Source: Streptomyces sp. NBC_01445 (GTDB lineage Bacteria; Actinomycetota; Actinomycetes; Streptomycetales; Streptomycetaceae). From it: DNA of 64,000 bases. The notes under the pieces are model-generated. The model had not been told where the DNA came from. It searched no databases and worked only from the letters and a program-made list of their open reading frames with translations. Shown in pieces: positions 1 through 64,000 of this stretch. The DNA lies in NCBI RefSeq assembly GCF_035918235.1, contig NZ_CP109485.1:1364001-1428000 (forward strand), read 5' to 3'. Positions within the stretch are counted from its first letter, which is position 1. Each line of letters starts with the position of its first letter. The position numbers and the translations under genes were made by a program.

Positions 1-1766
1 ACGTGCCGGGGAGACAGGCTGTGCCTGATCGCGCCGACGATCTCGTCGCGCAGCGCGTCGTCGAACCGTTCGCCGTCCGCAGGCACCACGAACAGCGGCA
101 TGTAGTAGCGGCCGTCCGCCATTTCGGCGCCGATGACAAGGCTGTCCGCGATCCGCGGGAGCCGTTCGACGACGGCGTAGAGGTCGGCGGATCCCATGCG
201 CACGCCCATGCGGTTGAGCGTGGAGTCGGAGCGTCCGGCCAGGAAGACGGACAGGTCGGAGTCCAGGGTGACCCAGTCGCCGTGCCGCCACACGCCGGGA
301 TAGACGTCGAAGTAGCTGCTCCTGTAGCGCTCGTGGTCGGGGTCGTCGACGAAGTGGAGCGGCATCGACGGCAGGGGTGCCGTGACCACGAGTTCGCCCT
401 GCTCCCCCACGAGCGGCTGCCCGGTGGCGTCCCAGGAGGCGAGGGCGACGCCCAAGGAGGGGCCGGAAAGCCGGCCCGTGCGCACCGGCAGCAGCGGGGA
501 GCCTCCGGCGAGCACCGAGCAGATGTCGGTGCCGCCGCAGATCGACTGGAGCCGGGAGTCGGGGGCGAGCCGGTCGTGGACCCAGCCCCAGGTGCTGTCA
601 GGCATCGCCGATCCCGTCTGCAGGATCGTCCGCAGCGCGCCGAGGTCCGTATCGGCGGCCGGGTGGGCGCCGGCCTTCTCCGCCGCGATCAGGTAGGCGG
701 CGCCGACGCCGACCGTCGTGGCGCGGGAGCGTTCGGCGATCCGCCAGAGACCGTTGATGTCGGGGTGGGTGGGGCTGCCGTCGTAGAGGACGAGCGTGCT
801 GCCGTGCAGGAGGCCCGCGACCATGAAGTTCCACACCATCCAGCTGGTGGAGGTGTGGAAGAGGTAGCGGTCGTCGGCGCGCAGGTCCACGCCGAGCCCG
901 AGTGCCTTCAGCAGTTCGACGACGATGCCGCCGTGGCCGTGAACGATTCCCTTCGGGACGCCGGTGGTGCCCGAAGACCAGAGGATCCACAGCGGATCGT
1001 CGAACGCGACGTCGGCATACGTGAGTTGGGCTTCGCCGTCGGCCAGGTCGGACCAGTGGTGCTGTGTCACGTCCGGCCGCCGTGACCATGCCGGTCCACC
1101 GGCGGACGCGTGCAGGCGGTCGACGGCGACGAGGTGGCGGACCGTGGGCAGACCGTCCAGGATCTCGGTGATGTGCGGGCGCCGGTCGTACTCCTTGCCG
1201 CCGTGGGCGTAGCCGTCCGCGGCGACCAGGACCGTCGGCCGGGCCTGGCGCAGCCGCGCGAGGACACTGGGCGTGCCGAACTCCGGAGAGCAGACCGTCC
1301 AGGTCGCGCCGACGGCGGCGGTGGCCAGGAGGGCGACCACGGCCTGCGGGATGTTCGGCAGGTACCCGGCGACGCAGTCACCGGGGCCGACGCCCATCTC
1401 ACGCAGGGCCGCGGCCGTGCCCGCCACTTCCTGGGTGAGCCGGTCCCAGGAGATCTCCACGGCGTCGCCGGTCTCGGACACGGCGATGAGCGCGGGGCGT
1501 TCGTCGGTGGCTTGGGCGAGGCACTGCTGCGCGAAGTTGAGGCGTGCTCCGGTGAACCAGGTCGCGCCGGGCATCCTCGCGTCGGCGAGCACCTCGTCGT
1601 AGTCGCTGACCGTGTCCAGGCCGTAGAACTCCCACACGGCCGACCAGAAGCCGGGCAGGTCGTCGGTGCTCCACCGCCACAGCTCGGCGTAGTCGGTGAA
1701 CGACAGTCCGCGCTCCTGCGCCAACCAGCCCAGGAATTCCGTGACGTTGGAGTTCCGGGCGCTCAT
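1..1766 (-). CDS. aacS: Acetoacetyl-CoA synthetase, C-terminus cut by window edge
   Basis: ATP-dependent activation of acetoacetate to acetoacetyl-CoA in the cytoplasm. About 588 residues lie in the window; the family runs to about 650, so the C-terminal adenylation subdomain is lost at the edge. Visible: N-terminal ACS-type segment with GFWSAVWEF, the phosphate loop WSSGTTGVPKGIVHGH, the TSTSWMVWN and QTGSAMPDS blocks, and the hinge region GRSDSTLNRMGVRMG, all typical of AacS rather than acetyl-CoA synthetase. The ATG overlaps the stop of the upstream hydrolase gene (ATGA), so translation is probably coupled. It is the last visible gene of the operon whose BKACE would release acetoacetate, which AacS would then salvage. 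The activity follows from the family; the coupling to BKACE is inference. Confidence 0.9.
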   Translation of the reverse strand, partial: MSARNSNVTEFLGWLAQERGLSFTDYAELWRWSTDDLPGFWSAVWEFYGLDTVSDYDEVLADARMPGATWFTGARLNFAQQCLAQATDERPALIAVSETGDAVEISWDRLTQEVAGTAAALREMGVGPGDCVAGYLPNIPQAVVALLATAAVGATWTVCSPEFGTPSVLARLRQARPTVLVAADGYAHGGKEYDRRPHITEILDGLPTVRHLVAVDRLHASAGGPAWSRRPDVTQHHWSDLADGEAQLTYADVAFDDPLWILWSSGTTGVPKGIVHGHGGIVVELLKALGLGVDLRADDRYLFHTSTSWMVWNFMVAGLLHGSTLVLYDGSPTHPDINGLWRIAERSRATTVGVGAAYLIAAEKAGAHPAADTDLGALRTILQTGSAMPDSTWGWVHDRLAPDSRLQSICGGTDICSVLAGGSPLLPVRTGRLSGPSLGVALASWDATGQPLVGEQGELVVTAPLPSMPLHFVDDPDHERYRSSYFDVYPGVWRHGDWVTLDSDLSVFLAGRSDSTLNRMGVRMGSADLYAVVERLPRIADSLVIGAEMADGRYYMPLFVVPADGERFDDALRDEIVGAIRHSLSPRH

Positions 1767-2356
1767 GCCGACGCCTTCGGCTTCGGTGTCGTACGGCAGC
1801 CGAAGGCCTGGAGGAATTCCAGGGCGCGGGGCCACTCGCCGTACCCGGAGGCGGGGTTGAGGTGTCCCACCGGGCCGAGGTCCACCAGACGACTGCCCCA
1901 CGCGTCGGCCAGTGCGGCGACCCGGTCGAAGCGGGCCAGGGGGTCGTTCGTGCTCGCCGCGACGACGCTGGGGAACGGCAGTGTGGCGCTCGGCGTCGGC
2001 AGCCAGCCGTTCTCACGCAGGGCCTGCGGTCCGGGGTAGCCGTCCGGCAGCGGGGCTTCGAAGTCGGGCGGCGTCGTGAGGAGGGCGCCATGCACCGGGC
2101 GGGTGTGCCGGGCCGCCCAGTGGACGGTGGTGAGCACGCCGGCGCTGTGCGCGACGAGCACGACCGGTCCCTCGATGCCCGACACCACGTCGTTCAGAGC
2201 GGTGACCTGCGCATCGCGGCTCAGCCTGAGGTCCGTCAGGGGCGGCACGGTCACCGAACCGGGGAGGCGGGCGGCGAGGGCCGTCTGCCAGTGGTCGGGG
2301 ACGTGGTCGCGCAGGCCGGGCACGAGCACGACCGTGGGCGCGGGAACGGGGTTCAT
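1763..2356 (-). CDS. RBBP9/YdeN-type alpha/beta hydrolase
   Basis: A 197-aa single-domain serine hydrolase. It opens with a hydrophobic strand ending VPGL, carries the nucleophile elbow AHSAG near residue 85, and ends with the catalytic-histidine block GHLNPASGYGEWP that typifies the RBBP9/YdeN (DUF1234-like) family. No signal peptide, so cytoplasmic. The ATG overlaps the stop of the MFS gene by ATGA, and its own stop overlaps the AacS start, so it sits firmly inside the operon. It might hydrolyse an ester or CoA thioester intermediate of the pathway. The substrate is not readable from sequence. Confidence 0.85.
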   Translation of the reverse strand: MNPVPAPTVVLVPGLRDHVPDHWQTALAARLPGSVTVPPLTDLRLSRDAQVTALNDVVSGIEGPVVLVAHSAGVLTTVHWAARHTRPVHGALLTTPPDFEAPLPDGYPGPQALRENGWLPTPSATLPFPSVVAASTNDPLARFDRVAALADAWGSRLVDLGPVGHLNPASGYGEWPRALEFLQAFGCRTTPKPKASA

Positions 2357-3624
2357 ATGGAGATCTCCGTCTTTTCGAGGGCCGGGGCCGGGGCCGATGC
2401 CGAGACGAGGCCCTTGTCGTAGTGGCGTCTGCCGAGGGTGAAGGCGAGGCTCGCCACGATGGCGATGAGCGGGACGAGGCGGAGTGCGCCGTCCAGACCC
2501 AGGCGGTCGGCGAGCATGCCGGTCACCGCGGGGCCCGGCGCGAGTCCCAGCAGACTGTTGGCGAGGGTGAGCGTGGCCATGGCCGTCGCCGCGACGGCGG
2601 CCGGGGTCAGGCTCGCCACCATGGCGGCGGCGGGACCCGCTGTTGCGTTGCACAGCAGCGTCCCGGCGCCGATGACGAGGAGTTGCGGTACGCCGGACGG
2701 GAGTTGGAACCCGCCGGCGAGCAGGACCAGCGAGCCGGCGCTGCACACGATGGCGACGTTCCACTTGAGGTGGGGGTTCCTGCGGCCGAGCCGGTCGCTG
2801 ACGATGCCGCCGCCTATCATGCCGATCCCGGTGATCAGCGCGAAGCCTCCGGCGGCGAGTCCGGCCTTGGCGGGCGGCAGGCCGTAGTAGCGGTCGAGGA
2901 AGCTGGGCATCCAGGCCATCAGCGCCATCGCGATGAACATCTGCAGGCCGCTGCCGACGTAGGCGCACAACACGGACACCGACGAGAACAGCCGGGGCAG
3001 CAAGGTCCGTACCGGGCCTCCCGTACCCGGTGCGGGGCCGGTGCCGCGGCCGGCCGGCGCCAGTCTCCGCTCGGTCACGACGACGGCGTAGACCGCGGCG
3101 AGGACCAGCCCGAACAGCCCCATGACAGCGAACGTCCAGCGCCAGCCCAGGTGTTGGGCCACCACACCGCCGATCGACACGCCGAGTACGGAGCCGAAGG
3201 CGCCGCCCGCGATGAAGGCGCCCGACAGCGTGGCCCGCAGGCCCACCGGGAAGACGCTCAGCACCACCGCGATGCCCACACTCCCGTACGCCGCCTCGCC
3301 GACGCCCACCATGAAGCGGCCGAAGAACATCTGGCCGTAGCTCGCGGAGACGGCACAGCCCAGGGTGGCCACGCTCCACACCACCGCCGCGAGGACCAGG
3401 CTCCTGACCCGGCCCCAGCGGTCCGCGAGCAGCGACAGCGGAAAGGTCAGCAGGCCGACCATGAGGGCGACGATGCCGCTCAGCGATCCCAACTGGGTGT
3501 CGGAGAGCAGCCATTCGGCCTTCAGGAGCGGGAACACCGCGTTCAGTACCTGCCGCGACATGTAGTCGGACAGCAACAGCCCAAAACTGAGGGCGAACAC
3601 CAGCCACGCGTAGCGACGGGTCAT
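2353..3624 (-). CDS. MFS transporter (catabolic-island carrier)
   Basis: A major facilitator of about 423 aa with roughly twelve hydrophobic segments. The loop 2-3 signature reads LADRWGRVRSL, and a second copy in the C-terminal half reads SDRLGRRNP, as expected for the duplicated 6+6 fold. It resembles the anion:cation symporter (ACS) branch that imports organic acids. I chose ATG 3624, four bases after the upstream dioxygenase stop. A GTG at 3645 would add seven residues and overlap that gene. Its place inside the operon suggests that it imports the compound degraded here; the substrate is unknown. Confidence 0.88.
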   Translation of the reverse strand: MTRRYAWLVFALSFGLLLSDYMSRQVLNAVFPLLKAEWLLSDTQLGSLSGIVALMVGLLTFPLSLLADRWGRVRSLVLAAVVWSVATLGCAVSASYGQMFFGRFMVGVGEAAYGSVGIAVVLSVFPVGLRATLSGAFIAGGAFGSVLGVSIGGVVAQHLGWRWTFAVMGLFGLVLAAVYAVVVTERRLAPAGRGTGPAPGTGGPVRTLLPRLFSSVSVLCAYVGSGLQMFIAMALMAWMPSFLDRYYGLPPAKAGLAAGGFALITGIGMIGGGIVSDRLGRRNPHLKWNVAIVCSAGSLVLLAGGFQLPSGVPQLLVIGAGTLLCNATAGPAAAMVASLTPAAVAATAMATLTLANSLLGLAPGPAVTGMLADRLGLDGALRLVPLIAIVASLAFTLGRRHYDKGLVSASAPAPALEKTEISI

Positions 3625-3628
3625 CGGC

Positions 3629-4504
3629 TCAGCAGGGCCTGTCACCGGCGATGCCGGCGCGCTCCATCTTGCGGACGGCGGGCCAGTAGTCCTGGACCGC
3701 GTAGTGCTGGGTGGAGCGGTTGTCCCAGAGGGCGACGCTGTTCGGGGTCCAGCGCCAGCGGACCTGGTACTCGGGGACGGCCGCCTGGCTCGTGAGGTAG
3801 TTGAGCAGGTGACTCGCGCCGGGCGCGTGGTCCTGGCCGAACCGCACGTTCTCGGGGGTGTGGTAGTTGACGAAGTGGGTGGTGAAGGAGTTGACGAAGA
3901 GGATCTTCTCGCCGGTCTCGGGGTGGGTGCGCACGACCGGGTGCTCGGCGTCCGGGTAGCGGGCCTTGAGCTGGTGGCGCTGTTCCGTCGGCATGACCGC
4001 GCCGAAGCTCGCCTCGATGCTGTGCCGGGCGCGCAGCCCGTCGATCTGGGTGCGGATGTGCTCGGGGAGCCTGCGGTACGCCTCGGCCATGTTGACCCAG
4101 ATCGTGTCGCCGCCGACCTCGGGCGTCTCGACGCAGCGGAGCAGGGCGCCCATGGGCGGGCGGTCGCGCCAGGTCGCGTCGCAGTGCAGGGCGTTCTCGT
4201 AGTGCTCGGGCTTGCTGTCCAGGTCCTTGTAGATGCGGACGAGGCCCGGGTGGTCGGGGTCGCTGCCGAGGACCGGGTGGTCCTCCAGCGGGCCGAGCCG
4301 GGAGGCGAACGCGACGTGCTCGTCGCGGCTCATGTCCTGGTCGCGCAGGAACAACACCTTGTGGCGGAGCAGCAGTTCCTTGATCTTGGCGAAGAGCGCG
4401 TCGTCATGGACGGCGTCGCCGAGCTGGACGCCGTGCAGTTCGGCGCCGATGGTGCAGGTCAGCAGTTCGACCTGGATCCGGGTGCGGGCAGCGGTCCGGG
4501 GCAT
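3629..4504 (-). CDS. TauD/TfdA-family Fe(II)/2-oxoglutarate dioxygenase
   Basis: A 291-aa alpha-ketoglutarate-dependent dioxygenase of taurine-dioxygenase type. The iron ligands are visible: H-x-D in HCDAT near residue 108 and a distal His in STQHYAV near residue 268, followed by the Arg-containing segment that binds 2-oxoglutarate. The N-terminal HGVQLGD and FLRDQDMSRDEHVAFASRLG blocks are standard for the family. ATG 4504 is preceded by GGAGAG at seven bases. Members hydroxylate sulfonates, sulfate esters, aryloxy acids or quaternary amines such as gamma-butyrobetaine, so the substrate remains open. The neighbouring BKACE and AacS make a carboxylic-acid side chain plausible, but this is inference. 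Confidence 0.9.
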   Translation of the reverse strand: MPRTAARTRIQVELLTCTIGAELHGVQLGDAVHDDALFAKIKELLLRHKVLFLRDQDMSRDEHVAFASRLGPLEDHPVLGSDPDHPGLVRIYKDLDSKPEHYENALHCDATWRDRPPMGALLRCVETPEVGGDTIWVNMAEAYRRLPEHIRTQIDGLRARHSIEASFGAVMPTEQRHQLKARYPDAEHPVVRTHPETGEKILFVNSFTTHFVNYHTPENVRFGQDHAPGASHLLNYLTSQAAVPEYQVRWRWTPNSVALWDNRSTQHYAVQDYWPAVRKMERAGIAGDRPC

Positions 4505-4537
4505 GGGTGCTCTCCAGGGGGTACGGGGGCTGGTTGC

Positions 4538-5509
4538 TCAGGGGACGAGGACGGACGAGCCCGTGGTGCGGCCCGCTTCCAGCGTGCGGTGCGCGGTCAC
4601 GGCGTCGTCGAGGGCGAAGCGCTGGTCGACGCGGATCCCGATGCGGCCGGCGGCGACGTGGCCGAACAGCTCCCCGGCGAGGTCGTCCCGCTCGGCCGGG
4701 TCGGCGATGTAGTCGGCAAGGGCCGGCCGGGTCACGAACAGCGAGCCGTGCCGGACCAGCTGCATCGCGTCCAGCGGCGGCACACCGGACGAGGTGCCGA
4801 AACAGACCAGCAGGCCGCGGCGGCGCAGCGAGGCCATGGACCCGGCGACCGTGTCCTTGCCGACGCTGTCGAGGACGAGCGGGACACCGGCCCCGTCGGT
4901 CAGCTCCCGCACGCGCTCCGCGACGTTCTCCTGCCGGTACAGGATGGTGTGGTCGCAGCCGTGGGCGCGGGCGAGTACGGCCTTCTCCTCGGTGGACACG
5001 GTGCCGATGACGGTGAGGCCGAGCAGCTTCGCCCACTGGCAGACGATCAGCCCCACGCCGCCCGCGGCAGCGTGCAGCAGGATCGTGTCCCCGGGCTTCA
5101 GCGGGTGGATACGGCGCAGCAGGTACGAGGCGGTGAGGCCGCGCATGGTCATGGCGGCCGCGGTCTCGCAGTCGATGCCGTCGGGGAGCCGGATCAGGGA
5201 ATCGGCGGGCATGACCCGCTCGGAGCTGTACGCGCCGAGCGGGCTGCCGGTGTACGTGACGCGGTCACCCTCGCCGACGTGAGTGACGCCCTGGCCGACG
5301 GCCTCGACGACACCGGCGGCCTCGACGCCGATTCCCGCGGGCAGCGGCGCCGGGTACAGACCGGTGCGGAAGTAGGTGTCCGCGAAGTTGAGGCCGACGG
5401 CCTCGTGCCGGACCCGGACCTCGCCGGGGCCGGGGGCGCCGACGGTGACCTCTTCGCGGCGCAGGACCTCGGGGCCGCCGGTCTCGTGGAAGCGGATGGC
5501 GTATGCCAC
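4538..5509 (-). CDS. Zinc-free MDR quinone oxidoreductase (Qor-like)
   Basis: A 323-aa NADPH-dependent medium-chain reductase. The N-terminal GroES-like fold is followed by the Rossmann segment HAAAGGVGLIVCQWAKLLG near residue 145, the quinone-oxidoreductase fingerprint. The Cys/His ligands of zinc alcohol dehydrogenases are absent. The GTG start at 5509 is preceded by GAGAG; no ATG gives a full-length protein. It lies between BKACE and the TauD dioxygenase in the same direction, with gaps of 71 and 33 bases. It probably reduces an enone or ketone in the pathway, or detoxifies a quinone or aldehyde by-product. Confidence 0.88.
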   Translation of the reverse strand: MAYAIRFHETGGPEVLRREEVTVGAPGPGEVRVRHEAVGLNFADTYFRTGLYPAPLPAGIGVEAAGVVEAVGQGVTHVGEGDRVTYTGSPLGAYSSERVMPADSLIRLPDGIDCETAAAMTMRGLTASYLLRRIHPLKPGDTILLHAAAGGVGLIVCQWAKLLGLTVIGTVSTEEKAVLARAHGCDHTILYRQENVAERVRELTDGAGVPLVLDSVGKDTVAGSMASLRRRGLLVCFGTSSGVPPLDAMQLVRHGSLFVTRPALADYIADPAERDDLAGELFGHVAAGRIGIRVDQRFALDDAVTAHRTLEAGRTTGSSVLVP

Positions 5510-5580
5510 GGGATGCTCTCTTCGTTCGGCTTGTTCAGCGTGTGCGGTGTGTGCGGCTTGTTCGGCTTGTTCGGCTGCCG

Positions 5581-6639
5581 TCAGCGGGCGGATCCGCCGA
5601 GCATGAAGCCGCGCTGGCCCGGACGCCGGTTGGGCACCATGCCGAGCGCGGCCAGGGTCTCGTCGGTGCCGGTGTAGTACTCGCCGATGTGGTAGATCTC
5701 CTTGGCCTCCGCGCCGTTCGCGATGTCGCGGCCGAGCGTGTCGGCGATGCTGACCATCTGCTCGACCTGCTGCACGGAGCTCATGGGCTCGCCCTTGCGG
5801 GCCCACAGGTTGTCCTCGTTGCCCACGCGGACGTGGACGCCGAGGGCGATGGCGATGGCGTTCATGGGGGCGACGGCGCGCATCGAGGACTCGATGGTGA
5901 GGACGGCGCCGTCGGGAACACGGCGGACGAACTCGATGAGGTCGGCCGGGTGGCGCCCGGAGAACCCGCCGCCGATGGCCACGTAGTTGAGGACCAGGGG
6001 GCCGGTGTACACGCCGCTGCGGATGAGACGCTCGACGGTCTCCAGCTGCGCCAGGGTGGCGAGCTGGAAGTGCGGCTGGATGTCGTTCGCGTGCAGACGC
6101 TTGAGGTGTTCGAGGTAGAAGTCGGGGCCCGCCTCGACGACCATGTCCCGGTACGCCGCGTAGTAGTCGGGCTTGGCGATGGAGGTCCCGGCGAGGTCGT
6201 CGTCGGACATGATCTCGACGATGTTCATCTGGCTGGTGTTGATGGCGATCGTCACCTGGTCGGGCCGCGGGTCGAGTTCGGCCAGCAGGTGGCGGGTGTC
6301 GTAGCTGAGCCACTTCGCCTCGGAGCCCTCGTCCTCCGGGGCGAACGAGATGGAACCACCGATCTGCAGGACCATGTCCGGGACGGCCTCGCGCAGCCGG
6401 CCGATGAGCTCGTTGAACATCGACATGCGCTTGGAGCCGTGGCCGTCAAGTTCGCGTACGTGAATGTGGAGCACGGTGGCACCGGCGTTGTAGCAGTCCA
6501 CGGCGGCCTGGACGTGCTCGTCCATGGTGAGGGGCAGGTCATCGGCGTCGCCGGGGAGCCACTCGGGGCCGTAGGGGGCCGCCTGGATCACCAGCTTCTG
6601 CTGGTTCTCGGGCAGCAGGGAGTCGTCGAGGAAGTGCAT
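5581..6639 (-). CDS. BKACE-family beta-keto acid cleavage enzyme (DUF849)
   Basis: A 352-aa TIM-barrel zinc enzyme related to 3-keto-5-aminohexanoate cleavage enzyme (Kce). Family members condense a beta-keto acid with acetyl-CoA and release acetoacetate plus a new acyl-CoA. The zinc-binding H-x-H is visible in VLHIHVRELDG near residue 50, as are QIGGS and the late VRVGNEDNLWARKGEP block. ATG 6639 is chosen because AGGAG lies six bases upstream; the ATG at 6645 touches that Shine-Dalgarno directly. It is the first enzyme gene after the AraC regulator. The family spans lysine and dehydrocarnitine pathways, so the keto acid cleaved cannot be fixed from sequence. Confidence 0.9.
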   Translation of the reverse strand: MHFLDDSLLPENQQKLVIQAAPYGPEWLPGDADDLPLTMDEHVQAAVDCYNAGATVLHIHVRELDGHGSKRMSMFNELIGRLREAVPDMVLQIGGSISFAPEDEGSEAKWLSYDTRHLLAELDPRPDQVTIAINTSQMNIVEIMSDDDLAGTSIAKPDYYAAYRDMVVEAGPDFYLEHLKRLHANDIQPHFQLATLAQLETVERLIRSGVYTGPLVLNYVAIGGGFSGRHPADLIEFVRRVPDGAVLTIESSMRAVAPMNAIAIALGVHVRVGNEDNLWARKGEPMSSVQQVEQMVSIADTLGRDIANGAEAKEIYHIGEYYTGTDETLAALGMVPNRRPGQRGFMLGGSAR

Positions 6640-6856
6640 GGTCATCTCCTGGTACGTGGACGCGCCGGGCGGCAGGCCTTCGCGGGCACACCGACCCAAC
6701 TGATGGCTGGCGCAAGGGCGTTGCGCTGTCGAGCCGCGGTGGCCCTTGCGGTACGGCCACGTTAAGAGCGGGTTACGCGCGGCGCTTCACCACAGGTGAC
6801 AGGAGACTTGTCAGTTGGGGACACGGCCGGTGGCCGGGTGGGGGCAGGGCCGGTGG

Positions 6857-7873
6857 TCAGTCCTGGACAGGGCCGGTGGCGGCCCGCTGAGCGCGCCATT
6901 CGCGTGCGCTGCTGCCGAATTGGTCACGGAACCAACGCGAGAAGGCACTGGGCGCGGAGAAGCCGAGGAGCCCGGCGATCTCGGTGAGGGAACGGCTCGG
7001 GTTCGCCACGAGCTGCTCGGCAAGCTGCGTGCGCGTGGTGTTGACGAGCGAGGAGAAGGTCTCGTCCGACGCGGCGAGATGCCGGTGGACGGTCCTGCGG
7101 TCGACGCCGAGGCTGCCGGCGACCTGTTCGACGGAGCAGCGCCCCGTCGGCAGCAGGACCTCGATCAGCTCGCGCACCCGATCGAGCTCGGTGGTGTCCT
7201 CGGAGACCGCGATGGAGTCGAAGTACTGTCGGGCGTAGCCGCGCAACAGGGGGTCCGACATCGCATTGGGGGTGTCGAGTTCGGTCGCGTAGAAAACGAT
7301 GCCGTTGAATTCCCGGTCGAATTCCACGACGGGCCCGAAGAATCGCCGGTGTGCGGAGAGGTCGAGGGGTGCGCCGTGGGAGAAGCACACGGACAGCGGC
7401 TGCCAGCGGGCGCCGAGGAACACCCGGAGAAATCCGTGGAGCACGCCGACGGCCAGCTCGACGGACTGCCGGACCTCACGTGCCTCACCGTCGAGGCTCA
7501 CCTTCACCGTGGCGAGCCCGTTCGTCTCCGTGAGCCTGCTGCGCAGCATCTCGTTGTACATACGCTCGTGGCGCACCAGGAGCCGGAGGGCGCTGCGCGC
7601 GTCGGGCTCCTCGCGCAGGACGAGGCTGATCGGGCCGAGGTTGGAGAAACGGCGCCGCTCCGCCAGGAGCAGGCCGAAGTCCTCGCGCCGCGCCGCTGCC
7701 GCCGACAGTTCGAGCAGCTCGGCGACGGCCGCGCCGGGGATCCAGCGGTCCTGAATCGTGAGTCCGACGGGGTCGAGGCCCACGCGCTTCATGAGGGCAC
7801 GGGGGTCGATGCCGAGGGACTGGCTGACCTCGATGTAGCGGCTCAGTGCCGCGTTGCGGACCAGCGGTTTCAT
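6857..7873 (-). CDS. AraC-family regulator with AraC-ligand-binding N-domain
   Basis: A 338-aa transcription factor. Residues 1-205 match the ligand-binding domain found in OruR/ArgR-like AraC proteins (MKPLVRNAALSRYIEVSQSLGIDP at the start is characteristic). Residues 230-330 hold the two helix-turn-helices, the first around VEQVAGSLGVDRRTVHRHLA and the second around IAGLLGFSAPSAFSRWFRDQFG. ATG 7873 has GGAG eight bases upstream. It is codirectional with the BKACE operon and divergent from the TauD-like/acyl-CoA ligase pair, so it is the likely activator of one or both. No operator could be assigned. Confidence 0.9.
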   Translation of the reverse strand: MKPLVRNAALSRYIEVSQSLGIDPRALMKRVGLDPVGLTIQDRWIPGAAVAELLELSAAAARREDFGLLLAERRRFSNLGPISLVLREEPDARSALRLLVRHERMYNEMLRSRLTETNGLATVKVSLDGEAREVRQSVELAVGVLHGFLRVFLGARWQPLSVCFSHGAPLDLSAHRRFFGPVVEFDREFNGIVFYATELDTPNAMSDPLLRGYARQYFDSIAVSEDTTELDRVRELIEVLLPTGRCSVEQVAGSLGVDRRTVHRHLAASDETFSSLVNTTRTQLAEQLVANPSRSLTEIAGLLGFSAPSAFSRWFRDQFGSSAREWRAQRAATGPVQD

Positions 7874-8117
7874 CGGCGCACTCCAGGGCTGTGTCCCAGA
7901 TTGATAAGTCATTCGTCCCGTGACGTCAAGCGTTGCCCGAGGTCGTGACTTAGCGTGGCACCACCGCGAAGGACGCACGGAATTCCGATGGAAGACACCT
8001 TGGCAAAGTATCGGCCTCTTGAAAAGAGGTCGATATAGCGGCGATAGAGGCCGCGAAAGAGCCGGTGAATCCAGGTCCCGGCACCTGCTTCTCACGGAAT
8101 TCCCCGGCGGAGAAAGG

Positions 8118-9224
8118 ATGAATGTGGTGCGTGGTCGATCCCCAGAACTTCCCCGCCGCCCCTGCACCGGTCCGGCCGTGTGGCGGGGCCGGGATCTCGC
8201 AGCCTCCCGCGCCTGGGCGCTGCACCTGTCACCGGCCCGGCTCGACGAGCTGGACACGGCCCTGCGGACGGTGCGCGCCCGGGGCACGCCTGTGTTGAAG
8301 GTGACGGCCGGCGACTTCCCGCTGCCGACCCTGGCGGGCGAGCTGCGCAGTGCGGCCGACGAGTTGGAGAACGGCCGGGGCTTCGTGCTGGTACGAGGCA
8401 TCCCGGTGGAGCGGTACAGCGAGGAGGCGGCCGGTGTCCTCCTGTGGGGTGTGGGACAGCACCTCGGCATCCCTGTGTCGCAGGACGCGACCGGTCACAT
8501 GCTCAGGCATCTGCGGGACGCGCCCGACGCACGGGCCGCCCTGTCGCCGCGCACCGAAGCGGCCGACGCGCTCGCGCTGCTGTGCCTGCGGGCGGACGGT
8601 TCCAGCGGGCGTACGACACTCGCCGGCTCGGCGGCGGTGCACAATGCCGTGCTGGCTCGCCGGCCCGAGCTCCTGGACGGCCTGAGCCGTACACACTTCC
8701 TCGACCGCCGCGGAGAACAGCTCCCGGGCCAACTCCCCTGGCAGGCCCTGCCGCTCGCCCACCGGGACGGGGAGAGGCTCAGCCTGCGCTACGACCGCGG
8801 CCGCCTGGAGTCGGCGCAGCGGTTTCCCGAGGTACCGCGCCTGGGTCCGGCCGATCGGGAGCTTTTCGACCTGATGGACGAGGCGGCGTCATCGCCGGAG
8901 CTGCGCCTCGACATCGACCTCGCCCCCGGTGACCTGCTGCTGCTCAACAATCACGCGGTACTGCACGCCTGCGCACCGCACGACGAGGACGGGCCGCAGC
9001 GCGAACAGCCGTGGCACCTGTTGCAGTTGTGGCTGACGCCTCATCAATCACGCGCCCTGCCAGCGGAGTTCTGGGGCGATGAGCACTCCGACACCGGCGG
9101 GCGCGGTGGGGTCACGCCTCGCGATGTGATCACCCCGCACACCCCGCACACCCCGACGAAAGGTAAGCAGCCACATGTCCGACCTCTGCGCACTCCTGGC
9201 GCGTTCGGCCCGGTCCCACGCTGA
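8118..9224 (+). CDS. TauD/TfdA-like protein with degenerate iron site
   Basis: A 368-aa member of the actinobacterial clavaminate-synthase/TauD fold. The scaffold is clear: GRGFVLVRGIP, ALALLCLRA, the SAAVHNAVLARRPELL helix and the distal block LLLLNNHAVLHACAPH. Where relatives have a His-x-Asp before ALLCL, this protein reads SPRTEAADALALLCL, so both metal ligands are replaced (His to Arg, Asp to Glu). It may be inactive or have a new role. ATG 8118 follows GGAGAAAGG. The last 17 codons overlap the downstream ligase, and the tail runs through a CACACCCCG tandem repeat (about 9129-9158), so its C-terminus looks extended. Divergent from the AraC gene. Confidence 0.75.
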   Translation: MNVVRGRSPELPRRPCTGPAVWRGRDLAASRAWALHLSPARLDELDTALRTVRARGTPVLKVTAGDFPLPTLAGELRSAADELENGRGFVLVRGIPVERYSEEAAGVLLWGVGQHLGIPVSQDATGHMLRHLRDAPDARAALSPRTEAADALALLCLRADGSSGRTTLAGSAAVHNAVLARRPELLDGLSRTHFLDRRGEQLPGQLPWQALPLAHRDGERLSLRYDRGRLESAQRFPEVPRLGPADRELFDLMDEAASSPELRLDIDLAPGDLLLLNNHAVLHACAPHDEDGPQREQPWHLLQLWLTPHQSRALPAEFWGDEHSDTGGRGGVTPRDVITPHTPHTPTKGKQPHVRPLRTPGAFGPVPR

Positions 9225-10677
9225 CCGGACCGCCGTCCGTCAGGGCAGCAGCGTCCTCACGTACGGGGAACTCGACGACCTGACCGCCCGGTTCGCGGCC
9301 CTGTTGCGGACCAGGGGCGTGCGCGCGGGCGACCGGGTGGCGATGGTCCTGCCCAACGTCGTGCACTTTCCCGTCGTGTACTACGGCATCCTGCGCGCGG
9401 GCGCCGTCGTGGTCCCGATGAATCCGCTGCTGAAGTCGGACGAGATGGCGTTCGTGCTGCAGGACTGTGCGGTCCGGTTCGTGGTGGCCGCACCTGCCGC
9501 CTCCGGCGAGGCCGTTCCGGCGGCGGCGACGGCCGGCGCGGAGTGCCTGGTCGCGGACCCCGTCGCCCTCGACGCACAGCTGCTCCTGGCCGTGCCGATG
9601 ACCGGAGCGGCCGTGAACGCCGACGACGACACCGCGGTGATCCTCTACACCTCCGGCACGACGGGGACGCCCAAGGGTGCCGAGCTGACGCACCGCAATC
9701 TGGTGAGCAACGCGCTGACAGCGGCCCGGACGTTGCTGTGCGTGGGACCGGACGACGTCCTGTTCGGCGGGCTCCCGCTGTTCCACGCCTTCGGGCAGAC
9801 CTGCGCCATGAACACCGCGGTCGCGGCGGGCGCCTGCCTGACCCTCCTGCCTCGCTTCGACGCGGCGGCGGCTCTGGAGATACTTCGCCGCGACGAGGCG
9901 ACCGTCTTCCTGGGCGTGCCCACGATGTACACCGCGCTGCTCCAGACCGGCATCGGGCCGGCCCTGCCCCGGCTGCGCCTTGCCGTCTCGGGCGGCGCCT
10001 CGCTGCCCGTCGAACTGCTGCACGCCGCCGAGCGAGACCTGGGGGTCACGGTGCTGGAGGGCTACGGTCTGTCGGAGACGTCACCGGTGGCCTGCTTCAA
10101 CCCGCCGGACCGGCCCCGTAAGCCGGGTTCCATCGGGCTTCCCGTGCGAGGGGTCGAGTTGCGGCTCGTCGGGGATGACGGCCGCGTGGTCGGCCCCGGC
10201 GCGGTCGGCGAGCTGGCGATCCGGGGCGAGAACGTGATGAAGGGGTACTGGAACCGGCGGGACGCCACCGCGGGGGCATTCCAGGAGGGCTGGTTCCACA
10301 GCGGCGATCTCGCCCGCGTCGACGAGGACGGCTACTACTTCATCGTCGACCGCAAGAAGGACCTCGTCATTCGCGGCGGGTACAACGTCTATCCGCGCGA
10401 GATCGAGGAGGTCCTGTACCGGCACCCGGACGTCGCGGAGGCGGCTGTGATCGGTGTGCCCGATCCGGCGCGCGGCGAGGAGGTGGCGGCCGTGGTGGTG
10501 CTCCGGCCCGGCGCAGGCACCACGACGGACGAGCTGCGCGACTACGTACGGCAGCGGGTGGCGGCCTACAAGTACCCGCGGATCGTGAGATTCGTCGACG
10601 CGCTGCCCAAGGGGGCGACCGGCAAGATCCTCAAGCGGAACATCGTGCTCGCCCCGCCGGCACCTTCGGGAGCCTGA
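9175..10677 (+). CDS. Acyl-CoA synthetase (AMP-dependent, long-chain type)
   Basis: A 500-aa ANL-superfamily ligase that adenylates a carboxylic acid and transfers it to CoA. All core motifs are present: YTSGTTGTPKGAELTHRN near 160, GYGLSETSP near 296, GWFHSGDLARVDEDGYYF near 366, the hinge DRKKDLVIRGGYNVYPREIE, and the catalytic lysine in KGATGKILKR near the C-terminus. It starts inside the 3' end of the TauD-like gene (50-base overlap), so the two are cotranscribed. It may prime the acid substrate of this island; medium/long-chain or aryl acid specificity cannot be decided. Confidence 0.92.
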   Translation: MSDLCALLARSARSHADRTAVRQGSSVLTYGELDDLTARFAALLRTRGVRAGDRVAMVLPNVVHFPVVYYGILRAGAVVVPMNPLLKSDEMAFVLQDCAVRFVVAAPAASGEAVPAAATAGAECLVADPVALDAQLLLAVPMTGAAVNADDDTAVILYTSGTTGTPKGAELTHRNLVSNALTAARTLLCVGPDDVLFGGLPLFHAFGQTCAMNTAVAAGACLTLLPRFDAAAALEILRRDEATVFLGVPTMYTALLQTGIGPALPRLRLAVSGGASLPVELLHAAERDLGVTVLEGYGLSETSPVACFNPPDRPRKPGSIGLPVRGVELRLVGDDGRVVGPGAVGELAIRGENVMKGYWNRRDATAGAFQEGWFHSGDLARVDEDGYYFIVDRKKDLVIRGGYNVYPREIEEVLYRHPDVAEAAVIGVPDPARGEEVAAVVVLRPGAGTTTDELRDYVRQRVAAYKYPRIVRFVDALPKGATGKILKRNIVLAPPAPSGA

Positions 10678-10833
10678 TCCGGCGACGCACTCGAATCCGG
10701 CCGGAACGGCCCTCTGCGCGACACGCCATCCCTCAAATGGGTAACCAACCCCGCACGGGTGATGCGAAAAGGAGATGACGGCACCACCGCCGGAGGCCAC
10801 CTGCCGCGTTCCCCGCGTTCGAACTTTCGAGCG

Positions 10834-10877
10834 ACAGATCGCCCCCTCAACACCGTTACGAGTCACAGATCGCCCCC
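10834..10877. repeat. 13-bp direct repeat upstream of leader ORF/ABC exporter
   Basis: ACAGATCGCCCCC occurs at 10834-10846 and again at 10865-10877, exactly 31 bases (about three helical turns) apart. It lies 42-85 bases before the 14-codon leader ORF. Same-face spacing suggests a regulator binding site. No gene occupies 10678-10918. Confidence 0.5.
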
Positions 10878-10918
10878 GTTCTCCGAGCATCTGTCCGATC
10901 GCCGGCGTAGGAGGTCAC

Positions 10919-10963
10919 ATGGAGCAGCATCGGGTGTCGAGCGGAACGGGGGCAGGTGGATGA
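10919..10963 (+). CDS. Possible 14-aa leader peptide coupled to ABC exporter
   Basis: ATG at 10919 is preceded by AGGAGGT (10909-10915), by far the best ribosome-binding site in this stretch. The frame encodes MEQHRVSSGTGAGG and stops at a TGA that overlaps the exporter ATG as ATGA. The arrangement suits a translated leader that loads ribosomes onto the exporter gene. No Cys, no leader/core peptide pattern and no run of one amino acid, so neither a modified-peptide precursor nor a classical attenuator is evident. Confidence 0.45.
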   Translation: MEQHRVSSGTGAGG

Positions 10964-12942
10964 GGCTGTTGCGCCGTCCGGAGCCGGGGGCTCCCGTTGT
11001 CTCGGCCAGTGAGAGGGAGTTGTTCGGCGGGCCGTTGCGCTACGACGCGGGCTGGAGCAAGCACGAGTACGCCCGCCTCGACCTCACGCTGTGGAGTGCG
11101 CTGAGGTCCCTGCCGCATCTTGTGTTGCAGACCGTCCGACTTGCCTGGCACACGGACCGACGCTCACTGATCACCGTAGGAGTGACGGAAGTGGGCCAAG
11201 GCATCGCGGCCGCACTCAAGTTGCTGGCCGTGAACGCCGCCTTGCACGCCGTCGTCGCCACCGGCACCGACGTGCGAGGTCTGCGCGACGCCCTGCCCGC
11301 CGTGGTGATGACCGCCGTCGTCCTGGCCGCCAACGCGCTGCTCGCCTCCCGGTCCACCGCGGCAGCCGGGAGCCTGGAGCCCAAGGTCGAACGCGCCGCG
11401 TCCGAGCAGTACTTGGCGGCATGCCAGCGGGTCGAGATGTCGGCGATCGAGGACGGCACGTTCCGCGAGTTGATCGACCGGGCCCAGTACGGGGCCAACG
11501 AAGCCCGCCACATGATCGGTTCCAGCGTCGCGGCGATCAACAGCGTGCTGGCGCTGATCGCCGCGGGCGGTGTGCTGTCCGTGCTCAATCCGGCCCTGCT
11601 GCCCATGCTGTTCCTGATCGTCGCGCCGCGCGGCTGGGGTGTGATGCGCGTGGCCCAGCAGCGCTACTTCTCGACGATGACCTGGATCGAACACCTGCGG
11701 GCCAGCCGGGTGTTGTCCAATCTCCTCACCTCGGTGACCGCGGCCCTGGAGGTGCGAGTGCACCACGTGGGCGCCTTCCTGCTGCGCCACTACCGGATCA
11801 TGGCGCACACGGCCGAGAGCGAACAGGCGCGATTGGCCAAGGACAAGGCCCGTACCGAACTGGCCGCGTCCGCGCTGTCCGGGCTCGGATACGCGCTCAC
11901 CTTCACGGTGATGATCGGGCTGTGCCTGACCGGCCGCATGAGCGTCGCCGTCCTCGGCACGGCGATCATGGCCATCAACGCGGGCTCCGCCGGCATCGGT
12001 GCGCTCGTGAACACCATGAGCCAGCTGCACGAGCAGTCCCTGTACGTGCATGACCTCACCGACTTCCTGAAGAAGGCCGAGGACCTGGCGATCCCCGAGG
12101 GCGGCCTCGCCCTCCCCGCTCGCCCGCGGTCCATCCGCCTCGACAATGTCTCCTTCCGCTACCCCGGCCGGGACGAACCGGCCATCGACAGCGTCTCCTT
12201 CAGCATCGAACTCGGCAGCGTCATCGCCCTCGTGGGCCCCAACGGCTCCGGCAAGTCGACCCTCGTGCGCCTGCTGTCCGGCCTGCACTTACCCGGGGAG
12301 GGCCATATCCACTGGGACGACGTGGACATCTCCGAAGCCGACCGCCGGCAGCTCTTCGGCCACGTCAGCCTGCTCACCCAGACCTTCGAGCGCTGGCCCT
12401 TCACCGCCGCGGCCAACATCCGCATCGGCCAGCCGGACCGCGACGTCACCGACGAAGACCTGCGCACCTCCGCCGCGTACGCCGGAGCGGACCGCGACAT
12501 CGCCGGACTCCCCCACGGCATGAACACCCTGCTGGGCAAGAACTTCCGCGGCGCCAGTGACCTGAGCGGCGGACAGTGGCAGAAGATCGGCCTGGCCCGC
12601 GCCCACTTCCGCGACGCCTGCCTGGTCATCGTCGACGAGCCGACATCCGCCCTGGACCCGGACGCGGAGCAGCGCGCCTTCGACCAGATCCTCGGCCTCG
12701 CGGGCCCGGACCGCATCATCGTCCTGGTCACCCACCGCATGGCCGCGGTGCGCCGCGTCGATCGCATCTTCGTGCTGGACGAGGGCCGGCTGATCGAGGA
12801 GGGCAGTCACGCCGAGCTGTTCGCCGCCGAACCAGCCAGCCGCTACGCACAGATGTACCGCCTGCAGGCCGACCAGTACGAACACGCACGCCCCGTCCAG
12901 CTCCCCGGTCCCACCCGGCCGCCCGCGTCCGAGCCCGCGTGA
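10960..12942 (+). CDS. ABC exporter, fused membrane and ATPase domains, TTA codon
   Basis: A 660-aa half-transporter. About six hydrophobic segments cover residues 60-330. The nucleotide-binding domain follows with Walker A GPNGSGKST, the ABC signature LSGGQWQK, Walker B CLVIVDEPTSALD and the H-loop VTHR. Two copies should dimerise and export lipids, peptides or drugs. ATG 10960 is preceded by AGGTGG and overlaps the leader ORF stop; the region upstream in frame has no family-like sequence. Codon 444 is TTA (12289-12291), read by the bldA tRNA in Streptomyces, so full-length protein is expected mainly late in growth or during development. The cargo is unknown. Confidence 0.88.
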   Translation: MRLLRRPEPGAPVVSASERELFGGPLRYDAGWSKHEYARLDLTLWSALRSLPHLVLQTVRLAWHTDRRSLITVGVTEVGQGIAAALKLLAVNAALHAVVATGTDVRGLRDALPAVVMTAVVLAANALLASRSTAAAGSLEPKVERAASEQYLAACQRVEMSAIEDGTFRELIDRAQYGANEARHMIGSSVAAINSVLALIAAGGVLSVLNPALLPMLFLIVAPRGWGVMRVAQQRYFSTMTWIEHLRASRVLSNLLTSVTAALEVRVHHVGAFLLRHYRIMAHTAESEQARLAKDKARTELAASALSGLGYALTFTVMIGLCLTGRMSVAVLGTAIMAINAGSAGIGALVNTMSQLHEQSLYVHDLTDFLKKAEDLAIPEGGLALPARPRSIRLDNVSFRYPGRDEPAIDSVSFSIELGSVIALVGPNGSGKSTLVRLLSGLHLPGEGHIHWDDVDISEADRRQLFGHVSLLTQTFERWPFTAAANIRIGQPDRDVTDEDLRTSAAYAGADRDIAGLPHGMNTLLGKNFRGASDLSGGQWQKIGLARAHFRDACLVIVDEPTSALDPDAEQRAFDQILGLAGPDRIIVLVTHRMAAVRRVDRIFVLDEGRLIEEGSHAELFAAEPASRYAQMYRLQADQYEHARPVQLPGPTRPPASEPA

Positions 12943-12986
12943 CCTACGGGCGACCGGTCCGACGCGGCCGGAGTTTCCCCACGGGG

Positions 12987-13913
12987 TCAGCGGCTCACGG
13001 CGGTTTCGCGGTCGATGCGCGACAGCTTCTCGGGGTTGCGCACGGCGTAGAGCCCGGTGATGAGGCCGTTGTCGATGTGCACCGCCATGACGGTGTCGAT
13101 GTCGCCGCCGCGCCGCAGAACGAGAGCCGGGTATCCATTGACGTGTGCCGGCCCGAGGGACATCTCGGCGTCGATCCTGCCCAGTACCTGGGCCACCTCG
13201 TCGGCGCCCACGACGGGCACCAGCGCGGCCCGCACGACTCCGCCGCCGTCGGTCAGCAGCACGACGTCCGGCGCGATCATGTCGAGCAGGGTCTTGAGGT
13301 CGCCCGTCTCGATCGCCTGCTGGAAGGCGGCGAGCGCACCACGCGTATCGGCCGGGGAGATGACCTCGCGCGGCCGGCGTGCCGCCACGTGGGCCCGTGC
13401 CCGGTGTGCGATCTGGCGGACCGCGGCCGGGCTCTTGTCGACGGCTTCCGCGATCTCGTCGTATCCCAGATCGAACACCTCGCGCAGCACGAACACCGCG
13501 CGTTCGGTCGGCGCGAGTGTCTCCAGTACCAGCAGCATCGCCATCGAGACGCTGTCGGCCAGCTCGACGTCCTCCGCCACGTCCGGCGCGGTGAGCAGCG
13601 GCTCGGGCAGCCAGGGTCCGACGTAGGACTCCTTACGGCGGCGGAGCGTACGCAGTCGGCTCAGCGCCTGGCGCGTGGTGATGCGGACCAGGTAGGCCCG
13701 GTGGTCCCGCACCGTGTCGAGGTCCACGTCCGCCCAGCGCAGCCACGTCTCCTGCAGGGCGTCCTCCGCGTCGGCCGCCGAGCCGAGCATCTCGTAGGCG
13801 ACGGTGAACAGCAGATTGCGATGGGCGACGAACGCCTGGGTGGCGGTGTCCGTGCGGCTGTCGCGAGCGTGGGCGTCGGCCGTGTCGGTGCATCGCTCGG
13901 TGGGCTCGCTCAT
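12987..13913 (-). CDS. ECF41-group sigma factor (SigJ-like) with SnoaL extension
   Basis: A 308-aa extracytoplasmic-function sigma factor. Region 2 spans about residues 25-95 (TVAYEMLGSAADAEDALQE) and region 4 about 135-190 (LREVFDLGYDEIAEAVDKS). A fused C-terminal SnoaL-like domain of about 100 aa follows. Three ECF41 hallmarks are present: WLPEP in the linker, DGGG in the SnoaL domain and NPEKL (usually NPDKL) near the end. In this group the extension replaces an anti-sigma factor. The gene is divergent from an AhpD-like gene, the classic ECF41 partner, and has a consensus ECF41 promoter 43 bases upstream, so autoregulation is likely. Confidence 0.93.
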   Translation of the reverse strand: MSEPTERCTDTADAHARDSRTDTATQAFVAHRNLLFTVAYEMLGSAADAEDALQETWLRWADVDLDTVRDHRAYLVRITTRQALSRLRTLRRRKESYVGPWLPEPLLTAPDVAEDVELADSVSMAMLLVLETLAPTERAVFVLREVFDLGYDEIAEAVDKSPAAVRQIAHRARAHVAARRPREVISPADTRGALAAFQQAIETGDLKTLLDMIAPDVVLLTDGGGVVRAALVPVVGADEVAQVLGRIDAEMSLGPAHVNGYPALVLRRGGDIDTVMAVHIDNGLITGLYAVRNPEKLSRIDRETAVSR

Positions 13914-13955
13914 TGCCGGCTCCTGTCTGTTCTCTCACGACCGTGTCACGCACAA

Positions 13956-13982
13956 GACGCCGCCCCTCCCCGTCTTGTGACA
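13956..13982 (-). promoter_or_regulatory. ECF41-type promoter of the sigma gene
   Basis: Read on the minus strand: TGTCACA (13982-13976), a 16-base spacer, then CGTC (13959-13956). This matches the TGTCACA-N16-CGTC consensus known for ECF41 sigma factors at every specified position, and lies just upstream of the sigma gene start. Confidence 0.8.
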
Positions 13983-14016
13983 CCCGAGACCGGTGGTCTA
14001 CGTCACATCGCCGCGC

Positions 14017-14043
14017 TGTCACAGGATCCGGTCGGGCGGCATC
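14017..14043 (+). promoter_or_regulatory. ECF41-type promoter of the AhpD-like gene
   Basis: TGTCACA at 14017-14023, a 16-base spacer, then CATC at 14040-14043, one mismatch from the ECF41 consensus. It points at the AhpD-like gene, whose ATG lies 69 bases downstream. Confidence 0.6.
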
Positions 14044-14111
14044 TCGTGTTTGTCAGGCTGCCGCGCGAACGATGCGCACGGCATGCGATGCACGACTGAG
14101 GAGACACCGTC

Positions 14112-14597
14112 ATGGAACTCCGTATGAACCTTTTCGGCAACGAGATCGGTACCAAGATCGGCAAGCGGATCTACGCCGTCAGCCAGGTGATCCAGGAATC
14201 GCCGCTGCCGAAGACCATCCAGGAGCTGGTACAGCTGCGCGCCAGCCAGATCAACGGCTGCGGTTTCTGCGTCGACATCCACGGCAAGGACGCCGCGGCC
14301 GGCGGCGAGACCCATGTCCGCCTGAACCTGGTCGCGGCCTGGCGCCACTCCACCGTGTTCACCGAGGCCGAGCGGGCCGCGCTGGCGCTCACCGAGGAGG
14401 GCACGCGCATCGCCGACAACGGCCGTGGTGTGTCCGACGAGACGTGGGCCCAGGTCCGCAAGCACTATGACGAGGACCAGGCCATCGCGCTGGTCTCACT
14501 GATCGCGATGATCAACGCGACCAACCGGCTCGGCGTGATCCTGAACAACCAGGGCGGCTCCTACGAGCCGGGCAGCCTCGCCACCATCGCGACCTGA
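14112..14597 (+). CDS. Carboxymuconolactone decarboxylase/AhpD-like protein
   Basis: A 161-aa AhpD-fold protein. The redox pair C-x-x-C with the following His is visible in NGCGFCVDIHGKD around residues 52-60, giving alkylhydroperoxidase-type chemistry rather than lactone decarboxylation. The LPKTIQELVQLRASQ helix before it and the LTEAERAAL-like block after it are standard. It faces the ECF41 sigma gene across two ECF41-type promoters; in that group the neighbouring COE gene (carboxymuconolactone decarboxylase, oxidoreductase or epimerase) is the main regulon member. A role in peroxide or redox stress is likely; the physiological substrate is unknown. Confidence 0.92.
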   Translation: MELRMNLFGNEIGTKIGKRIYAVSQVIQESPLPKTIQELVQLRASQINGCGFCVDIHGKDAAAGGETHVRLNLVAAWRHSTVFTEAERAALALTEEGTRIADNGRGVSDETWAQVRKHYDEDQAIALVSLIAMINATNRLGVILNNQGGSYEPGSLATIAT

Positions 14598-14614
14598 TCG
14601 GCAGGTGCGTCTGG

Positions 14615-14644
14615 GCCGGTCCTGGATCCTTCGATCCGGGCCGG
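14615..14644. terminator. Bidirectional hairpin between AhpD-like and DUF2238 genes
   Basis: GCCGG..CC.GGATC pairs with GATCC.GG..CCGGC around a CTTC tetraloop, with one bulge. It lies between two convergent genes. Confidence 0.6.
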
Positions 14645-14694
14645 CTCAGGTGTGTCTCAAGCGCGCTTCACGGCGCTGAAGTGGCGCTCCGACG

Positions 14695-15351
14695 TCAGAC
14701 GGCCAGGCGGTTCAGCCGGCGGTCGTGCCACTTGCTGAGCAGCAGCAGCGAGACCGTGGCGCCGATCAGCGCGCAGAACATGTCCCATTGGGTGTCCCAC
14801 GCATCGCCCTGCGTGGCCAGGAAGGCGTCCGCCGCCTGCCCGCCGACGACGGCCGCCGCCCACTCGAACATCTCGAAGACCGCGCTGAACGCCAGGCACG
14901 CGCAGACCGTCAGCGGTGCCAGCCATCGGCTGCCGCGCAGCGGAGACGTGCGGATCAGCAACTCCCGTACCAGGATGGCCGGTACGAAGCCCTGCATCAG
15001 GTGTCCGAACCGGTCGTACGGATTCCGGGACAGCCCCAGTCCGTCCTGCACCCATTCGCCCAACGGCACCTGGGCGTACGTGTAGTGCCCGCCCAGCGCG
15101 AGCACCAGCGCGTGCGCCGCGAGCAGACAGCACAGCAGCCCCGACAGCTGAAAGCGTCGCCAGGTCAGGACGACCAGCGGCAGTCCGATCAGTACCCACA
15201 CCACTTCCAGCAGCCAGGTCGTGCGGTCGTGCGGTGCCCAGGCGGAGAGGGCGACCCCCGCGACCACGACGGTGACGCAGACACGGGGCAGCACCGGCGA
15301 CGGGGCCGGAGTGTTCGCCGCCCGGCGACGGGCAGCTGCGATCAGGGACAT
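14695..15351 (-). CDS. DUF2238 (YjdF-like) integral membrane protein
   Basis: A 218-aa polytopic protein with about six hydrophobic segments. The conserved DUF2238 features are present: HYTYAQVP, RNPYDRFGHLMQGFVPAI, FSAVFEMFEWAAA and the late DAWDTQWDMFCALIGA, rich in His, Asp and Trp at membrane borders. ATG 15351 has AAGGAG eight bases upstream, which decides it over an in-frame ATG ten codons earlier. Function in the family is unknown. Its terminator-side neighbour is convergent, and the region behind it holds only a decayed monooxygenase fragment. Confidence 0.88.
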   Translation of the reverse strand: MSLIAAARRRAANTPAPSPVLPRVCVTVVVAGVALSAWAPHDRTTWLLEVVWVLIGLPLVVLTWRRFQLSGLLCCLLAAHALVLALGGHYTYAQVPLGEWVQDGLGLSRNPYDRFGHLMQGFVPAILVRELLIRTSPLRGSRWLAPLTVCACLAFSAVFEMFEWAAAVVGGQAADAFLATQGDAWDTQWDMFCALIGATVSLLLLSKWHDRRLNRLAV

Positions 15352-15459
15352 CGGGGCACTCCTTCTTCTCGGTCGCCTCATCGTGGCGGCCCGGAAGCCG
15401 GGTGGCCTGAGTACGGCTACTCAACCAGGAGCGGGCGAGTGGCGGTGGTGATCGCGTCG

Positions 15460-15755
15460 GCGGCGACAGCTCCGCCCGGTACTCGGACAGGGCCGCCGCC
15501 GGGTCTACCAGGGGCAAGCGGTGGCCGAGGTATCCGTCGGGGCGTACGACGAACCCGGTCGGGCCGTCGGGGCGGTAGAGCCGGGCGAACTCCCCTGCGG
15601 CGTCGCGGTATCCGGCAACGGCCAGGGGCGAGGTCAGTCGGCTCGACTTCACGGGCGAGGACGGCGACCGTGTCCAGGCCGGTCCCGTCGGCCGTCGGTC
15701 GCAGCCCTTCGGCCCGGACGCTCTCGGCGGCCTCCGCCAGGCCTCGCCGGGCGCC
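15460..15755 (-). pseudogene. C-terminal remnant of an FAD-dependent aromatic monooxygenase
   Basis: No intact gene fills 15352-15927. On the minus strand one frame reads LAEAAESVRAEGLRPT...LDTVAVLARE, and a second frame then reads YRDAAGEFARLY and VVRPDGYLGHR, in the order found at the C-terminal thioredoxin-like domain of PgaE/MhpA-type hydroxylases. At least one frameshift is therefore needed, and the FAD-binding part is missing. The intact monooxygenase at 37972-39393 ends with the matching block LVRPDGYVGWAG. Confidence 0.55.
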
Positions 15756-15927
15756 CGTTCCTCCATGCCCTGCGCGACGGACCGCTGTCCACGTGCTGGG
15801 CGGTCAAGTGGCAGATCTTGGTCGTCGGCCGGCGATTCAGCAGGTCAGAGCGGTGCGACTGGAGCCGTCAGGTGGCGCAATGCTGCCGCAACACCACCGG
15901 AGCCGCGGCGCCGGTACGTTCCCTGCC

Positions 15928-16698
15928 ATGCCAGCCGAACGTATCCCCGCCTCGCTTCCGGTCGCCGCCGCGCGCCGTCGGCGGCTGCGTGCGGACCAGG
16001 CCCGGCAGCTCGCGGATCTGCTGCGCCACCAGATCCTGTCGGGCGGGTTCCCGCGCGGCGTCCTCCCTCTGGAGGACATCATCGCCGCCGACTACCGGGC
16101 CAGCCGCAACACCGTCCGGCAGGCCCTAGACCTGCTGCGCGGCGAGCAGCTCGTGGAGCGCAAGGCCGGCGTCGGCACCGTCGTGGTCTGCGAGAAGTAC
16201 CCGCACGGCCTCGACCGGCTGCAAGGCCTGGCCGAGACCCTGCACGAGCACGGCCGGGTCACCAACGAGGTTCGTACCGTCGGACCCGTCAGCGCTCCCG
16301 GCCCGGTGGCGCGCCGACTCGGTCTGCCCGACCACACCGACGTGCTCTGTATCGAGCGGCTGCGGCGCCTCAACGGGCTGCCGCTCTCCCTGGACCTGTC
16401 GTATCTGCCCATGGATCTGGGCGGCGAGCTGCTCGGCTGCGATCTGGAGAACACCGACGTGTTCCGGCTCCTGGAGACGCTGACCGGCGGCCCGCTGGGG
16501 CATGCCGAGATCACTCTCGAAGCCGTGAACGCCGACGCGCACTCCGCCGCGGTCCTCGAGGCCCCGCGCGGGAGTGCCGTTCTGATGCTGGAGCGACTCA
16601 CTCATCTGCCCGACGAGCGGCCCGTGGACCTGGAGTTCATCCGCTTCCGCGGCGACCGCATCACCATGGGCGGCGTCCTGCGCCGCCACTCAGCCTGA
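15928..16698 (+). CDS. GntR/HutC-family regulator with UTRA domain
   Basis: A 256-aa repressor-type protein. The N-terminal winged helix (residues 20-90) includes LADLLRHQILSGGFPRG and YRASRNTVRQALDLLRGEQLVERKAGVGT. The UTRA ligand-binding domain follows, with LCIERLRRLNGLPLSLDLSYLP. It is the first gene of the operon that continues with the AprB-like ferredoxin after a 41-base gap, so it probably controls this operon in response to its substrate or a phosphorylated or CoA derivative. The likely autoregulatory operator was not found. Confidence 0.9.
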   Translation: MPAERIPASLPVAAARRRRLRADQARQLADLLRHQILSGGFPRGVLPLEDIIAADYRASRNTVRQALDLLRGEQLVERKAGVGTVVVCEKYPHGLDRLQGLAETLHEHGRVTNEVRTVGPVSAPGPVARRLGLPDHTDVLCIERLRRLNGLPLSLDLSYLPMDLGGELLGCDLENTDVFRLLETLTGGPLGHAEITLEAVNADAHSAAVLEAPRGSAVLMLERLTHLPDERPVDLEFIRFRGDRITMGGVLRRHSA

Positions 16699-16739
16699 CC
16701 CACCCCACCTTCCTGCCACCGCCCTCCCTGGAGACAGTC

Positions 16740-16967
16740 ATGCCTGTTGTCCCGCAGCGCTCCGACGTGCCCGTGACCATCGACGAGTCGCGGTGTATCG
16801 ACGGCTGCACGCTCTGCGTAGACATGTGCCCGCTCGACTCGCTCGCGATCCGCGAGGACAACGGCAAGGCGTACATGCATGTCGACGAGTGCTGGTACTG
16901 CGGCCCGTGTGCGGCCCGGTGCCCCACCGGAGCGGTCACCGTCAACATGCCCTACCTGCTCCGGTGA
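16740..16967 (+). CDS. AprB-like 2x[4Fe-4S] ferredoxin
   Basis: A 75-aa two-cluster ferredoxin, too short for many gene callers. Cluster-binding cysteines are Cys19, 23, 26 and 30, then Cys51, 54, 57 and 61. The first set has the unusual spacing C-x3-C-x2-C-x3-CP; the second is canonical C-x2-C-x2-C-x3-CP. The WYCGPC block resembles the beta subunit of adenylylsulfate reductase. ATG 16740 is preceded by GGAGA. It lies in an operon with an AprA-like flavoprotein, for which it is the likely electron partner; the three intervening genes encode an importer. Confidence 0.88.
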   Translation: MPVVPQRSDVPVTIDESRCIDGCTLCVDMCPLDSLAIREDNGKAYMHVDECWYCGPCAARCPTGAVTVNMPYLLR

Positions 16968-16981
16968 AAGGCCCAACTACC

Positions 16982-18328
16982 GTGCCATATCAGTCCGTTG
17001 TCCCACTCGCCCGGCTGCTGCCGCTCGCCCTCCTGCTGCCCCTTGCCACGGCGTGCGGTGGCGCGGCCGGGGCCGAGGGCTCCCACACCGTCACGGTGAC
17101 CGTCGGATACCAGTCGAAGACCATCAACACCGTCACCGCCGGAACGCTGCTGCGCTCGCTCGGCTACTTCGAGGAGGAACTCGCGGCCCGGGGGAGGAAG
17201 GACGGCAAGACCTACAAAGTGAAATGGCAGGACTACGCGACCGGCGCCCCGATCACCGCCCAGATGACCGCCGGGAAGATCGACATCGGGTCGATGGGCG
17301 ACTTCCCGCTCCTGATCAACGCGGCCCGGGGCAAGCAGCTGGGGCAGCCGACACGGCTCGTCTCGGTCACCGGATACAACCTGCGCGGCGGCCTCAACAC
17401 CATTGTCACCACGCCCGGTTCACCACTGCGGTCACTGGGCGACCTACGCGGCAAGAAGGTGTCCACCAGCGTCGGGTCGGCCGCCGACGGCACCCTGGTA
17501 CGGGCCCTGAAGAAGGCCGGGATCGACCCGGAGAAGGACATCAGCAAGCTCAACCAGCAGCCCAGCGTGGGCGCTTCCGCCCTGACCGGGGGCAGCGTCG
17601 ACGCGCTGTCCCAATTCGTCGCGTGGCCCGGCCAGTTGGCGTACGAGGGCAAGGCGCAGGCCCTGTACGACGGGGCCGACCTGAATCTGCCGACGTTCCA
17701 CGGTGTCACCGTCCGGGAGAAGTTCGCCGAGGAGCGCGCCGGGGTCGTCGACGACTTCCTCCAGGCTCAGCGGCGGGCCACCGACCATCTCCGCAAGCGG
17801 CCGGTGGCCGCCGCCGAGTCGGTGGCCAAGGAGACCGGGCTGCCGGCCGAGGCGGTCTATCTCTACAACGGTGCCCACGGCATCGCCACGTTCGACCCGG
17901 CGCTGCGGCCGGAGCTGATCGCCGCGCTGAAGAAGGACGTACCGATCCTGAAGGCTGCCAAGCTGGTGGGCGACGTCGACGTGGACTCCTTCGTCGACCC
18001 GGAGCCGCTGAAGCGGGCCGGGCACACACCCTCGTATCCGAAGGCGGGCGGCGCCAAGTCCGAGCTGTGGCTGAAGGGACAGGGCTCCACGCGCACCTTC
18101 GACAGTCCGAAGCAGCTCCTGAAGGCCGCGAAGGGCGCCGAGGTGCGGGCCGCGTACGTCCCGGACGCGCTGACCGGCACCCTTTGGTTCGCCGACAGGG
18201 CGGTGTGGGTCGCGGACGGGTCCGACCTGCGCGCCTTCGTCACTCCGAGCCACGCGAGGACGTACGTGGAACGGCACGCCGGCGCCCGCGTCGTCAGTTA
18301 CGCGGACGCCGTGGGGCTCGCGTCATGA
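16982..18328 (+). CDS. ABC importer substrate-binding lipoprotein (SsuA/NrtA type)
   Basis: A 448-aa periplasmic-binding-like protein of the nitrate/sulfonate/taurine (NMT1) class. A hydrophobic signal ends LPLATAC at about residue 22, a plausible though atypical lipobox. The mature part contains GYQSKTINT, AQMTAGKIDIGSMGDFP and LRGKKVSTSVGSAADG, as in SsuA/TauA proteins. GTG 16982 is selected because GAAAGG lies ten bases upstream; a GTG at 16964 would overlap the ferredoxin stop. A C-terminal extension of about 120 aa beyond the usual SsuA length is not recognised. Exported and anchored outside the membrane; ligand unknown. Confidence 0.88.
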   Translation: MPYQSVVPLARLLPLALLLPLATACGGAAGAEGSHTVTVTVGYQSKTINTVTAGTLLRSLGYFEEELAARGRKDGKTYKVKWQDYATGAPITAQMTAGKIDIGSMGDFPLLINAARGKQLGQPTRLVSVTGYNLRGGLNTIVTTPGSPLRSLGDLRGKKVSTSVGSAADGTLVRALKKAGIDPEKDISKLNQQPSVGASALTGGSVDALSQFVAWPGQLAYEGKAQALYDGADLNLPTFHGVTVREKFAEERAGVVDDFLQAQRRATDHLRKRPVAAAESVAKETGLPAEAVYLYNGAHGIATFDPALRPELIAALKKDVPILKAAKLVGDVDVDSFVDPEPLKRAGHTPSYPKAGGAKSELWLKGQGSTRTFDSPKQLLKAAKGAEVRAAYVPDALTGTLWFADRAVWVADGSDLRAFVTPSHARTYVERHAGARVVSYADAVGLAS

Positions 18329-19182
18329 GCGCGGGCCGCTGGCTGATCCGGGCCGCCTCGCTTGCCGTGGCCCTCGGACTGTGGCAGCTGCTGACCTCCC
18401 TGGACGTCGAACTGTGGCTGCGGTTCGGCCAGTTCCCCACGGTCGGCGAGGTGGCGTCCACCTTCGGCGACCGGCTGGGCACCGCCCCGTACTGGCAGGA
18501 CGTGGGCCACAGCCTGCGCCGCATCGTGATCGGATTCCTGCTCGCCACGGCGCTCGGGGTGGCGGCGGGCACGGCGATCGCGCGGTCGCGGTGGGCCGCC
18601 GATCTGCTCGGCCCGCTGGTGGAGGTGGCACGGCCGATCCCGGCGATCGCCCTGGTCCCGGTCGCGATCCTGCTGCTGCCCAGCAACGAGCAGGGCATCG
18701 TGTTCATCACCTTCACCGCGGCCTTCTTCCCGGTGCTGGTGTCTACGCGGCACGCGGTGCGCGCGCTGACGCCGGTGTGGGAGGAGGCCGTGCTCACCAT
18801 GGGCGGCGGCCGGCTGCGGGTGCTGTTCTCGGTGGTGCTGCCGGGCGCGCTGCCGGGCATCTTCGGCGGGCTCTCGGTGGGCATCGGCGTCGCGTGGATC
18901 TGTGTGATCTCCGCGGAGATGATCTCCGGAGAGTACGGGGTCGGCTACCGCACCTGGCAGGACTACACGGTCGTCGACTATCCCGGCGTCTTCGTCGGCA
19001 TGGCCACCATCGGCGCCCTCGGCTGGCTCACCTCCACGGCGGTGGAGTTCCTCGGCCGCCGCGCCACCGCCTGGCTGCCGCGGCCGCCGGAGCGGGCACC
19101 GTCGCGTGCCGTACGCCGCGCCGCTGCTCCCCCGGCAGTCCCGTCCCCCGCTCCGGCCCTGGAGAAGGAGCCCGTCTCATGA
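18325..19182 (+). CDS. ABC importer permease (SsuC/TauC type)
   Basis: A 285-aa inner-membrane permease of the sulfonate/nitrate/taurine group with about six hydrophobic segments. The EAA-type loop that docks the ATPase reads EEAVLTMGGGRLRVLFSVVLPGA around residue 155, followed by GVAWICVISAEMI. Residues after about 255 form a Pro/Ala/Arg-rich cytoplasmic tail. The start overlaps the binding-protein stop (ATGA), and the stop overlaps the ATPase start in the same way, so three gene products are translationally coupled. Confidence 0.92.
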   Translation: MSAGRWLIRAASLAVALGLWQLLTSLDVELWLRFGQFPTVGEVASTFGDRLGTAPYWQDVGHSLRRIVIGFLLATALGVAAGTAIARSRWAADLLGPLVEVARPIPAIALVPVAILLLPSNEQGIVFITFTAAFFPVLVSTRHAVRALTPVWEEAVLTMGGGRLRVLFSVVLPGALPGIFGGLSVGIGVAWICVISAEMISGEYGVGYRTWQDYTVVDYPGVFVGMATIGALGWLTSTAVEFLGRRATAWLPRPPERAPSRAVRRAAAPPAVPSPAPALEKEPVS

Positions 19183-19928
19183 GTCCCACGAGCACTGCTC
19201 CCGTGCGTCAGGGTGCCGAACTCGCCCTGGCTGACGTGCGACTCGGCCATCGCGAGGGCCGGCCCCTGCCCGGTACCGTGCGCCTCCGGATCGCGCCGGG
19301 CGAACTCGTGGCCGTTCTCGGCCCGTCCGGCTGCGGCAAGTCCACGCTCCTTCGCACCCTCGCCGGGCTGCTGCCCCCGCTGGACGGGCAGGTCACCCAG
19401 GACGGGGTGCCGATCCGCGGGCCCGAGGCCGACCGGGCGCTGGTCTTCCAGGAGGACGCCCTGCTGCCGTGGCGGAGCGTCCACGCCAATGTCGAACTTC
19501 CCCTGGCGATACGGCGGTTGGGGCGCGAGGAGCGGAGACGCGTCGCGGCAGAGTGGCTGGAGCGGGTCGGCCTCGCCGGGCATGCCCGCAAGCTGCCGCA
19601 CCGCCTCTCCGGCGGGCAGCGGCAGCGCGTCCAGCTCGCCCGTGCTCTGGCCGGGCGACCCCGCGCGGTCCTCATGGACGAGCCGTTCGGCGCGCTCGAC
19701 CCGCACACCCGCGCCGGTATGCAGGACCTGCTCGTGGACATCCTGCGCGGCACCGGCGCGACCGTCGTCTTCGTCACCCATGACGTGGACGAGGCCCTCT
19801 ACCTCGGCGACCGGATCGCCCTGCTCTCCTCCGGCGAGGTCCTGGACGTCCCGCACCCCCGGCAGCGGGACGCACGCAACGCGCCTGCCACCACCGGCCT
19901 CCGCCGCCGCATCCTCACGTCCCTCTGA
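19179..19928 (+). CDS. ABC importer ATPase (SsuB/TauB type)
   Basis: A 249-aa ATP-binding subunit. Walker A is GPSGCGKST, the Q-loop is FQEDALLPWRSV, the signature LSGGQRQRV, Walker B AVLMDEPFGALD and the switch VTHDVDEAL. The ALLPW Q-loop is typical of sulfonate/nitrate/taurine transporters. It completes the importer encoded by the two upstream genes and precedes the flavoprotein by 29 bases, placing uptake and redox conversion in one transcription unit. Confidence 0.94.
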   Translation: MSPTSTAPVRQGAELALADVRLGHREGRPLPGTVRLRIAPGELVAVLGPSGCGKSTLLRTLAGLLPPLDGQVTQDGVPIRGPEADRALVFQEDALLPWRSVHANVELPLAIRRLGREERRRVAAEWLERVGLAGHARKLPHRLSGGQRQRVQLARALAGRPRAVLMDEPFGALDPHTRAGMQDLLVDILRGTGATVVFVTHDVDEALYLGDRIALLSSGEVLDVPHPRQRDARNAPATTGLRRRILTSL

Positions 19929-19957
19929 CCACCCGCACCCCTGTGAAAGGCCCGCCC

Positions 19958-22693
19958 GTGGACACCCCTCTGGCCATCCCCGCCCTCTCCGACGCGACCG
20001 AACTCTCCTGCGACGTCCTCGTCATCGGCGGCGGCACCGCGGGCACCATGGCCGCCCTGACCGCCGCCGAACGCGGCGCGGACGTACTGCTCCTGGAGAA
20101 GGCACACGTACGGCACTCCGGCGCGCTCGCCATGGGCATGGACGGCGTCAACAACGCGGTCATCCCGGGCCGGGCCGAACCGGACGACTACGTCGCCGAG
20201 ATCACCCGTGCCAACGACGGCATCGTCGACCAGTCCACCGTGCGCCAGACGGCGACCCGTGGCTTCGCGATGGTCAAGCGCCTGGAGTCGTACGGCGTGA
20301 AGTTCGAGAAGGACGAGCACGGCGAGTACGCGGTCCGCCAGGTGCACCGCTCCGGCTCGTACGTGCTGCCGATGCCGGAGGGGAAAGACGTCAAGAAGGT
20401 CCTCTACCGGCAGTTGCGGCGCCGCGAGATGCGCGAGCGGATCCGCATCGAGAACCGGGTGATGCCGGTACGGGTGCTCACGCGTCCCGAGGACGGCCGG
20501 GCCCTCGGTGCGGCCGGATTCAACACCCGTACCGGCGAGTTCGTCACCGTACGGGCGGGGGCGGTGATCCTGGCCACCGGCGCCTGCGGCCGCCTCGGCC
20601 TGCCCGCATCCGGCTATCTCTACGGGACGTACGAGAACCCTACGAACGCGGGCGACGGCTACGCGATGGCGTACCACGCGGGTGCCGCGCTCACCGGCAT
20701 CGAGTGCTTCCAGATCAACCCGCTGATCAAGGACTACAACGGCCCGGCGTGCGCGTACGTCGCGAACCCGTTCGGCGGGTACCAGGTGAACCGGCACGGC
20801 GAGCGGTTCGTGGAGTCGGACTACTGGTCGGGGCAGATGATGGCCGAGTTCGCGGCCGAACTCGCCTCCGACCGCGCTCCGGTGTACCTCAAGCTCAGCC
20901 ATCTGCCGGAGGAGACCATCACCGCCGTCGAGTCGATCCTGCACACGACGGAGCGGCCCACACGCGCCACGTTTCACGAGGGCCGCGGCCATGACTACCG
21001 CACGCATGACATCGAGATGCACATCTCGGAGATCGGCCTGTGCGGCGGCCACTCGGCGTCCGGCGTACGGGTCGACGCCCACGCCCGCACCACCGTCCCC
21101 CGCCTGTACGCGGCCGGCGACCTGGCCTGCGTACCGCACAACTACATGATCGGCGCGTTCGTCTTCGGGGACCTGGCGGGTGCGGACGCGTCCCAGTTCC
21201 GCGCCTACGAGGGTGAGTTGCCCGGCGACCAGCTGGCTGCCGCTCACGAACTCGTCTACCGGCCGCTGCGCAACCCCGACGGGCCGCCGCAGCCACAGGT
21301 CGAGTACAAACTGCGGCGGTTCGTGAACGACTACGTGGCGCCGCCGAAGGCCGGGGCGAAGTTGTCCCTGGCCGTGGAGGCGTTCGAACGGATGAGGGGT
21401 GAGATCGCCGGGATGGGGGCTCGGACCGCCCATGAGCTGATGCGGTGCGCGGAGGTGTCGTTCATCCGGGACTGCGCGGAGATGGCGGCGCGCGCCTCGC
21501 TGGCCAGGACCGAATCGCGCTGGGGCCTGTACCACGAGCGGCTCGACCATCCCGAGCGGGACGACGCGGGGTGGCTGCACCATCTCGACGTCTACAAGTC
21601 CCGTGCGGGGGCTATGGAGTTCAGGGCCCGGCCGGTCGAGCCGTACGTCGTTCCGGTGCCGGAGTTCGAGCCGGTGGCGGCCGGGGCGGAGCGGGTGCTG
21701 GGCGAGGTCGCGTTGGTGCCGGTGGCGACGGCGGGGCAGCGGGACCTGGCGCCGGCCGCCCGCCCGGCGACGTCGCCCGCGGCGGCGCCCTCGCCCCGGT
21801 CCACCCGGACCCCCGCGTCGAGCCCCGCCCTCCTCGGTGTCCTCGCCCTGGCCGAGGAGTCCCCCGGCCTGGATGCCCTCTCCCCCTACCTTGTGGACGC
21901 CGACCCGGCGGTGCGGGCGGCCGCCGTCAACGTCCTCGCCGAGACGGTGCCCGCCGGGGCCGGCCCCGCGCTCGCCGCACGGCTGCGGGATGCCGCGCCC
22001 CAGGTCCGGGAGGCCGCGGCGGGCGCCCTGCGTGAGCTGGTCGAAGTCCTGCCCGGCGAGCCGGAGTTGGGAGACGGCCTGCGGGCGGCACTCGGCGTGA
22101 CGGACCCGGCGGTGCGCGGCGCCGCGCTTGACGTCCTACGGGAGCTGCGGCTCGGCGACGCATCGGTGTACGCCACCGCGCTCTCCGACACCGACATCAA
22201 CGTCCGCATCCACGCCGTCCGGGCCCTGGTCTCGGTGGACGCGACCGCCCAGCTCTCGGCGGCCACGGCCGACCTCGCCCGCGAGGTCAGGGTCGCGGTG
22301 GCCCGCGGGCTCGCGGCGGTGCGCGACCCGGCACCGGCCCCGCTCGACCCGCTCCTCGACGACTCCGACCCGCTGGTCAGGGCGGCCGCGCTCACCGCGC
22401 TGGCCGCGACGGGCTGCCCGTCCCCGTATGCCGAACGGGCGGTGGCCGCGCTTGACGACCCCGCCTGGCAGGTCCGGGCCGGCGCCGCGACCGCCCTGCG
22501 AACGTCCCTTCCCAGCACGGCAGTTCCCGCCCTCGCCAAGGCGTCGGCGGACCCGAACGCGGACGTCCGCAAGGCCGCCGTCCTCTCACTCCTCACCCAC
22601 CGCGCCGACCCCGACGCCCGCGCGGCCCTCGCCACCGCGACCACCGACTCCGACGCGGACATCCGTGCCTACGCATCCCGCGCCACCGCGTGA
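19958..22693 (+). CDS. AprA-like flavoprotein fused to HEAT repeats
   Basis: A 911-aa fusion. Residues 1-600 are a fumarate-reductase/AprA-type FAD protein: the dinucleotide fold VLVIGGGTAGTMAALTAA, then EKAHVRHSGALAMGMDGVNN, which follows adenylylsulfate reductase alpha more closely than succinate dehydrogenase, and the C-terminal FAD contact LYAAGDLAC. After an Ala/Pro linker, residues 625-911 form about nine HEAT-like repeats of roughly 30 aa, each with a D-x-x-VR-x-AA core. GTG 19958 is chosen from GAAAGG seven bases upstream. It probably works with the 75-aa ferredoxin. Substrate unknown; the operon's importer suggests an organosulfur or similar anion. The HEAT part may scaffold partners. 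Confidence 0.85.
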   Translation: MDTPLAIPALSDATELSCDVLVIGGGTAGTMAALTAAERGADVLLLEKAHVRHSGALAMGMDGVNNAVIPGRAEPDDYVAEITRANDGIVDQSTVRQTATRGFAMVKRLESYGVKFEKDEHGEYAVRQVHRSGSYVLPMPEGKDVKKVLYRQLRRREMRERIRIENRVMPVRVLTRPEDGRALGAAGFNTRTGEFVTVRAGAVILATGACGRLGLPASGYLYGTYENPTNAGDGYAMAYHAGAALTGIECFQINPLIKDYNGPACAYVANPFGGYQVNRHGERFVESDYWSGQMMAEFAAELASDRAPVYLKLSHLPEETITAVESILHTTERPTRATFHEGRGHDYRTHDIEMHISEIGLCGGHSASGVRVDAHARTTVPRLYAAGDLACVPHNYMIGAFVFGDLAGADASQFRAYEGELPGDQLAAAHELVYRPLRNPDGPPQPQVEYKLRRFVNDYVAPPKAGAKLSLAVEAFERMRGEIAGMGARTAHELMRCAEVSFIRDCAEMAARASLARTESRWGLYHERLDHPERDDAGWLHHLDVYKSRAGAMEFRARPVEPYVVPVPEFEPVAAGAERVLGEVALVPVATAGQRDLAPAARPATSPAAAPSPRSTRTPASSPALLGVLALAEESPGLDALSPYLVDADPAVRAAAVNVLAETVPAGAGPALAARLRDAAPQVREAAAGALRELVEVLPGEPELGDGLRAALGVTDPAVRGAALDVLRELRLGDASVYATALSDTDINVRIHAVRALVSVDATAQLSAATADLAREVRVAVARGLAAVRDPAPAPLDPLLDDSDPLVRAAALTALAATGCPSPYAERAVAALDDPAWQVRAGAATALRTSLPSTAVPALAKASADPNADVRKAAVLSLLTHRADPDARAALATATTDSDADIRAYASRATA

Positions 22694-22774
22694 GCGCCAT
22701 ACGTGGCTGACCCACGGCACACGATGTCCGTGCGGGCGGCGGATCGTTGTACGGGAGAGGAAGGGAGATCCACC

Positions 22775-23332
22775 ATGCCGACAAAGGGACCTGCGCAGCA
22801 GCCCACGACCGAGCTCGACGCCCGCTACAGCTCCGCACTCAACCCACGCCCGGGTGACGCCGACGTCACCGCCACCGAATGGGCGGAAGCCCAGCGGCAG
22901 TTGGAGGCCGCCGAGATCTTCTGGGTGTCAACGGTGCGCCCCGACGGTCGCCTGCACGTCACTCCAGTGATCGCCGCCTGGCACGACGGGGTGCTGTACT
23001 TCTCCACCGGCCCCGGCGAGCAGAAGGCGAGGAACCTCGCTCATGACGGGCACTGCGCGCTGACCACCGGCCGGAATTCGCTCACCGAAGGGCTCGACGT
23101 CGTGGTCGAGGGCAAGGCGGAGCCGGTCGACGATCCGGCGGTGCTGGAGGAGGTGATCGCGGCATACGAGGCGAAGTACGGGGCGCACATCACCTCACCC
23201 GAGGGCACATTCCACGGGATCGGGGACGCGTTCCGGACGGGGGACGCGATGGTGTTCGCGGTGTCCCCGGCCACGGCGTACGGCTTCGGCCGGGACGACG
23301 GGGTCTACTCCCACACGCGCTGGGCGTTCTGA
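22775..23332 (+). CDS. PPOX-fold FMN/F420-binding oxidoreductase
   Basis: A 185-aa pyridoxamine-phosphate-oxidase-like split-barrel protein. The core strands VSTVRPDGRLHVTPVIAAW and LYFSTGPGEQKARNLA, plus the acidic GLDVVVEGKAEPV strand, match actinobacterial PPOX proteins that bind FMN or F420. No motif decides the cofactor. ATG 22775 is preceded by AAGGGAGA. It follows the flavoprotein gene by 81 bases and may be separately transcribed. Function unknown. Confidence 0.85.
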   Translation: MPTKGPAQQPTTELDARYSSALNPRPGDADVTATEWAEAQRQLEAAEIFWVSTVRPDGRLHVTPVIAAWHDGVLYFSTGPGEQKARNLAHDGHCALTTGRNSLTEGLDVVVEGKAEPVDDPAVLEEVIAAYEAKYGAHITSPEGTFHGIGDAFRTGDAMVFAVSPATAYGFGRDDGVYSHTRWAF

Positions 23333-23428
23333 GCAGCAGTCCTCCGCCCGCAATCCGATCGCCTCCGCGCCGATGCTCCCGTAGGGTGCGCGGGTTGTCG
23401 CGGCGGAGGCGGAGAGGCGGTTCGGACT

Positions 23429-24418
23429 GTGGCACCCGGAACAGTGGCGCGGGATCAGTTGACCGGGGCTGTGCGGGCCGCGCTGGGTGGCGGGCGTCGG
23501 CTGGAGGCGGTCGAGCGCGTCGCGGGCGGTAGCAAGAAGGGCGTCTACCGCCTGGTGATGGACGACGCGACCACGGCGATCGCCTACCTGTGGGACGACG
23601 CCGAGAACTACTGGCCGGCGGCCGAGGGGGACGACGACCTCACCGACCCGTTCTCCCCCGGTCTCGGGCTCGACCTGTTCGAGGCCGCACACGCGCGGCT
23701 GGACGCGCTGGGCGTCCGCGTCCCGGCGATCCGTCTCCTCGACCGCGACGGCACTCACCTCCCGGGCGACCTCGCGATCGTCGAGGACCTCCAGGGCGAG
23801 AACCTGGAGGATGTGCTCGCACGCGACCCCCACGCGGCCGACCCGGTCATGGTCCGGCTCGGGGAGGCGCTGGAGTCGATGCGGCGCCATCGAGCTCCCG
23901 CGTACGGCAAGGTGGCCGTGGTCGACGGGGGAGGCACATCGCGCGGGACGTCGTGCGAGGGGGTCGTCCTGGACCGTGCGCTACGCGATCTCGCCGAGGC
24001 GGCATCGCGTGATCCGCGGATCGCGCGGGCGCGCGAACGGCTGGAGGAGCGGTTGCTGAGTCTCGCGGCGGCGGTACGGCCGCGCGCGGAGTACGCGGTC
24101 GTGCACGGCGAACTGGGGCCGGATCACGTGCTGGTGGACGCGGGCGGGAACCCGGTGGTGATCGACATCGAGGGCTTGATGTATTTCGATGTCGAGTGGG
24201 AGCACGTCTTCCTGCGGATCCGCCTGCACGATGCCTATCAGCCACTGCGGGTGGACGGACTCGACGAGGACCGGCTCGCGCTCTACATGCTGGCCCAGCG
24301 GCTCTCGCTGACGGCTGGCCCGCTGAGGCTGCTCGACGGGGACTTCCCCGACCGGGCGTTCATGGCATCCATCGCCGAACACAACCTGAACAAGGCGCTG
24401 GAGCTGGTCCACGCCTGA
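23429..24418 (+). CDS. Aminoglycoside-phosphotransferase-like kinase
   Basis: A 329-aa APH-fold protein. The catalytic loop reads VVHGELGPDHVLVD near residue 228 and the metal loop VVIDIEG near 245. The usual HGD-x4-N and D-W/F/L-D are thus HGE-x3-H and DIEG, a variant that looks conserved for a subfamily rather than random decay. The N-lobe GGSKKGVYRLVM is a clear nucleotide-binding loop. GTG 23429 has GGAGAGG upstream. Resistance is unlikely; a small-molecule or housekeeping kinase is more plausible. Confidence 0.8.
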   Translation: MAPGTVARDQLTGAVRAALGGGRRLEAVERVAGGSKKGVYRLVMDDATTAIAYLWDDAENYWPAAEGDDDLTDPFSPGLGLDLFEAAHARLDALGVRVPAIRLLDRDGTHLPGDLAIVEDLQGENLEDVLARDPHAADPVMVRLGEALESMRRHRAPAYGKVAVVDGGGTSRGTSCEGVVLDRALRDLAEAASRDPRIARARERLEERLLSLAAAVRPRAEYAVVHGELGPDHVLVDAGGNPVVIDIEGLMYFDVEWEHVFLRIRLHDAYQPLRVDGLDEDRLALYMLAQRLSLTAGPLRLLDGDFPDRAFMASIAEHNLNKALELVHA

Positions 24419-24523
24419 ACGCGCCTCTGTTCACAGAGCCAAAGCGAGAGCAGCCCATACGAGACCCCACCACCCCGCACAAAACCGTTTCCGGTGTCGG
24501 GCGGTGCCACATCCATGCGACCC

Positions 24524-26419
24524 CTACCTGTGGCGCGTGAACGTGAGTCTCGCTTGCACCTGCCTCGGCTCCGGCGGCCTGAGCCACGGGCGTGTCGGGA
24601 GCGTCGGCAATCTGCCGTGGTTGAGAGCGAATTCGGGCAGGGAGGCCCCGAACCTCGTCGCTATCGCCTCCAGCGCTCGGCTCTCGTCCGAGAGGTCTGT
24701 CGCGGGGCCGGCCGGGTCCGGGAACAGGTGATCCGGGGAGAGCTCGGCGGGGATGTCGCCTGTCTGGTGGCGCTCCGCCTCGTGCACCGTGAAGGCGTAC
24801 CGCTGCTGCCCGTCCTCGGCGAAGGCGAGGTGGAACAGGCCCGGCTCCCACCAGACCGTGAGGGCCCGGGTGCCCCGCGACAGCTCGGTGCCGGGGTGGG
24901 TCAGACGGGTGCGGTCGAAGCCTGGCCAGCGGGCCGATTCGAAGGCGAAGCTCCAGCCGTCGAGAGCGCCGATCCGGGCGACTGGGCCGCGCCGCTCCTG
25001 CTGTCCTGAGAACGGGAGATCCCAGAAGTCCCGCTCGCTCGCCACCCGCTCCAGCGGGCCCGTGCCGAACCGCTGCGCCAGCTCTTCGGGGCGTATGCCC
25101 TCCGCCAGAACGAACCGGTACGCGTCCCTGCGCAGCTCAACCCTGTCTTGCCGATGCGTCAGCCACGCGAGCCCGTCGCGCACGGTCTCCCCCTCGACGG
25201 CGACCGGCGCGGGCAGCACCCCCGCCTGACCCGCCCGGGGTGTCATCAGCAGCTGCCGCCCCCGCTCCGGTGTGATGAGCAGCCCCAGCAGCGGGTCCCC
25301 GAGCAGGCCGAACGGGGCCACGTGGTCCTCCCGATACGGCTCCCACTGCGGCACTGCCGCCGCGAGCACCCGCCACGCGCCATCCGTGTCACCCCAGCGC
25401 GCCAGCTCCCTGGCCTCCTCGACCGCGTGCCCGAACGGGCCGGGCGACGTGTACTCGTACGTGCGCTGCCTGATCTGCTCTAGGACGACACCGGCCCGCT
25501 CCCGGTCCGACGCGTAGTCCTCCGTCACCGGGCCGAGCACGAAGGTGTCGTCTCTCCCGTACTCGCGCAGGTGATCGCGCACCTTCAGGGGCAGCACCTC
25601 ACCCGCGTACAGCGGATCGTCCATGCGCGGGTCGACCGGCACCCAGCCGTGCCCGTCGAGCAGCGCCCGCAGCTGTGCGGCCAGCAGGCCGGCCCGCGGT
25701 CTGCCGAGGTCCCCCGCCTCGCCGAAGACGGCGAGGGCCTCGTCCAACTCGCCCCTCAGGCAGGCGAGTCGGGCCTCCTCCACCTTGACGTCGAGCTGAC
25801 GGGTCACCACGTTCTCGAAACCTGCGTGGCCGCCGCTCAGGCGGTAGAACTCCTTGTACATGCCCTCCATGAACGCGCGGAACGAGTCGTACCGGTCCGG
25901 CAGCTCACCACTCCACCCGTGGTACACGTACACCGCCCACTCCCCGTCGCCACCCACATCGCCCGGGTCGAGCAGCACATCCGTCAGGTCCGAGTCGAGC
26001 GAGAGCTGCAGCGCCCGGCCCCACATTCCGGCCCTGAGCACTTCCTCCTCGGTCGGGTCCTGGTCCAGATACTCCTCGTACATCGCCTGCCGGCCGTACG
26101 GATCTCCGTACGGCGCAATGCGGTCGGCCCCGGCCAGCAGGTAGACGAAGCCCCCGGCATGGCGCCAACCGTCCGTCGTCTCAAGGAAGGAGCGGAGGGA
26201 CGGCGGCAGCGGCACCGCTGTCCCCAGCCCCCGGACCCGCTCCTCCAGAGCCGCCATCGCCGCCGGATCGGCCGGGCCGAACCCCAGCCAGCGACCCCGG
26301 ACGATCTCCTCGTCCAGCTCCTCGAACTCCTCCGGCTCCTCCGCGGCCAGCCCTTCCAGCCATTCCTCGCTCCACCGCTTGAGCAGCGGCCCCCACTCGA
26401 AGATCTCCATACGCGCCAT
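24524..26419 (-). CDS. Large SMI1/KNR4 (SUKH)-domain protein
   Basis: A 631-aa cytoplasmic protein. Residues 1-200 carry a SUKH domain, with LPPSLRSFLETTDGWRHAG as its signature and a following acidic Tyr-rich segment. The remaining 430 aa are not recognised; they include repeated Trp/Glu/Arg-rich stretches and no membrane segment. SUKH domains serve as immunity proteins to contact-dependent toxins or as adaptors. No toxin gene is visible nearby, so an immunity role is not supported here. ATG 26419 is the best start, with 26410 as alternative; neither has a strong ribosome-binding site. Confidence 0.75.
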   Translation of the reverse strand: MARMEIFEWGPLLKRWSEEWLEGLAAEEPEEFEELDEEIVRGRWLGFGPADPAAMAALEERVRGLGTAVPLPPSLRSFLETTDGWRHAGGFVYLLAGADRIAPYGDPYGRQAMYEEYLDQDPTEEEVLRAGMWGRALQLSLDSDLTDVLLDPGDVGGDGEWAVYVYHGWSGELPDRYDSFRAFMEGMYKEFYRLSGGHAGFENVVTRQLDVKVEEARLACLRGELDEALAVFGEAGDLGRPRAGLLAAQLRALLDGHGWVPVDPRMDDPLYAGEVLPLKVRDHLREYGRDDTFVLGPVTEDYASDRERAGVVLEQIRQRTYEYTSPGPFGHAVEEARELARWGDTDGAWRVLAAAVPQWEPYREDHVAPFGLLGDPLLGLLITPERGRQLLMTPRAGQAGVLPAPVAVEGETVRDGLAWLTHRQDRVELRRDAYRFVLAEGIRPEELAQRFGTGPLERVASERDFWDLPFSGQQERRGPVARIGALDGWSFAFESARWPGFDRTRLTHPGTELSRGTRALTVWWEPGLFHLAFAEDGQQRYAFTVHEAERHQTGDIPAELSPDHLFPDPAGPATDLSDESRALEAIATRFGASLPEFALNHGRLPTLPTRPWLRPPEPRQVQARLTFTRHR

Positions 26420-26619
26420 CGTGACACCCACCACTGACAGTCGATCATGACCGCTCCATGGCACGGGCTACGCCGCCGCCCGCGTCCCTGAACGCGCTCG
26501 CTGGCGCCTGACCGTCTCGATGGAATACCCGCCGGTGTGTTCACCGTTCTCTCCCCCGACCGGCGTTGAAGACTGCATCTCGACATGCCCGACGTGATCG
26601 ACATACACGAGGAGACGCT

Positions 26620-27048
26620 ATGCCCCTTCCGCTCGACGAGCGCGAGGCGTTCCTGGCCGAACCCCACATCGGCGCCCTGGCCGTCGCCCGCGCGCAGGCC
26701 GGCCGTGCGCCACTGACGGTCCCCATCTGGTACTGGTACGAGCCCGGCGGCACCTTCTGGATCATGACCGGCCGGGATTCGGCAAAGGCGAAGGCCATCA
26801 GGGCCGCGGGCCGCATCTCGCTCATGACCGAACGTGTCGGACCCACGGTCCGCTACGTGACCGTGGAGGGCCCGGTGACATCCGAAGTCACCTCCACAGT
26901 CGAGGAGTTGACCGATCTGGCGGCCCGCTACCTGCCCGCCGACAAGGTCGAGGAATACGTGAAGACGGCCACCGCCGAACACGGCGCACAGGTCACCTTC
27001 CACATCCGGCCCGAGCACTGGCTGTCGGCCGACCTCGGCTCCGTCTGA
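26620..27048 (+). CDS. PPOX-fold pyridoxamine-phosphate-oxidase-like protein
   Basis: A 142-aa split-barrel flavin-binding protein. LDEREAFLAEPHIGALAVA, the VPIWYWYEPGG strand and KAKAIRAAGRISLMTE are typical of short actinobacterial PPOX proteins that bind FMN, heme or F420. GAGGAG lies seven bases before ATG 26620, which decides it over an upstream in-frame ATG. It is divergent from the SUKH gene and followed by a strong terminator, so it is monocistronic. Confidence 0.85.
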   Translation: MPLPLDEREAFLAEPHIGALAVARAQAGRAPLTVPIWYWYEPGGTFWIMTGRDSAKAKAIRAAGRISLMTERVGPTVRYVTVEGPVTSEVTSTVEELTDLAARYLPADKVEEYVKTATAEHGAQVTFHIRPEHWLSADLGSV

Positions 27049-27108
27049 CCCGACGAGCGTCGGCGCAGGCATCGTCGATCCAGGCCCGCGCGGTTGCGGC
27101 CCGGCACG

Positions 27109-27144
27109 GGCGGGGCGCGTGTTCTTGTCGGAACGCGCCCCGCC
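27109..27144. terminator. Bidirectional terminator hairpin
   Basis: GGCGGGGCGCGT (27109-27120) pairs perfectly with ACGCGCCCCGCC (27133-27144) around a 12-base loop; with one bulged base CAC and GTG extend the stem. It lies between the convergent PPOX and FGGY kinase genes. Confidence 0.85.
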
Positions 27145-27177
27145 GTGGGCGTCACGCCATGGTGACGAGCGGAACCG

Positions 27178-28608
27178 TCAGCCGAAAACGTCGTACGACT
27201 GCCGGTAGATCCCGTCCGTGTGCTCACGAATGTCCCGGTACACCTCGCCGAGGCGTCGGTACAGGTCGTGGTTGGCCCGGTCGGGTGTGAACTCCGCGCC
27301 CGGGCGGACCATCGCGTCGATCGCCTCGTCGAACGACTTGTACGCGCCGAGTCCGACCGCCGCGCAGATCGCGGAGCCGAGCCCCGCCGCGTTGTTGACC
27401 TCGGCACGGTGTGCCGGGACGCCGAAGACGTCGGCGTAGATCTGCATCATCAGGTCGGAGCCGGCACCGCCGCCGGAGATGACCGTGTGCCGGTAGGTGG
27501 TGCCGAGTTCGGCGGCCATGTGCGTGCCGGTGGCGTGGATGGACAGGGCGAGCGCTTCGAGGATCGAGCGGTACATGTGGAAGCCGCCCTGGCGGCCGTC
27601 GAAGCCGAGGATCGTGCCCTTGCGGTACGGGGCGTCGGTGGGCGCCAGCCAGTCGAGCACCGTCATCAGGCCGTCGCAGCCCGGCGGGACCTTCGCGGCC
27701 TCGGCGTTCAGGTAGTCCTCGACGGACAGACCTGCCGCCCGCGCGCCTGCGACCGCCTCTTCGCCGAGCAGGTCGCGCAGCCAGCTGACCGTCCACATGC
27801 CGCGGCGCACGCCGAAGCTCTCGTAGAGGTAGGAGTGCGGCATGCAGGCGTAGTTGGTCCAGAAGTCGGAGGCGTCGGCCACGTTCCTGTCGCCGACGGT
27901 CATGCCCGCCACGTACGTGCCGAGGGAGACCAGGAGCGTGTCGCCGGAGCGCAGTCCGCAGCCCAGCGCCTCAACAGCCTTGTCGTTGGCGGTCGCCACG
28001 ACCGGCAGGCCCTCGGGGATGCCGGTGTGGCGGGCCGCGTCGGCGGTCACCGTGCCGAGGACGTCGCCCGGCATCACCAGGTCGAAGAGCATCTCGCGCG
28101 GAATGCCGGACTTGGCGAGAACGGCGTCGTCGGGCGTCCACTGCCAGGTATCGGAGTCCAACGGCCAGGAGTCGCCCGCGTAGTTGGCGGCGGTGTCCTT
28201 CAGGACGCCGGTCATGCGGTGGCTGATGTAGCCGGAGGACGTGGTGACGTACCGCGCCTCGGGGAGGGTGTGTTCGTAGGGGCGCGAGACCCGCGCGTCC
28301 ATCCAGCTCATCACCGGCTGTGCGAGTGTGCCGTCGGCCTTGAGCACGGCCCGGCAGAAGCGGATCGTGCACAGGCCGACGCCGGCGATGTCGGCCACGT
28401 CGCCGGGGAAGGCGGCCATGGCCTGGCGGCTGGCCTCTCCGATCGACGTCCACAGGTCGTCGTCCGGGTGTTCCACGACGCCGGGGCGGGGGGTGGCGTA
28501 CGGACGCAGGCTCTGCCGTCCCTCGCAGACGGCCCGGCCGTGTTCGTCGAAAACGGTCACCTTCGAGCTCTGGGAGCCGTTGTCGATGCCGATGAAGTAG
28601 CGAGTCAT
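27178..28608 (-). CDS. FGGY-family carbohydrate/polyol kinase
   Basis: A 476-aa sugar kinase that phosphorylates a sugar or sugar alcohol with ATP. The N-lobe FIGIDNGSQSSKVTVFDEHG and the C-lobe phosphate/adenosine loops VISGGGAGSDLMMQIYADVF and NNAAGLGSAICAAVGLG are diagnostic. The substrate loop MSWMDARVS resembles xylulokinase-like members but does not fix the sugar. ATG 28608 is preceded by GGAG at eight bases. It is the last gene of the operon behind the GlpP-type antiterminator, 70 bases after the FAD oxidase. Confidence 0.92.
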   Translation of the reverse strand: MTRYFIGIDNGSQSSKVTVFDEHGRAVCEGRQSLRPYATPRPGVVEHPDDDLWTSIGEASRQAMAAFPGDVADIAGVGLCTIRFCRAVLKADGTLAQPVMSWMDARVSRPYEHTLPEARYVTTSSGYISHRMTGVLKDTAANYAGDSWPLDSDTWQWTPDDAVLAKSGIPREMLFDLVMPGDVLGTVTADAARHTGIPEGLPVVATANDKAVEALGCGLRSGDTLLVSLGTYVAGMTVGDRNVADASDFWTNYACMPHSYLYESFGVRRGMWTVSWLRDLLGEEAVAGARAAGLSVEDYLNAEAAKVPPGCDGLMTVLDWLAPTDAPYRKGTILGFDGRQGGFHMYRSILEALALSIHATGTHMAAELGTTYRHTVISGGGAGSDLMMQIYADVFGVPAHRAEVNNAAGLGSAICAAVGLGAYKSFDEAIDAMVRPGAEFTPDRANHDLYRRLGEVYRDIREHTDGIYRQSYDVFG

Positions 28609-28678
28609 GGCCCACTCCGGGGTGCGAGAGAGGAGGGGGCCGCCGGGCAATGGCGGCCCCCTGCACGACAGTTGGGGA

Positions 28679-30142
28679 TCAGGCGTCGAGCGGGAAGATC
28701 GTTCCCTTGTTCATGATCCCGTTCGGGTCGAACGCCTCCTTGAGCTTGGCCAGCATGTGGTAGGCGCTGCCGTGCTCCTGCTTCGTCCACGCGGTGCGGT
28801 ACTTGCCGACGCCGTGGTGGTGGACCATCGAGCCGCCGACGCGCAGCGCCTCCTCGACGATGATCGCGTTGAGCGGCACGTGGTACTTGTCGATCTCCTC
28901 CTCCGGCTCACAGTTGATCTTGTAGTCGTAGACGAAGTAGAGGTTCGTACCCGTCTGGTAGCTGTGCGAGGAGTGGGCACCGAGCAGGGTGAGGTCGTCG
29001 GCGTGCGGGTACTCGGTGCGGATGCGGTTCATGACGGCGCCGTACAGCTCGGTGACCTTCGACCAGTCGCAGGAGACCTCGGTGGTGTAGCCGAGCTCGG
29101 CCTTGGCCCGCATGACCTCCTTCTCCGCCTCGATCTTGTCCGGGCCCCAGTTGAGGTTGTCGAACCAGGCCTCGATGAGCTTCGGGTCGACCTTCTCGTG
29201 CGCGAACTGGTCGGCGACCCGCTCGATCTCCTCGCTGGTGGCGCGCACGATGCCCTTGGGGCCCTCGGCGACGAAGACGACGACGCACTTGCCCTTCGAG
29301 AAGTGCGAGAAGTGCTGGCCGGCGTCCTCGGGCGAGTAGACGCGCACGACGGACGGCTTGAATCCGCCGACGACGACCTCGCGGATGATGGCGGTGCCCG
29401 TCGCCATGTCGTCGACGAGGAAGCCGTGGAACTCGTTGTTCCCCGGCTGGTACTTGAAGATCTTCACCGTGACCTCGGTGATGTAGCACAGGGCGCCCTC
29501 GTTGCCGATGACGATGTGCCGGATGTCCGGGCCGGTCGCGCGGCGCGGGACGTTCTTGATGCGGCTGACGGTGCCGTCGGGGAAGACCGCCTCCAGGCCG
29601 ACGACCATGTCCTCGATCGCGCCGTACAGGGTGGAGAACTGGCCGATCGAGCGCGTCGAGACGAGCCCGCCCATCTGGGCGAGCGGCTTGGACTGCGGGG
29701 AGTGCCCGGTCGTGTAGCCCTTGGCGCGCAGCGTGTCCTCGAGCACCTGGAGCTGAACGCCGCACCCGGCAGTGACCTGCATGTTCTCTTCGTCGATCTT
29801 GATGATCTCGTCGAGACCCGAGCCGTCGAGGACGATCGTGTCGGTGACGGCCGTCTCCAGGCCGCCCTCGGTGCCGGTGCGGCCTGTGCGGGCCACGATG
29901 TTGATGCGGTTCTCGTCGGCGAACGCGAGCACCTTCGATACGTCGTCCACGCTGGTGGCGTTGACGATCGCCGCGGGCGGCGGGGCGTCGTAGATGCCGT
30001 GCACCGCCTGGTACTTCTTGAAGCGGTCGACGCTCGCCTCGCGCAGCTGCTGCTCGTCGGTGACGACCGCGCCCGCGCCGACCAGGGAGGTGAGGCGGTC
30101 GACGATCTCTTCTCGGTTCAGCTTCGATGCGGACTGCACCAT
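28679..30142 (-). CDS. FAD-binding (PCMH-type) oxidase/dehydrogenase
   Basis: A 487-aa flavoenzyme of the alkyl-DHAP-synthase/D-lactate-dehydrogenase superfamily. The FAD-binding domain (residues 40-230) shows IVARTGRTGTEGG, TAGCGVQLQVLE, GHSPQSKPLAQMGGLVSTRS and the IGNEGALCYITEVTVKI strand. The C-terminal cap ends with the active-site-like GGSMVHHHGVGKYR and FDPNGIMNKG. ATG 30142 has GAAGG upstream. In the operon it lies between an SDR and a kinase, so it may oxidise a polyol, hydroxy acid or their phosphate. Electron acceptor not evident. Confidence 0.9.
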   Translation of the reverse strand: MVQSASKLNREEIVDRLTSLVGAGAVVTDEQQLREASVDRFKKYQAVHGIYDAPPPAAIVNATSVDDVSKVLAFADENRINIVARTGRTGTEGGLETAVTDTIVLDGSGLDEIIKIDEENMQVTAGCGVQLQVLEDTLRAKGYTTGHSPQSKPLAQMGGLVSTRSIGQFSTLYGAIEDMVVGLEAVFPDGTVSRIKNVPRRATGPDIRHIVIGNEGALCYITEVTVKIFKYQPGNNEFHGFLVDDMATGTAIIREVVVGGFKPSVVRVYSPEDAGQHFSHFSKGKCVVVFVAEGPKGIVRATSEEIERVADQFAHEKVDPKLIEAWFDNLNWGPDKIEAEKEVMRAKAELGYTTEVSCDWSKVTELYGAVMNRIRTEYPHADDLTLLGAHSSHSYQTGTNLYFVYDYKINCEPEEEIDKYHVPLNAIIVEEALRVGGSMVHHHGVGKYRTAWTKQEHGSAYHMLAKLKEAFDPNGIMNKGTIFPLDA

Positions 30143-30207
30143 GTGGATCAACCTTCTTTGTACGTGTGTGTGTACGTGTGGGGGCGAGGGAGAAGTGGGT
30201 GTCGGGG

Positions 30208-30984
30208 TCAGCGGACGAGATAGCCGCCGTCGACGGTCAGGACATGGCCGTTGACGTAGTCGGCGGCGCGGCTGGCGAGGAAGACGGTGGCACCCATGAG
30301 GTCGGCGACATCGCCCCAGCGGCCGGCCGGGATGTGGTCGAGGACGCGCTGGTTGGTCTCCTGGTCGGCGCGCGTCGCCTCGGTGATCTTGGTGGCGAAG
30401 TAGCCCGGGGCGATCGCGTTGACCTGGATGTTGTGCTGGGCGAGCTCGTCGCAGTACGCCTTGGTGAAGCCGGCGATGCCGTGCTTGGTGGCGGCGTACG
30501 CGGGAGACATCTGGCCGCCCAGGAACGAGAACAGGGAGGCGATGTTGATGATCTTCCCGGAGCGCTGCGGGATCATGAACTTCGTTGCCTCGTGGGCGAG
30601 TTCGAAGGGCGCGGTGAGGTTCACGGCCAGCATCGGGTCCCACGCGGCGCGGTCGAACTCCTCGACGGAGGCGAGATTGCAGATGCCCGCCGAGTTCACG
30701 AGGATGTCGACCGACCCGAGGGTGTCCACGCAAGTCTCGACGACCTGCCGGGGCACGCCGGCGCCGGTGATGTCGGCCTCGAGGAACTCCATGCGCCGGC
30801 CCTCGGCCTCGATCAGCTTGCGCGTCTCGCCGCCGTCGTCGGCGAGCGCCGGGACGAGGACGTTGGCGCCCGCCTTGGCGAGGGCGAGGGAGAACGCCTG
30901 ACCGAGGCCGGTATTGCCGCCCGTGACGATCGCGTTCTTCCCGTCGAGGGAGAAGAAGTCCCGGGAGAAGTCCGTGATGTCCAT
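30208..30984 (-). CDS. Short-chain dehydrogenase/reductase (KduD/gluconate type)
   Basis: A 258-aa classical SDR. The cofactor loop is TGGNTGLG near residue 21, the catalytic Ser lies in IINIASLFSF, and the Y-x-x-x-K is YAATK near residue 160, followed by VNAIAPGYFATKIT. The N-terminal FSLDGKNAIVTGG block resembles 2-deoxygluconate dehydrogenases. NAD(H) or NADP(H) cannot be decided. It is codirectional with the FAD oxidase 65 bases downstream and probably interconverts a sugar alcohol and ketose. Confidence 0.92.
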   Translation of the reverse strand: MDITDFSRDFFSLDGKNAIVTGGNTGLGQAFSLALAKAGANVLVPALADDGGETRKLIEAEGRRMEFLEADITGAGVPRQVVETCVDTLGSVDILVNSAGICNLASVEEFDRAAWDPMLAVNLTAPFELAHEATKFMIPQRSGKIINIASLFSFLGGQMSPAYAATKHGIAGFTKAYCDELAQHNIQVNAIAPGYFATKITEATRADQETNQRVLDHIPAGRWGDVADLMGATVFLASRAADYVNGHVLTVDGGYLVR

Positions 30985-31091
30985 GTGATGCCTGCCGATC
31001 TTCTTACTCTTCGTGACTCTTTACGAATCTTCTGAAGCTTTGTATGGATACGTTCTACGCGCTCGGGGCGATGAGTCGAAGGACCCGGCGA

Positions 31092-32402
31092 TCACACCCC
31101 TGCCGGCACTCGGTCGCTGACGGGGGCCGGGTGCCGGGCGGCGAGTTCGCGCCGGCGGGTGCGGGCGGTGAGTGTCGTCATCACCAGGCCGAGCAGTGCG
31201 GCCGCGAGCAGGAAGACGAACAGCGCGCTGTAGCCGCCACCCTGTTCGGGCACCTTCGGGCTCGCCGAGGAGTCGCCGATCCACCAGGCGCACAGGGACG
31301 GCAGGAACGCGTCCGGCAGGTACGCGATGCCGGAGGCGAGCCCGATGACGCCCCCGCGCTCCTGCTCGGGCACCTCCACCTCTCCGACCGTGGACCAGTA
31401 GACGCCGCGCGAGGCGAAGACCAGAGCGCACAGGACGAACATCATCAAGAGCGCGAGCCAGGCGAGCCCGGTGGTGCGCGGCAGTACGAGGAAGAGGCCG
31501 GCGAGCACCGCACTGCCGGCGAACATCCAGCGCAGGAACACCGCGGAGGAGCGCGTCACCTTGTCCACGACGACGCCGCCCGCGGGTCCGGCGACGAACT
31601 GGAAGACGTAGGACCGCACGACCCCGATGACGGCGATCATGGAGGCGGAGACGCCGTAGTTGTCCTGGAGCAGCGGCGAGAAGTAGCCGAGCGTCGTGTA
31701 GAAGCAGTACATGAGCATGGCGGTGCCGCCGATGAGCCAGGTGTACCGGTTGCGGGCCGCGGCGAGGAGCTGCTTGAGGGTGACGGTCGCCGAGTCGAGC
31801 CCGGCGAGCCGCGTCTTGTCCTCGCGGACGACGAACCACACGATCGCGGCGAAGACGAAGCTCAGCACTCCATAGATCCGGATCAGCGTGAGGACGCCGT
31901 GCGCGGGCACGACGGAGGCGGAGACGACCGCCGTGCCGATGAAGCCGATGGCCGTCGAGACGATGCCGCGGGTGCCTTCGAGGAAGCCGAAGAGCCGGCC
32001 CTGCTCGCCGGAGTCGCCGAGTACGCTGATCGACTTCACCAGCGCGGACCAGTACAGGCCCATGCCGACGACGGCCATCAGGATGTGCGCCGCCACGATT
32101 CCCCAGAAGCCGGGAACGGTGGCGAGATAAATGTCGGCAATTCCCATGCCGACGAGCGAAATCACGATGAGGAGTTTCGGCGAGAACTTGTCGGAGAACC
32201 AGCCGCCGAAGAAATACATGACGATGGCCACGGCGCCGAAAGCCGAGATGATGTTCCCGTACTGCTGCGAGCTGAGATTCAGCGCCGTATACGTAGGTTC
32301 GAGGTACACGAACCTGATGTAGGCGACCTGGAAAATGATTCCGCCGGTCATGGAGAGCGCGAGGAAGCTCAGCCACTTCTGGGCCTTGTTCATCCGGATC
32401 AC
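31092..32402 (-). CDS. MFS transporter, first gene behind antitermination leader
   Basis: A sugar/polyol-type facilitator of about 436 aa with twelve predicted membrane segments. The loop signature GGWFSDKFSPKLLIV occurs near residue 70 and GPAGGVVVDKVTRSS in the second half. I place the start at GTG 32402 because GAGGTGG lies five bases upstream; the ATG at 32393 has no such site. Transcription from the promoter at 32571-32600 must cross the intrinsic terminator at 32437-32479 before reaching this gene, so expression of it and the three enzyme genes should depend on antitermination. Confidence 0.9.
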   Translation of the reverse strand: MIRMNKAQKWLSFLALSMTGGIIFQVAYIRFVYLEPTYTALNLSSQQYGNIISAFGAVAIVMYFFGGWFSDKFSPKLLIVISLVGMGIADIYLATVPGFWGIVAAHILMAVVGMGLYWSALVKSISVLGDSGEQGRLFGFLEGTRGIVSTAIGFIGTAVVSASVVPAHGVLTLIRIYGVLSFVFAAIVWFVVREDKTRLAGLDSATVTLKQLLAAARNRYTWLIGGTAMLMYCFYTTLGYFSPLLQDNYGVSASMIAVIGVVRSYVFQFVAGPAGGVVVDKVTRSSAVFLRWMFAGSAVLAGLFLVLPRTTGLAWLALLMMFVLCALVFASRGVYWSTVGEVEVPEQERGGVIGLASGIAYLPDAFLPSLCAWWIGDSSASPKVPEQGGGYSALFVFLLAAALLGLVMTTLTARTRRRELAARHPAPVSDRVPAGV

Positions 32403-32436
32403 CGCAGCCACCTCGTCGTGGACAGGAAATGGGCAC

Positions 32437-32479
32437 AAAAAAAGAACAGCAAACTCCGGTGTTCGGAGGTTACTGTTCT
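32437..32479 (-). terminator. Intrinsic terminator in the leader (attenuator)
   Basis: On the minus strand AGAACAG (32479-32473), two A-U pairs and CTCCG pair with CGGAG, TT and CTGTTCT (to 32443) around a 5-base loop, followed by a run of seven U (32443-32437). A U-tailed terminator before, not after, an operon is rare in this high-GC DNA. It lies 41 bases before the MFS start. Confidence 0.85.
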
Positions 32480-32513
32480 CTGGTCTCTAGTAACTGTCCC
32501 GGCTCGAGGCCGG
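32469..32513 (-). promoter_or_regulatory. Candidate antiterminator stem and upstream hairpin
   Basis: GTTACT (32494-32489) can pair with AGTAAC (32474-32469). The second arm uses bases of the terminator's ascending stem, so the two structures exclude each other. A separate hairpin CCGGC/GCCGG (32499-32513) lies just before. The pattern fits an RNA site stabilised by a GlpP-type protein, by analogy with other antitermination systems. Confidence 0.5.
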
Positions 32514-32570
32514 AACCTTTATTTGATTGTCGCGCCCGTGGCCATGACATGAACTTCGGGTGCGTTCGCC

Positions 32571-32600
32571 ATGCTAGGCAGGGCCGATCGGCAGTGTCAA
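32571..32600 (-). promoter_or_regulatory. Near-consensus sigma-70-type promoter
   Basis: Minus strand TTGACA (32600-32595), 18-base spacer, TAGCAT (32576-32571). The spacer contains the palindrome GCCGATCGGC (32583-32592), a possible operator. It starts a leader of about 160 nt before the MFS gene, downstream of the GlpP-type gene. Confidence 0.7.
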
Positions 32601-32638
32601 TAGAGTCAGGCGTCACATTCCCTTACACGGCCGGACGC

Positions 32639-33205
32639 CTACATGGCCCACACATCACGATTCGACGAGGCTATGGCCGCGGCTCCTGCCTTCAGCGCGG
32701 CGAACACATCCTCGCGGTCGCACACGAGCCCGCCCGCTATGAGAGGCACCTCGATGTCCTGCACGGCCCAGGAGATGACCCGCGGCATGCAGCCCGGCAG
32801 GATCTCCACGCAGTCGGCCTTGGACTGGCGCACCTGCGGTGCGAGATTGCGGTACGACTTCGAGTCGATCAGGAAGAACCGGTGGACGGCGAACAGGCCG
32901 ACCTCGCGGGCGGCCCGCACCATGTGCGCCTTGGAGCTGAGCACCCCGTCGGCGGAGGTGTGCTCCTTCACGTACTGCACCACGATGTCCTTGCCGCTGA
33001 ACCCTTCGAGCAGGTCCACATTGACCAGGACGACCTTGCCGCTGTCCTTGAGCTGCTGCACGATCGTCGGGAGGTTCAGCAGGGACCCGTAGAGCAGGAA
33101 GACGACCTTGCACTCGGAGTCCATGACGGCGCGCAGCCCGTCGTCGTCGATGACACTGGCGACGACCGGGTGGTCCTCCAGGAGGACCGGAAGTGACACG
33201 TCCAC
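32639..33205 (-). CDS. GlpP-family antiterminator-like protein
   Basis: A 188-aa TIM-barrel-like protein of the glycerol-3-phosphate-responsive antiterminator family. The characteristic end EILPGCMPRVISWAVQD followed by PLIAGGLV, EDVFAALKAGAAAIASS is present, as are VNVDLLEGFSGKD and DGVLSSKAHMV. In Bacillus subtilis GlpP binds glycerol-3-phosphate and lets RNA polymerase read through leader terminators of glp genes. GTG 33205 has GGGAGGT six bases upstream. It lies directly upstream of a leader with promoter, terminator and competing stem, whose operon it likely controls. The inducer is probably a phosphorylated polyol made by the operon's kinase (inference). Confidence 0.93.
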   Translation of the reverse strand: MDVSLPVLLEDHPVVASVIDDDGLRAVMDSECKVVFLLYGSLLNLPTIVQQLKDSGKVVLVNVDLLEGFSGKDIVVQYVKEHTSADGVLSSKAHMVRAAREVGLFAVHRFFLIDSKSYRNLAPQVRQSKADCVEILPGCMPRVISWAVQDIEVPLIAGGLVCDREDVFAALKAGAAAIASSNRDVWAM

Positions 33206-33311
33206 GAATGACCTCCCATGGGATCGGCGGCCAATCTCCGCCGATCAGCGCCGCAGCGCAGAGTAACTTCCATCCGCCGGGAGCCGCCACCTGCACCTGG
33301 TGCCACCAGCG

Positions 33312-33337
33312 GGCAGCGGCGCCCGCGCGCCGCTGCC
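33312..33337. terminator. Terminator hairpin after the Asn-elbow hydrolase gene
   Basis: GGCAGCGGCGC (33312-33322) pairs perfectly with GCGCCGCTGCC (33327-33337) around CCGC. It lies 21 bases past the hydrolase stop and is followed by three GGGTC repeats. Confidence 0.8.
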
Positions 33338-33358
33338 GTCAGGTCGGGTCGGGTCGGG

Positions 33359-34123
33359 TCACACCGGTGACGTGGCCGCCCCGCCGAGATGCCGGACGAA
33401 GAAGTGCACCGCGCTGTCGGCCTCGAACCTGGGCAGTTCCTTGTGCCGGCCCGCGTTGGCGTGCAGCGTCTTGTCCTGCGAGGCGAAGGCGTCGAACAGC
33501 GCGAGTCCGGACTCGCGGGGGATATGCTCGTCGTTCCACTGGAGCGCGAACTCGATCGGAACGGTGATCTGCTTCGCCGCCTGGGCCAGGGTCTCGGGCC
33601 AGAAGAGACCGAAGACCGCGGCGGTGATCCTGGGTTCGACCGCCGTCAGCGGCACACCGATCGCGGTGCCCATGTTCAGGCCGAAGTAGCCGACCGGCCC
33701 GTCGGTGCCGATCTGCGGGAGTTCCTGGAGGGCGTCCAGGGTCGCCTGCCACTCCGGCACGGCGCGCTCCGCCAGGTGGGCGTTGTACCGCTGGACGATC
33801 GGGCCGACCGGTTCGCCCGCCGCCATCGCCTGCTGCATCACGGCGATCTCGCGCTCGTCGTGGGCCGTACGGGGGCGGCCGCCGTGCCCGGGTGCGTCGA
33901 TGGTGGCGACGTGGAATCCGCCGCCCGCCACGAGCCGCTGGGCCCGGCCGGCCATGGCCGGTGACTTCCTGTGGTTGCCGCCGCCGTGGCCCATCAGCAC
34001 GAGCGGCGCACGGTCGGAGCCGGGGGCCGGCGACCAGAGCGCGCCGGTGACCTCACCCACGGTGAAGTCGCGCTCCACGACACCGTTCGACGATGTCTGC
34101 GCGGTGAATTGAACAGAGTTCAT
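33359..34123 (-). CDS. Alpha/beta-hydrolase-fold protein lacking the nucleophile Ser
   Basis: A 254-aa dienelactone-hydrolase-like protein. The oxyanion block LVLMGHGGGNHRKSP, the IDAPGHGGRP loop, the Asp region FALQWNDEHIPRESGLALFDAF and a late His are all intact. At the nucleophile elbow, where relatives read GLSMGT, it reads YFGLNMGTAIG: the serine codon is AAC (Asn). Hydrolytic activity is therefore doubtful unless another residue serves. ATG 34123 begins 55 bases after a 17-codon ORF. No signal peptide. Monocistronic with its own terminator. Confidence 0.85.
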   Translation of the reverse strand: MNSVQFTAQTSSNGVVERDFTVGEVTGALWSPAPGSDRAPLVLMGHGGGNHRKSPAMAGRAQRLVAGGGFHVATIDAPGHGGRPRTAHDEREIAVMQQAMAAGEPVGPIVQRYNAHLAERAVPEWQATLDALQELPQIGTDGPVGYFGLNMGTAIGVPLTAVEPRITAAVFGLFWPETLAQAAKQITVPIEFALQWNDEHIPRESGLALFDAFASQDKTLHANAGRHKELPRFEADSAVHFFVRHLGGAATSPV

Positions 34124-34178
34124 AGGTGTTGCCCTTCGGGAGTGCCTTGTGGAGGAGGCGCTCCCGGCGAGACCTACG

Positions 34179-34232
34179 TCAACCGCCCGACCGTGGCGAA
34201 GAGGGGAGCACCCACACAGATACAGCGTTCAT
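34179..34232 (-). CDS. Possible 17-aa leader peptide upstream of hydrolase
   Basis: ATG 34232 is preceded by AGGAGGTGAG at four bases, a stronger site than that of the hydrolase. It encodes MNAVSVWVLPSSPRSGG and stops 55 bases before the hydrolase start. It may be a regulatory leader or a fortuitous ORF; nothing in the peptide is recognised. Confidence 0.35.
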   Translation of the reverse strand: MNAVSVWVLPSSPRSGG

Positions 34233-34320
34233 GGGTCTCACCTCCTCGCACGACGTCACGGCCTGGACGGGACGCTACCAACGGGCCGTCGTCCGGCCCA
34301 ACCTGTTTTCCGCCGTCCGC

Positions 34321-35088
34321 TCAGGCGTTGGGGTCGAACGGTATGCCGGCCGGCTCGGCCTTCTCGAGGTGGTAGTTGAAGTTGCCGTCCTTGAGGCCGA
34401 AGACCGCGCTGCCGAAGTCTGCCTGGCTGAGCTTCTCCCGCAGGCCCGAGGGGTAGCCGTTCCAACCGACGAGGGTCGGGAACTGCCAGGTGTGGCGGTG
34501 GTTCTCCGGCGGCTCGTCGTTGGCGGTCGCGGGGCGGAAGCAGTGCGTGCCCAGGCCGTCCTTGTGGTAGACGGCCTTGGGGTGGGTGCCGTCCCAGCGG
34601 ATCTGGTCACGGCCGTAGACATTGAAGTTGCCGTGCGCCGAGGTGGAGACGTACTTGGCCTCGTTGTCCTGCACCCACACCACGACGTGCTCCCAGTCGT
34701 TGCGGTGCCCGCCGAGACCGCTGCCCGCGACGGCCTGGTCCTTCTCGAAGTACAGGCCGTACATGATGGCGCACCAGCCGTTGTTGCACTTGGAGCGGGA
34801 GTATCCGTTGGTGCTGTCGAGGTCCCAGGAGTCGTGGCACTGGCCGTTGACGGCCCCGGACGGGTTGAGGCCGGGGTTGATGGTGCCGTCGGGGCCGATC
34901 GCGGGCGTCGGGTAGCAGCCGTCACCGTCGTAGTCGTAGGCCGGCTGGAACGTCTGCTCCAGGCCGTCCGCGTTGGCGGGCAGCGCCGGGGGCGGGTCCG
35001 CGAGCGCGATGCCCGGGAAAACGATGACCAGCGCGACGGCGCTGCCGAGGGTGAGTGCCGCTCTGCTGATCCGCGAGCTCTTCTTCAC
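34321..35088 (-). CDS. Secreted NPP1/necrosis-inducing-like (NLP) protein
   Basis: A 255-aa exported protein. A signal peptide (residues 1-31, Lys/Arg start, hydrophobic core, cleavage after ALA) precedes an NPP1 domain with AYDYDGDGCYP near residue 49 and the hallmark heptapeptide as GHRNDWE near 126; the usual form is GHRHDWE. The His, Asp and Glu that bind the metal in plant-toxic NLPs are kept; only the second His is Asn. The C-terminal block HTWQFPTLVGWNGYP is family-typical. GTG 35088 has AGGAGGA five bases upstream. NLPs bind plant sphingolipids; a role on plant or microbial membranes is possible. Confidence 0.9.
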   Translation of the reverse strand: MKKSSRISRAALTLGSAVALVIVFPGIALADPPPALPANADGLEQTFQPAYDYDGDGCYPTPAIGPDGTINPGLNPSGAVNGQCHDSWDLDSTNGYSRSKCNNGWCAIMYGLYFEKDQAVAGSGLGGHRNDWEHVVVWVQDNEAKYVSTSAHGNFNVYGRDQIRWDGTHPKAVYHKDGLGTHCFRPATANDEPPENHRHTWQFPTLVGWNGYPSGLREKLSQADFGSAVFGLKDGNFNYHLEKAEPAGIPFDPNA

Positions 35089-35220
35089 TGCGTCCTCCTG
35101 ATGAACCGTGGGGGGTGGGACACGCGCGACCGAATCTGGCATGCCCTCGTCATCATCCACGCCTCAGCTGCCCAGCGGACCCCAGCTGCGTGGCGCAATG
35201 ATGAAGAGTCCGTGCCGTCG

Positions 35221-35575
35221 TCAACAGGCGGTCAGGTTCCTGACGTTGACGCAGTTGGCCATCGCCTGCACGCCTTGTCATTCGGGTGCAGGTGGTTGCC
35301 GCCGTCGAAGAACGAGAGGATCCGCTCGTGGTCGTACGGGCTGCGCAGGGTGCGGTCGAAGTCGGTGACCGCGTCGAACTCGCCGCTGCCCCCGATGAAT
35401 TCATTGACCTCGAGGCGTACGGACTCGGCCGCGGGGTCCCACTCGGACCAGCCCTTGAACGGCCCGATGGTGGCGCCGGCGACGCACTTCCCTGCCGCAT
35501 GGGCCCGTTCGGCGATGGCGCGATAGCCGTTGATCACGTCCTGGGCCGTGACGCCCGTGTGGCCTTGATGTCATT
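35221..35575 (-). pseudogene. Frameshifted remnant of a GDSL/SGNH esterase
   Basis: Three frames of one SGNH hydrolase can be read in order: GVNDIK (block III, about 35567), then HTGVTAQDVINGYRAIAERA through DGGNHLHPNDK, then VQAMANCVNVRNLTAC ending at TGA 35223. Single-base shifts separate them, at about 35558 and 35277, and a stop sits directly before GVND. The GDSL block and signal peptide are gone. Relatives are secreted esterases of about 400 aa. The catalytic HLHP His remains readable. Clearly decayed. Confidence 0.7.
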
Positions 35576-35734
35576 GACGCCTCAACTGCCCGTTCGTTAC
35601 AGGGGATCGACCTCCATAGCTCGCTGCCACGACGCACGCACGCACCAGTCCGGTCTCAGCAAGGCATGTCAGCAGGGCGTCGCATTGGCATGGACCTGCC
35701 CATGATCCTTCGGTAGGCTCCCCAGCGGGCATTT

Positions 35735-35752
35735 CCTGGGAGCGCTCCCAGG
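35735..35752. promoter_or_regulatory. CebR/LacI-type operator before secreted protease
   Basis: A perfect 18-bp palindrome CCTGGGAGCGCTCCCAGG. Its core TGGGAGCGCTCCCA is the known CebR (cellobiose-responsive LacI-family) operator. It sits 48 bases before the protease ATG and 15 bases after a TAGGCT -10-like box (35714-35719), so bound repressor would block initiation. The stretch 35576-35734 has no gene. Confidence 0.8.
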
Positions 35753-35800
35753 CTTTGCTGTTCCACCCCCACGATGCTGGAACAACGAAGGGCCAACCCC

Positions 35801-36946
35801 ATGAGACGCACAAAATCCCTGCGCATCGCCCTGTCCGCATTACTGGTCGCCGGAGTGTCCGCCGGGTTCATACCGGCCTCCGCCGGTGCCGCCACCCCCG
35901 CGGACGAGAAGGCACCGGCCTCCGGGTCCATGCTCGCCGCCATGCAGCGCGACTTCGGCCTCACCAGGAGCCAGGCTGAGGCTCGGCTGAGCGCGGAGAA
36001 GAGCGCCACGACCGTCGAAGGAAAGGCACGGCGAGCCGCCGGATCGTCCTACGGCGGCGCCTGGTTCACACCGGAGAGCGGCCGCCTGACCGTGGCCGTC
36101 ACCGACCGGAGCAAGGCCGCGGCCGTACGGTCGACGGGCGCCGAGGCCAAGCTGGTGAAGTACAGCGCCGAACAGCTCGACGCGGCCAAGGAACGCATCG
36201 ACGCCCTCAAGGCACCCAAGGGCGTGGCAAGTTGGCACGTCGATCCGGCGTCCAACCGGATCGTGATCGAGACCCTGGCCGGACGGCAGGGCGACAACGA
36301 TGTCAAGCACTTCCTCGCGCAGGCCCGCGAAGCCGGCCCCGTCACCGTCGAGAAGACGGCCCACGCACCCCGCACCCTCGCCGCCGGCACGGTCGGAGGT
36401 GACCCCTACTACACGGGCAACGTCCGCTGCTCGATCGGCTTCTCGGTGAACGGCGGATTCGTCACGGCCGGCCACTGCAGCGGTGCCGGAGCCGCAGTGA
36501 ACGGCTGGGACGGTTCGTACATCGGCAACTTCCAGGGGTCGTCGTTCCCGGACAACGACTACGCCTGGGTCAACGTGGGCAGCGGCTGGTGGACCGTCCC
36601 CGTGGTTCTCGGCTGGGGCACTGTCCCGGACCAGCTGGTGCGCGGCTCGGCCGAGGCCCCGATCGGCGCGTCCATCTGCCGCTCGGGCTCCACCTCGCAC
36701 TGGCACTGCGGCAATGTGCTGGCCAAGAACGAGACCGTGAACTACAGCCAGGGCGCGGTGCACGAGATGACCAAGACGAACGTGTGCGCCGAACCGGGCG
36801 ACTCGGGCGGCTCGTTCATCAGCGGCGACCAGGCCCAGGGTGTCACCTCGGGCGGCTGGGGCGACTGCTCCGGCGGCGGTGAGACCTGGTACCAGCCGAT
36901 CAACGAGATCCTCAACCGGTACGGCCTGACGCTGACCACGGCCTGA
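35801..36946 (+). CDS. Secreted streptogrisin-type S1 serine protease, TTA codon
   Basis: A 381-aa prepro-protease. Signal peptide residues 1-30 (ending SAGAA); an alpha-lytic-type pro-region follows to about 190; the mature enzyme starts near TVGGDPYYTG. The triad is visible: His in TAGHCS, Asp in DNDYAWV, Ser in EPGDSGGSF. Paired Cys (VRCSIGF/GHCS and others) suit the secreted chymotrypsin-like fold. ATG 35801 is preceded by GAAGG; an in-frame ATG nine codons earlier has no such site. Codon 14 is TTA (35840-35842), so bldA-dependent translation is expected in Streptomyces, on top of transcriptional control through the CebR-type box. Confidence 0.92.
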   Translation: MRRTKSLRIALSALLVAGVSAGFIPASAGAATPADEKAPASGSMLAAMQRDFGLTRSQAEARLSAEKSATTVEGKARRAAGSSYGGAWFTPESGRLTVAVTDRSKAAAVRSTGAEAKLVKYSAEQLDAAKERIDALKAPKGVASWHVDPASNRIVIETLAGRQGDNDVKHFLAQAREAGPVTVEKTAHAPRTLAAGTVGGDPYYTGNVRCSIGFSVNGGFVTAGHCSGAGAAVNGWDGSYIGNFQGSSFPDNDYAWVNVGSGWWTVPVVLGWGTVPDQLVRGSAEAPIGASICRSGSTSHWHCGNVLAKNETVNYSQGAVHEMTKTNVCAEPGDSGGSFISGDQAQGVTSGGWGDCSGGGETWYQPINEILNRYGLTLTTA

Positions 36947-36967
36947 CCGCCGCACTGAGGAGCCGGG

Positions 36968-37005
36968 CTCGGTACGGCGTCGCAGGCGCCGCCCGCCGTA
37001 CCGAG
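36968..37005. terminator. Terminator hairpin after protease gene
   Basis: CTCGGTACGGCG (36968-36979) pairs perfectly with CGCCGTACCGAG (36994-37005) around a 14-base loop, 21 bases past the protease stop. Confidence 0.85.
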
Positions 37006-37189
37006 TCCCCCGCATCTCTGCCCCAACGTGGAGTCACCGCACGCGAGATGGCCCCCGCGCCTCGCACCGACAGCTCTGCCCGAAGGCGTGGCCGGTGACA
37101 TAATCGCCAGGTCCTTCACGGCCTGACCCAGGGTGCGCGCAGCGGTCCCGGTGAGTCGGTCAGCGATCTAGTACACGCTGGAGTCACGC

Positions 37190-37975
37190 ATGACGGCACA
37201 GTCCTCCGGAAGCCGTATCGACACGAGCAGGGCCCACCCGGCGCGTGTCTACGACTGGCTGCTGGGCGGCAAGGACAACTATCCGGTCGATCAGGAAGTC
37301 GGGGAGAAGCTGCCGCCGGAGTCGCGCCTCAGCGCCCGGCGCAACCGCGCGTTCATGCACCGTGCGGCGGCCTGGCTGGCCGGCAACGGCATCGACCAGT
37401 TCCTCGACGTCGGCACGGGCATACCGACGAAGCCGAACCTGCACCAGATCGTGCAGGGCATCGTGCCGTCGGCGCGGGTCGCGTACACCGACAACGACCC
37501 CATCGTGCTGCGGCACGCGGAGGCGCTCCTGGTCAGCACTCCGCAGGGGGCGACCGACTACATCGAGGCCGACGTCCGTCAGCCCAAGGTCATCCTCGAC
37601 CACGCCCGTACGTTCCTGGACTTCACCCGGCCCGTCGCGCTGTCGATGCTCGCCCTGATGCACTTCATCACCGACGAGGAGGACCCGTACGCTCTCGCGC
37701 GGACCCTCATCGACGCCCTGCCCTCGGGCAGTTACTTCGTGTTCTCCCACGGCACCACCGATGAGCACCCGCACCTCGCGAAGACGGTGAAGAACACGTA
37801 CCGGCAGGGCGAGATCCCGTTGCGGATGCGTACGCGGGCCGAGGTCGAGCCGTTCTTCGAGGGCCTGGAGCTGGTGGAGCCGGGGCTGGTCACTTCGACG
37901 AAGTGGTACAAGGAGACGCCCGCACCCGAGGCGGAGCTGAGCGGCTTCTACGTCGGGGTCGCCCGCGTGCCCTAG
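37190..37975 (+). CDS. DUF574-type SAM-dependent methyltransferase
   Basis: A 261-aa protein of the actinobacterial Methyltransf_19/DUF574 family. The N-terminal ARVYDWLLGGKDNYPVDQEVG, the SAM loop FLDVGTGIPTKPNLH and the YTDNDPIVLRHAEALL segment are diagnostic. These proteins are numerous in Streptomyces, usually of unknown substrate. Its TAG stop shares the tetranucleotide CTAG with the stop of the convergent monooxygenase, so there is no room for a terminator between them. Confidence 0.9.
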   Translation: MTAQSSGSRIDTSRAHPARVYDWLLGGKDNYPVDQEVGEKLPPESRLSARRNRAFMHRAAAWLAGNGIDQFLDVGTGIPTKPNLHQIVQGIVPSARVAYTDNDPIVLRHAEALLVSTPQGATDYIEADVRQPKVILDHARTFLDFTRPVALSMLALMHFITDEEDPYALARTLIDALPSGSYFVFSHGTTDEHPHLAKTVKNTYRQGEIPLRMRTRAEVEPFFEGLELVEPGLVTSTKWYKETPAPEAELSGFYVGVARVP

Positions 37976-39393
37976 AGGCCCATCCGCCGCGCGTACGCCG
38001 CGAGTCCGTCGGCCGTGTCGCCCGCCCACCCCACGTAGCCGTCGGGCCGCACCAGGTACACGCCCGCGCCGTACACCTCGTACGCCGGGATCCGGACGGT
38101 GGGGACGCCGAGCTCAGGGAGTTCGGTGTCCGTGCCCACCGTGAGCAGCGTCCAGTGCGGGCCGCGGAAGGTGTCGAAGAGGCGGACGCCGTCCACCGTT
38201 CCGTCCGGCGCCCGGTCTCCCGCGCGGACCGGCCCCGCGGTCGTGCGGGTGTCCACCGCGAGGGACGATTCGCGGTAGCCCAGGCCCAGTTGGCGGGTCG
38301 CCTCGCCGCGGCGGATCTCCCCGCGGTGCACGCCCGTCGAAATACCGAGCATGTGCCCGGCGACCGGGCGACGCTCCTCCTCATACGTCTCGACGAGGGA
38401 CTCCGGGGCGCCGTCACGCAGCACCGCACCCAGCTTCCACCCCAGGTTGTACGCGTCCTGGACGCTGGTGTTCAGCCCCTGGCCGCCGGCCGGCGAGTGG
38501 ACGTGCGCGGCGTCCCCGGCCAGGAGGACGCGCCCGGCGCGGAAGCGGTCGGCCAGCGCGGCCCGCGGCCGGAAGTCCGAGGCCCAGCGCACTTCGGTCA
38601 CGTCCTCGGGCGCGAGATGGGAGCGCGCGGCGACGACCTTGCGGATGCCGTCGAGGGAGAGGTCGGGCACGGTCCCCTCAGGGAACTGCGCGGTCACCTG
38701 GAAGTCCTCGATGCCGGCGAGCGGGCAGATCGCGAGGAAGCCGTCGCTCCCCTCCCGGGGCGGGAAGACGTGCCAGTTGTCGCGGTCGAGGCCCGTGATG
38801 CGCACGTCCGCCACGAGCATCGGGTGCGGGTCGACGGTCTCGCCGGTCATGCCGATGCCCAGCGCGCGGCGCACGATCGAGCGACCGCCGTCGGCGGCGA
38901 CGGCGTACCGCGCGCCGACCTGCTCTCCGGCGGCGAAGTGCGCGGTCACGGCGTCCGCGTCCTGTTCCACCGCCACCAGCTCACGCCCGAACTCCACCCG
39001 GCCACCGAGCTCCATGAGCCGCTCGAACAGGATCTGCTGCGTGCGCCACTGCGGCACCATCCACGGCTCGCTGTACGGAGAGTCGTCGCTCTCCCGCGCC
39101 GGGTCGAACATCCTGTGCTCGCCGGCCCGCGCGCCGTCCTGCCAGATCATCCCGACGGGGTAGGGACCACCGGCGGCATGGATGGCGTCCAGCACGCCGA
39201 GATCGTGGAAGACCTCCCTCGTGCGCGGCTGGATCCCCTTGCCGCGCGACCCGGGGAAGAGCACGTCGGCGCGCTCGACGACGAGGGCGTCGACCCCGCG
39301 CCGGGCAAGGTCGACAGCGAGGGCGAGGCCGGTCGGGGCCGCGCCGACGACGAGGACCTCGGTGTGCGTGATCGTCCCTGTCCGGGTGCCCAT
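37972..39393 (-). CDS. FAD-dependent aromatic monooxygenase (PgaE/MhpA type)
   Basis: A 473-aa NAD(P)H-dependent flavin hydroxylase. The FAD fold reads VLVVGAAPTGLALAVDLARRG, the DG motif AADGGRSIVRRALG near 160, and the second FAD motif VLLAGDAAHVHSPAGGQGLN near 280. The C-terminal thioredoxin-like part ends VYLVRPDGYVGWAG. ATG 39393 is chosen from AAGGAG at about seven bases. It is divergent from a TetR gene across twin operators, the usual design for a drug- or phenol-inducible detoxification enzyme; rifampicin- or tetracycline-like hydroxylation is possible but unproven. Confidence 0.92.
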   Translation of the reverse strand: MGTRTGTITHTEVLVVGAAPTGLALAVDLARRGVDALVVERADVLFPGSRGKGIQPRTREVFHDLGVLDAIHAAGGPYPVGMIWQDGARAGEHRMFDPARESDDSPYSEPWMVPQWRTQQILFERLMELGGRVEFGRELVAVEQDADAVTAHFAAGEQVGARYAVAADGGRSIVRRALGIGMTGETVDPHPMLVADVRITGLDRDNWHVFPPREGSDGFLAICPLAGIEDFQVTAQFPEGTVPDLSLDGIRKVVAARSHLAPEDVTEVRWASDFRPRAALADRFRAGRVLLAGDAAHVHSPAGGQGLNTSVQDAYNLGWKLGAVLRDGAPESLVETYEEERRPVAGHMLGISTGVHRGEIRRGEATRQLGLGYRESSLAVDTRTTAGPVRAGDRAPDGTVDGVRLFDTFRGPHWTLLTVGTDTELPELGVPTVRIPAYEVYGAGVYLVRPDGYVGWAGDTADGLAAYARRMGL

Positions 39394-39403
39394 GACCAGC
39401 TCC

Positions 39404-39452
39404 TTAACGTCGTTAAGTTCCATGCTTCGCAGCATGCGCTTAACGGCGTTAA
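39404..39452. promoter_or_regulatory. Twin TetR operators
   Basis: Two 13-bp near-identical palindromes, TTAACGTCGTTAA (39404-39416) and TTAACGGCGTTAA (39440-39452), centred 36 bases apart, flank a 16-bp hairpin CATGCTTCGCAGCATG (39421-39436). The first overlaps the monooxygenase ribosome-binding site region and the second lies 10 bases before the TetR start. Confidence 0.85.
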
Positions 39453-39462
39453 ACTGTCAAGT

Positions 39463-40113
39463 GTGGCTACCCCGAGATCCCCCAAGCTGGACAAGACGCA
39501 GGTCGTCGACACCGCTCTGCGCCTGCTCAATGACGTCGGCCTCGACGGCCTCACGCTCCGCGCCATCGCCAAGGAGCTGAACGTCCAGGCGCCCGCGCTC
39601 TACTGGCACTTCAAGAACAAGCAGGAGCTGCTGGACGAGATGGCGACGGAGATGTACCGCCGTATGACGGCCGACGACCCGCTCACACCCGACGCCACCT
39701 GGCGGGAGCGCCTGCTGACGTCGAACCGCGGACTGCGTACCGCGCTCCTGAGCCACCGCGACGGCGCCAAGGTCTTCAGCGGCTCGCGCTTCACCGGCAC
39801 GCTGCACGCGGTCGAGATGGAGCGGACGCTGCGTCTTTTCACCGAAGCCGGGTTCACGCTCACCCAGGCGGTGCGGGCCACCACGACCGCGTACATGTAC
39901 ACCCTCGGTTTCGTCACCGAGGAGCAGGGCGTCCAGCCCCTGCCGGGCGAGCGCCGCGAGGGGTACGACATCGACGAACGCGCCCGCCGGATGGCCGACT
40001 TCCCCCTGTCGGCCGCGGCGGGCGCGGAGATCTTCGAGGACTACGAGCAGCACTTCGAGGACGGTCTCGCCCTGGTGATCGCGGGGATCGAAGCGCGCTA
40101 CGGGACGGCCTGA
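39463..40113 (+). CDS. TetR-family repressor (TetR-class C-domain)
   Basis: A 216-aa repressor. The helix-turn-helix covers residues 10-55 with LDKTQVVDTALRLLNDVG and LTLRAIAKELNVQAPALYWHFKNK, as in TetR(B)-like proteins, and a TetR_C-type effector domain follows. GTG 39463 gives the standard N-terminus. There is no Shine-Dalgarno, and the start lies 10 bases from operator 2, so the mRNA may be leaderless. It should repress itself and the divergent monooxygenase and release on binding an aromatic ligand. Confidence 0.92.
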   Translation: MATPRSPKLDKTQVVDTALRLLNDVGLDGLTLRAIAKELNVQAPALYWHFKNKQELLDEMATEMYRRMTADDPLTPDATWRERLLTSNRGLRTALLSHRDGAKVFSGSRFTGTLHAVEMERTLRLFTEAGFTLTQAVRATTTAYMYTLGFVTEEQGVQPLPGERREGYDIDERARRMADFPLSAAAGAEIFEDYEQHFEDGLALVIAGIEARYGTA

Positions 40114-40165
40114 GCGATTCCCGCGGTGGTGGCGAAGGGTTCACGGGAGGCAGGGGTGGCTGGGG

Positions 40166-40203
40166 GCCTCCGGTCGAGGGCCGACCGTCACTCGACCGGA
40201 GGC
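40166..40203. terminator. Bidirectional terminator hairpin
   Basis: GCCTCCGGTCGAG (40166-40178) pairs perfectly with CTCGACCGGAGGC (40191-40203) between the convergent TetR and decarboxylase genes. Confidence 0.88.
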
Positions 40204-40222
40204 TGTACAGGAGGACCGGCGT

Positions 40223-41560
40223 CTACAGCCCCACGTCGCGGCTGCGGATGTCGTCCAGGGACTCGCGGCGGACCAGCAGGCGGGCGCGGCCGTCGTCCAC
40301 GGCGACCACCGGCGGGCGGCCGACCAGGTTGTAGCCGGACGCCATGGACAGGTGGTAGGCGCCGGCTACGGGCACCGCGAGCAGGTCTCCGGGGTGGACA
40401 TCGGCGGGGAGTTCGACGTCGGTGGCCAGGACGTCTCCGGCCTCGCAGTGGCGGCCCACCACGGTCATCGCGGTCCGGTCCGCAGTGCTGTGACGGCCGA
40501 TCAGACGGGGTGCGTAGCGCACGCCGTACAGCGCCGGCCGAGGGTTGTCGCTCATGCCGCCGTCCACGGCCACGAAGGTGTGTGCGCCGGTGCGCTTGAC
40601 GGCGAGTACGCGATAGAGGGCGATACCGGCCGGTCCTGCGATGGCGCGCCCCGGCTCGATGATCAGGCGGGGCACGGTGAGTCCGGCCGCCGCGCACGCC
40701 TCGGTGAGCTCCGCCCGGACCTTGCGGGCCAGGGTGGTGATGTCCAGGGCCTGTTCACCCGGCCGGTAGGCGATTCCGTGTCCGCCGCCCAGGTCGAGTT
40801 CGGGCAGGACGAGGCCGTGCTGCTCGTGCAGCCGGGCCATCAGCCCCACCATGCGCCGTACGGCTGCCAGATACGGCTTGACGCTGGTTATCTGCGAGCC
40901 CAAATGACAGTGCAGGCCGGTGAGTTCGAGCTGCGGCTGGTCCAGTATGCGGGCGATGGCGTGCTGGGCGTAGCCGTCGGAGATCGACAGGCCGAACTTC
41001 TGGTCGTCGGTTCCGGTGCGGATCTTCTCGTGGCCACCGGCGCTGATCGCGGGCACGACGCGGACCATGACCTTCTGATGTCCGTCGGGCCCGACCGCGG
41101 CGGCCAGCCGGGCGATCTCGGAGGGGCTGTCGATCACGATGCGCCCGACGCCCAGGCGCAGCGCGGACTCCAGGTCGTGCGGGGACTTGGCGTTGCCGTG
41201 CAGCACTATCCTCTCGGGCGGGAACCCGGTGGTGACCGCGAGTTCCAGCTCACCGGCCGAGCAGACGTCGAGCCCAAGACCCTCGTCGTCCACCCAGTGG
41301 GCCATGGCCCGGCACAGGAACGCCTTGGCCGCGTAGAGGACTTCGGCCTCGGGGAAGGCGTGCCGGTAGGTGCGGCAGCGCTCGCGTACCTCGCCCTCGT
41401 CGAGTACGTAGGCGGGGGTGCCGAAGCGGTCGGCGACCCCGGCGAGCGGTACGCCGCCCACGGCCAGGTCGCCCGGGTGGGGCTCGGTGGTGGAGGCGGG
41501 CCACACCGACAACTCGTCGGCGGTGGCGGTGGTGACTGCGGGTTCGTGAACAGTGGTCAT
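40223..41560 (-). CDS. lysA: Diaminopimelate decarboxylase-like PLP enzyme
   Basis: A 445-aa fold-III PLP enzyme. The Schiff-base lysine is in VLYAAKAFLCRAM near 75; HGNAKSPHDLE, LTGLHCHLGSQI, the phosphate-binding GGGHGIAY and EPGRAI follow, and the partner-subunit motif is CEAGDVL where most have CESGDVL. ATG 41560 has GAGGGAAA upstream. It differs from a housekeeping lysA in its context: it follows a small SAV_915 protein gene by 14 bases and no lysine genes are near. Decarboxylation of meso-diaminopimelate to lysine is likely, but a related amino acid is possible. Confidence 0.85.
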   Translation of the reverse strand: MTTVHEPAVTTATADELSVWPASTTEPHPGDLAVGGVPLAGVADRFGTPAYVLDEGEVRERCRTYRHAFPEAEVLYAAKAFLCRAMAHWVDDEGLGLDVCSAGELELAVTTGFPPERIVLHGNAKSPHDLESALRLGVGRIVIDSPSEIARLAAAVGPDGHQKVMVRVVPAISAGGHEKIRTGTDDQKFGLSISDGYAQHAIARILDQPQLELTGLHCHLGSQITSVKPYLAAVRRMVGLMARLHEQHGLVLPELDLGGGHGIAYRPGEQALDITTLARKVRAELTEACAAAGLTVPRLIIEPGRAIAGPAGIALYRVLAVKRTGAHTFVAVDGGMSDNPRPALYGVRYAPRLIGRHSTADRTAMTVVGRHCEAGDVLATDVELPADVHPGDLLAVPVAGAYHLSMASGYNLVGRPPVVAVDDGRARLLVRRESLDDIRSRDVGL

Positions 41561-41574
41561 CGTGCGTTTCCCTC

Positions 41575-42003
41575 TCAACCGATCCACAGAGCGAGCGCCG
41601 AGACGAGCGCGGCGGCGCCGGTCACCCGCAGTACCCCGACGGCCTGCGGATCCCATGTGCTCACGCGTGAACGGGAGACCCCGTCCGGCACGGGGGCGAC
41701 GGGCCTGGTGGGCGCGGGAGCCGGCGCCGAGAACTGGGGGTCCACGGTGACCGTGGTGACTCCCAGCGGCGCCGCCAGCGCGCGCAGCGCGGGCTCGGCG
41801 AGCCTGATCCACGGCTGCTCGGACCCGAGCGTCGCGGTCAGCTTCCGCTCCGAGGTGAAGCCGACGGCCGTACGGTCGCCGAGGGGGGTACGGAAGAGCC
41901 GGGCCGCGCATCCTGCCGGTCCCGGCCGGACCGGAACGAACAACGGTCCGGCCGGGAACCGATCAAGAGGCTCCGGGTCTTCGGGGTACGAGGGTTGTGC
42001 CAT
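41575..42003 (-). CDS. SAV_915-family small protein
   Basis: A 142-aa protein typical of Streptomyces. LFVPVRPGPAGCAARLFRTP and GFTSERKLTATLG match the SseB-like SAV_915 family; LAEPALRALAAPLGV and TVDPQ follow. The last 20 residues are hydrophobic, suggesting a C-terminal membrane anchor that ordinary members lack. AGGAGG lies seven bases before ATG 42003. It is probably cotranscribed with the decarboxylase. Function unknown. Confidence 0.8.
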   Translation of the reverse strand: MAQPSYPEDPEPLDRFPAGPLFVPVRPGPAGCAARLFRTPLGDRTAVGFTSERKLTATLGSEQPWIRLAEPALRALAAPLGVTTVTVDPQFSAPAPAPTRPVAPVPDGVSRSRVSTWDPQAVGVLRVTGAAALVSALALWIG

Positions 42004-42323
42004 GGGATGCCTCCTGGAGGATCCGGGGTGATTCATGTGCGGGGTCTGCGAGCCCCGGACGCCGACGGCCGCCCGGGGCTCACCGCTGAAGCTATGCCCG
42101 CACGCCCCCGCTCGCCGACACCTCATAACGGGACGCTGACGGTGATCGGGGCGACGCATACGGGACGCTGACGCGAGGAGCGCCCGACGGTGGAGACACC
42201 CGTCAGAGGAGCGCCAAGAAGTGGCGTTCGGGCTGCCCGAAGGCCCCGGGCCAGGAGTCAGATGGAACCGCGAGACACCGCCGGCTCACTGCATGAACAG
42301 GCCTCGGTACGGGAGGGGCGCTC
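42004..42323. other. Intergenic region upstream of SAV_915/decarboxylase operon
   Basis: 320 bases without a supported gene. It holds the 14-bp direct repeat at 42128-42173 and a compact inverted repeat TTCGGGCTGCCCGAA (42227-42241) that may terminate the kinase gene transcribed toward it. The operon promoter must lie here, but no convincing -35/-10 pair is visible. Confidence 0.6.
42128..42173. repeat. 14-bp direct repeat, 32-bp period
   Basis: ACGGGACGCTGACG at 42128-42141 and 42160-42173, each preceded by CATA or CATAA, about three helical turns apart, 125-170 bases upstream of the SAV_915 start. Confidence 0.55.
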
Positions 42324-44051
42324 TCAGCAGCGCGTCGACGCCCCCGACTGGTTGGTGAGGTTGTCGTTGGACATCCAGCCCGACGTGTTCGTGCCCGCCA
42401 CCCGCACGTACGTCCAGTTGTGGCCGTATGCGTTGACGACCGAGCAGTGGTACCAGAGCTTGGAGCCGTTCTCGGCCAGGGCGACCGACGAGCACGTCTG
42501 GTACGGCCCGGTCACGATGTGGTAGCTGCCGGACATGTAGCCGTACGTGCCCGGGTTCGGGTCGCGGTGGGTCCAGCCGCTGCAACTCTTCGACACCGAG
42601 CTCGGCTTGGCCGTCGGAGGGGCCGGCGGCTGCGAGGCCGTGGCACCGCCGTCGCTGCTCGGTCGCGCCGACGACTCACCGCCGTCGTCCGTGTCACCCG
42701 CCCCCTCACCCCCTGCCTCACTCGGCCGCTGCGACGGTGTGCGCGACGGCTCCTGCGAGGTCGCCGACGACGAGGCGCTCGGCGACTTCTTGCCGCCGCC
42801 CACGCTTCCCCTGCTCGGCAGTTCGCTGACCTGCGAGGCACCGGAACGCGTCGGCGCCGTCCGGGCCTCGTCCGACTTCGCGTCGTCGCCGGTGCCCACC
42901 AGGGCGTACGTGATGCCGCCGCCCGCGATCACCACGGCCGCGGCCGTCGATGCGACGACGGCACGGCTGCGGCGCCGGGCGCGGCCGGAGGCGCCGCTCG
43001 CCGCCCGTCCCACGTGTGGCTCGCCGGTCTGGGGAAGCGTGCTCGCCAGGCCAGGCGTCGGGTAGCCACCCTGCGGAGGCTGAGGGTACGGCGTGGCAGG
43101 AGATCCGAACCCGGGCCCGGACTGATGAACCGCATGCGGCGCGGGGGCAACAGCCGGGGCCTGCGCCTGGGCCGGGGGCCCGAAGCTCACCGTGCTGCCC
43201 GCCGCCACCCGTTCCAGCATCTCCCGCGCCTGGCCCGCATCCGGCCGGCTCTCCGGGTCCTTCGCCATCAGCGCCCTGAGCACCGGCGCCAGCGCCCCCG
43301 CCCGCCCCGACTCAGGCAGCGGCTCGTTCACGATCGCCGCCAGCGTCGACCACACCGACGTACGGCGGAACGGCGACGTGCCCTCGACGGCCGCGTACAG
43401 CGTCATGCCGAGCGACCAGATGTCCGACGCGGGGCCCGGCTCCTTGCCCTGCGCGCGCTCCGGGGGCAGGTAGTCGAGGGAGCCGACGAGCTGGCCGCTG
43501 CGGGTCAGCTTGTCCATGGCGTCGTCGCCCGCGGCCTCCATGCTGGCTATGCCGAAGTCGGTGAGCACGACACGACCGCCGCCTTCGAGCAGTACGTTCC
43601 CGGGCTTGACGTCCCGGTGCAGCACCCCCGCCCGGTGCGCCGCGTCGAGCGCGTCCATCAACTTGGCACCGATCGCGGCCGCCTCGTGCGGCTCCAGCGC
43701 GCCGCGCTCGGTGAGCACGTCGTCGAGCGAGGGCCCGTCGACCAGCTCCATGACGATGACGGGCAGGCCGTCCTCCTCGGTCACGTCGTGCACCGTGACC
43801 ACTCCGCTGTGGCGGATACGGGCGGCGGCCTGCGCCTCCCGCTGCATGCGGACCCGCAGACCGGCCAGATCGGACGCGGAGGAGTCGGTGAAGGCTCTGA
43901 GGATCTTGACGGCGACCTCTCTGTTGAGCAGCTCGTCCACCGCCCGCGCGACCACCCCCATGCCGCCGCGCCCGATCATCGAGGTGACTCGGTAACGCCC
44001 CCCGAGTACCTTGCCGATCAGCTCGCTGCCGTTCTTCTCCCCCGACGTCAC
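42324..44051 (-). CDS. Membrane Ser/Thr protein kinase with extracellular sensor
   Basis: A 575-aa PASTA-less STPK. The kinase domain covers residues 15-270: glycine loop IGRGGMGVV, VAVK lysine, HRDVKPGN catalytic loop, DFGIA, and PPERAQG in the activation region. A Pro/Gln-rich linker precedes one membrane segment near 365 (AVVASTAAAVVIAGGGITYALV), then a Ser/Pro-rich stalk and a 75-aa C-terminal Cys-containing SH3-like domain (WTHRDPNPGTYG, WYHCSVVNAYGHNWTYVRV), probably outside. GTG 44051 with GGAG six bases upstream is preferred; a TTG at 44081 with AAGGGAA is possible. The sensor domain may read cell-wall material. Confidence 0.9.
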   Translation of the reverse strand: MTSGEKNGSELIGKVLGGRYRVTSMIGRGGMGVVARAVDELLNREVAVKILRAFTDSSASDLAGLRVRMQREAQAAARIRHSGVVTVHDVTEEDGLPVIVMELVDGPSLDDVLTERGALEPHEAAAIGAKLMDALDAAHRAGVLHRDVKPGNVLLEGGGRVVLTDFGIASMEAAGDDAMDKLTRSGQLVGSLDYLPPERAQGKEPGPASDIWSLGMTLYAAVEGTSPFRRTSVWSTLAAIVNEPLPESGRAGALAPVLRALMAKDPESRPDAGQAREMLERVAAGSTVSFGPPAQAQAPAVAPAPHAVHQSGPGFGSPATPYPQPPQGGYPTPGLASTLPQTGEPHVGRAASGASGRARRRSRAVVASTAAAVVIAGGGITYALVGTGDDAKSDEARTAPTRSGASQVSELPSRGSVGGGKKSPSASSSATSQEPSRTPSQRPSEAGGEGAGDTDDGGESSARPSSDGGATASQPPAPPTAKPSSVSKSCSGWTHRDPNPGTYGYMSGSYHIVTGPYQTCSSVALAENGSKLWYHCSVVNAYGHNWTYVRVAGTNTSGWMSNDNLTNQSGASTRC

Positions 44052-44150
44052 CGCACGCTCCGTTCCATGACTGTTCGTCAATTCCCTTACCTGGAAGGCA
44101 TAAGACTAGGGGAATGGGAACAGGGGGGAACTCGCGGCGGCCCGCTGGGC

Positions 44151-44846
44151 TCAGGTGCCCGGCTTGCGGCCGTAGACGTAGACGTCGTCACCCGTCTTCA
44201 GCAGGGACCAGTACTTCTTCGCGGTGGTACTGGTCATGTTCACGCAGCCGTGCGAGCCGGGCGGGTTCCACATGCTCACGCCGACCGAGTGGAAGGCCTG
44301 GCCGCCGTCGAAGAACTGGCTGTAGGGCATGGGCACGTTGTAGATGCTCGACACGTGGTCGATGTGCCGCCAGTAGATCTTCTTCAGGCCGGTGCGGGTC
44401 TCGTAGCCGTTACGGCCGGTGCGAACCGGCACCGGCCCGTAGACGAGGTTCTTGCCGTCCTGGATCCAGCTGAGCTGCAGCGTCAGGTTCACGCAGGCGA
44501 TGCGCCCCTTGTTGACGGGGCATTTGCCGTCTTTGTTGGGATTGCTGCCGACGGCCTTCTGCTTGTTCATCAGGTCCATCACGCCCCACGTGACGGGCCC
44601 CGCGTAGCCGATGTTCGGGCTGATGCCGTGCTTGTTCTGGAAGGCCTGGACAGCCTTGCAGTCGGCGGCGGACTGCTTTCCGTCGACCGGCCGGCCGAGG
44701 AACCCCTCCACCTGCTTCTGATAGGGACCGGTCGATGTCGTGCAGCTCGCGGCCTGCGCGGGCGCGGCGCCCAGCGCGAGTGTCAGCGGCGCGACGAGTC
44801 CGGTGATTCCCAGTGCGACGGCTCCCCGTCTGCGTATGTCCCCCAT
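44151..44846 (-). CDS. Secreted L,D-transpeptidase (YkuD) with peptidoglycan-binding domain
   Basis: A 231-aa wall enzyme that forms 3-3 crosslinks. Signal peptide residues 1-33 (ends APAQAA); a peptidoglycan-binding domain with FLGRPVDGKQSAADCKAVQAFQNKHG at 48-75; and a YkuD domain with FHSVG and the catalytic SHGCVNM near 205. ATG 44846 has AAGGAAAGG upstream. It lies 70 bases upstream of the kinase gene in the same direction, so wall crosslinking and a wall-facing kinase may be coexpressed. Confidence 0.93.
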   Translation of the reverse strand: MGDIRRRGAVALGITGLVAPLTLALGAAPAQAASCTTSTGPYQKQVEGFLGRPVDGKQSAADCKAVQAFQNKHGISPNIGYAGPVTWGVMDLMNKQKAVGSNPNKDGKCPVNKGRIACVNLTLQLSWIQDGKNLVYGPVPVRTGRNGYETRTGLKKIYWRHIDHVSSIYNVPMPYSQFFDGGQAFHSVGVSMWNPPGSHGCVNMTSTTAKKYWSLLKTGDDVYVYGRKPGT

Positions 44847-45031
44847 GGCGGGCCTTTCCTTGCAGGGCGCTCGATGCGCTCGAAGCGTTTCTCTGCCAGG
44901 TAGACCGGTCGCGGGTCGCTCAGGTTGTGGCGTTGCTCGGGCTGGGACCCAATGGTGACAATTCCGAGTTCTTCGCCAGTGGGTCGCGTGACGCGGCGTG
45001 GCGATGGTGCGGGCGCGCATGACATGCCGGC

Positions 45032-45066
45032 GCGGGCCCGCGTGAAGGGTGTCAGCGCGGGCCCGC
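45032..45066. terminator. Terminator hairpin after SRPBCC gene
   Basis: GCGGGCCCGCG (45032-45042) pairs with CGCGGGCCCGC (45056-45066) around a 13-base loop, 13 bases past the stop. The arms are themselves near-palindromic. Confidence 0.75.
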
Positions 45067-45079
45067 TTCAACGGGGGTG

Positions 45080-45538
45080 TCAGCGTGGAGCGATCGCCGC
45101 CTCGGTCGCCGCCTTGATCCTGGCGGCGAACGCGTCGGCGTCCTTGCGGGCGGCGGAGAGCGCCAGGCCGACGAGGAGCTTGCCCACGCCATGGCCTTCC
45201 AGCACGTTGAAAATACGGACCTGGGTCCCGCCGTCGGGCATCGGCTCCAGGTCGTAGCCGCCCTCGCGTGCCATCACGCTGTTCTTCGACACCTCGGCCC
45301 ACCGGATCTTCACGGGGGCGTCGAGGGCGGTGATGCGGAACTCCCTCGCGGACTTCATCCCTGCGTCCTTCACGGTGCTCCGGAAGACGGTGCCCACAGT
45401 GGTCGGGGTGTCGGGTACGCGCTCGATCTTCAGCACCCGGGGGCTGAACTGCGGATCGTTGCGACCGTCAGCCAGGTACTCGAAGACCTCGTCGACGGAC
45501 CGTGCGACCACGAACGTCGCTTCGAACTGTCCTGCCAT
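45080..45538 (-). CDS. SRPBCC (polyketide-cyclase-like) ligand-binding protein
   Basis: A 152-aa START-fold protein. FVVARSVDEVFEYLADGRNDPQFSP and the later GTVFRSTVKDAG and DLEPMPDGGTQVRI strands are the polyketide_cyc2 pattern; a C-terminal helix LLVGLALSAARKDADAF closes the cavity. GGGAG lies before ATG 45538. Cytoplasmic. The ligand is unknown and no biosynthetic genes are near. Confidence 0.88.
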   Translation of the reverse strand: MAGQFEATFVVARSVDEVFEYLADGRNDPQFSPRVLKIERVPDTPTTVGTVFRSTVKDAGMKSAREFRITALDAPVKIRWAEVSKNSVMAREGGYDLEPMPDGGTQVRIFNVLEGHGVGKLLVGLALSAARKDADAFAARIKAATEAAIAPR

Positions 45539-45681
45539 GGGCACTCCCGCCTCGTCGTAGCAGCACCGCGACCCTATGTGACGGCCGGGCATCCCGCGCG
45601 GCGGGCCGGGCGCGGTCCCGGTCACGACTCCCTGGAGCCGGTTGCGGATGCTCCACACCCATACTGACCAGCGGCGGCGCG

Positions 45682-46128
45682 TCAGCAGGCGCCTACCCAC
45701 TCCTCGTCGCCGTCCGAGAAGAACTGGTGCTTCCAGATGGGCACCTCGTGCTTGAGGTCCTCGACGAGGCGGGCGCAGGCGGCGAAGGCCTCCGCGCGGT
45801 GCGGGCAGGAGACCGCCGCGATGACCGCGACGTCGCCGATCTCCAGACGGCCCGTCCTGTGGACGGCGGCGAGGGCGCTGACCGGGAAGTCGGCGGCGAC
45901 CTTCTCGGCGACCCGGCGCATTTCGCTCTCGGCGGCGGGATGGGCACTGTATTCGAGGGCATCCACCGACCTGCCGCCGTCGTGGTTGCGCACGGTTCCG
46001 ACGAAGACGGCGGTGCCTCCGGCGGTGGCATCGCCCACGGCCTCGTACACCTCGTCCAGGGAGAGCGGGGTGTCGCGCAGTGCGAGCAGTTGAACGGGGT
46101 GGCCGGAGAGGTACGGGATGTGCGGCAT
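45682..46128 (-). CDS. moaE: Molybdopterin synthase large subunit MoaE
   Basis: A 148-aa catalytic subunit that converts cyclic pyranopterin monophosphate to molybdopterin, using sulfur carried on MoaD. FVGTVRNHDGGRSVDALEYSAHP near 40 and the Lys block VPIWKHQFFSDGDEEWVG at the C-terminus are conserved; the lysine is the catalytic one. ATG 46128 is preceded by AGGAA at eight bases. It follows moaD by 81 bases in a moeA-moaD-moaE operon, next to a molybdoenzyme gene that would need the cofactor. Confidence 0.95.
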   Translation of the reverse strand: MPHIPYLSGHPVQLLALRDTPLSLDEVYEAVGDATAGGTAVFVGTVRNHDGGRSVDALEYSAHPAAESEMRRVAEKVAADFPVSALAAVHRTGRLEIGDVAVIAAVSCPHRAEAFAACARLVEDLKHEVPIWKHQFFSDGDEEWVGAC

Positions 46129-46209
46129 GGTTCGTTCCTGAGGTCGGGGGCGTTGCGGTGCATGCAGGGGCGGCGTCAACTCCGGCTTGCGCGTGACGAG
46201 TTGGGGTGA

Positions 46210-46485
46210 TCAGCCACCCGCGAACGGAGGCAGTACCTCGACCGTTCCCCCTTCGGCGAGGTGGACCGAAGCGTGGTCGCGCCCGCCGACCGGGCGGCCG
46301 TCCACAAGGAACGAGCAGTAGCCGAGCACGCGCGCCAACCGCGGACGGCCGTCGTGCCGGGAGCGGACGTGTTCCAGCGCTTCCGCGAGTGTCGCCGCGC
46401 GGTAGGGCTCCTGCGCCGTACCGGCCGCGGCCTTGGCCGCCGCCCAGTAGCGGATGGTTCCGGCCGGCGTCATCGGGGTCGCCAC
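46210..46485 (-). CDS. moaD: Molybdopterin synthase sulfur carrier MoaD
   Basis: A 91-aa ubiquitin-like protein with the essential C-terminal Gly-Gly (PPFAGG-stop), whose last Gly is thiocarboxylated. IRYWAAAKAAAGT at the N-terminus and LVDGRPVGG are family-like. GTG 46485 has AGGAGG seven bases upstream; an internal ATG four codons later is a weaker choice. It lies between moeA and moaE. Confidence 0.92.
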   Translation of the reverse strand: MATPMTPAGTIRYWAAAKAAAGTAQEPYRAATLAEALEHVRSRHDGRPRLARVLGYCSFLVDGRPVGGRDHASVHLAEGGTVEVLPPFAGG

Positions 46486-46541
46486 TGCTGTGCCTCCTGT
46501 TGTCGAGCTGCTCCGGCCTGCGTTCGGGTGTCCCCACACGG

Positions 46542-47798
46542 TCACTGTCCCGGCACCTCCAAGACTTCCGCGGTGGCCCCGGCGGGCACCCCGCCGGGCG
46601 GGACGACCGCGAGGCCGTCGGCGAACGCGAGGCCGCGCAGCATGGCCGGGCCGTCGAACGGGAGCGGTGTCACTTCGTGGTGGGTGCGTCGCACCGGCAG
46701 CAGGCGGGTGTCCCGCGGGTGTCCTGGCAGGTCGGTGGCGGTGCGCATCCGGCAGGGTTCCGCGTCCGGGTGCCCGCCGAGGTGTCGCAGCAGCGGCGCG
46801 GCGAGCGTCACCGTGCCGGCGACGGCGGCAAGCGGGTTGCCGGGCAGGCCGACCAGCCGGCGGGTGCGGCCGTCGGGGGTGGGCGGCAGCCCGGCGAGCA
46901 GCATGGGGTGGCCGGGCCGTACGGCGACGGAGTCGACGAGCAGGCGGGCGCCCGCCTCTTCGAGGGTGGCGTGCAGGAAGTCCACCGGGCCTGCGGCGGT
47001 GCTGCCGGTGGTGACGACGACATCGGCGCGCGAGTTGTGTACGGCCTCCCGCAGCAGCCCCAAGTCGTCCGCCACCCGGCGGCGCCCGATCACGTCGGCG
47101 CCGCAACTTCTCAGCCACGGCGGCAGCATGGGTCCGAGCGCGTCGCGTACCCGCCCGTGCCGGGGCAGGCCGGCCTCCAGCAACTCGTCGCCGAGCACCA
47201 GGAGTTCGACGGTCGGGCGGCGGTGTACGGCGAGCCGGTCGTACCCGGCGGCCGCCGCGAGTCCCAGCACGGCCGGGGTCACCGTGATGCCGGCCGGGAT
47301 CAGCGCCTCACCCGCACGGCACTCCTGGCCACGCGGCCGGATGTCGCGGCCCGGAGCGACCGAGCCGGGCCCGGTGGAGCGATCGTGCAGGGTGCCACTC
47401 TCGGCGTCGAACTCCCCATGTTCCCTTCTCAGCACGGCTGTTGCGCCCGTCGGCAGCCGGGCGCCGGTGGCAATGGGGACGGCAGTTCCGTAGTCGCGGA
47501 GCGGCGCGGACCGGTCGCCGGCGAGGACGGCGGCGCCGCCCACCAGCCACGGTCCCGGTCCGGCCACGGCCCAGCCGTCCATCGCGGACGTGTCGAACGG
47601 CGGCAGGTCGGTGAGCGCCGTCAGCGGTTCGGCGAGCGCGTGACCGAGCGCGTCCGCCAGGGATCGGGTGACGGCGGGCAGCGGCTGTCCGACGCAGTCC
47701 CGGGCGATCCGCCGGGCCTGCTCCCAGGCCATGTGGGACTCTGCCGCCACTCGCACTCCACCCGTGCCGTCCAGGGTGTGCGCGCCGGCCGGGGTCAT
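46542..47798 (-). CDS. moeA: Molybdopterin molybdotransferase MoeA
   Basis: A 418-aa enzyme that inserts molybdate into adenylylated molybdopterin. LPPFDTSAMDGWAV near 66, the IATGARLPTGATAVLRREH block near 109, VTTGSTAAGPVDF near 262 and the C-terminal LVGLPGNPLAAV near 317 are the family landmarks. The third reads TTGSTAAG where most have TTGGxSxG, a modest deviation. Its ATG overlaps the stop of a 41-codon ORF (ATGA), so translation is coupled to it. Confidence 0.93.
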   Translation of the reverse strand: MTPAGAHTLDGTGGVRVAAESHMAWEQARRIARDCVGQPLPAVTRSLADALGHALAEPLTALTDLPPFDTSAMDGWAVAGPGPWLVGGAAVLAGDRSAPLRDYGTAVPIATGARLPTGATAVLRREHGEFDAESGTLHDRSTGPGSVAPGRDIRPRGQECRAGEALIPAGITVTPAVLGLAAAAGYDRLAVHRRPTVELLVLGDELLEAGLPRHGRVRDALGPMLPPWLRSCGADVIGRRRVADDLGLLREAVHNSRADVVVTTGSTAAGPVDFLHATLEEAGARLLVDSVAVRPGHPMLLAGLPPTPDGRTRRLVGLPGNPLAAVAGTVTLAAPLLRHLGGHPDAEPCRMRTATDLPGHPRDTRLLPVRRTHHEVTPLPFDGPAMLRGLAFADGLAVVPPGGVPAGATAEVLEVPGQ

Positions 47799-47920
47799 GC
47801 GGTCCCCGCGCTGTTCTCGGGCTCGGCAGCCCAGCGTTCGGCCGGCGCCGTCAGCTTGCGGTTCGCGACGTCAAGGTCGACGTCGAGTTCGGACTTGACG
47901 TCCTCGATCCTGTTAGGCAT
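47795..47920 (-). CDS. 41-aa protein between moaA and moeA, unknown
   Basis: ATG 47920 is preceded by GAAGGTGAG at four bases. The product begins MPNRIEDVKSELDVDLDV and ends PENSAGTA; it is acidic, lacks Cys and membrane segments and matches no family I know. The stop overlaps the moeA start. It reads in the same frame that the frameshifted moaA enters, so that ORF would run into it. The coding signal is the good ribosome-binding site and the coupling; three 11-nt repeats lie in its leader. It could be a small Moco-pathway protein or a translated leader for moeA. Confidence 0.6.
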   Translation of the reverse strand: MPNRIEDVKSELDVDLDVANRKLTAPAERWAAEPENSAGTA

Positions 47921-47935
47921 CCAGCTCACCTTCGT

Positions 47936-47968
47936 TCTTGTCTGCCTCTTATCTGCCTCTTGTCTGCC
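47936..47968 (-). repeat. Three tandem 11-nt repeats before 41-aa ORF
   Basis: In the mRNA sense: GGCAGACAAGA, GGCAGATAAGA, GGCAGACAAGA (47968-47936), one base different in the middle copy. Eleven-base periodicity is typical of sites for OmpR-type winged-helix proteins. It sits between the moaA end and the 41-aa ORF, 15 bases before the start codon. Confidence 0.75.
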
Positions 47969-47993
47969 GCGGAGGCTCTTGGGGTGGGGCCCG

Positions 47994-49051
47994 TCAGCCG
48001 CCGATGGCCGACATCGGGCGTTCCGGGCGGCGGAACTCCGGGCTGTTGATCGCGTGGCCGGGGCCCTTGCGGCCGACCGAGGTCCGCCAGGCCGCCTCCA
48101 CGGTCGCGTCGTCGGCGCCGCCTCGCAGCAGGGCCCGCAGGTCGGACTCCTCAGTGGCGAAGAGGCAGTTGCGCAGCTGCCCGTCAGCCGCACGCGGTCG
48201 CACGTGCCGCAGAACGGGCGGGTGACACTGGCGATGACACCCACCAGCGCCTCGCTGCCCGCGATCCGCCACTCCTCCGCGGGCGCGTTGTCCTGCCGCC
48301 CGACCGGCACGAGTTCGAAGCGCTCGCCGAGCCGCTCCAGGACCTCCGCGGCCGTGACCATCCGGTCCCTGTCCCAAGCTCCCTGCGCATCCAGGGGCAT
48401 CGATTCGATGAACCGCATGTGGTACCCGTGCTCCGCCGCGAACGCGGTCAGGTCGACGATCTCGTCGTCGTTGACTCCCCGCACCGGCACCGCGTTGATC
48501 TTCACCGGGTTCAGACCCGCGTCGCGGGCGGCCGAGAGTCCGGCCAGTACGTCCTTGATCCGGTCGCGGCGGGTGATCTCGGCGAACCGCTCCGGGCGCA
48601 GTGTGTCGAGGCTGACGTTGACGCGGCTGAGCCCAGCCTCCCGCAGTGCGTCGGCGCTGCGCGCCAGGCCTATGCCGTTGGTGGTGATCGACAGTTCCGG
48701 AGCCGGGTCCAGGGCGGACAGGCGGGCCACCAGGCCGGGCAGGCCCCTGCGCAGCAGCGGCTCGCCGCCGGTCAGCCGGACCTCGGTGATCCCGAGGCGC
48801 TCGGTGCCGATGCGGACCAGGCGTACGACCTCGTCGTCGGTGAGGACTTCGGCACGGGGCAGCCAGTTCAGCCCCTCGGCCGGCATGCAGTACGTGCAGC
48901 GCAGATTGCAGCGGTCGGTCAGCGAGACCCGCAGGTCCGTGTGGACCCGGCCGAAGCGGTCCATGAGGGGCGACGGAACGACGGGAAGGCGCTCCGCGCG
49001 GTGGCGCCGGGACCGACCGGTCCCGGTCGGCTCGTCGCTGTGATCAAGCAC
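47994..49051 (-). pseudogene. moaA: moaA (GTP 3',8-cyclase), frameshifted near the C-terminus
   Basis: Radical-SAM enzyme of the first molybdenum-cofactor step. GTG 49051 (GGGAGGG upstream) starts an intact N-terminal part with the cluster motif CNLRCTYC and GGEPLLR. The second cluster region reads FCGTCDRVRLT up to about 48183; the expected continuation ADGQLRNCLFATEESD appears in another frame and ends SAIGG at 47994. The sequence CTGACGGGCAGCTG is 7 bases shorter than a normal gene needs between the two LT/QL blocks. Third-cluster Cys (LRNC) and the C-terminal GG are thus out of frame. It is either a real 7-bp deletion between GAC repeats or an assembly error. Confidence 0.8.
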
Positions 49052-49483
49052 GGTTGCGCCCTCCCATGAAATACCGTTAGCCGGGTTTGGTGAAACATTA
49101 GAGACCAAGGTTCGCGAATTATCCAGGGGTCGGAATCCGAAGCCTTTCTCCACTCCACCTCTTCCTTACTCATCGATCATCATGGAAAGGTTTCCCCGAG
49201 AAGTCAAAGAGGGGTTCTCGATGGCATGATCGGTCGGGGCTATCGAGCCTCGAACCCCAGGCAGGACAAGGGAAGGCGCCTTGATAAGCGGTACCTATCA
49301 GGTGATCGGAAATGCCTCTTTGACGCGCCACTCGGATTGCAGGAAGCTTCTCTCGCGGCGATGACGCGAAAACGTATCCGGCGCGCATGAGCAAACCGCG
49401 GTAAATGCGAACACGGAGAACAGGCCGCCGTTTCCCGGGGACCCGTCCGCCCAGGTGCATGGAAGAAAGAGGCAGACCAGATC
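49052..49483. other. Divergent regulatory region, moaA / formate-dehydrogenase-like gene
   Basis: 432 bases without a supported gene and less GC-rich than the surroundings. It must hold promoters for both directions. Visible: TGATA-N9-TATCA (49282-49300) as a possible operator, and AAGAGGCAGACCAGA (49467-49481), which repeats the leader repeat motif of the 41-aa ORF in the same sense, directly before the start of the molybdoenzyme gene. Confidence 0.6.
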
Positions 49484-51778
<2,295 letters not shown>

Positions 51779-51883
51779 CCCAACACCCGGCACTCCCGGG
51801 GCAGTTCAGGGAGTGCCGGAGTCCTCGGAGTGCCCGCCGCGACGGCGGGCCGAAGCGCCGTGTTCAGAAAGGTACTTGCCTGC

Positions 51884-53083
51884 ATGCCCGCATCTCGCGC
51901 CGTCCGCGGCTGGCTTCCGGCGGCGGCCGCGGTGTTCGCCGCCGGGTGGGGCGCGAACCAGTTCACCCCGCTCGCGGTGGTGTACCGGACGCAGGAGCAC
52001 TGGCCTCCCGTCCCGGTCGCTGCCATGTTCACCACCTACCTGCTGGGTCTGCTCCCCAGCCTGCTGCTCGGCGGCCCGGCCGCGGACCGGTTCGGCCGCT
52101 GCCTCACGGTCCGGCCCGCCCTGGCCCTGTCCGCCGCCGCGAGCGCCCTGCTGGCGGCGGCGCCGGTGAGCCCGAGCGCCGTCTACGCGAGCCGCCTGGC
52201 CACCGGATTCGCGGCAGGTGTCGTCCTGACCGCGGGGACCAAATGGCTTCGGGAGCTGTCGGCCTGGGCCGGGCGCCCGGATGCCGGTGACCGACGCGCG
52301 ACGTACGCCACCGGTGGTGGCTTCGCGGCGGGTGCGGTGACGGCGGGCGCTTTCGCCGAGTGGCTGCCGCATCCGATGGTGCTGCCCGGCCTCGCCCACT
52401 GTCTGCTGGCCCTGCTGGTGCTGGGCGCGACCCGCCGCGTACCGGAGACGGCGCCGGCACCCGGTGCCGCCCCGGTGCCGTCCCGCATCGTGGACCTGCA
52501 CCGGGCGGTCGTCGGGAACAGGCGCTTCCTGTGGGTCGTGCTTCCCGCGAGCCCGGCGGTCTTCGGCGCCGCGACCGTGGCGTATGTCGTGCTGCCGCCG
52601 CTGGTGGCGAACCGGGTTCCCGGATACGCGCCGCTCTTCAGCGGTCTCGTGACGGCGCTGACGCTCACCATGGGCATCGTCGTCCAGCCCCTGGCCGTAC
52701 GGCTGGACCATGCGCACAGCGCGCGGGCCACCCTGACCGCCATGGTCACCGTGATCGGCGGACTCACGGTGGGCGCGATCGCCGCGCACCGGAGCTCCGC
52801 CGGTCTCGTGATGGCCGCGGCGGCCCTGCTCGGGGCCGGATACGGGCTCACGCTGGCGGCGGGCCTGATGGAGATCGAGCGGCTCCTGCCGCCGAAGGCC
52901 CACCCGTCGACGGCGCTCCTCTACCAGGGCGCCACCTACAGCGGCTTCCTCACACCGCTCCTGCTCGCCCTCACGGCGGGCGCGGGCACCGCCCCCTATC
53001 CGGCGCTCCTGGCGGGCATGGCGGCCGTGGGCCTGCTGTGCCTGGCTGTCACAGCTGGGTACAGCCGCCGGAGTCTTCCCTGA
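51884..53083 (+). CDS. MFS transporter (DHA-like) next to fdhD
   Basis: A 399-aa facilitator with about twelve membrane segments. The loop motif is [14 protein letters not shown] near residue 65 and a second, weaker motif [17 protein letters not shown] is in the C-half. It lies between the molybdoenzyme and fdhD, all in one direction. A substrate such as formate or oxyanions is not supported by any motif; drug-type export is the default for this group. ATG 51884 is taken from an AAAGG eleven bases upstream; a start 18 codons earlier lacks any site. Confidence 0.85.
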
Positions 53084-53165
53084 TGGCGCGGCCGCAGGAC
53101 GAGGTCCGCCACGCGTCATATCGTCGACAACATCGGAGTACCGCTCCGAGGAGAGGAGCACCATC

Positions 53166-54002
53166 ATGGGACGCGTGACCGCGCGCCGGCGTGTGCTGCG
53201 AGTTCGGGACGGGGTGTCCTCGTACCGGCCGGACACCATGGCCGTCGAGGAGCCGATGGAGATCAGGGTGGGCGGACGTCCGCTCACGGTGACCATGCGG
53301 ACACCGGGCGACGACTTCGATCTCGCGGCCGGGTTTCTGGTGAGCGAGGGCGTGGTGCACACCGGCGACGATGTGACGGGGATCCGTTACTGCGCGGGCG
53401 CCACGGCCGACGGCGGCAATACGTACAACGTGGTGGACGTGGCCCTGGCCCCCGGCGTGGCCGCACCCGACGCCTCTCTGGAGCGGAACTTCTACACCAC
53501 GTCCTCGTGCGGACTGTGCGGCAAGGCCAGCCTGGACGCGGTGCGCACCACTGCGGCGTGGACCGTCTCCGAGGATCCGCTGCGCGTCGGTCCGGAGCTG
53601 GTGACGGCGCTTCCGGACCGGCTGCGGGCGGCCCAGAAGGTGTTCGACAGCACGGGCGGCCTGCACGCCGCCGGCCTGTTCACCGCCGACGGCGAACTGC
53701 TGTGCCTGCGCGAGGACGTCGGCCGGCACAACGCCGTCGACAAGGTGGTCGGCTTCGCTCTGCGCGAGGGGCTGCTGCCGCTGCGCGAGACCGTTCTGAT
53801 GGTGAGCGGCCGGGCCTCCTTCGAGCTGGTGCAGAAGGCGCTGATGGCCGGAATCCCCATGCTGGCGGCCGTCTCCGCCCCGTCCTCGCTCGCCGTGGAC
53901 CTCGCAGCCGAGAGCGGACTGACCCTGATCGGCTTCCTGCGCGGCACCTCGATGAACGTCTACACCGGTGCCGAGCGGCTGGAACAGGTGCCCGTGGCCT
54001 GA
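53166..54002 (+). CDS. fdhD: Formate dehydrogenase sulfurtransferase FdhD
   Basis: A 278-aa protein that passes sulfur from IscS-type desulfurases to the molybdenum cofactor of formate dehydrogenases. The two essential cysteines are Cys115 and Cys118 in [26 protein letters not shown] and [19 protein letters not shown] are conserved. GAGGAGAGGAG precedes ATG 53166. It lies downstream of the molybdoenzyme it probably matures, which supports formate-dehydrogenase-like chemistry for that enzyme. Confidence 0.96.
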
Positions 54003-54078
54003 TGCCCTGACCGGTGACTCGTCCGGCGGCCAGCGAGCCCGGTTGGCATTCCCCTGGGCCGTCGGGTAGACCCATGGC

Positions 54079-55008
54079 GTGCTGTTTCGCCAACTCGAAT
54101 ACCTGGTGGCCCTCTCGCGGGAGCGCCACTTCGCCCGCGCCGCCCAGGCCTGTTACGTCTCCCAGCCCGCCCTCTCCGAGGCGATCCGCAAGCTGGAGGA
54201 GGAGCTGGACGTGCCGCTGGTCCGGCGCGGCCGCAAATACGAGGGCCTCACACCCGAGGGCGAACGCATCGTGGTGTGGGCGCAGCGGATCCTCGCCGAT
54301 CGTGACGCGCTCAAGGACGAGGTCGGCGCGCTGCGCACCGGACTGAGCGGCCGGATGCGGATCGGCTCGGTCCCGACCGCTTCCGGCGCCGTCTCCCTGC
54401 TGACCGGCCCGTTCTGCGCGGAGCACCCGCTGGTGACCGTCGAGGTGATAGCGGACCTCCAGTCGCGGGACATCCTCCGCCAGCTGCAGAATTTCGAGAT
54501 CGACGCCGGAGTCACCTATCTGCACAAGGACCTTGCGGAGAACTTCCACACCGTCCCGCTGTACGAGGAGCGGTACGTGCTCCTGATCACGGCCGCCGAT
54601 GCCCTGGCGCATCGCACGACGGCCACGTGGACGGAGGCGTCACGGCTGCCGCTGTGCCTGCTGACGGATTCCATGCAGGGGCGCCGCGTGCTGGACGAGG
54701 TGTTCGCCGAGGCCGGGACCCGGCCGTCGCCCCGGATCGAGACCGACTCGGTGGGCGCGCTGTTCGCCCATGTCAGGACGGGCCGGTGGGCCAGCATCGT
54801 GCCGCACGCGTGGCTGCATGTCTTCGGCGTCCCGCACGGCATGCGCGCGGTGCCACTCGTCGAACCCTCCCGGACCGTGCCGGTCGGACTGGTGGTCACG
54901 GCCCGCGAGCCGGGTTCGGTCATGGCCCGCGCGCTGACGGACGTCGCCCGGCACACCGATGTGGCGGCCGCGCTGGAACGCCTCCCCGGTGGTCCCGGGG
55001 CCTCCTAG
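54079..55008 (+). CDS. LysR-family regulator next to fdhD
   Basis: A 309-aa LysR regulator. The helix-turn-helix LVALSRERHFARAAQACYVSQPALSEAIRKLE spans residues 9-40, and the effector domain follows from about 90. GTG 54079 lies six bases after a TAGACC -10-like box, with no Shine-Dalgarno, so the mRNA may be leaderless. It is the last gene of the molybdoenzyme-MFS-fdhD group and the natural candidate regulator. Confidence 0.9.
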   Translation: MLFRQLEYLVALSRERHFARAAQACYVSQPALSEAIRKLEEELDVPLVRRGRKYEGLTPEGERIVVWAQRILADRDALKDEVGALRTGLSGRMRIGSVPTASGAVSLLTGPFCAEHPLVTVEVIADLQSRDILRQLQNFEIDAGVTYLHKDLAENFHTVPLYEERYVLLITAADALAHRTTATWTEASRLPLCLLTDSMQGRRVLDEVFAEAGTRPSPRIETDSVGALFAHVRTGRWASIVPHAWLHVFGVPHGMRAVPLVEPSRTVPVGLVVTAREPGSVMARALTDVARHTDVAAALERLPGGPGAS

Positions 55009-55019
55009 ACGCCTCCGGG

Positions 55020-55481
55020 CTACTCGCCGACGGACACGACCGTCACCGTCGCCTGCCCGTCGGGCGCGTCATAGCTGACACTGTCGCCGGCCCGGTGACC
55101 GAGCAACGCGCTGCCGAGCGGGCTGTCGGCGGTGACCAGCGTCCGGTCCAGTACCGCCGCGCTCTCACCGATCTGGACGGTCGCCACCGAGTCGTCCGAG
55201 TACCGCACCTTGAGCGTGCTGCCCACGTCCACCACGTCCGTGCTGGGCCGGCCCGCGTCGGCGGCGCCGCGCAGGCGCACCTTGATCTCGTCGATGCGGG
55301 CGTCGAGACGGTGGGTCTCGTCGGAGCGGATCAACTCGTCGGCCTGGTCGGCACGGTCGCCCACCTCGGTGGTGTCCTGCAACGTGGCGGCATCCGCGTC
55401 GCGTTCGGCCGTCACGTCGGCGAGTTCCTGCTCGAGCGCGCGGCGCTCGGTGGCGCTCATCGGTTCGGGCTCTCCGCTCAT
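55020..55481 (-). CDS. GreA/GreB-family transcript cleavage factor-like protein
   Basis: A 153-aa Gre-fold protein: an N-terminal coiled-coil hairpin (residues 1-75, LEQELADVTAERDADAATLQ) and a C-terminal FKBP-like domain with VGSTLKVRY, TLVTADSPLGSALLGHRAGDSVSY. The acidic hairpin tip has TEVGDRADQADE, so it may enter the RNA polymerase channel as GreA does. ATG 55481 has GGGAG upstream; an ATG five codons earlier is possible. It is the last gene of a stress operon behind a ClpC-like ATPase. Confidence 0.85.
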   Translation of the reverse strand: MSGEPEPMSATERRALEQELADVTAERDADAATLQDTTEVGDRADQADELIRSDETHRLDARIDEIKVRLRGAADAGRPSTDVVDVGSTLKVRYSDDSVATVQIGESAAVLDRTLVTADSPLGSALLGHRAGDSVSYDAPDGQATVTVVSVGE

Positions 55482-55527
55482 TCCTGCTCCCTTCACTTGT
55501 CGTGGCCGGTCTGCGTCTGCGGGAAGG

Positions 55528-55803
55528 TCACTTGTCGTAGCGGGTCGGCGGGAAGGCCTGCCGCTCCGCCCGGGACATCTTGCCGCTGGGCATCTCGCCG
55601 CTGTCGACCTCGCGGTCGACCTCCCTCTGGATCTCCTCGTACTGCTTCGCGGGCCGCTCGGGCTTCTTCACGCGCAGCCCGACGTCCCGCAAGTCCTCCT
55701 GGGTGCGCCTTTCGAGTGCATCCACGTTGGGGCGCAGGGGCATGCCGCGCCGGTCGTCGGGGTTGCCCTCGACGGCTCGGTTGGACTTGTGGTGATGGAC
55801 CAT
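55528..55803 (-). CDS. Small charged protein, unknown
   Basis: A 91-aa hydrophilic protein rich in Arg, Glu and Asp: MVHHHKSNRAVEGNPDDRR, then a helical charged stretch with QEDLRDVGLRV and YEEIQREVDREVDSG. No membrane segment, Cys or recognised domain. AAGGAGG lies before ATG 55803. It sits between the ClpC-like and GreA-like genes, with 42- and 46-base gaps, so it belongs to their operon and may be a stress-associated small protein. Confidence 0.75.
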   Translation of the reverse strand: MVHHHKSNRAVEGNPDDRRGMPLRPNVDALERRTQEDLRDVGLRVKKPERPAKQYEEIQREVDREVDSGEMPSGKMSRAERQAFPPTRYDK

Positions 55804-55845
55804 GTGTCCTCCTTGTTCAGGCGCCGTCAGGCGCGCCCGACCGGA

Positions 55846-58401
<2,556 letters not shown>

Positions 58402-58625
58402 TCCTGCTCCTGATGGAGAGAGAGATTGGTTCAACTCAAGCGCGATGTCAGCTGGGCCGCAACAGCAGCGAAATCGCTGCACCTGAGCGCCAGAATTGAG
58501 TGCGGAGGGGAATGCAACCCAATGGCGCGGGCCTGATTGCGGGCGGGCGGCCGGGGACGCAGGCTGTCGTCGAGAGAATCCGGCGGGTGAGCGCCGCGAG
58601 AGTCGACGGAGTCGGAGAGCACATC

Positions 58626-59099
58626 ATGGTGGAACGCGCAGACGTCACGCGGTCGAATCCCGCACGAACTGCCTGGTGGGCAGGGGCCGATCCGGCAACG
58701 GAGCTTCAGCACCTGTGGGGCGAGGTGAGCCGCCTGCTGGAGCGCTCCTCGCAGCCGGCCGGACCTTCACAGCACTGGATGCCCGTGGTGGAGGAAGCGG
58801 ACTCAGGTGTCGCCTATGTCGTGCGCGCGGAACTGCCCGGTGTCCCTCGTGAGCGCGTGAACGTAGAGGTGGACGGCAGGGAAATTCACATCTCCGGCGC
58901 CGTCGACGAAACCACGGACGGAAATGCGCTGCGTCGCCGGTCCGGGACCTTTTCCTATGGAGTTCGCGTTCCCGGCGACGTCGATATCGATCGTATCGAG
59001 GCGGATATGGCGGACGGCGTCCTGACGTTGCGCCTGCCGAAGACCGCGGCGGTGACGCGGCGAACGATCGAAATCCGCACCGATGGCAGCGAAGAATAG
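58626..59099 (+). CDS. Small heat-shock protein Hsp20
   Basis: A 157-aa alpha-crystallin-domain chaperone. VRAELPGVPRERVNVEVDGREIHISG opens the domain at about 65 and VRVPGDVDIDRIEADMADG with VLTLRLPK closes it; the A-x-x-x-G-V-L-T-L signature is clear. GGAG lies eight bases before ATG 58626. It faces the ClpC-like gene across 224 bases. Small heat-shock proteins hold clients that Hsp100 disaggregases rescue, so coexpression is sensible. ACTCAAG (58434-58440) and TTGAGT (58496-58501) lie in the gap, but not as a standard HspR HAIR. Confidence 0.92.
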   Translation: MVERADVTRSNPARTAWWAGADPATELQHLWGEVSRLLERSSQPAGPSQHWMPVVEEADSGVAYVVRAELPGVPRERVNVEVDGREIHISGAVDETTDGNALRRRSGTFSYGVRVPGDVDIDRIEADMADGVLTLRLPKTAAVTRRTIEIRTDGSEE

Positions 59100-59143
59100 G
59101 AGCCGAACGGCGCCTGTCCCCTCTCAGTGTCCCCTCGCCCGCT

Positions 59144-59172
59144 CCGGACGTCCTGTCGGCGGAGACGTCCGG
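59144..59172. terminator. Bidirectional terminator hairpin
   Basis: CCGGACGTC (59144-59152) pairs with GACGTCCGG (59164-59172) around an 11-base loop, between the convergent Hsp20 and DUF1345 genes. Confidence 0.8.
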
Positions 59173-59183
59173 TCGTGCGGATG

Positions 59184-59816
59184 TCAGCCGGTGACGATTC
59201 CCGTGACGAGGTTGATGGTCGTGGCGAGGATGCTGGTGCCGAACACGTACGACAGCAGCGAGTGCCGCAGCACCACCGAGCGGATCGTCGAGGTCGAGAC
59301 GTTGGTGTCGGACACCTGGTAGGTCATGCCGAGGTTGTAGCTGAAGTAGAGGAAGTCTCTGTACGCGGGCGGGTCGTCGTTGTTGAAGTCGATCCCGCCG
59401 GCGGCCGTGTAGTACAGGTACGCGTAGCGCGTGGCGTACATGAGATGGAGTGCCGCCCAAGCCATGAACACGCCGCCGAGCGCCACGGCCGCCGCGGCGT
59501 GGCCGCTTTCGGATTTGCCGAGCAGGAGCAGCAGCACGGTGGCGACCAGGCCACAGAGGGCGACGCCGACGATCACGAGCTCATCGGTGATGGGCTGGAA
59601 GTCCTCCCGTCGGGCATTGACCCGGGTGGCTTTGGCGTCCATCGGCCACAGCACCACCCAGCCCGCCAGCACGAAGAGCAGTTCGGTCGCGGCGATACCG
59701 GAGAGAACACCCAGCGCCGCGTTGTTCACCACTCCGACGATCGCCCCGACCACCGCACCACCGACCACGGCGGCACCGAGCCGGGGAACCGCGGACAAGG
59801 GCAACCAAGTGGCCAT
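59184..59816 (-). CDS. DUF1345 integral membrane protein
   Basis: A 210-aa polytopic protein of the DUF1345 family with about five membrane segments. [32 protein letters not shown] and [14 protein letters not shown] are the conserved C-terminal blocks. Function of the family is unknown. ATG 59816 has only a weak GGTGA upstream. It is divergent from the FUSC transporter gene. Confidence 0.88.
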
Positions 59817-59907
59817 AGATCACCACACTAGTCTTTCCGCCACGTGCCAGCCTGGTGAAGCCTGCGGCGGGGGCACAGACTGGATGCAGCTGGATCCGGT
59901 GCAGTGG

Positions 59908-59942
59908 GCTGCAGTCGGCCGGATTCGCTGCAGTCGGCCGGA
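59908..59942. repeat. 16-bp direct repeat upstream of FUSC gene
   Basis: GCTGCAGTCGGCCGGA occurs at 59908-59923 and 59927-59942 (19-base period). A third partial copy, GCAGCTGGATCCGG, precedes them. Further down, the 10-bp palindrome GGTATATACC (59982-59991) ends six bases before the FUSC start codon. Together these look like regulator sites. Confidence 0.65.
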
Positions 59943-59996
59943 ACCAGCTGCGTTCAGATCGGGAACTCCACTCGGAGCCGGTGGTATATACCGGAC

Positions 59997-61787
59997 ATGC
60001 CTTCTTCCCGCCGCCCACTCGCTGCCGTGACCAGGCACGGTTGGCGGCATGCCGTGACCAGCGCGGTGCGCCTCCTCTCCCCGCGCGGCTCACTCGCGCT
60101 CCAGCGGGCGGACGGGGCTCCTCTCTTCGCCGTACGCGGCGCCTTGGCGATGGCTCTCGTGGCGCTGCCCGTGGCGATCGCCGGGCGGCCCGATCTCTCC
60201 GTGTACGCGATGCTGGGCGCCTTCACCACGACGTTCGGGCGCAACCTGCCCTACCCGCGTCGCGCTCGTGTTCTCGCGCTGGTCGCGGTGGCCATGACGG
60301 CGTGCGTGGGCTGCGGATCGGCGCTCGCCGCGTGGGTTCGTCCGGGAGCCGGTGGCTGGGGTGCCGCCGTCGTGGTCGCGGCGACGGCGGTGGTCGCCGG
60401 GCTGGCGAAGCTGGCGTGTGACGCGACCCGGTTGAGCGGGCTCGGCGCGGTGCTGCTGCTGTTCTCCTTCGCGGTGGCGGCCAATGGCTCGCCCACCACC
60501 GCCGAAGTTCTCCCGCAGACCGGGCTTGCCGCGGCCGGCGCCGCGGTCGCCTGGGTGCTCGGAGTGTCCGGCTGGCTGGTGCACCCGGACCGTCCGCAGA
60601 GATACGCCGTGGCCAGGGCCCTGCGTGAGCTCGCGGGACTGCTGACCGGGCCTGGACCCGGCGGCGACACGCGGCAGTCGCGACACCGTACGACGGTTGC
60701 GGTGCTGCAGGCGTACCACTCGCTCGGTATCGCGCCTCCGACGCAGGCGCACCAGGCCGGCCGGGACGGAGTCTTCGTACGCCTCACCGACCTGTCGTGG
60801 TCGCTGCTGATCAGCTCGGCGCGCAGGGCGCCGGTCGACCCCGCCGCGACGGCGGAGCAGCTGCTCCGGCAGGCTCGTGTCCTCACCGAGCGGCGCCGTA
60901 GACCGCCCGTGCTGCTGCCGGAGCTGGCTGTCCCGCCTCCGGCGGCGCAGGACAGCGAGGCCGCCGTCGCGGCCTCTGCGTCCGTGGCCGCCGCAGGGCC
61001 GGCCGCGGGACCGGGCCGCCCTGTCGCCTGGCGCGCCACCGAACTTCTGATGGGGCGACGCGCTGGTGGCCCCGAACACCGGGCCGTCCTCGCCGTTCCC
61101 GCGGTGCGGATGGTCCTGGGCACCGGGATCGCGGGCGGGCTGGCCGTGGCCGGGGGGCTCGAGCACAGCTACTGGGCGTCGATCTCCGCCGCCGCCGTGC
61201 TGCACTCCGTCAACCTCCGCACCACGGCCCAGCGCGCCGTCCAGCGCACCCTCGGCACGGTCATCGGCCTGCTCCTCGCACTCGGTGTGCTCGCCACGGA
61301 CCCGAGGCCGGTGGCACTCGCCTGCGTGATCGTGCTGCTCGAATTCCTCCTTGAGTACTTCGTCCCGCGCAACTACGGGCTTGGCGTCGTCTTCCTCACC
61401 CCTCTGGCTCTGCTGATGAGCGACCTCGCCGCCCCCGCCCCTGCCGGGGAACTCGTCGCCGACCGCGTGCTGGGGAGCGTGCTCGGCATCGTCGTCGGGC
61501 TCGGCTGCGCCCTTCTGGTGGTCCATGACCATGCCGCGCTGCGCGTCGAGCGGGCGCTGGCCGCCTGCACGCAGGCATCCGATCAGGCGGAACGTTCGCT
61601 GGCCGAGAGCTCGGGGCCCCAGCTTCCGGTCGTCCAGGTCCAACTGGTCCTGGCAGTGGTCGAGTTGCGCGATGCCGACGACGCCGCCGCGGGAGAGCTG
61701 TGGCCGGCGGGGATCGATCCCGCCGAACTCGCGGCCGCCGAGCAACGTGCGTATCTCCTGCTGGAACGGCTCCACCATCGGCGGTAG
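59997..61787 (+). CDS. FUSC-family (aromatic acid exporter-like) membrane protein
   Basis: A 596-aa protein with two hydrophobic halves (about residues 45-190 and 395-530) separated and followed by soluble regions, the fusaric-acid-resistance/YccS layout. The N-half has YAMLGAFTTTFGRNLPYPRRARVL; the C-half has YWASISAAAVL, TAQRAVQRTLGTVIGLLLAL and FVPRNYGLGVVFLTPLALL, the FUSC-2 signature. ATG 59997 has no Shine-Dalgarno; the palindrome GGTATATACC lies directly upstream, so the mRNA may be near-leaderless. Export of aromatic or phenolic acids is the family guess. Confidence 0.88.
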   Translation: MPSSRRPLAAVTRHGWRHAVTSAVRLLSPRGSLALQRADGAPLFAVRGALAMALVALPVAIAGRPDLSVYAMLGAFTTTFGRNLPYPRRARVLALVAVAMTACVGCGSALAAWVRPGAGGWGAAVVVAATAVVAGLAKLACDATRLSGLGAVLLLFSFAVAANGSPTTAEVLPQTGLAAAGAAVAWVLGVSGWLVHPDRPQRYAVARALRELAGLLTGPGPGGDTRQSRHRTTVAVLQAYHSLGIAPPTQAHQAGRDGVFVRLTDLSWSLLISSARRAPVDPAATAEQLLRQARVLTERRRRPPVLLPELAVPPPAAQDSEAAVAASASVAAAGPAAGPGRPVAWRATELLMGRRAGGPEHRAVLAVPAVRMVLGTGIAGGLAVAGGLEHSYWASISAAAVLHSVNLRTTAQRAVQRTLGTVIGLLLALGVLATDPRPVALACVIVLLEFLLEYFVPRNYGLGVVFLTPLALLMSDLAAPAPAGELVADRVLGSVLGIVVGLGCALLVVHDHAALRVERALAACTQASDQAERSLAESSGPQLPVVQVQLVLAVVELRDADDAAAGELWPAGIDPAELAAAEQRAYLLLERLHHRR

Positions 61788-61838
61788 CGGCCTACGGCCG
61801 ACGCGCGCGGGCCTGCGGCCTCGGGCTAGCGTGGTGTG

Positions 61839-62237
61839 ATGCGCCACGAGGTGTCCGATGCCCATACCGCGAGGACGGTGGGAAGCGGTGACCTGCCCGT
61901 TCTCGCCACCCCGTGGTTGATCGCGTGGATGGAGGCGGCCACCGTACGGGCCGCCGCGCCCTTCACGGCGCAGGGCCGGACGACGGTCGGAACCGGTGTC
62001 CGCATCAAGCACCTTCGTGCCACACGCGTGGGCGCCTGGCTCGACGTCCTCGCGGAACCGCCGGCCGAAGCGGAAGGCCGCCGGCTCACCTTCCGCGTAC
62101 GAGCTCTGGACAGTACGGGAGCGCTGGTCGCGACGGGCGAGATCGACCGGGCGATCGTCGACCGGCGACGCTTCCTCGCAGGGGTGTCGGACCAGGACTC
62201 CGGGATCAATCAGGGTGCGCGTGGGGACCATCCCTGA
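61839..62237 (+). CDS. FlK-like hot-dog thioesterase
   Basis: A 132-aa thioesterase of the fluoroacetyl-CoA-thioesterase-like family. The catalytic Thr, Glu and His of FlK (Thr42, Glu50, His76) appear with identical spacing: Thr in ATPWLIAWMEA, Glu eight residues on and His 26 further in VRIKHLRAT. The -10-like TAGCGT (61827-61832) ends six bases before ATG 61839 and no Shine-Dalgarno exists, so the mRNA is probably leaderless. The stop overlaps the next start (TGATG). It may hydrolyse short, perhaps toxic, acyl-CoA. Confidence 0.85.
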   Translation: MRHEVSDAHTARTVGSGDLPVLATPWLIAWMEAATVRAAAPFTAQGRTTVGTGVRIKHLRATRVGAWLDVLAEPPAEAEGRRLTFRVRALDSTGALVATGEIDRAIVDRRRFLAGVSDQDSGINQGARGDHP

Positions 62238-63415
62238 TGGAAGCGCGCGGCGTCGGCGGCAAGATCGACGTCATGACATTCCTCTCGCGACGTTCCCTGT
62301 TGGCAGGCAGTGCGGCGGCGGGCACGATGCTGGTCGGCACGGGACGTGCTGCCGCGCATACGCCGTCGGGCTCAGGCTCGCCGGACACACGCGCCTTACA
62401 AGAAGCGATCTCCGACCTCACCCACCCACCGGCCACGTCCGCACAGTTGCTCGTCGACCGCCCGGGGCAGCGCTGGTACGGGACGTCGGGCGTGGCCGAC
62501 ATCAGAACGGCCCGTCGGGTACGCCCGGACGACGCGTTCCGCGCGGGCAGCGTCACCAAGGCATTCGTGGCGACCGCGGTTCTGCAACTGTGGTCGCGGG
62601 GACTTGTGGACCTCGATGAGCCCATCGGACGGCACCTCCCCGGGCTGCTTCCGGCCGAGTCCGCGCGGATCACCGTGGCGCAGTTGCTGAACCACACGAG
62701 CGGGCTCCCCGACCATCGCGACCTGCCCGACGTCAGCACTCCGGAAGCCGTCCTGCGCCATCGGTTCGACAGGTGGACGCCGGAGGAACTGGTGCGCACC
62801 GTGACGTTCGATCCGCTCAAGTTCCGGCCGGGCAGCAAGCAGGAGTATCGGGGTATCAATTACGTCCTGCTCGCTCTGCTGGTCGAGGCCGTCACCGGTC
62901 GCCCGTACGACGAGGTGATCAGGGAGCGTGTCGTCCGTCCGCTGGGCCTGCGAGGGACTCTGATACCGGACCGCGACCCGAGACTTCACGGCTCTCATGT
63001 GCACGGATACCTCAAGATGACCGGCGGGTCGCTCCGGGACGTCACCGTGTACGACCAGTCCGGCGCCTGGGGCGAGGGCGAACTGGTGTCGACGGTCGCC
63101 GATCTCTTCCGTTTCCATCAGGCGCTGCTCTCCGGCGAGTTGCTGCCACCGCACGCGATGAACCACCTGTTCACGCTGCCACCCGACAGCGTGCGCATGC
63201 TCGACGGCGGTCCCGCCCGGTACAGCCTGGGACTGCAGCAGGCCACGGTGAACGGCGTGACGTTCTGGGGGAAGACAGGTGACACGTATGGGTACCGGAC
63301 GCGGGTGTTCTCCACTCGCGATCAGCAGCTCCGTTGGGTTCTCGCGTACACCCAGACCCCGCTGGCCTCGCCGGAGGACATGACCAACCGGGTCGTTTCC
63401 GTCCTGACCTCTTGA
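62237..63415 (+). CDS. Secreted serine hydrolase (class C beta-lactamase/DD-peptidase fold), TTA codon
   Basis: A 392-aa enzyme. The N-terminus has a Tat-type signal with SRRSLLAG near residue 18, ending AAA near 40; ATG 62273 would give a shorter signal and is possible. The S-x-x-K is SVTK (AGSVTKAF) and the third motif KTG is in WGKTGDTYGY. The second motif, normally YSN, reads YRG in KQEYRGINYVLL. Codon 54 is TTA (62396-62398), so bldA control is expected. It likely acts outside the cell on D-Ala-D-Ala peptides or esters; beta-lactamase action is doubtful without the YxN Asn. Confidence 0.88.
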   Translation: MEARGVGGKIDVMTFLSRRSLLAGSAAAGTMLVGTGRAAAHTPSGSGSPDTRALQEAISDLTHPPATSAQLLVDRPGQRWYGTSGVADIRTARRVRPDDAFRAGSVTKAFVATAVLQLWSRGLVDLDEPIGRHLPGLLPAESARITVAQLLNHTSGLPDHRDLPDVSTPEAVLRHRFDRWTPEELVRTVTFDPLKFRPGSKQEYRGINYVLLALLVEAVTGRPYDEVIRERVVRPLGLRGTLIPDRDPRLHGSHVHGYLKMTGGSLRDVTVYDQSGAWGEGELVSTVADLFRFHQALLSGELLPPHAMNHLFTLPPDSVRMLDGGPARYSLGLQQATVNGVTFWGKTGDTYGYRTRVFSTRDQQLRWVLAYTQTPLASPEDMTNRVVSVLTS

Positions 63416-63416
63416 A

Positions 63417-63995
63417 CTAGTGGCGGACTTTGTAAAGGAGGTGCAGTACGCGGTCGCCCTGGATCACGACGTGGGGGTCCTCGAGGAGATGCTGGGCGTC
63501 GACGGACCCGAAGTACCGCTTGCCGGAGCCGAAGACGACGGGCACGACGTCCATGGCCACCTCGTCGACCAGCCCCAGGGCGAGCGCCTGGCCGCCCGTC
63601 TCGCCGGCGGCCACCCCGACGGTGCGGTCCCCCGCGAGTTCCTTGGCCTTCGCGATCGCCTTCGCCACGTCGTCCACGAAGTAGTACAACGCCTCGGGGT
63701 GCCAGCCCTCGGGCCTTGGCCGGTGCGACACCACGACCACGTGCTCACCCGCCGGCGGTTTCCCCTCCCAGCCGTTGGTCATGTCGAACAAGTGCCGCCC
63801 GATCACCAGCGTCCCGATGCTCTCCCACATCGGCCGGACGTAGTCGGCCGAGACCTTGGACATCGACACCGTCCCGTTCGAGCCGATCTCAATGCCGCCG
63901 TTCGCGTACCAGTCGAACAGCGGGCCGACCTGGTCCTCCGAGTCGGCGATGAAACCGTCCACGGAAACGACGTTGTGCATGACCACTTTGCTCAT
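63417..63995 (-). CDS. DHFR/RibD C-terminal-like reductase
   Basis: A 192-aa dihydrofolate-reductase-fold protein of the YyaP/RibD_C group. It opens VVMHNVVSVDGFIADSED and has LVIGRHLFDMTNGWEG and VVVVSHRPRPEGW; a Gly-rich turn VAAGETGGQAL binds the nucleotide. True DHFR substrate residues are not evident, so folate reduction is unlikely. ATG 63995 is used; a GTG three bases earlier is possible and further upstream sequence lies outside the window. It is convergent with the serine hydrolase, one base between stops. Confidence 0.85.
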   Translation of the reverse strand: MSKVVMHNVVSVDGFIADSEDQVGPLFDWYANGGIEIGSNGTVSMSKVSADYVRPMWESIGTLVIGRHLFDMTNGWEGKPPAGEHVVVVSHRPRPEGWHPEALYYFVDDVAKAIAKAKELAGDRTVGVAAGETGGQALALGLVDEVAMDVVPVVFGSGKRYFGSVDAQHLLEDPHVVIQGDRVLHLLYKVRH

Positions 63996-64000
63996 CACAT

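Follow-up and report, generated by a model that had tools for sequence, protein, structure and literature searches.

The window, a 64,000-nucleotide stretch of the Streptomyces sp. NBC_01445 genome, contains a GlpP-family gene that is followed on the same strand by genes for an MFS transporter, an SDR dehydrogenase, an FAD-linked oxidase and an FGGY kinase. The relevant features, in the direction of transcription, are:

32639..33205, minus strand: GlpP-family (PF04309, 200.6 bits) YgcP-type antiterminator protein gene, GTG start
32571..32600, minus strand: promoter, TTGACA-N18-TAGCAT, in a layout shared with actinobacterial leaders
32496..32516, minus strand: GC-rich hairpin GTTCCGGC-loop-GCCGGGAC in the leader fold, directly upstream of the element
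32469..32494, minus strand: predicted antiterminator hairpin, from conservation, covariation and a score of 67.1 bits with covariance model R1, of which the window itself is a seed
32437..32480, minus strand: intrinsic terminator in the predicted fold, 12 + 5 bp stem, U-run 32443-32437
31092..32393, minus strand: MFS transporter (PF07690), first operon gene, alternative GTG start at 32402
30208..30984, minus strand: SDR dehydrogenase, KduD-like below the NCBIfam cut-off, 68% identical to E. coli YgcW
28679..30088, minus strand: FAD-linked oxidase, 64% identical to E. coli YgcU
27178..28608, minus strand: FGGY-family kinase, 51% identical to E. coli YgcE

In a Pfam scan, the PF04309 match (cut-off 27 bits) spans positions 1-173 of 173; the protein also matches structures 3kts and 1vkf and is 48% identical to E. 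coli YgcP. The Pfam matches and the shared strand bear out the gene arrangement proposed in a first-pass annotation of this DNA. PF04309 is the sole regulator domain that Pfam finds in the eight proteins around the operon, where PRD/CAT and ANTAR domains are absent. NCBIfam matches of the operon enzymes all fall below cut-off, including that of the kinase to GlpK. A YgcP-type regulator together with FAD oxidase, SDR and FGGY kinase makes up the ygc gene set; the operon consists of MFS, SDR, FAD oxidase and FGGY genes and not of glpF, glpK or glpD. Glycerol control of the operon was ruled out, as there are no glp genes in it; glycerol metabolism in S. clavuligerus has been reported to be under GylR regulation (PMC9732521). 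Of 10 other actinobacterial loci mapped, 8 have an MFS homologue after the element; L015 and L135 lack one.

The near-consensus promoter at 32600-32571 is present as originally described. Taken alone, the match is weak (1 site found versus 0.5 expected in shuffles), but of 11 actinobacterial leaders checked, counting that of the window, 10 have TTGACA with TAnnnT 17-18 nt on at a distance of 61-93 nt upstream of the element; the one without it is that of S. clavuligerus L135. A promoter also lies ahead of the element in 13 of 19 non-actinobacterial leaders checked. The predicted terminator is located between promoter and first gene, as in an antitermination leader. Its strength is borne out by the leader fold (-50.5 kcal/mol, z -4.74, 0 of 200 shuffles equally stable) and its position before the first gene is correct, but the spacing of 41 bases given in the first-pass annotation is not: the distance from the U-run is 43 nt to the ATG at 32393 and 34 nt to the alternative GTG. 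Actinobacterial leaders also have an additional stretch and an additional GC hairpin, for which the antitermination model gives no explanation. Inverted repeats like the GTTCCGGC/GCCGGGAC hairpin were seen by eye in several of these leaders.

The stem proposed to compete with the terminator is found exactly where it had been placed: arms 32494-32489 and 32474-32469 enclose a 14-nt loop (32488-32475), giving GTTACT-AGAGACCAGAGAAC-AGTAAC. The 5' arm of the terminator includes the second GAGA repeat and the 3' arm of this hairpin, so that the leader has a conserved, covarying alternative structure that overlaps the terminator. In 23 elements (21 distinct; set A5), the stem is paired in 95.2% of cells, two-sided changes occur in 4 of 7 pairs, and the covariation score is 0.339 versus 0.199 in shuffles, with 0 of 500 shuffles as high; the count of further pair types (8 versus 7.7; 299 of 500 shuffles) is no better than shuffles. 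Since the terminator does not include the left arm, the covariation supports the antiterminator itself. Across 25 elements, folding energies range from -1.4 to -10.0 kcal/mol for the hairpin fragment alone and from -10.9 to -29.6 kcal/mol for the terminator, except for the L018 terminator (-4.1); as scripted, it is weaker than the hairpin, probably because the script halted at an early T-run. The predicted fold of the L015 fragment differs from the antiterminator. The comparison of leaders among relatives, which had been suggested as a check, thus found the hairpin conserved and covarying, and the leaders examined keep a terminator that overlaps it. Rfam covariance models gave a sub-threshold mir-6 match and none at gathering score for the window leader, and for six other loci a single match, sok, outside the leaders. 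No description of the ygc element turned up in our searches of the open-access literature.

Upstream of homologous ygc genes, the element recurs in other Streptomyces, Nocardiopsis, Enterococcus, Bacillus-like genomes, spirochaetes and E. coli K-12. The exact loop AGAGACCAGAGA follows GlpP genes in Streptomyces and Nocardiopsis and precedes an Enterococcus MFS gene. Among 295 Streptomyces-genus genomes, R1 matches 6, and these are precisely the genomes whose GlpP scores 193-200 bits; among 61 Bacillales genomes it matches 2 (L021 and L042), although PF04309 is present in 56 of the 61. As all of these matches are R1 seeds or near-copies of seeds, the informative half of the result is the lack of matches elsewhere. 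In the other genomes searched, R1 matches (E<=0.001) likewise adjoin ygc-type genes. Non-seed matches within ygc gene sets comprise L018, L122, L123, L133, L134, S. clavuligerus L135 and E. raffinosus L138 (the last close to the Enterococcus seeds of R1), as well as second element copies in L119 and L120. Row set A1 lacks L012 and has L018 held out (L012, L018 and L017-like near-duplicates). In L121 and in Enterococcus, one element (one copy per Enterococcus locus) is divergent from glpP. Weak opposite-strand matches that overlap a strong element (e.g. in L121, 24.3 bits) were read as echoes of the palindromic terminator. One weak opposite-strand match, L133 5077-5133, overlaps no other element; it reads GTTAC-GAGAGCTGAGAGAGA-GTAAC, is accompanied by terminator and promoter before an MFS gene, and is a probable third copy in L133. 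The first-pass idea of something special to a high-GC actinomycete was therefore too narrow, since the same element and gene set are found in E. coli K-12, Firmicutes and spirochaetes.

The RNA element is present twice in E. coli K-12, in divergent copies before ygcW and before yqcE. This strain shares with the window the FAD oxidase, SDR, kinase and GlpP protein at the identities given above, and differs by its divergent operons, its additional flavoproteins YgcQ/YgcR and the location of ygcP apart from its presumed targets (ygcS-ygcU-ygcW and yqcE-ygcE). In the K-12 record, the ygc genes are annotated as merely putative and the RNA element is not annotated; a search of the open-access literature for ygc gene function found nothing.

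Presence of the element follows the type of GlpP protein. In a tree of 57 rows (22 without motif label; near-duplicates L008, L025, L034 and L060 left out), the proteins divide by motif class into 17 ygc-type and 18 glp-type rows with support 99/97, and the window protein groups with the element-bearing loci on the supported branch. Nine positions differ between the types in at least 15 of 17 and at least 15 of 18 rows, among them His108 versus Gln and Trp146 versus Glu, and both types have invariant residues in common. YgcP-type proteins may have an effector other than glycerol-3-phosphate. Another GlpP subtype (134-142 bits) occurs alone in 13 Streptomyces-genus genomes, which have 0 R1 matches at E<=0.001. 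Some GlpP-family proteins hence do not use the ygc element, which rules out that every Streptomyces GlpP gene does. At two loci read by eye, this subtype is flanked by an FAD oxidase on one side and a small monooxygenase-like gene on the other. Upstream DNA of up to about 8 kb (one shorter) at five such loci showed no R1 match and no tandem-GAG hairpin; T-runs are present several kb upstream of glpP in three of the five, and the true leader may have been missed in the fetched DNA.

In B. subtilis, the 5' UTRs of glpD, glpFK and glpT are described as containing a promoter, a GlpP binding site and a terminator (PMC9604022), an architecture that, with a putative binding site, recurs in the window, as does the PF04309 protein. 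The Bacillales glp leaders that we read, whose named sequences do not include B. subtilis, likewise have tandem GAGA repeats before the terminator. The target genes are other than the ygc set, the proteins are on a separate branch, and the motifs differ in sequence and closing stem: AGTTAAT..GTGA-CGGAGA-NNN-GGAGA-NCCAC for glp versus CT-AGAGNNNAGAGAA-AG for ygc. At E<=0.001, R1 found no glp leader in the 61 Bacillales genomes, ruling out one element model for both; false leader matches L043:2551 and L055 were left out of A2. Judged by sequence, the ygc element is a sister class of the glp motif. The glp closing stem is short and uncertain (at least 4 bp in 14 of 19 leaders by a permissive count that includes chance pairings), and our claim for the glp class is therefore limited to the tandem-repeat motif.

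Together, the data suggest a model in which the leader hairpin acts as a protein-controlled transcription antitermination switch operated by YgcP-type GlpP (probability about 0.85). RNA polymerase would start at the promoter. When the inducer is absent, the terminator would form and transcription would halt ahead of the catabolic genes. The effector would most likely be a phosphorylated intermediate that the operon's own kinase produces; in its presence, YgcP-type GlpP would bind the tandem AGAG/GAGA repeats that the weak hairpin (32494-32469) exposes in its loop, and would stabilise this hairpin. The terminator begins with the second GAGA repeat and the hairpin's 3' arm, so that it could then not form, and the MFS-SDR-FAD oxidase-kinase genes would be transcribed. 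Comparison across phyla establishes, at the sequence level, two mutually exclusive structures, their conservation, hairpin covariation and linkage to one GlpP subtype and gene set. From these we infer protein binding, effector identity, termination in vivo and induction. Conservation, covariation and co-occurrence argue strongly for the original proposal of GlpP-type antitermination of a non-glp operon.

Similar logic is known from other systems. In BglG/LicT systems, a weak RNA hairpin (RAT) overlaps a strong terminator and is stabilised by protein; the likeness lies in this layout, and the protein family is another one. ANTAR antiterminators consist of two small hexaloop stems, whereas here there is one hairpin with a 14-nt loop. 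As in the window leader, the ANTAR antiterminator is described as excluding the terminator (PMC3369936). This common hairpin-versus-terminator logic would also fit an element that is bound by an unrelated regulator of BglG/LicT or ANTAR type, or that is a ligand-sensing riboswitch, with the GlpP gene as a bystander. We consider this quite unlikely, as the neighbouring proteins scanned offer no regulator domain other than PF04309, Rfam families match neither the window leader nor those of the six other loci, and the small, nearly invariant loop is probably unlike a typical metabolite pocket. A bystander GlpP is also hard to reconcile with an element that tracks one GlpP subtype genome by genome and a motif class that follows the GlpP tree.

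The position of the Streptomyces terminator between glpP and the next gene would suit a mere glpP terminator, with no regulated read-through and an internal downstream promoter for the operon. Such an arrangement is very improbable: it does not explain why the two arms covary although the left one contributes nothing to termination, or why a promoter precedes the element in most leaders. The E. coli copies, located between divergent genes and far from ygcP, cannot be ygcP terminators, and with the one copy per Enterococcus locus that is not downstream of glpP they rule out a simple glpP terminator; the L121 element is divergent from glpP as well. Finally, GlpP could act on the stability or translation of the leader mRNA, either in addition to termination or in its place. 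A B. subtilis study names in its title a dual role of the leader and GlpP in glpD expression, in antitermination and mRNA stability. Stability alone would need no terminator, and in the leaders examined a terminator with its U-run is retained and overlaps the hairpin; we regard this explanation as unlikely.

Our best reading is that a regulator of a known kind here has a new class of RNA element and a new regulon. The first-pass annotation proposed a phosphorylated polyol as inducer. In homologous clusters, a BCCT (betaine/carnitine/choline) transporter or an OpuAC (glycine betaine) ABC operon is present, so that a plain polyol should not be assumed and the operon substrate may be a different compound. 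On balance, we lean towards the view that GlpP proteins form a broad family of effector-gated RNA-binding antiterminators that read two GAG(A) repeats in a hairpin loop, with subfamilies that pair distinct hairpins and effectors. One such subfamily would be that of the YgcP regulon, which would have travelled together with its catabolic genes and reached Actinomycetota, Bacillota, Spirochaetota and Enterobacteria (E. coli K-12 among them); its effector would be not glycerol-3-phosphate but the phosphorylated product of a possibly betaine-like or other osmolyte-like substrate. The GlpP family would thereby gain a second RNA target class, and the two element classes that follow the protein tree give a comparative definition of what a GlpP protein probably reads. 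For E. coli K-12, the model predicts an antitermination regulon that is absent from the annotation and consists of ygcW-ygcU-ygcS and yqcE-ygcE. The switch is thus directly testable with routine strains, and it may help to identify the inducer and substrate of an uncharacterised, widely scattered catabolic pathway.

The GlpP-family gene in the window is followed on the same strand by genes for an MFS transporter, an SDR, an FAD-linked oxidase and an FGGY kinase. The first-pass annotation had proposed GlpP-type antitermination for this operon, a mode of control known in Bacillus for glp genes. Gene, operon, promoter and strong terminator are all present in the sequence, and the stem said to compete with the terminator is found as GTTACT/AGTAAC:

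32639-33205, minus strand: GlpP-family gene, full-length PF04309 (200.6 bits)
32600-32571, minus strand: promoter TTGACA-N18-TAGCAT
32494-32489 with 32474-32469, minus strand: antiterminator stem GTTACT/AGTAAC enclosing the loop AGAGACCAGAGAAC

The leader (32430-32565, 136 nt) folds at -50.5 kcal/mol (z -4.74), and none of 200 shuffles is equally stable. By sequence, the GlpP protein is a relative of 3kts and 1vkf, two GlpP-type proteins of solved structure, and is 99% identical to its counterpart in the nearest named locus, L008 of Streptomyces sp. CB01635. Directly upstream of the gene lies an open reading frame for a 254-aa protein (33359-34123, minus strand), hydrolase-like by eye, with no match in Pfam or NCBIfam and, at E<=1e-8, no homologue in the remaining mapped loci; further upstream is an NPP1 (necrosis-inducing protein, NLP-like) family gene (34321-35160, minus strand; PF05630, 201.9 bits).

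The 3' arm of this weak hairpin, which we call the element, overlaps the 5' arm of the terminator. Used as query against a species-level genome collection, the GlpP protein retrieved 21 loci in a single scan. Of the ten Streptomyces and Nocardiopsis loci (L008-L017), nine carry the exact loop AGAGACCAGAGA shortly after the GlpP gene; the exception, L014, has the compensated stem variant GTTGCT/AGCAAC. The exact loop also precedes a divergent MFS gene in Enterococcus xiangfangensis (L022). Variants are present in spirochaetes, in a Bacillus and elsewhere among the Firmicutes. In E. coli K-12 MG1655, two copies stand back to back in the ygcW-yqcE intergenic region, each with a terminator of its own; of 5426 complete E. 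coli genomes, 4998 match this region over at least 80% of its length. The comparison of leaders in relatives that had been suggested as a check thus finds the element kept in Streptomyces, Nocardiopsis, Enterococcus, spirochaetes, Bacillus and E. coli K-12.

When the proteins of the window and those of the E. coli ygc genes are mapped onto the loci, MFS, SDR, FAD oxidase and FGGY kinase homologues fall behind the element, in shuffled order (MFS in 8 of 10 other actinobacterial loci), with electron-transfer flavoprotein subunit genes added in several non-actinobacterial loci. The E. coli K-12 ygc proteins share 64% (FAD oxidase), 68% (SDR), 51% (kinase) and 48% (GlpP) identity with those of the window. 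In a fragmented spirochaete genome, the element stands on three separate contigs: one copy precedes an MFS gene, another SDR-FAD oxidase-kinase and a third the flavoprotein genes, an arrangement in which the regulator would act in trans.

Covariation gives direct support for a selected antiterminator, because the left arm of the hairpin lies outside the terminator. Across 23 elements, 21 of them distinct, 95.2% of the cells of the stem are paired, and four of its seven pairs show two-sided changes. The covariation score is 0.339, compared with a mean of 0.199 in shuffles, which ignore relatedness and of which 0/500 scored as high; slid controls stay at or below 0.124. A previous count, made on 18 rows, is in agreement; further pair types (8 versus 7.7 in shuffles) are no better than chance. 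Calculated folding energies for 25 elements range from -1.4 to -10.0 kcal/mol for the hairpin fragment in isolation (the predicted fold of the L015 fragment differs from the antiterminator) and from -10.9 to -29.6 kcal/mol for the terminator, except in L018 (-4.1), where the calculation seems to have ended at an early T-run. These folds predict a switch that is off by default and that a stabilising protein would set to on.

A covariance model of the element, R1, was built from 18 elements and used at E<=0.001; the large scans ran with stricter filters, at the cost of weak matches. R1 matches six of 295 Streptomyces-genus genomes, exactly those with a GlpP at 193-200 bits. Nineteen of the 295 have PF04309 above its cut-off; the 13 of these that R1 does not match at this threshold carry only a second subtype (134-142 bits), and one of the six carries both. 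As the six positives are seeds (the window, L009, L013, L014) or their close kin (L008, L012), the genus-level test is the absence of matches in the other 289 genomes. Elsewhere, R1 matched 2/61 Bacillales genomes, both seeds (PF04309 in 56/61), 1/296 drawn from the class (the window's own), 3/148 in the Enterococcus order, two of them new, 2/149 in the spirochaete phylum, and five of nine genomes reached through other loci. The non-seed matches (L018, L122, L123, second copies in L119 and L120, three in L133, L134, S. clavuligerus pSCL4 at 72.2 bits, and two in E. raffinosus L138 that resemble Enterococcus seeds) lie within ygc gene sets. The weak, probable third copy in L133 (5077-5133, minus strand; 23.6 bits, GTTAC/GTAAC stem) has a promoter and terminator before an MFS gene and is divergent from a strong copy.

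Promoters were sought as TTGAC followed by TAnnnT at 16-19 nt, within 140 nt before each element. Among 11 actinobacterial leaders, 10 have one, at a distance of 61-93 nt upstream of the stem (none was found in L135). The other elements have one in 13 of 19 cases, with a 17-nt spacer and only 6-14 nt before the stem, which would put the hairpin at the extreme 5' end of the RNA; over the same 140 nt, the search returned no such pattern for both E. coli copies, one L119 copy and three Enterococcus copies directly following glpP. Just before the element, the actinobacterial leaders also have in common an ACAATC-CATAT block and a GC-rich hairpin (32496-32530 in the window).

Classical Bacillales glpP genes have downstream leaders with AGTTAAT..GTGA-CGGAGA-NNN-GGAGA-NCCAC before the terminator (alignment, n=19), which share tandem GAGA repeats with the element; their closing stem is shorter and less certain. 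In a tree of 57 GlpP proteins, 17 ygc-type and 18 glp-type rows fall on opposite sides of a branch with 99/97 support (22 rows are unlabelled). The two groups show almost complete differences at nine positions, among them His108/Gln, Lys72/Asp, Trp146/Glu and Cys162/Arg; many others are common to both. Such a parallel split of motif and protein is the pattern expected of a protein-RNA pair, but shared ancestry alone could produce it, since motif labels and proteins come from the same loci. The Nocardiopsis GlpP is nested among Streptomyces (97/98), which, together with the presence of the element in just 6/295 Streptomyces-genus genomes, suggests horizontal transfer.

The second GlpP subtype occurs in 14 Streptomyces-genus genomes (L003, L072-L083, L086). 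Judged by eye in two loci, its gene has an FAD oxidase gene on one side and small monooxygenase-like and zinc-dehydrogenase-like genes on the other; five fetched loci have no R1 element. The GlpP genes of L032 and L061 belong to neither main class and have related leaders directly downstream (TTGCTAGAGATAAAAGAG.. and AAGGTAGAGACGTGGAGACACCTT). In two Firmicutes/Clostridia MAGs (L026, 4192; L028, 4867), a hairpin GACGGC-AGAGAAGATGAGAA-GCCGGC with terminator, lying upstream of divergent GlpP genes at a distance of about 3 kb, is possibly another GlpP target class. Divergent GlpP-family genes also adjoin FGGY kinase-SDR-2-hydroxyacid dehydrogenase-PTS genes in Klebsiella pneumoniae (L136) and an FAD oxidase gene in Cupriavidus (L137), neither locus having a significant R1 match.

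Rfam has no matching family in the leaders of the window and six other loci, and our searches of the open-access literature on GlpP antitermination, ygc genes and PF04309 brought up no description of the element or its regulon; text searches of PMC2965389 and PMC7815308 returned none of the gene names. The glp-type motif may already be in print, since the original B. subtilis leader studies lie outside the open-access literature searched.

Our best reading is effector-dependent antitermination by the YgcP-type protein, which would bind the repeats in the hairpin loop and, by holding the weak hairpin, remove the 5' arm of the terminator. By analogy with glycerol-3-phosphate in the GlpP system (as treated in parts of PMC9604022), a product of the operon's own kinase probably serves as effector. 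The polyol phosphate previously guessed at is not supported, because the type of transporter varies from cluster to cluster: MFS, BCCT in one Firmicutes cluster, and an OpuAC-type ABC operon within the Enterococcus cluster. One clue to the substrate is the element copy in a Firmicutes MAG (L120, 4711-4774, minus strand) that stands before a gene for a BCCT (betaine/carnitine/choline) transporter, and the variety of transporters hints at a betaine-like or otherwise osmolyte-like compound.
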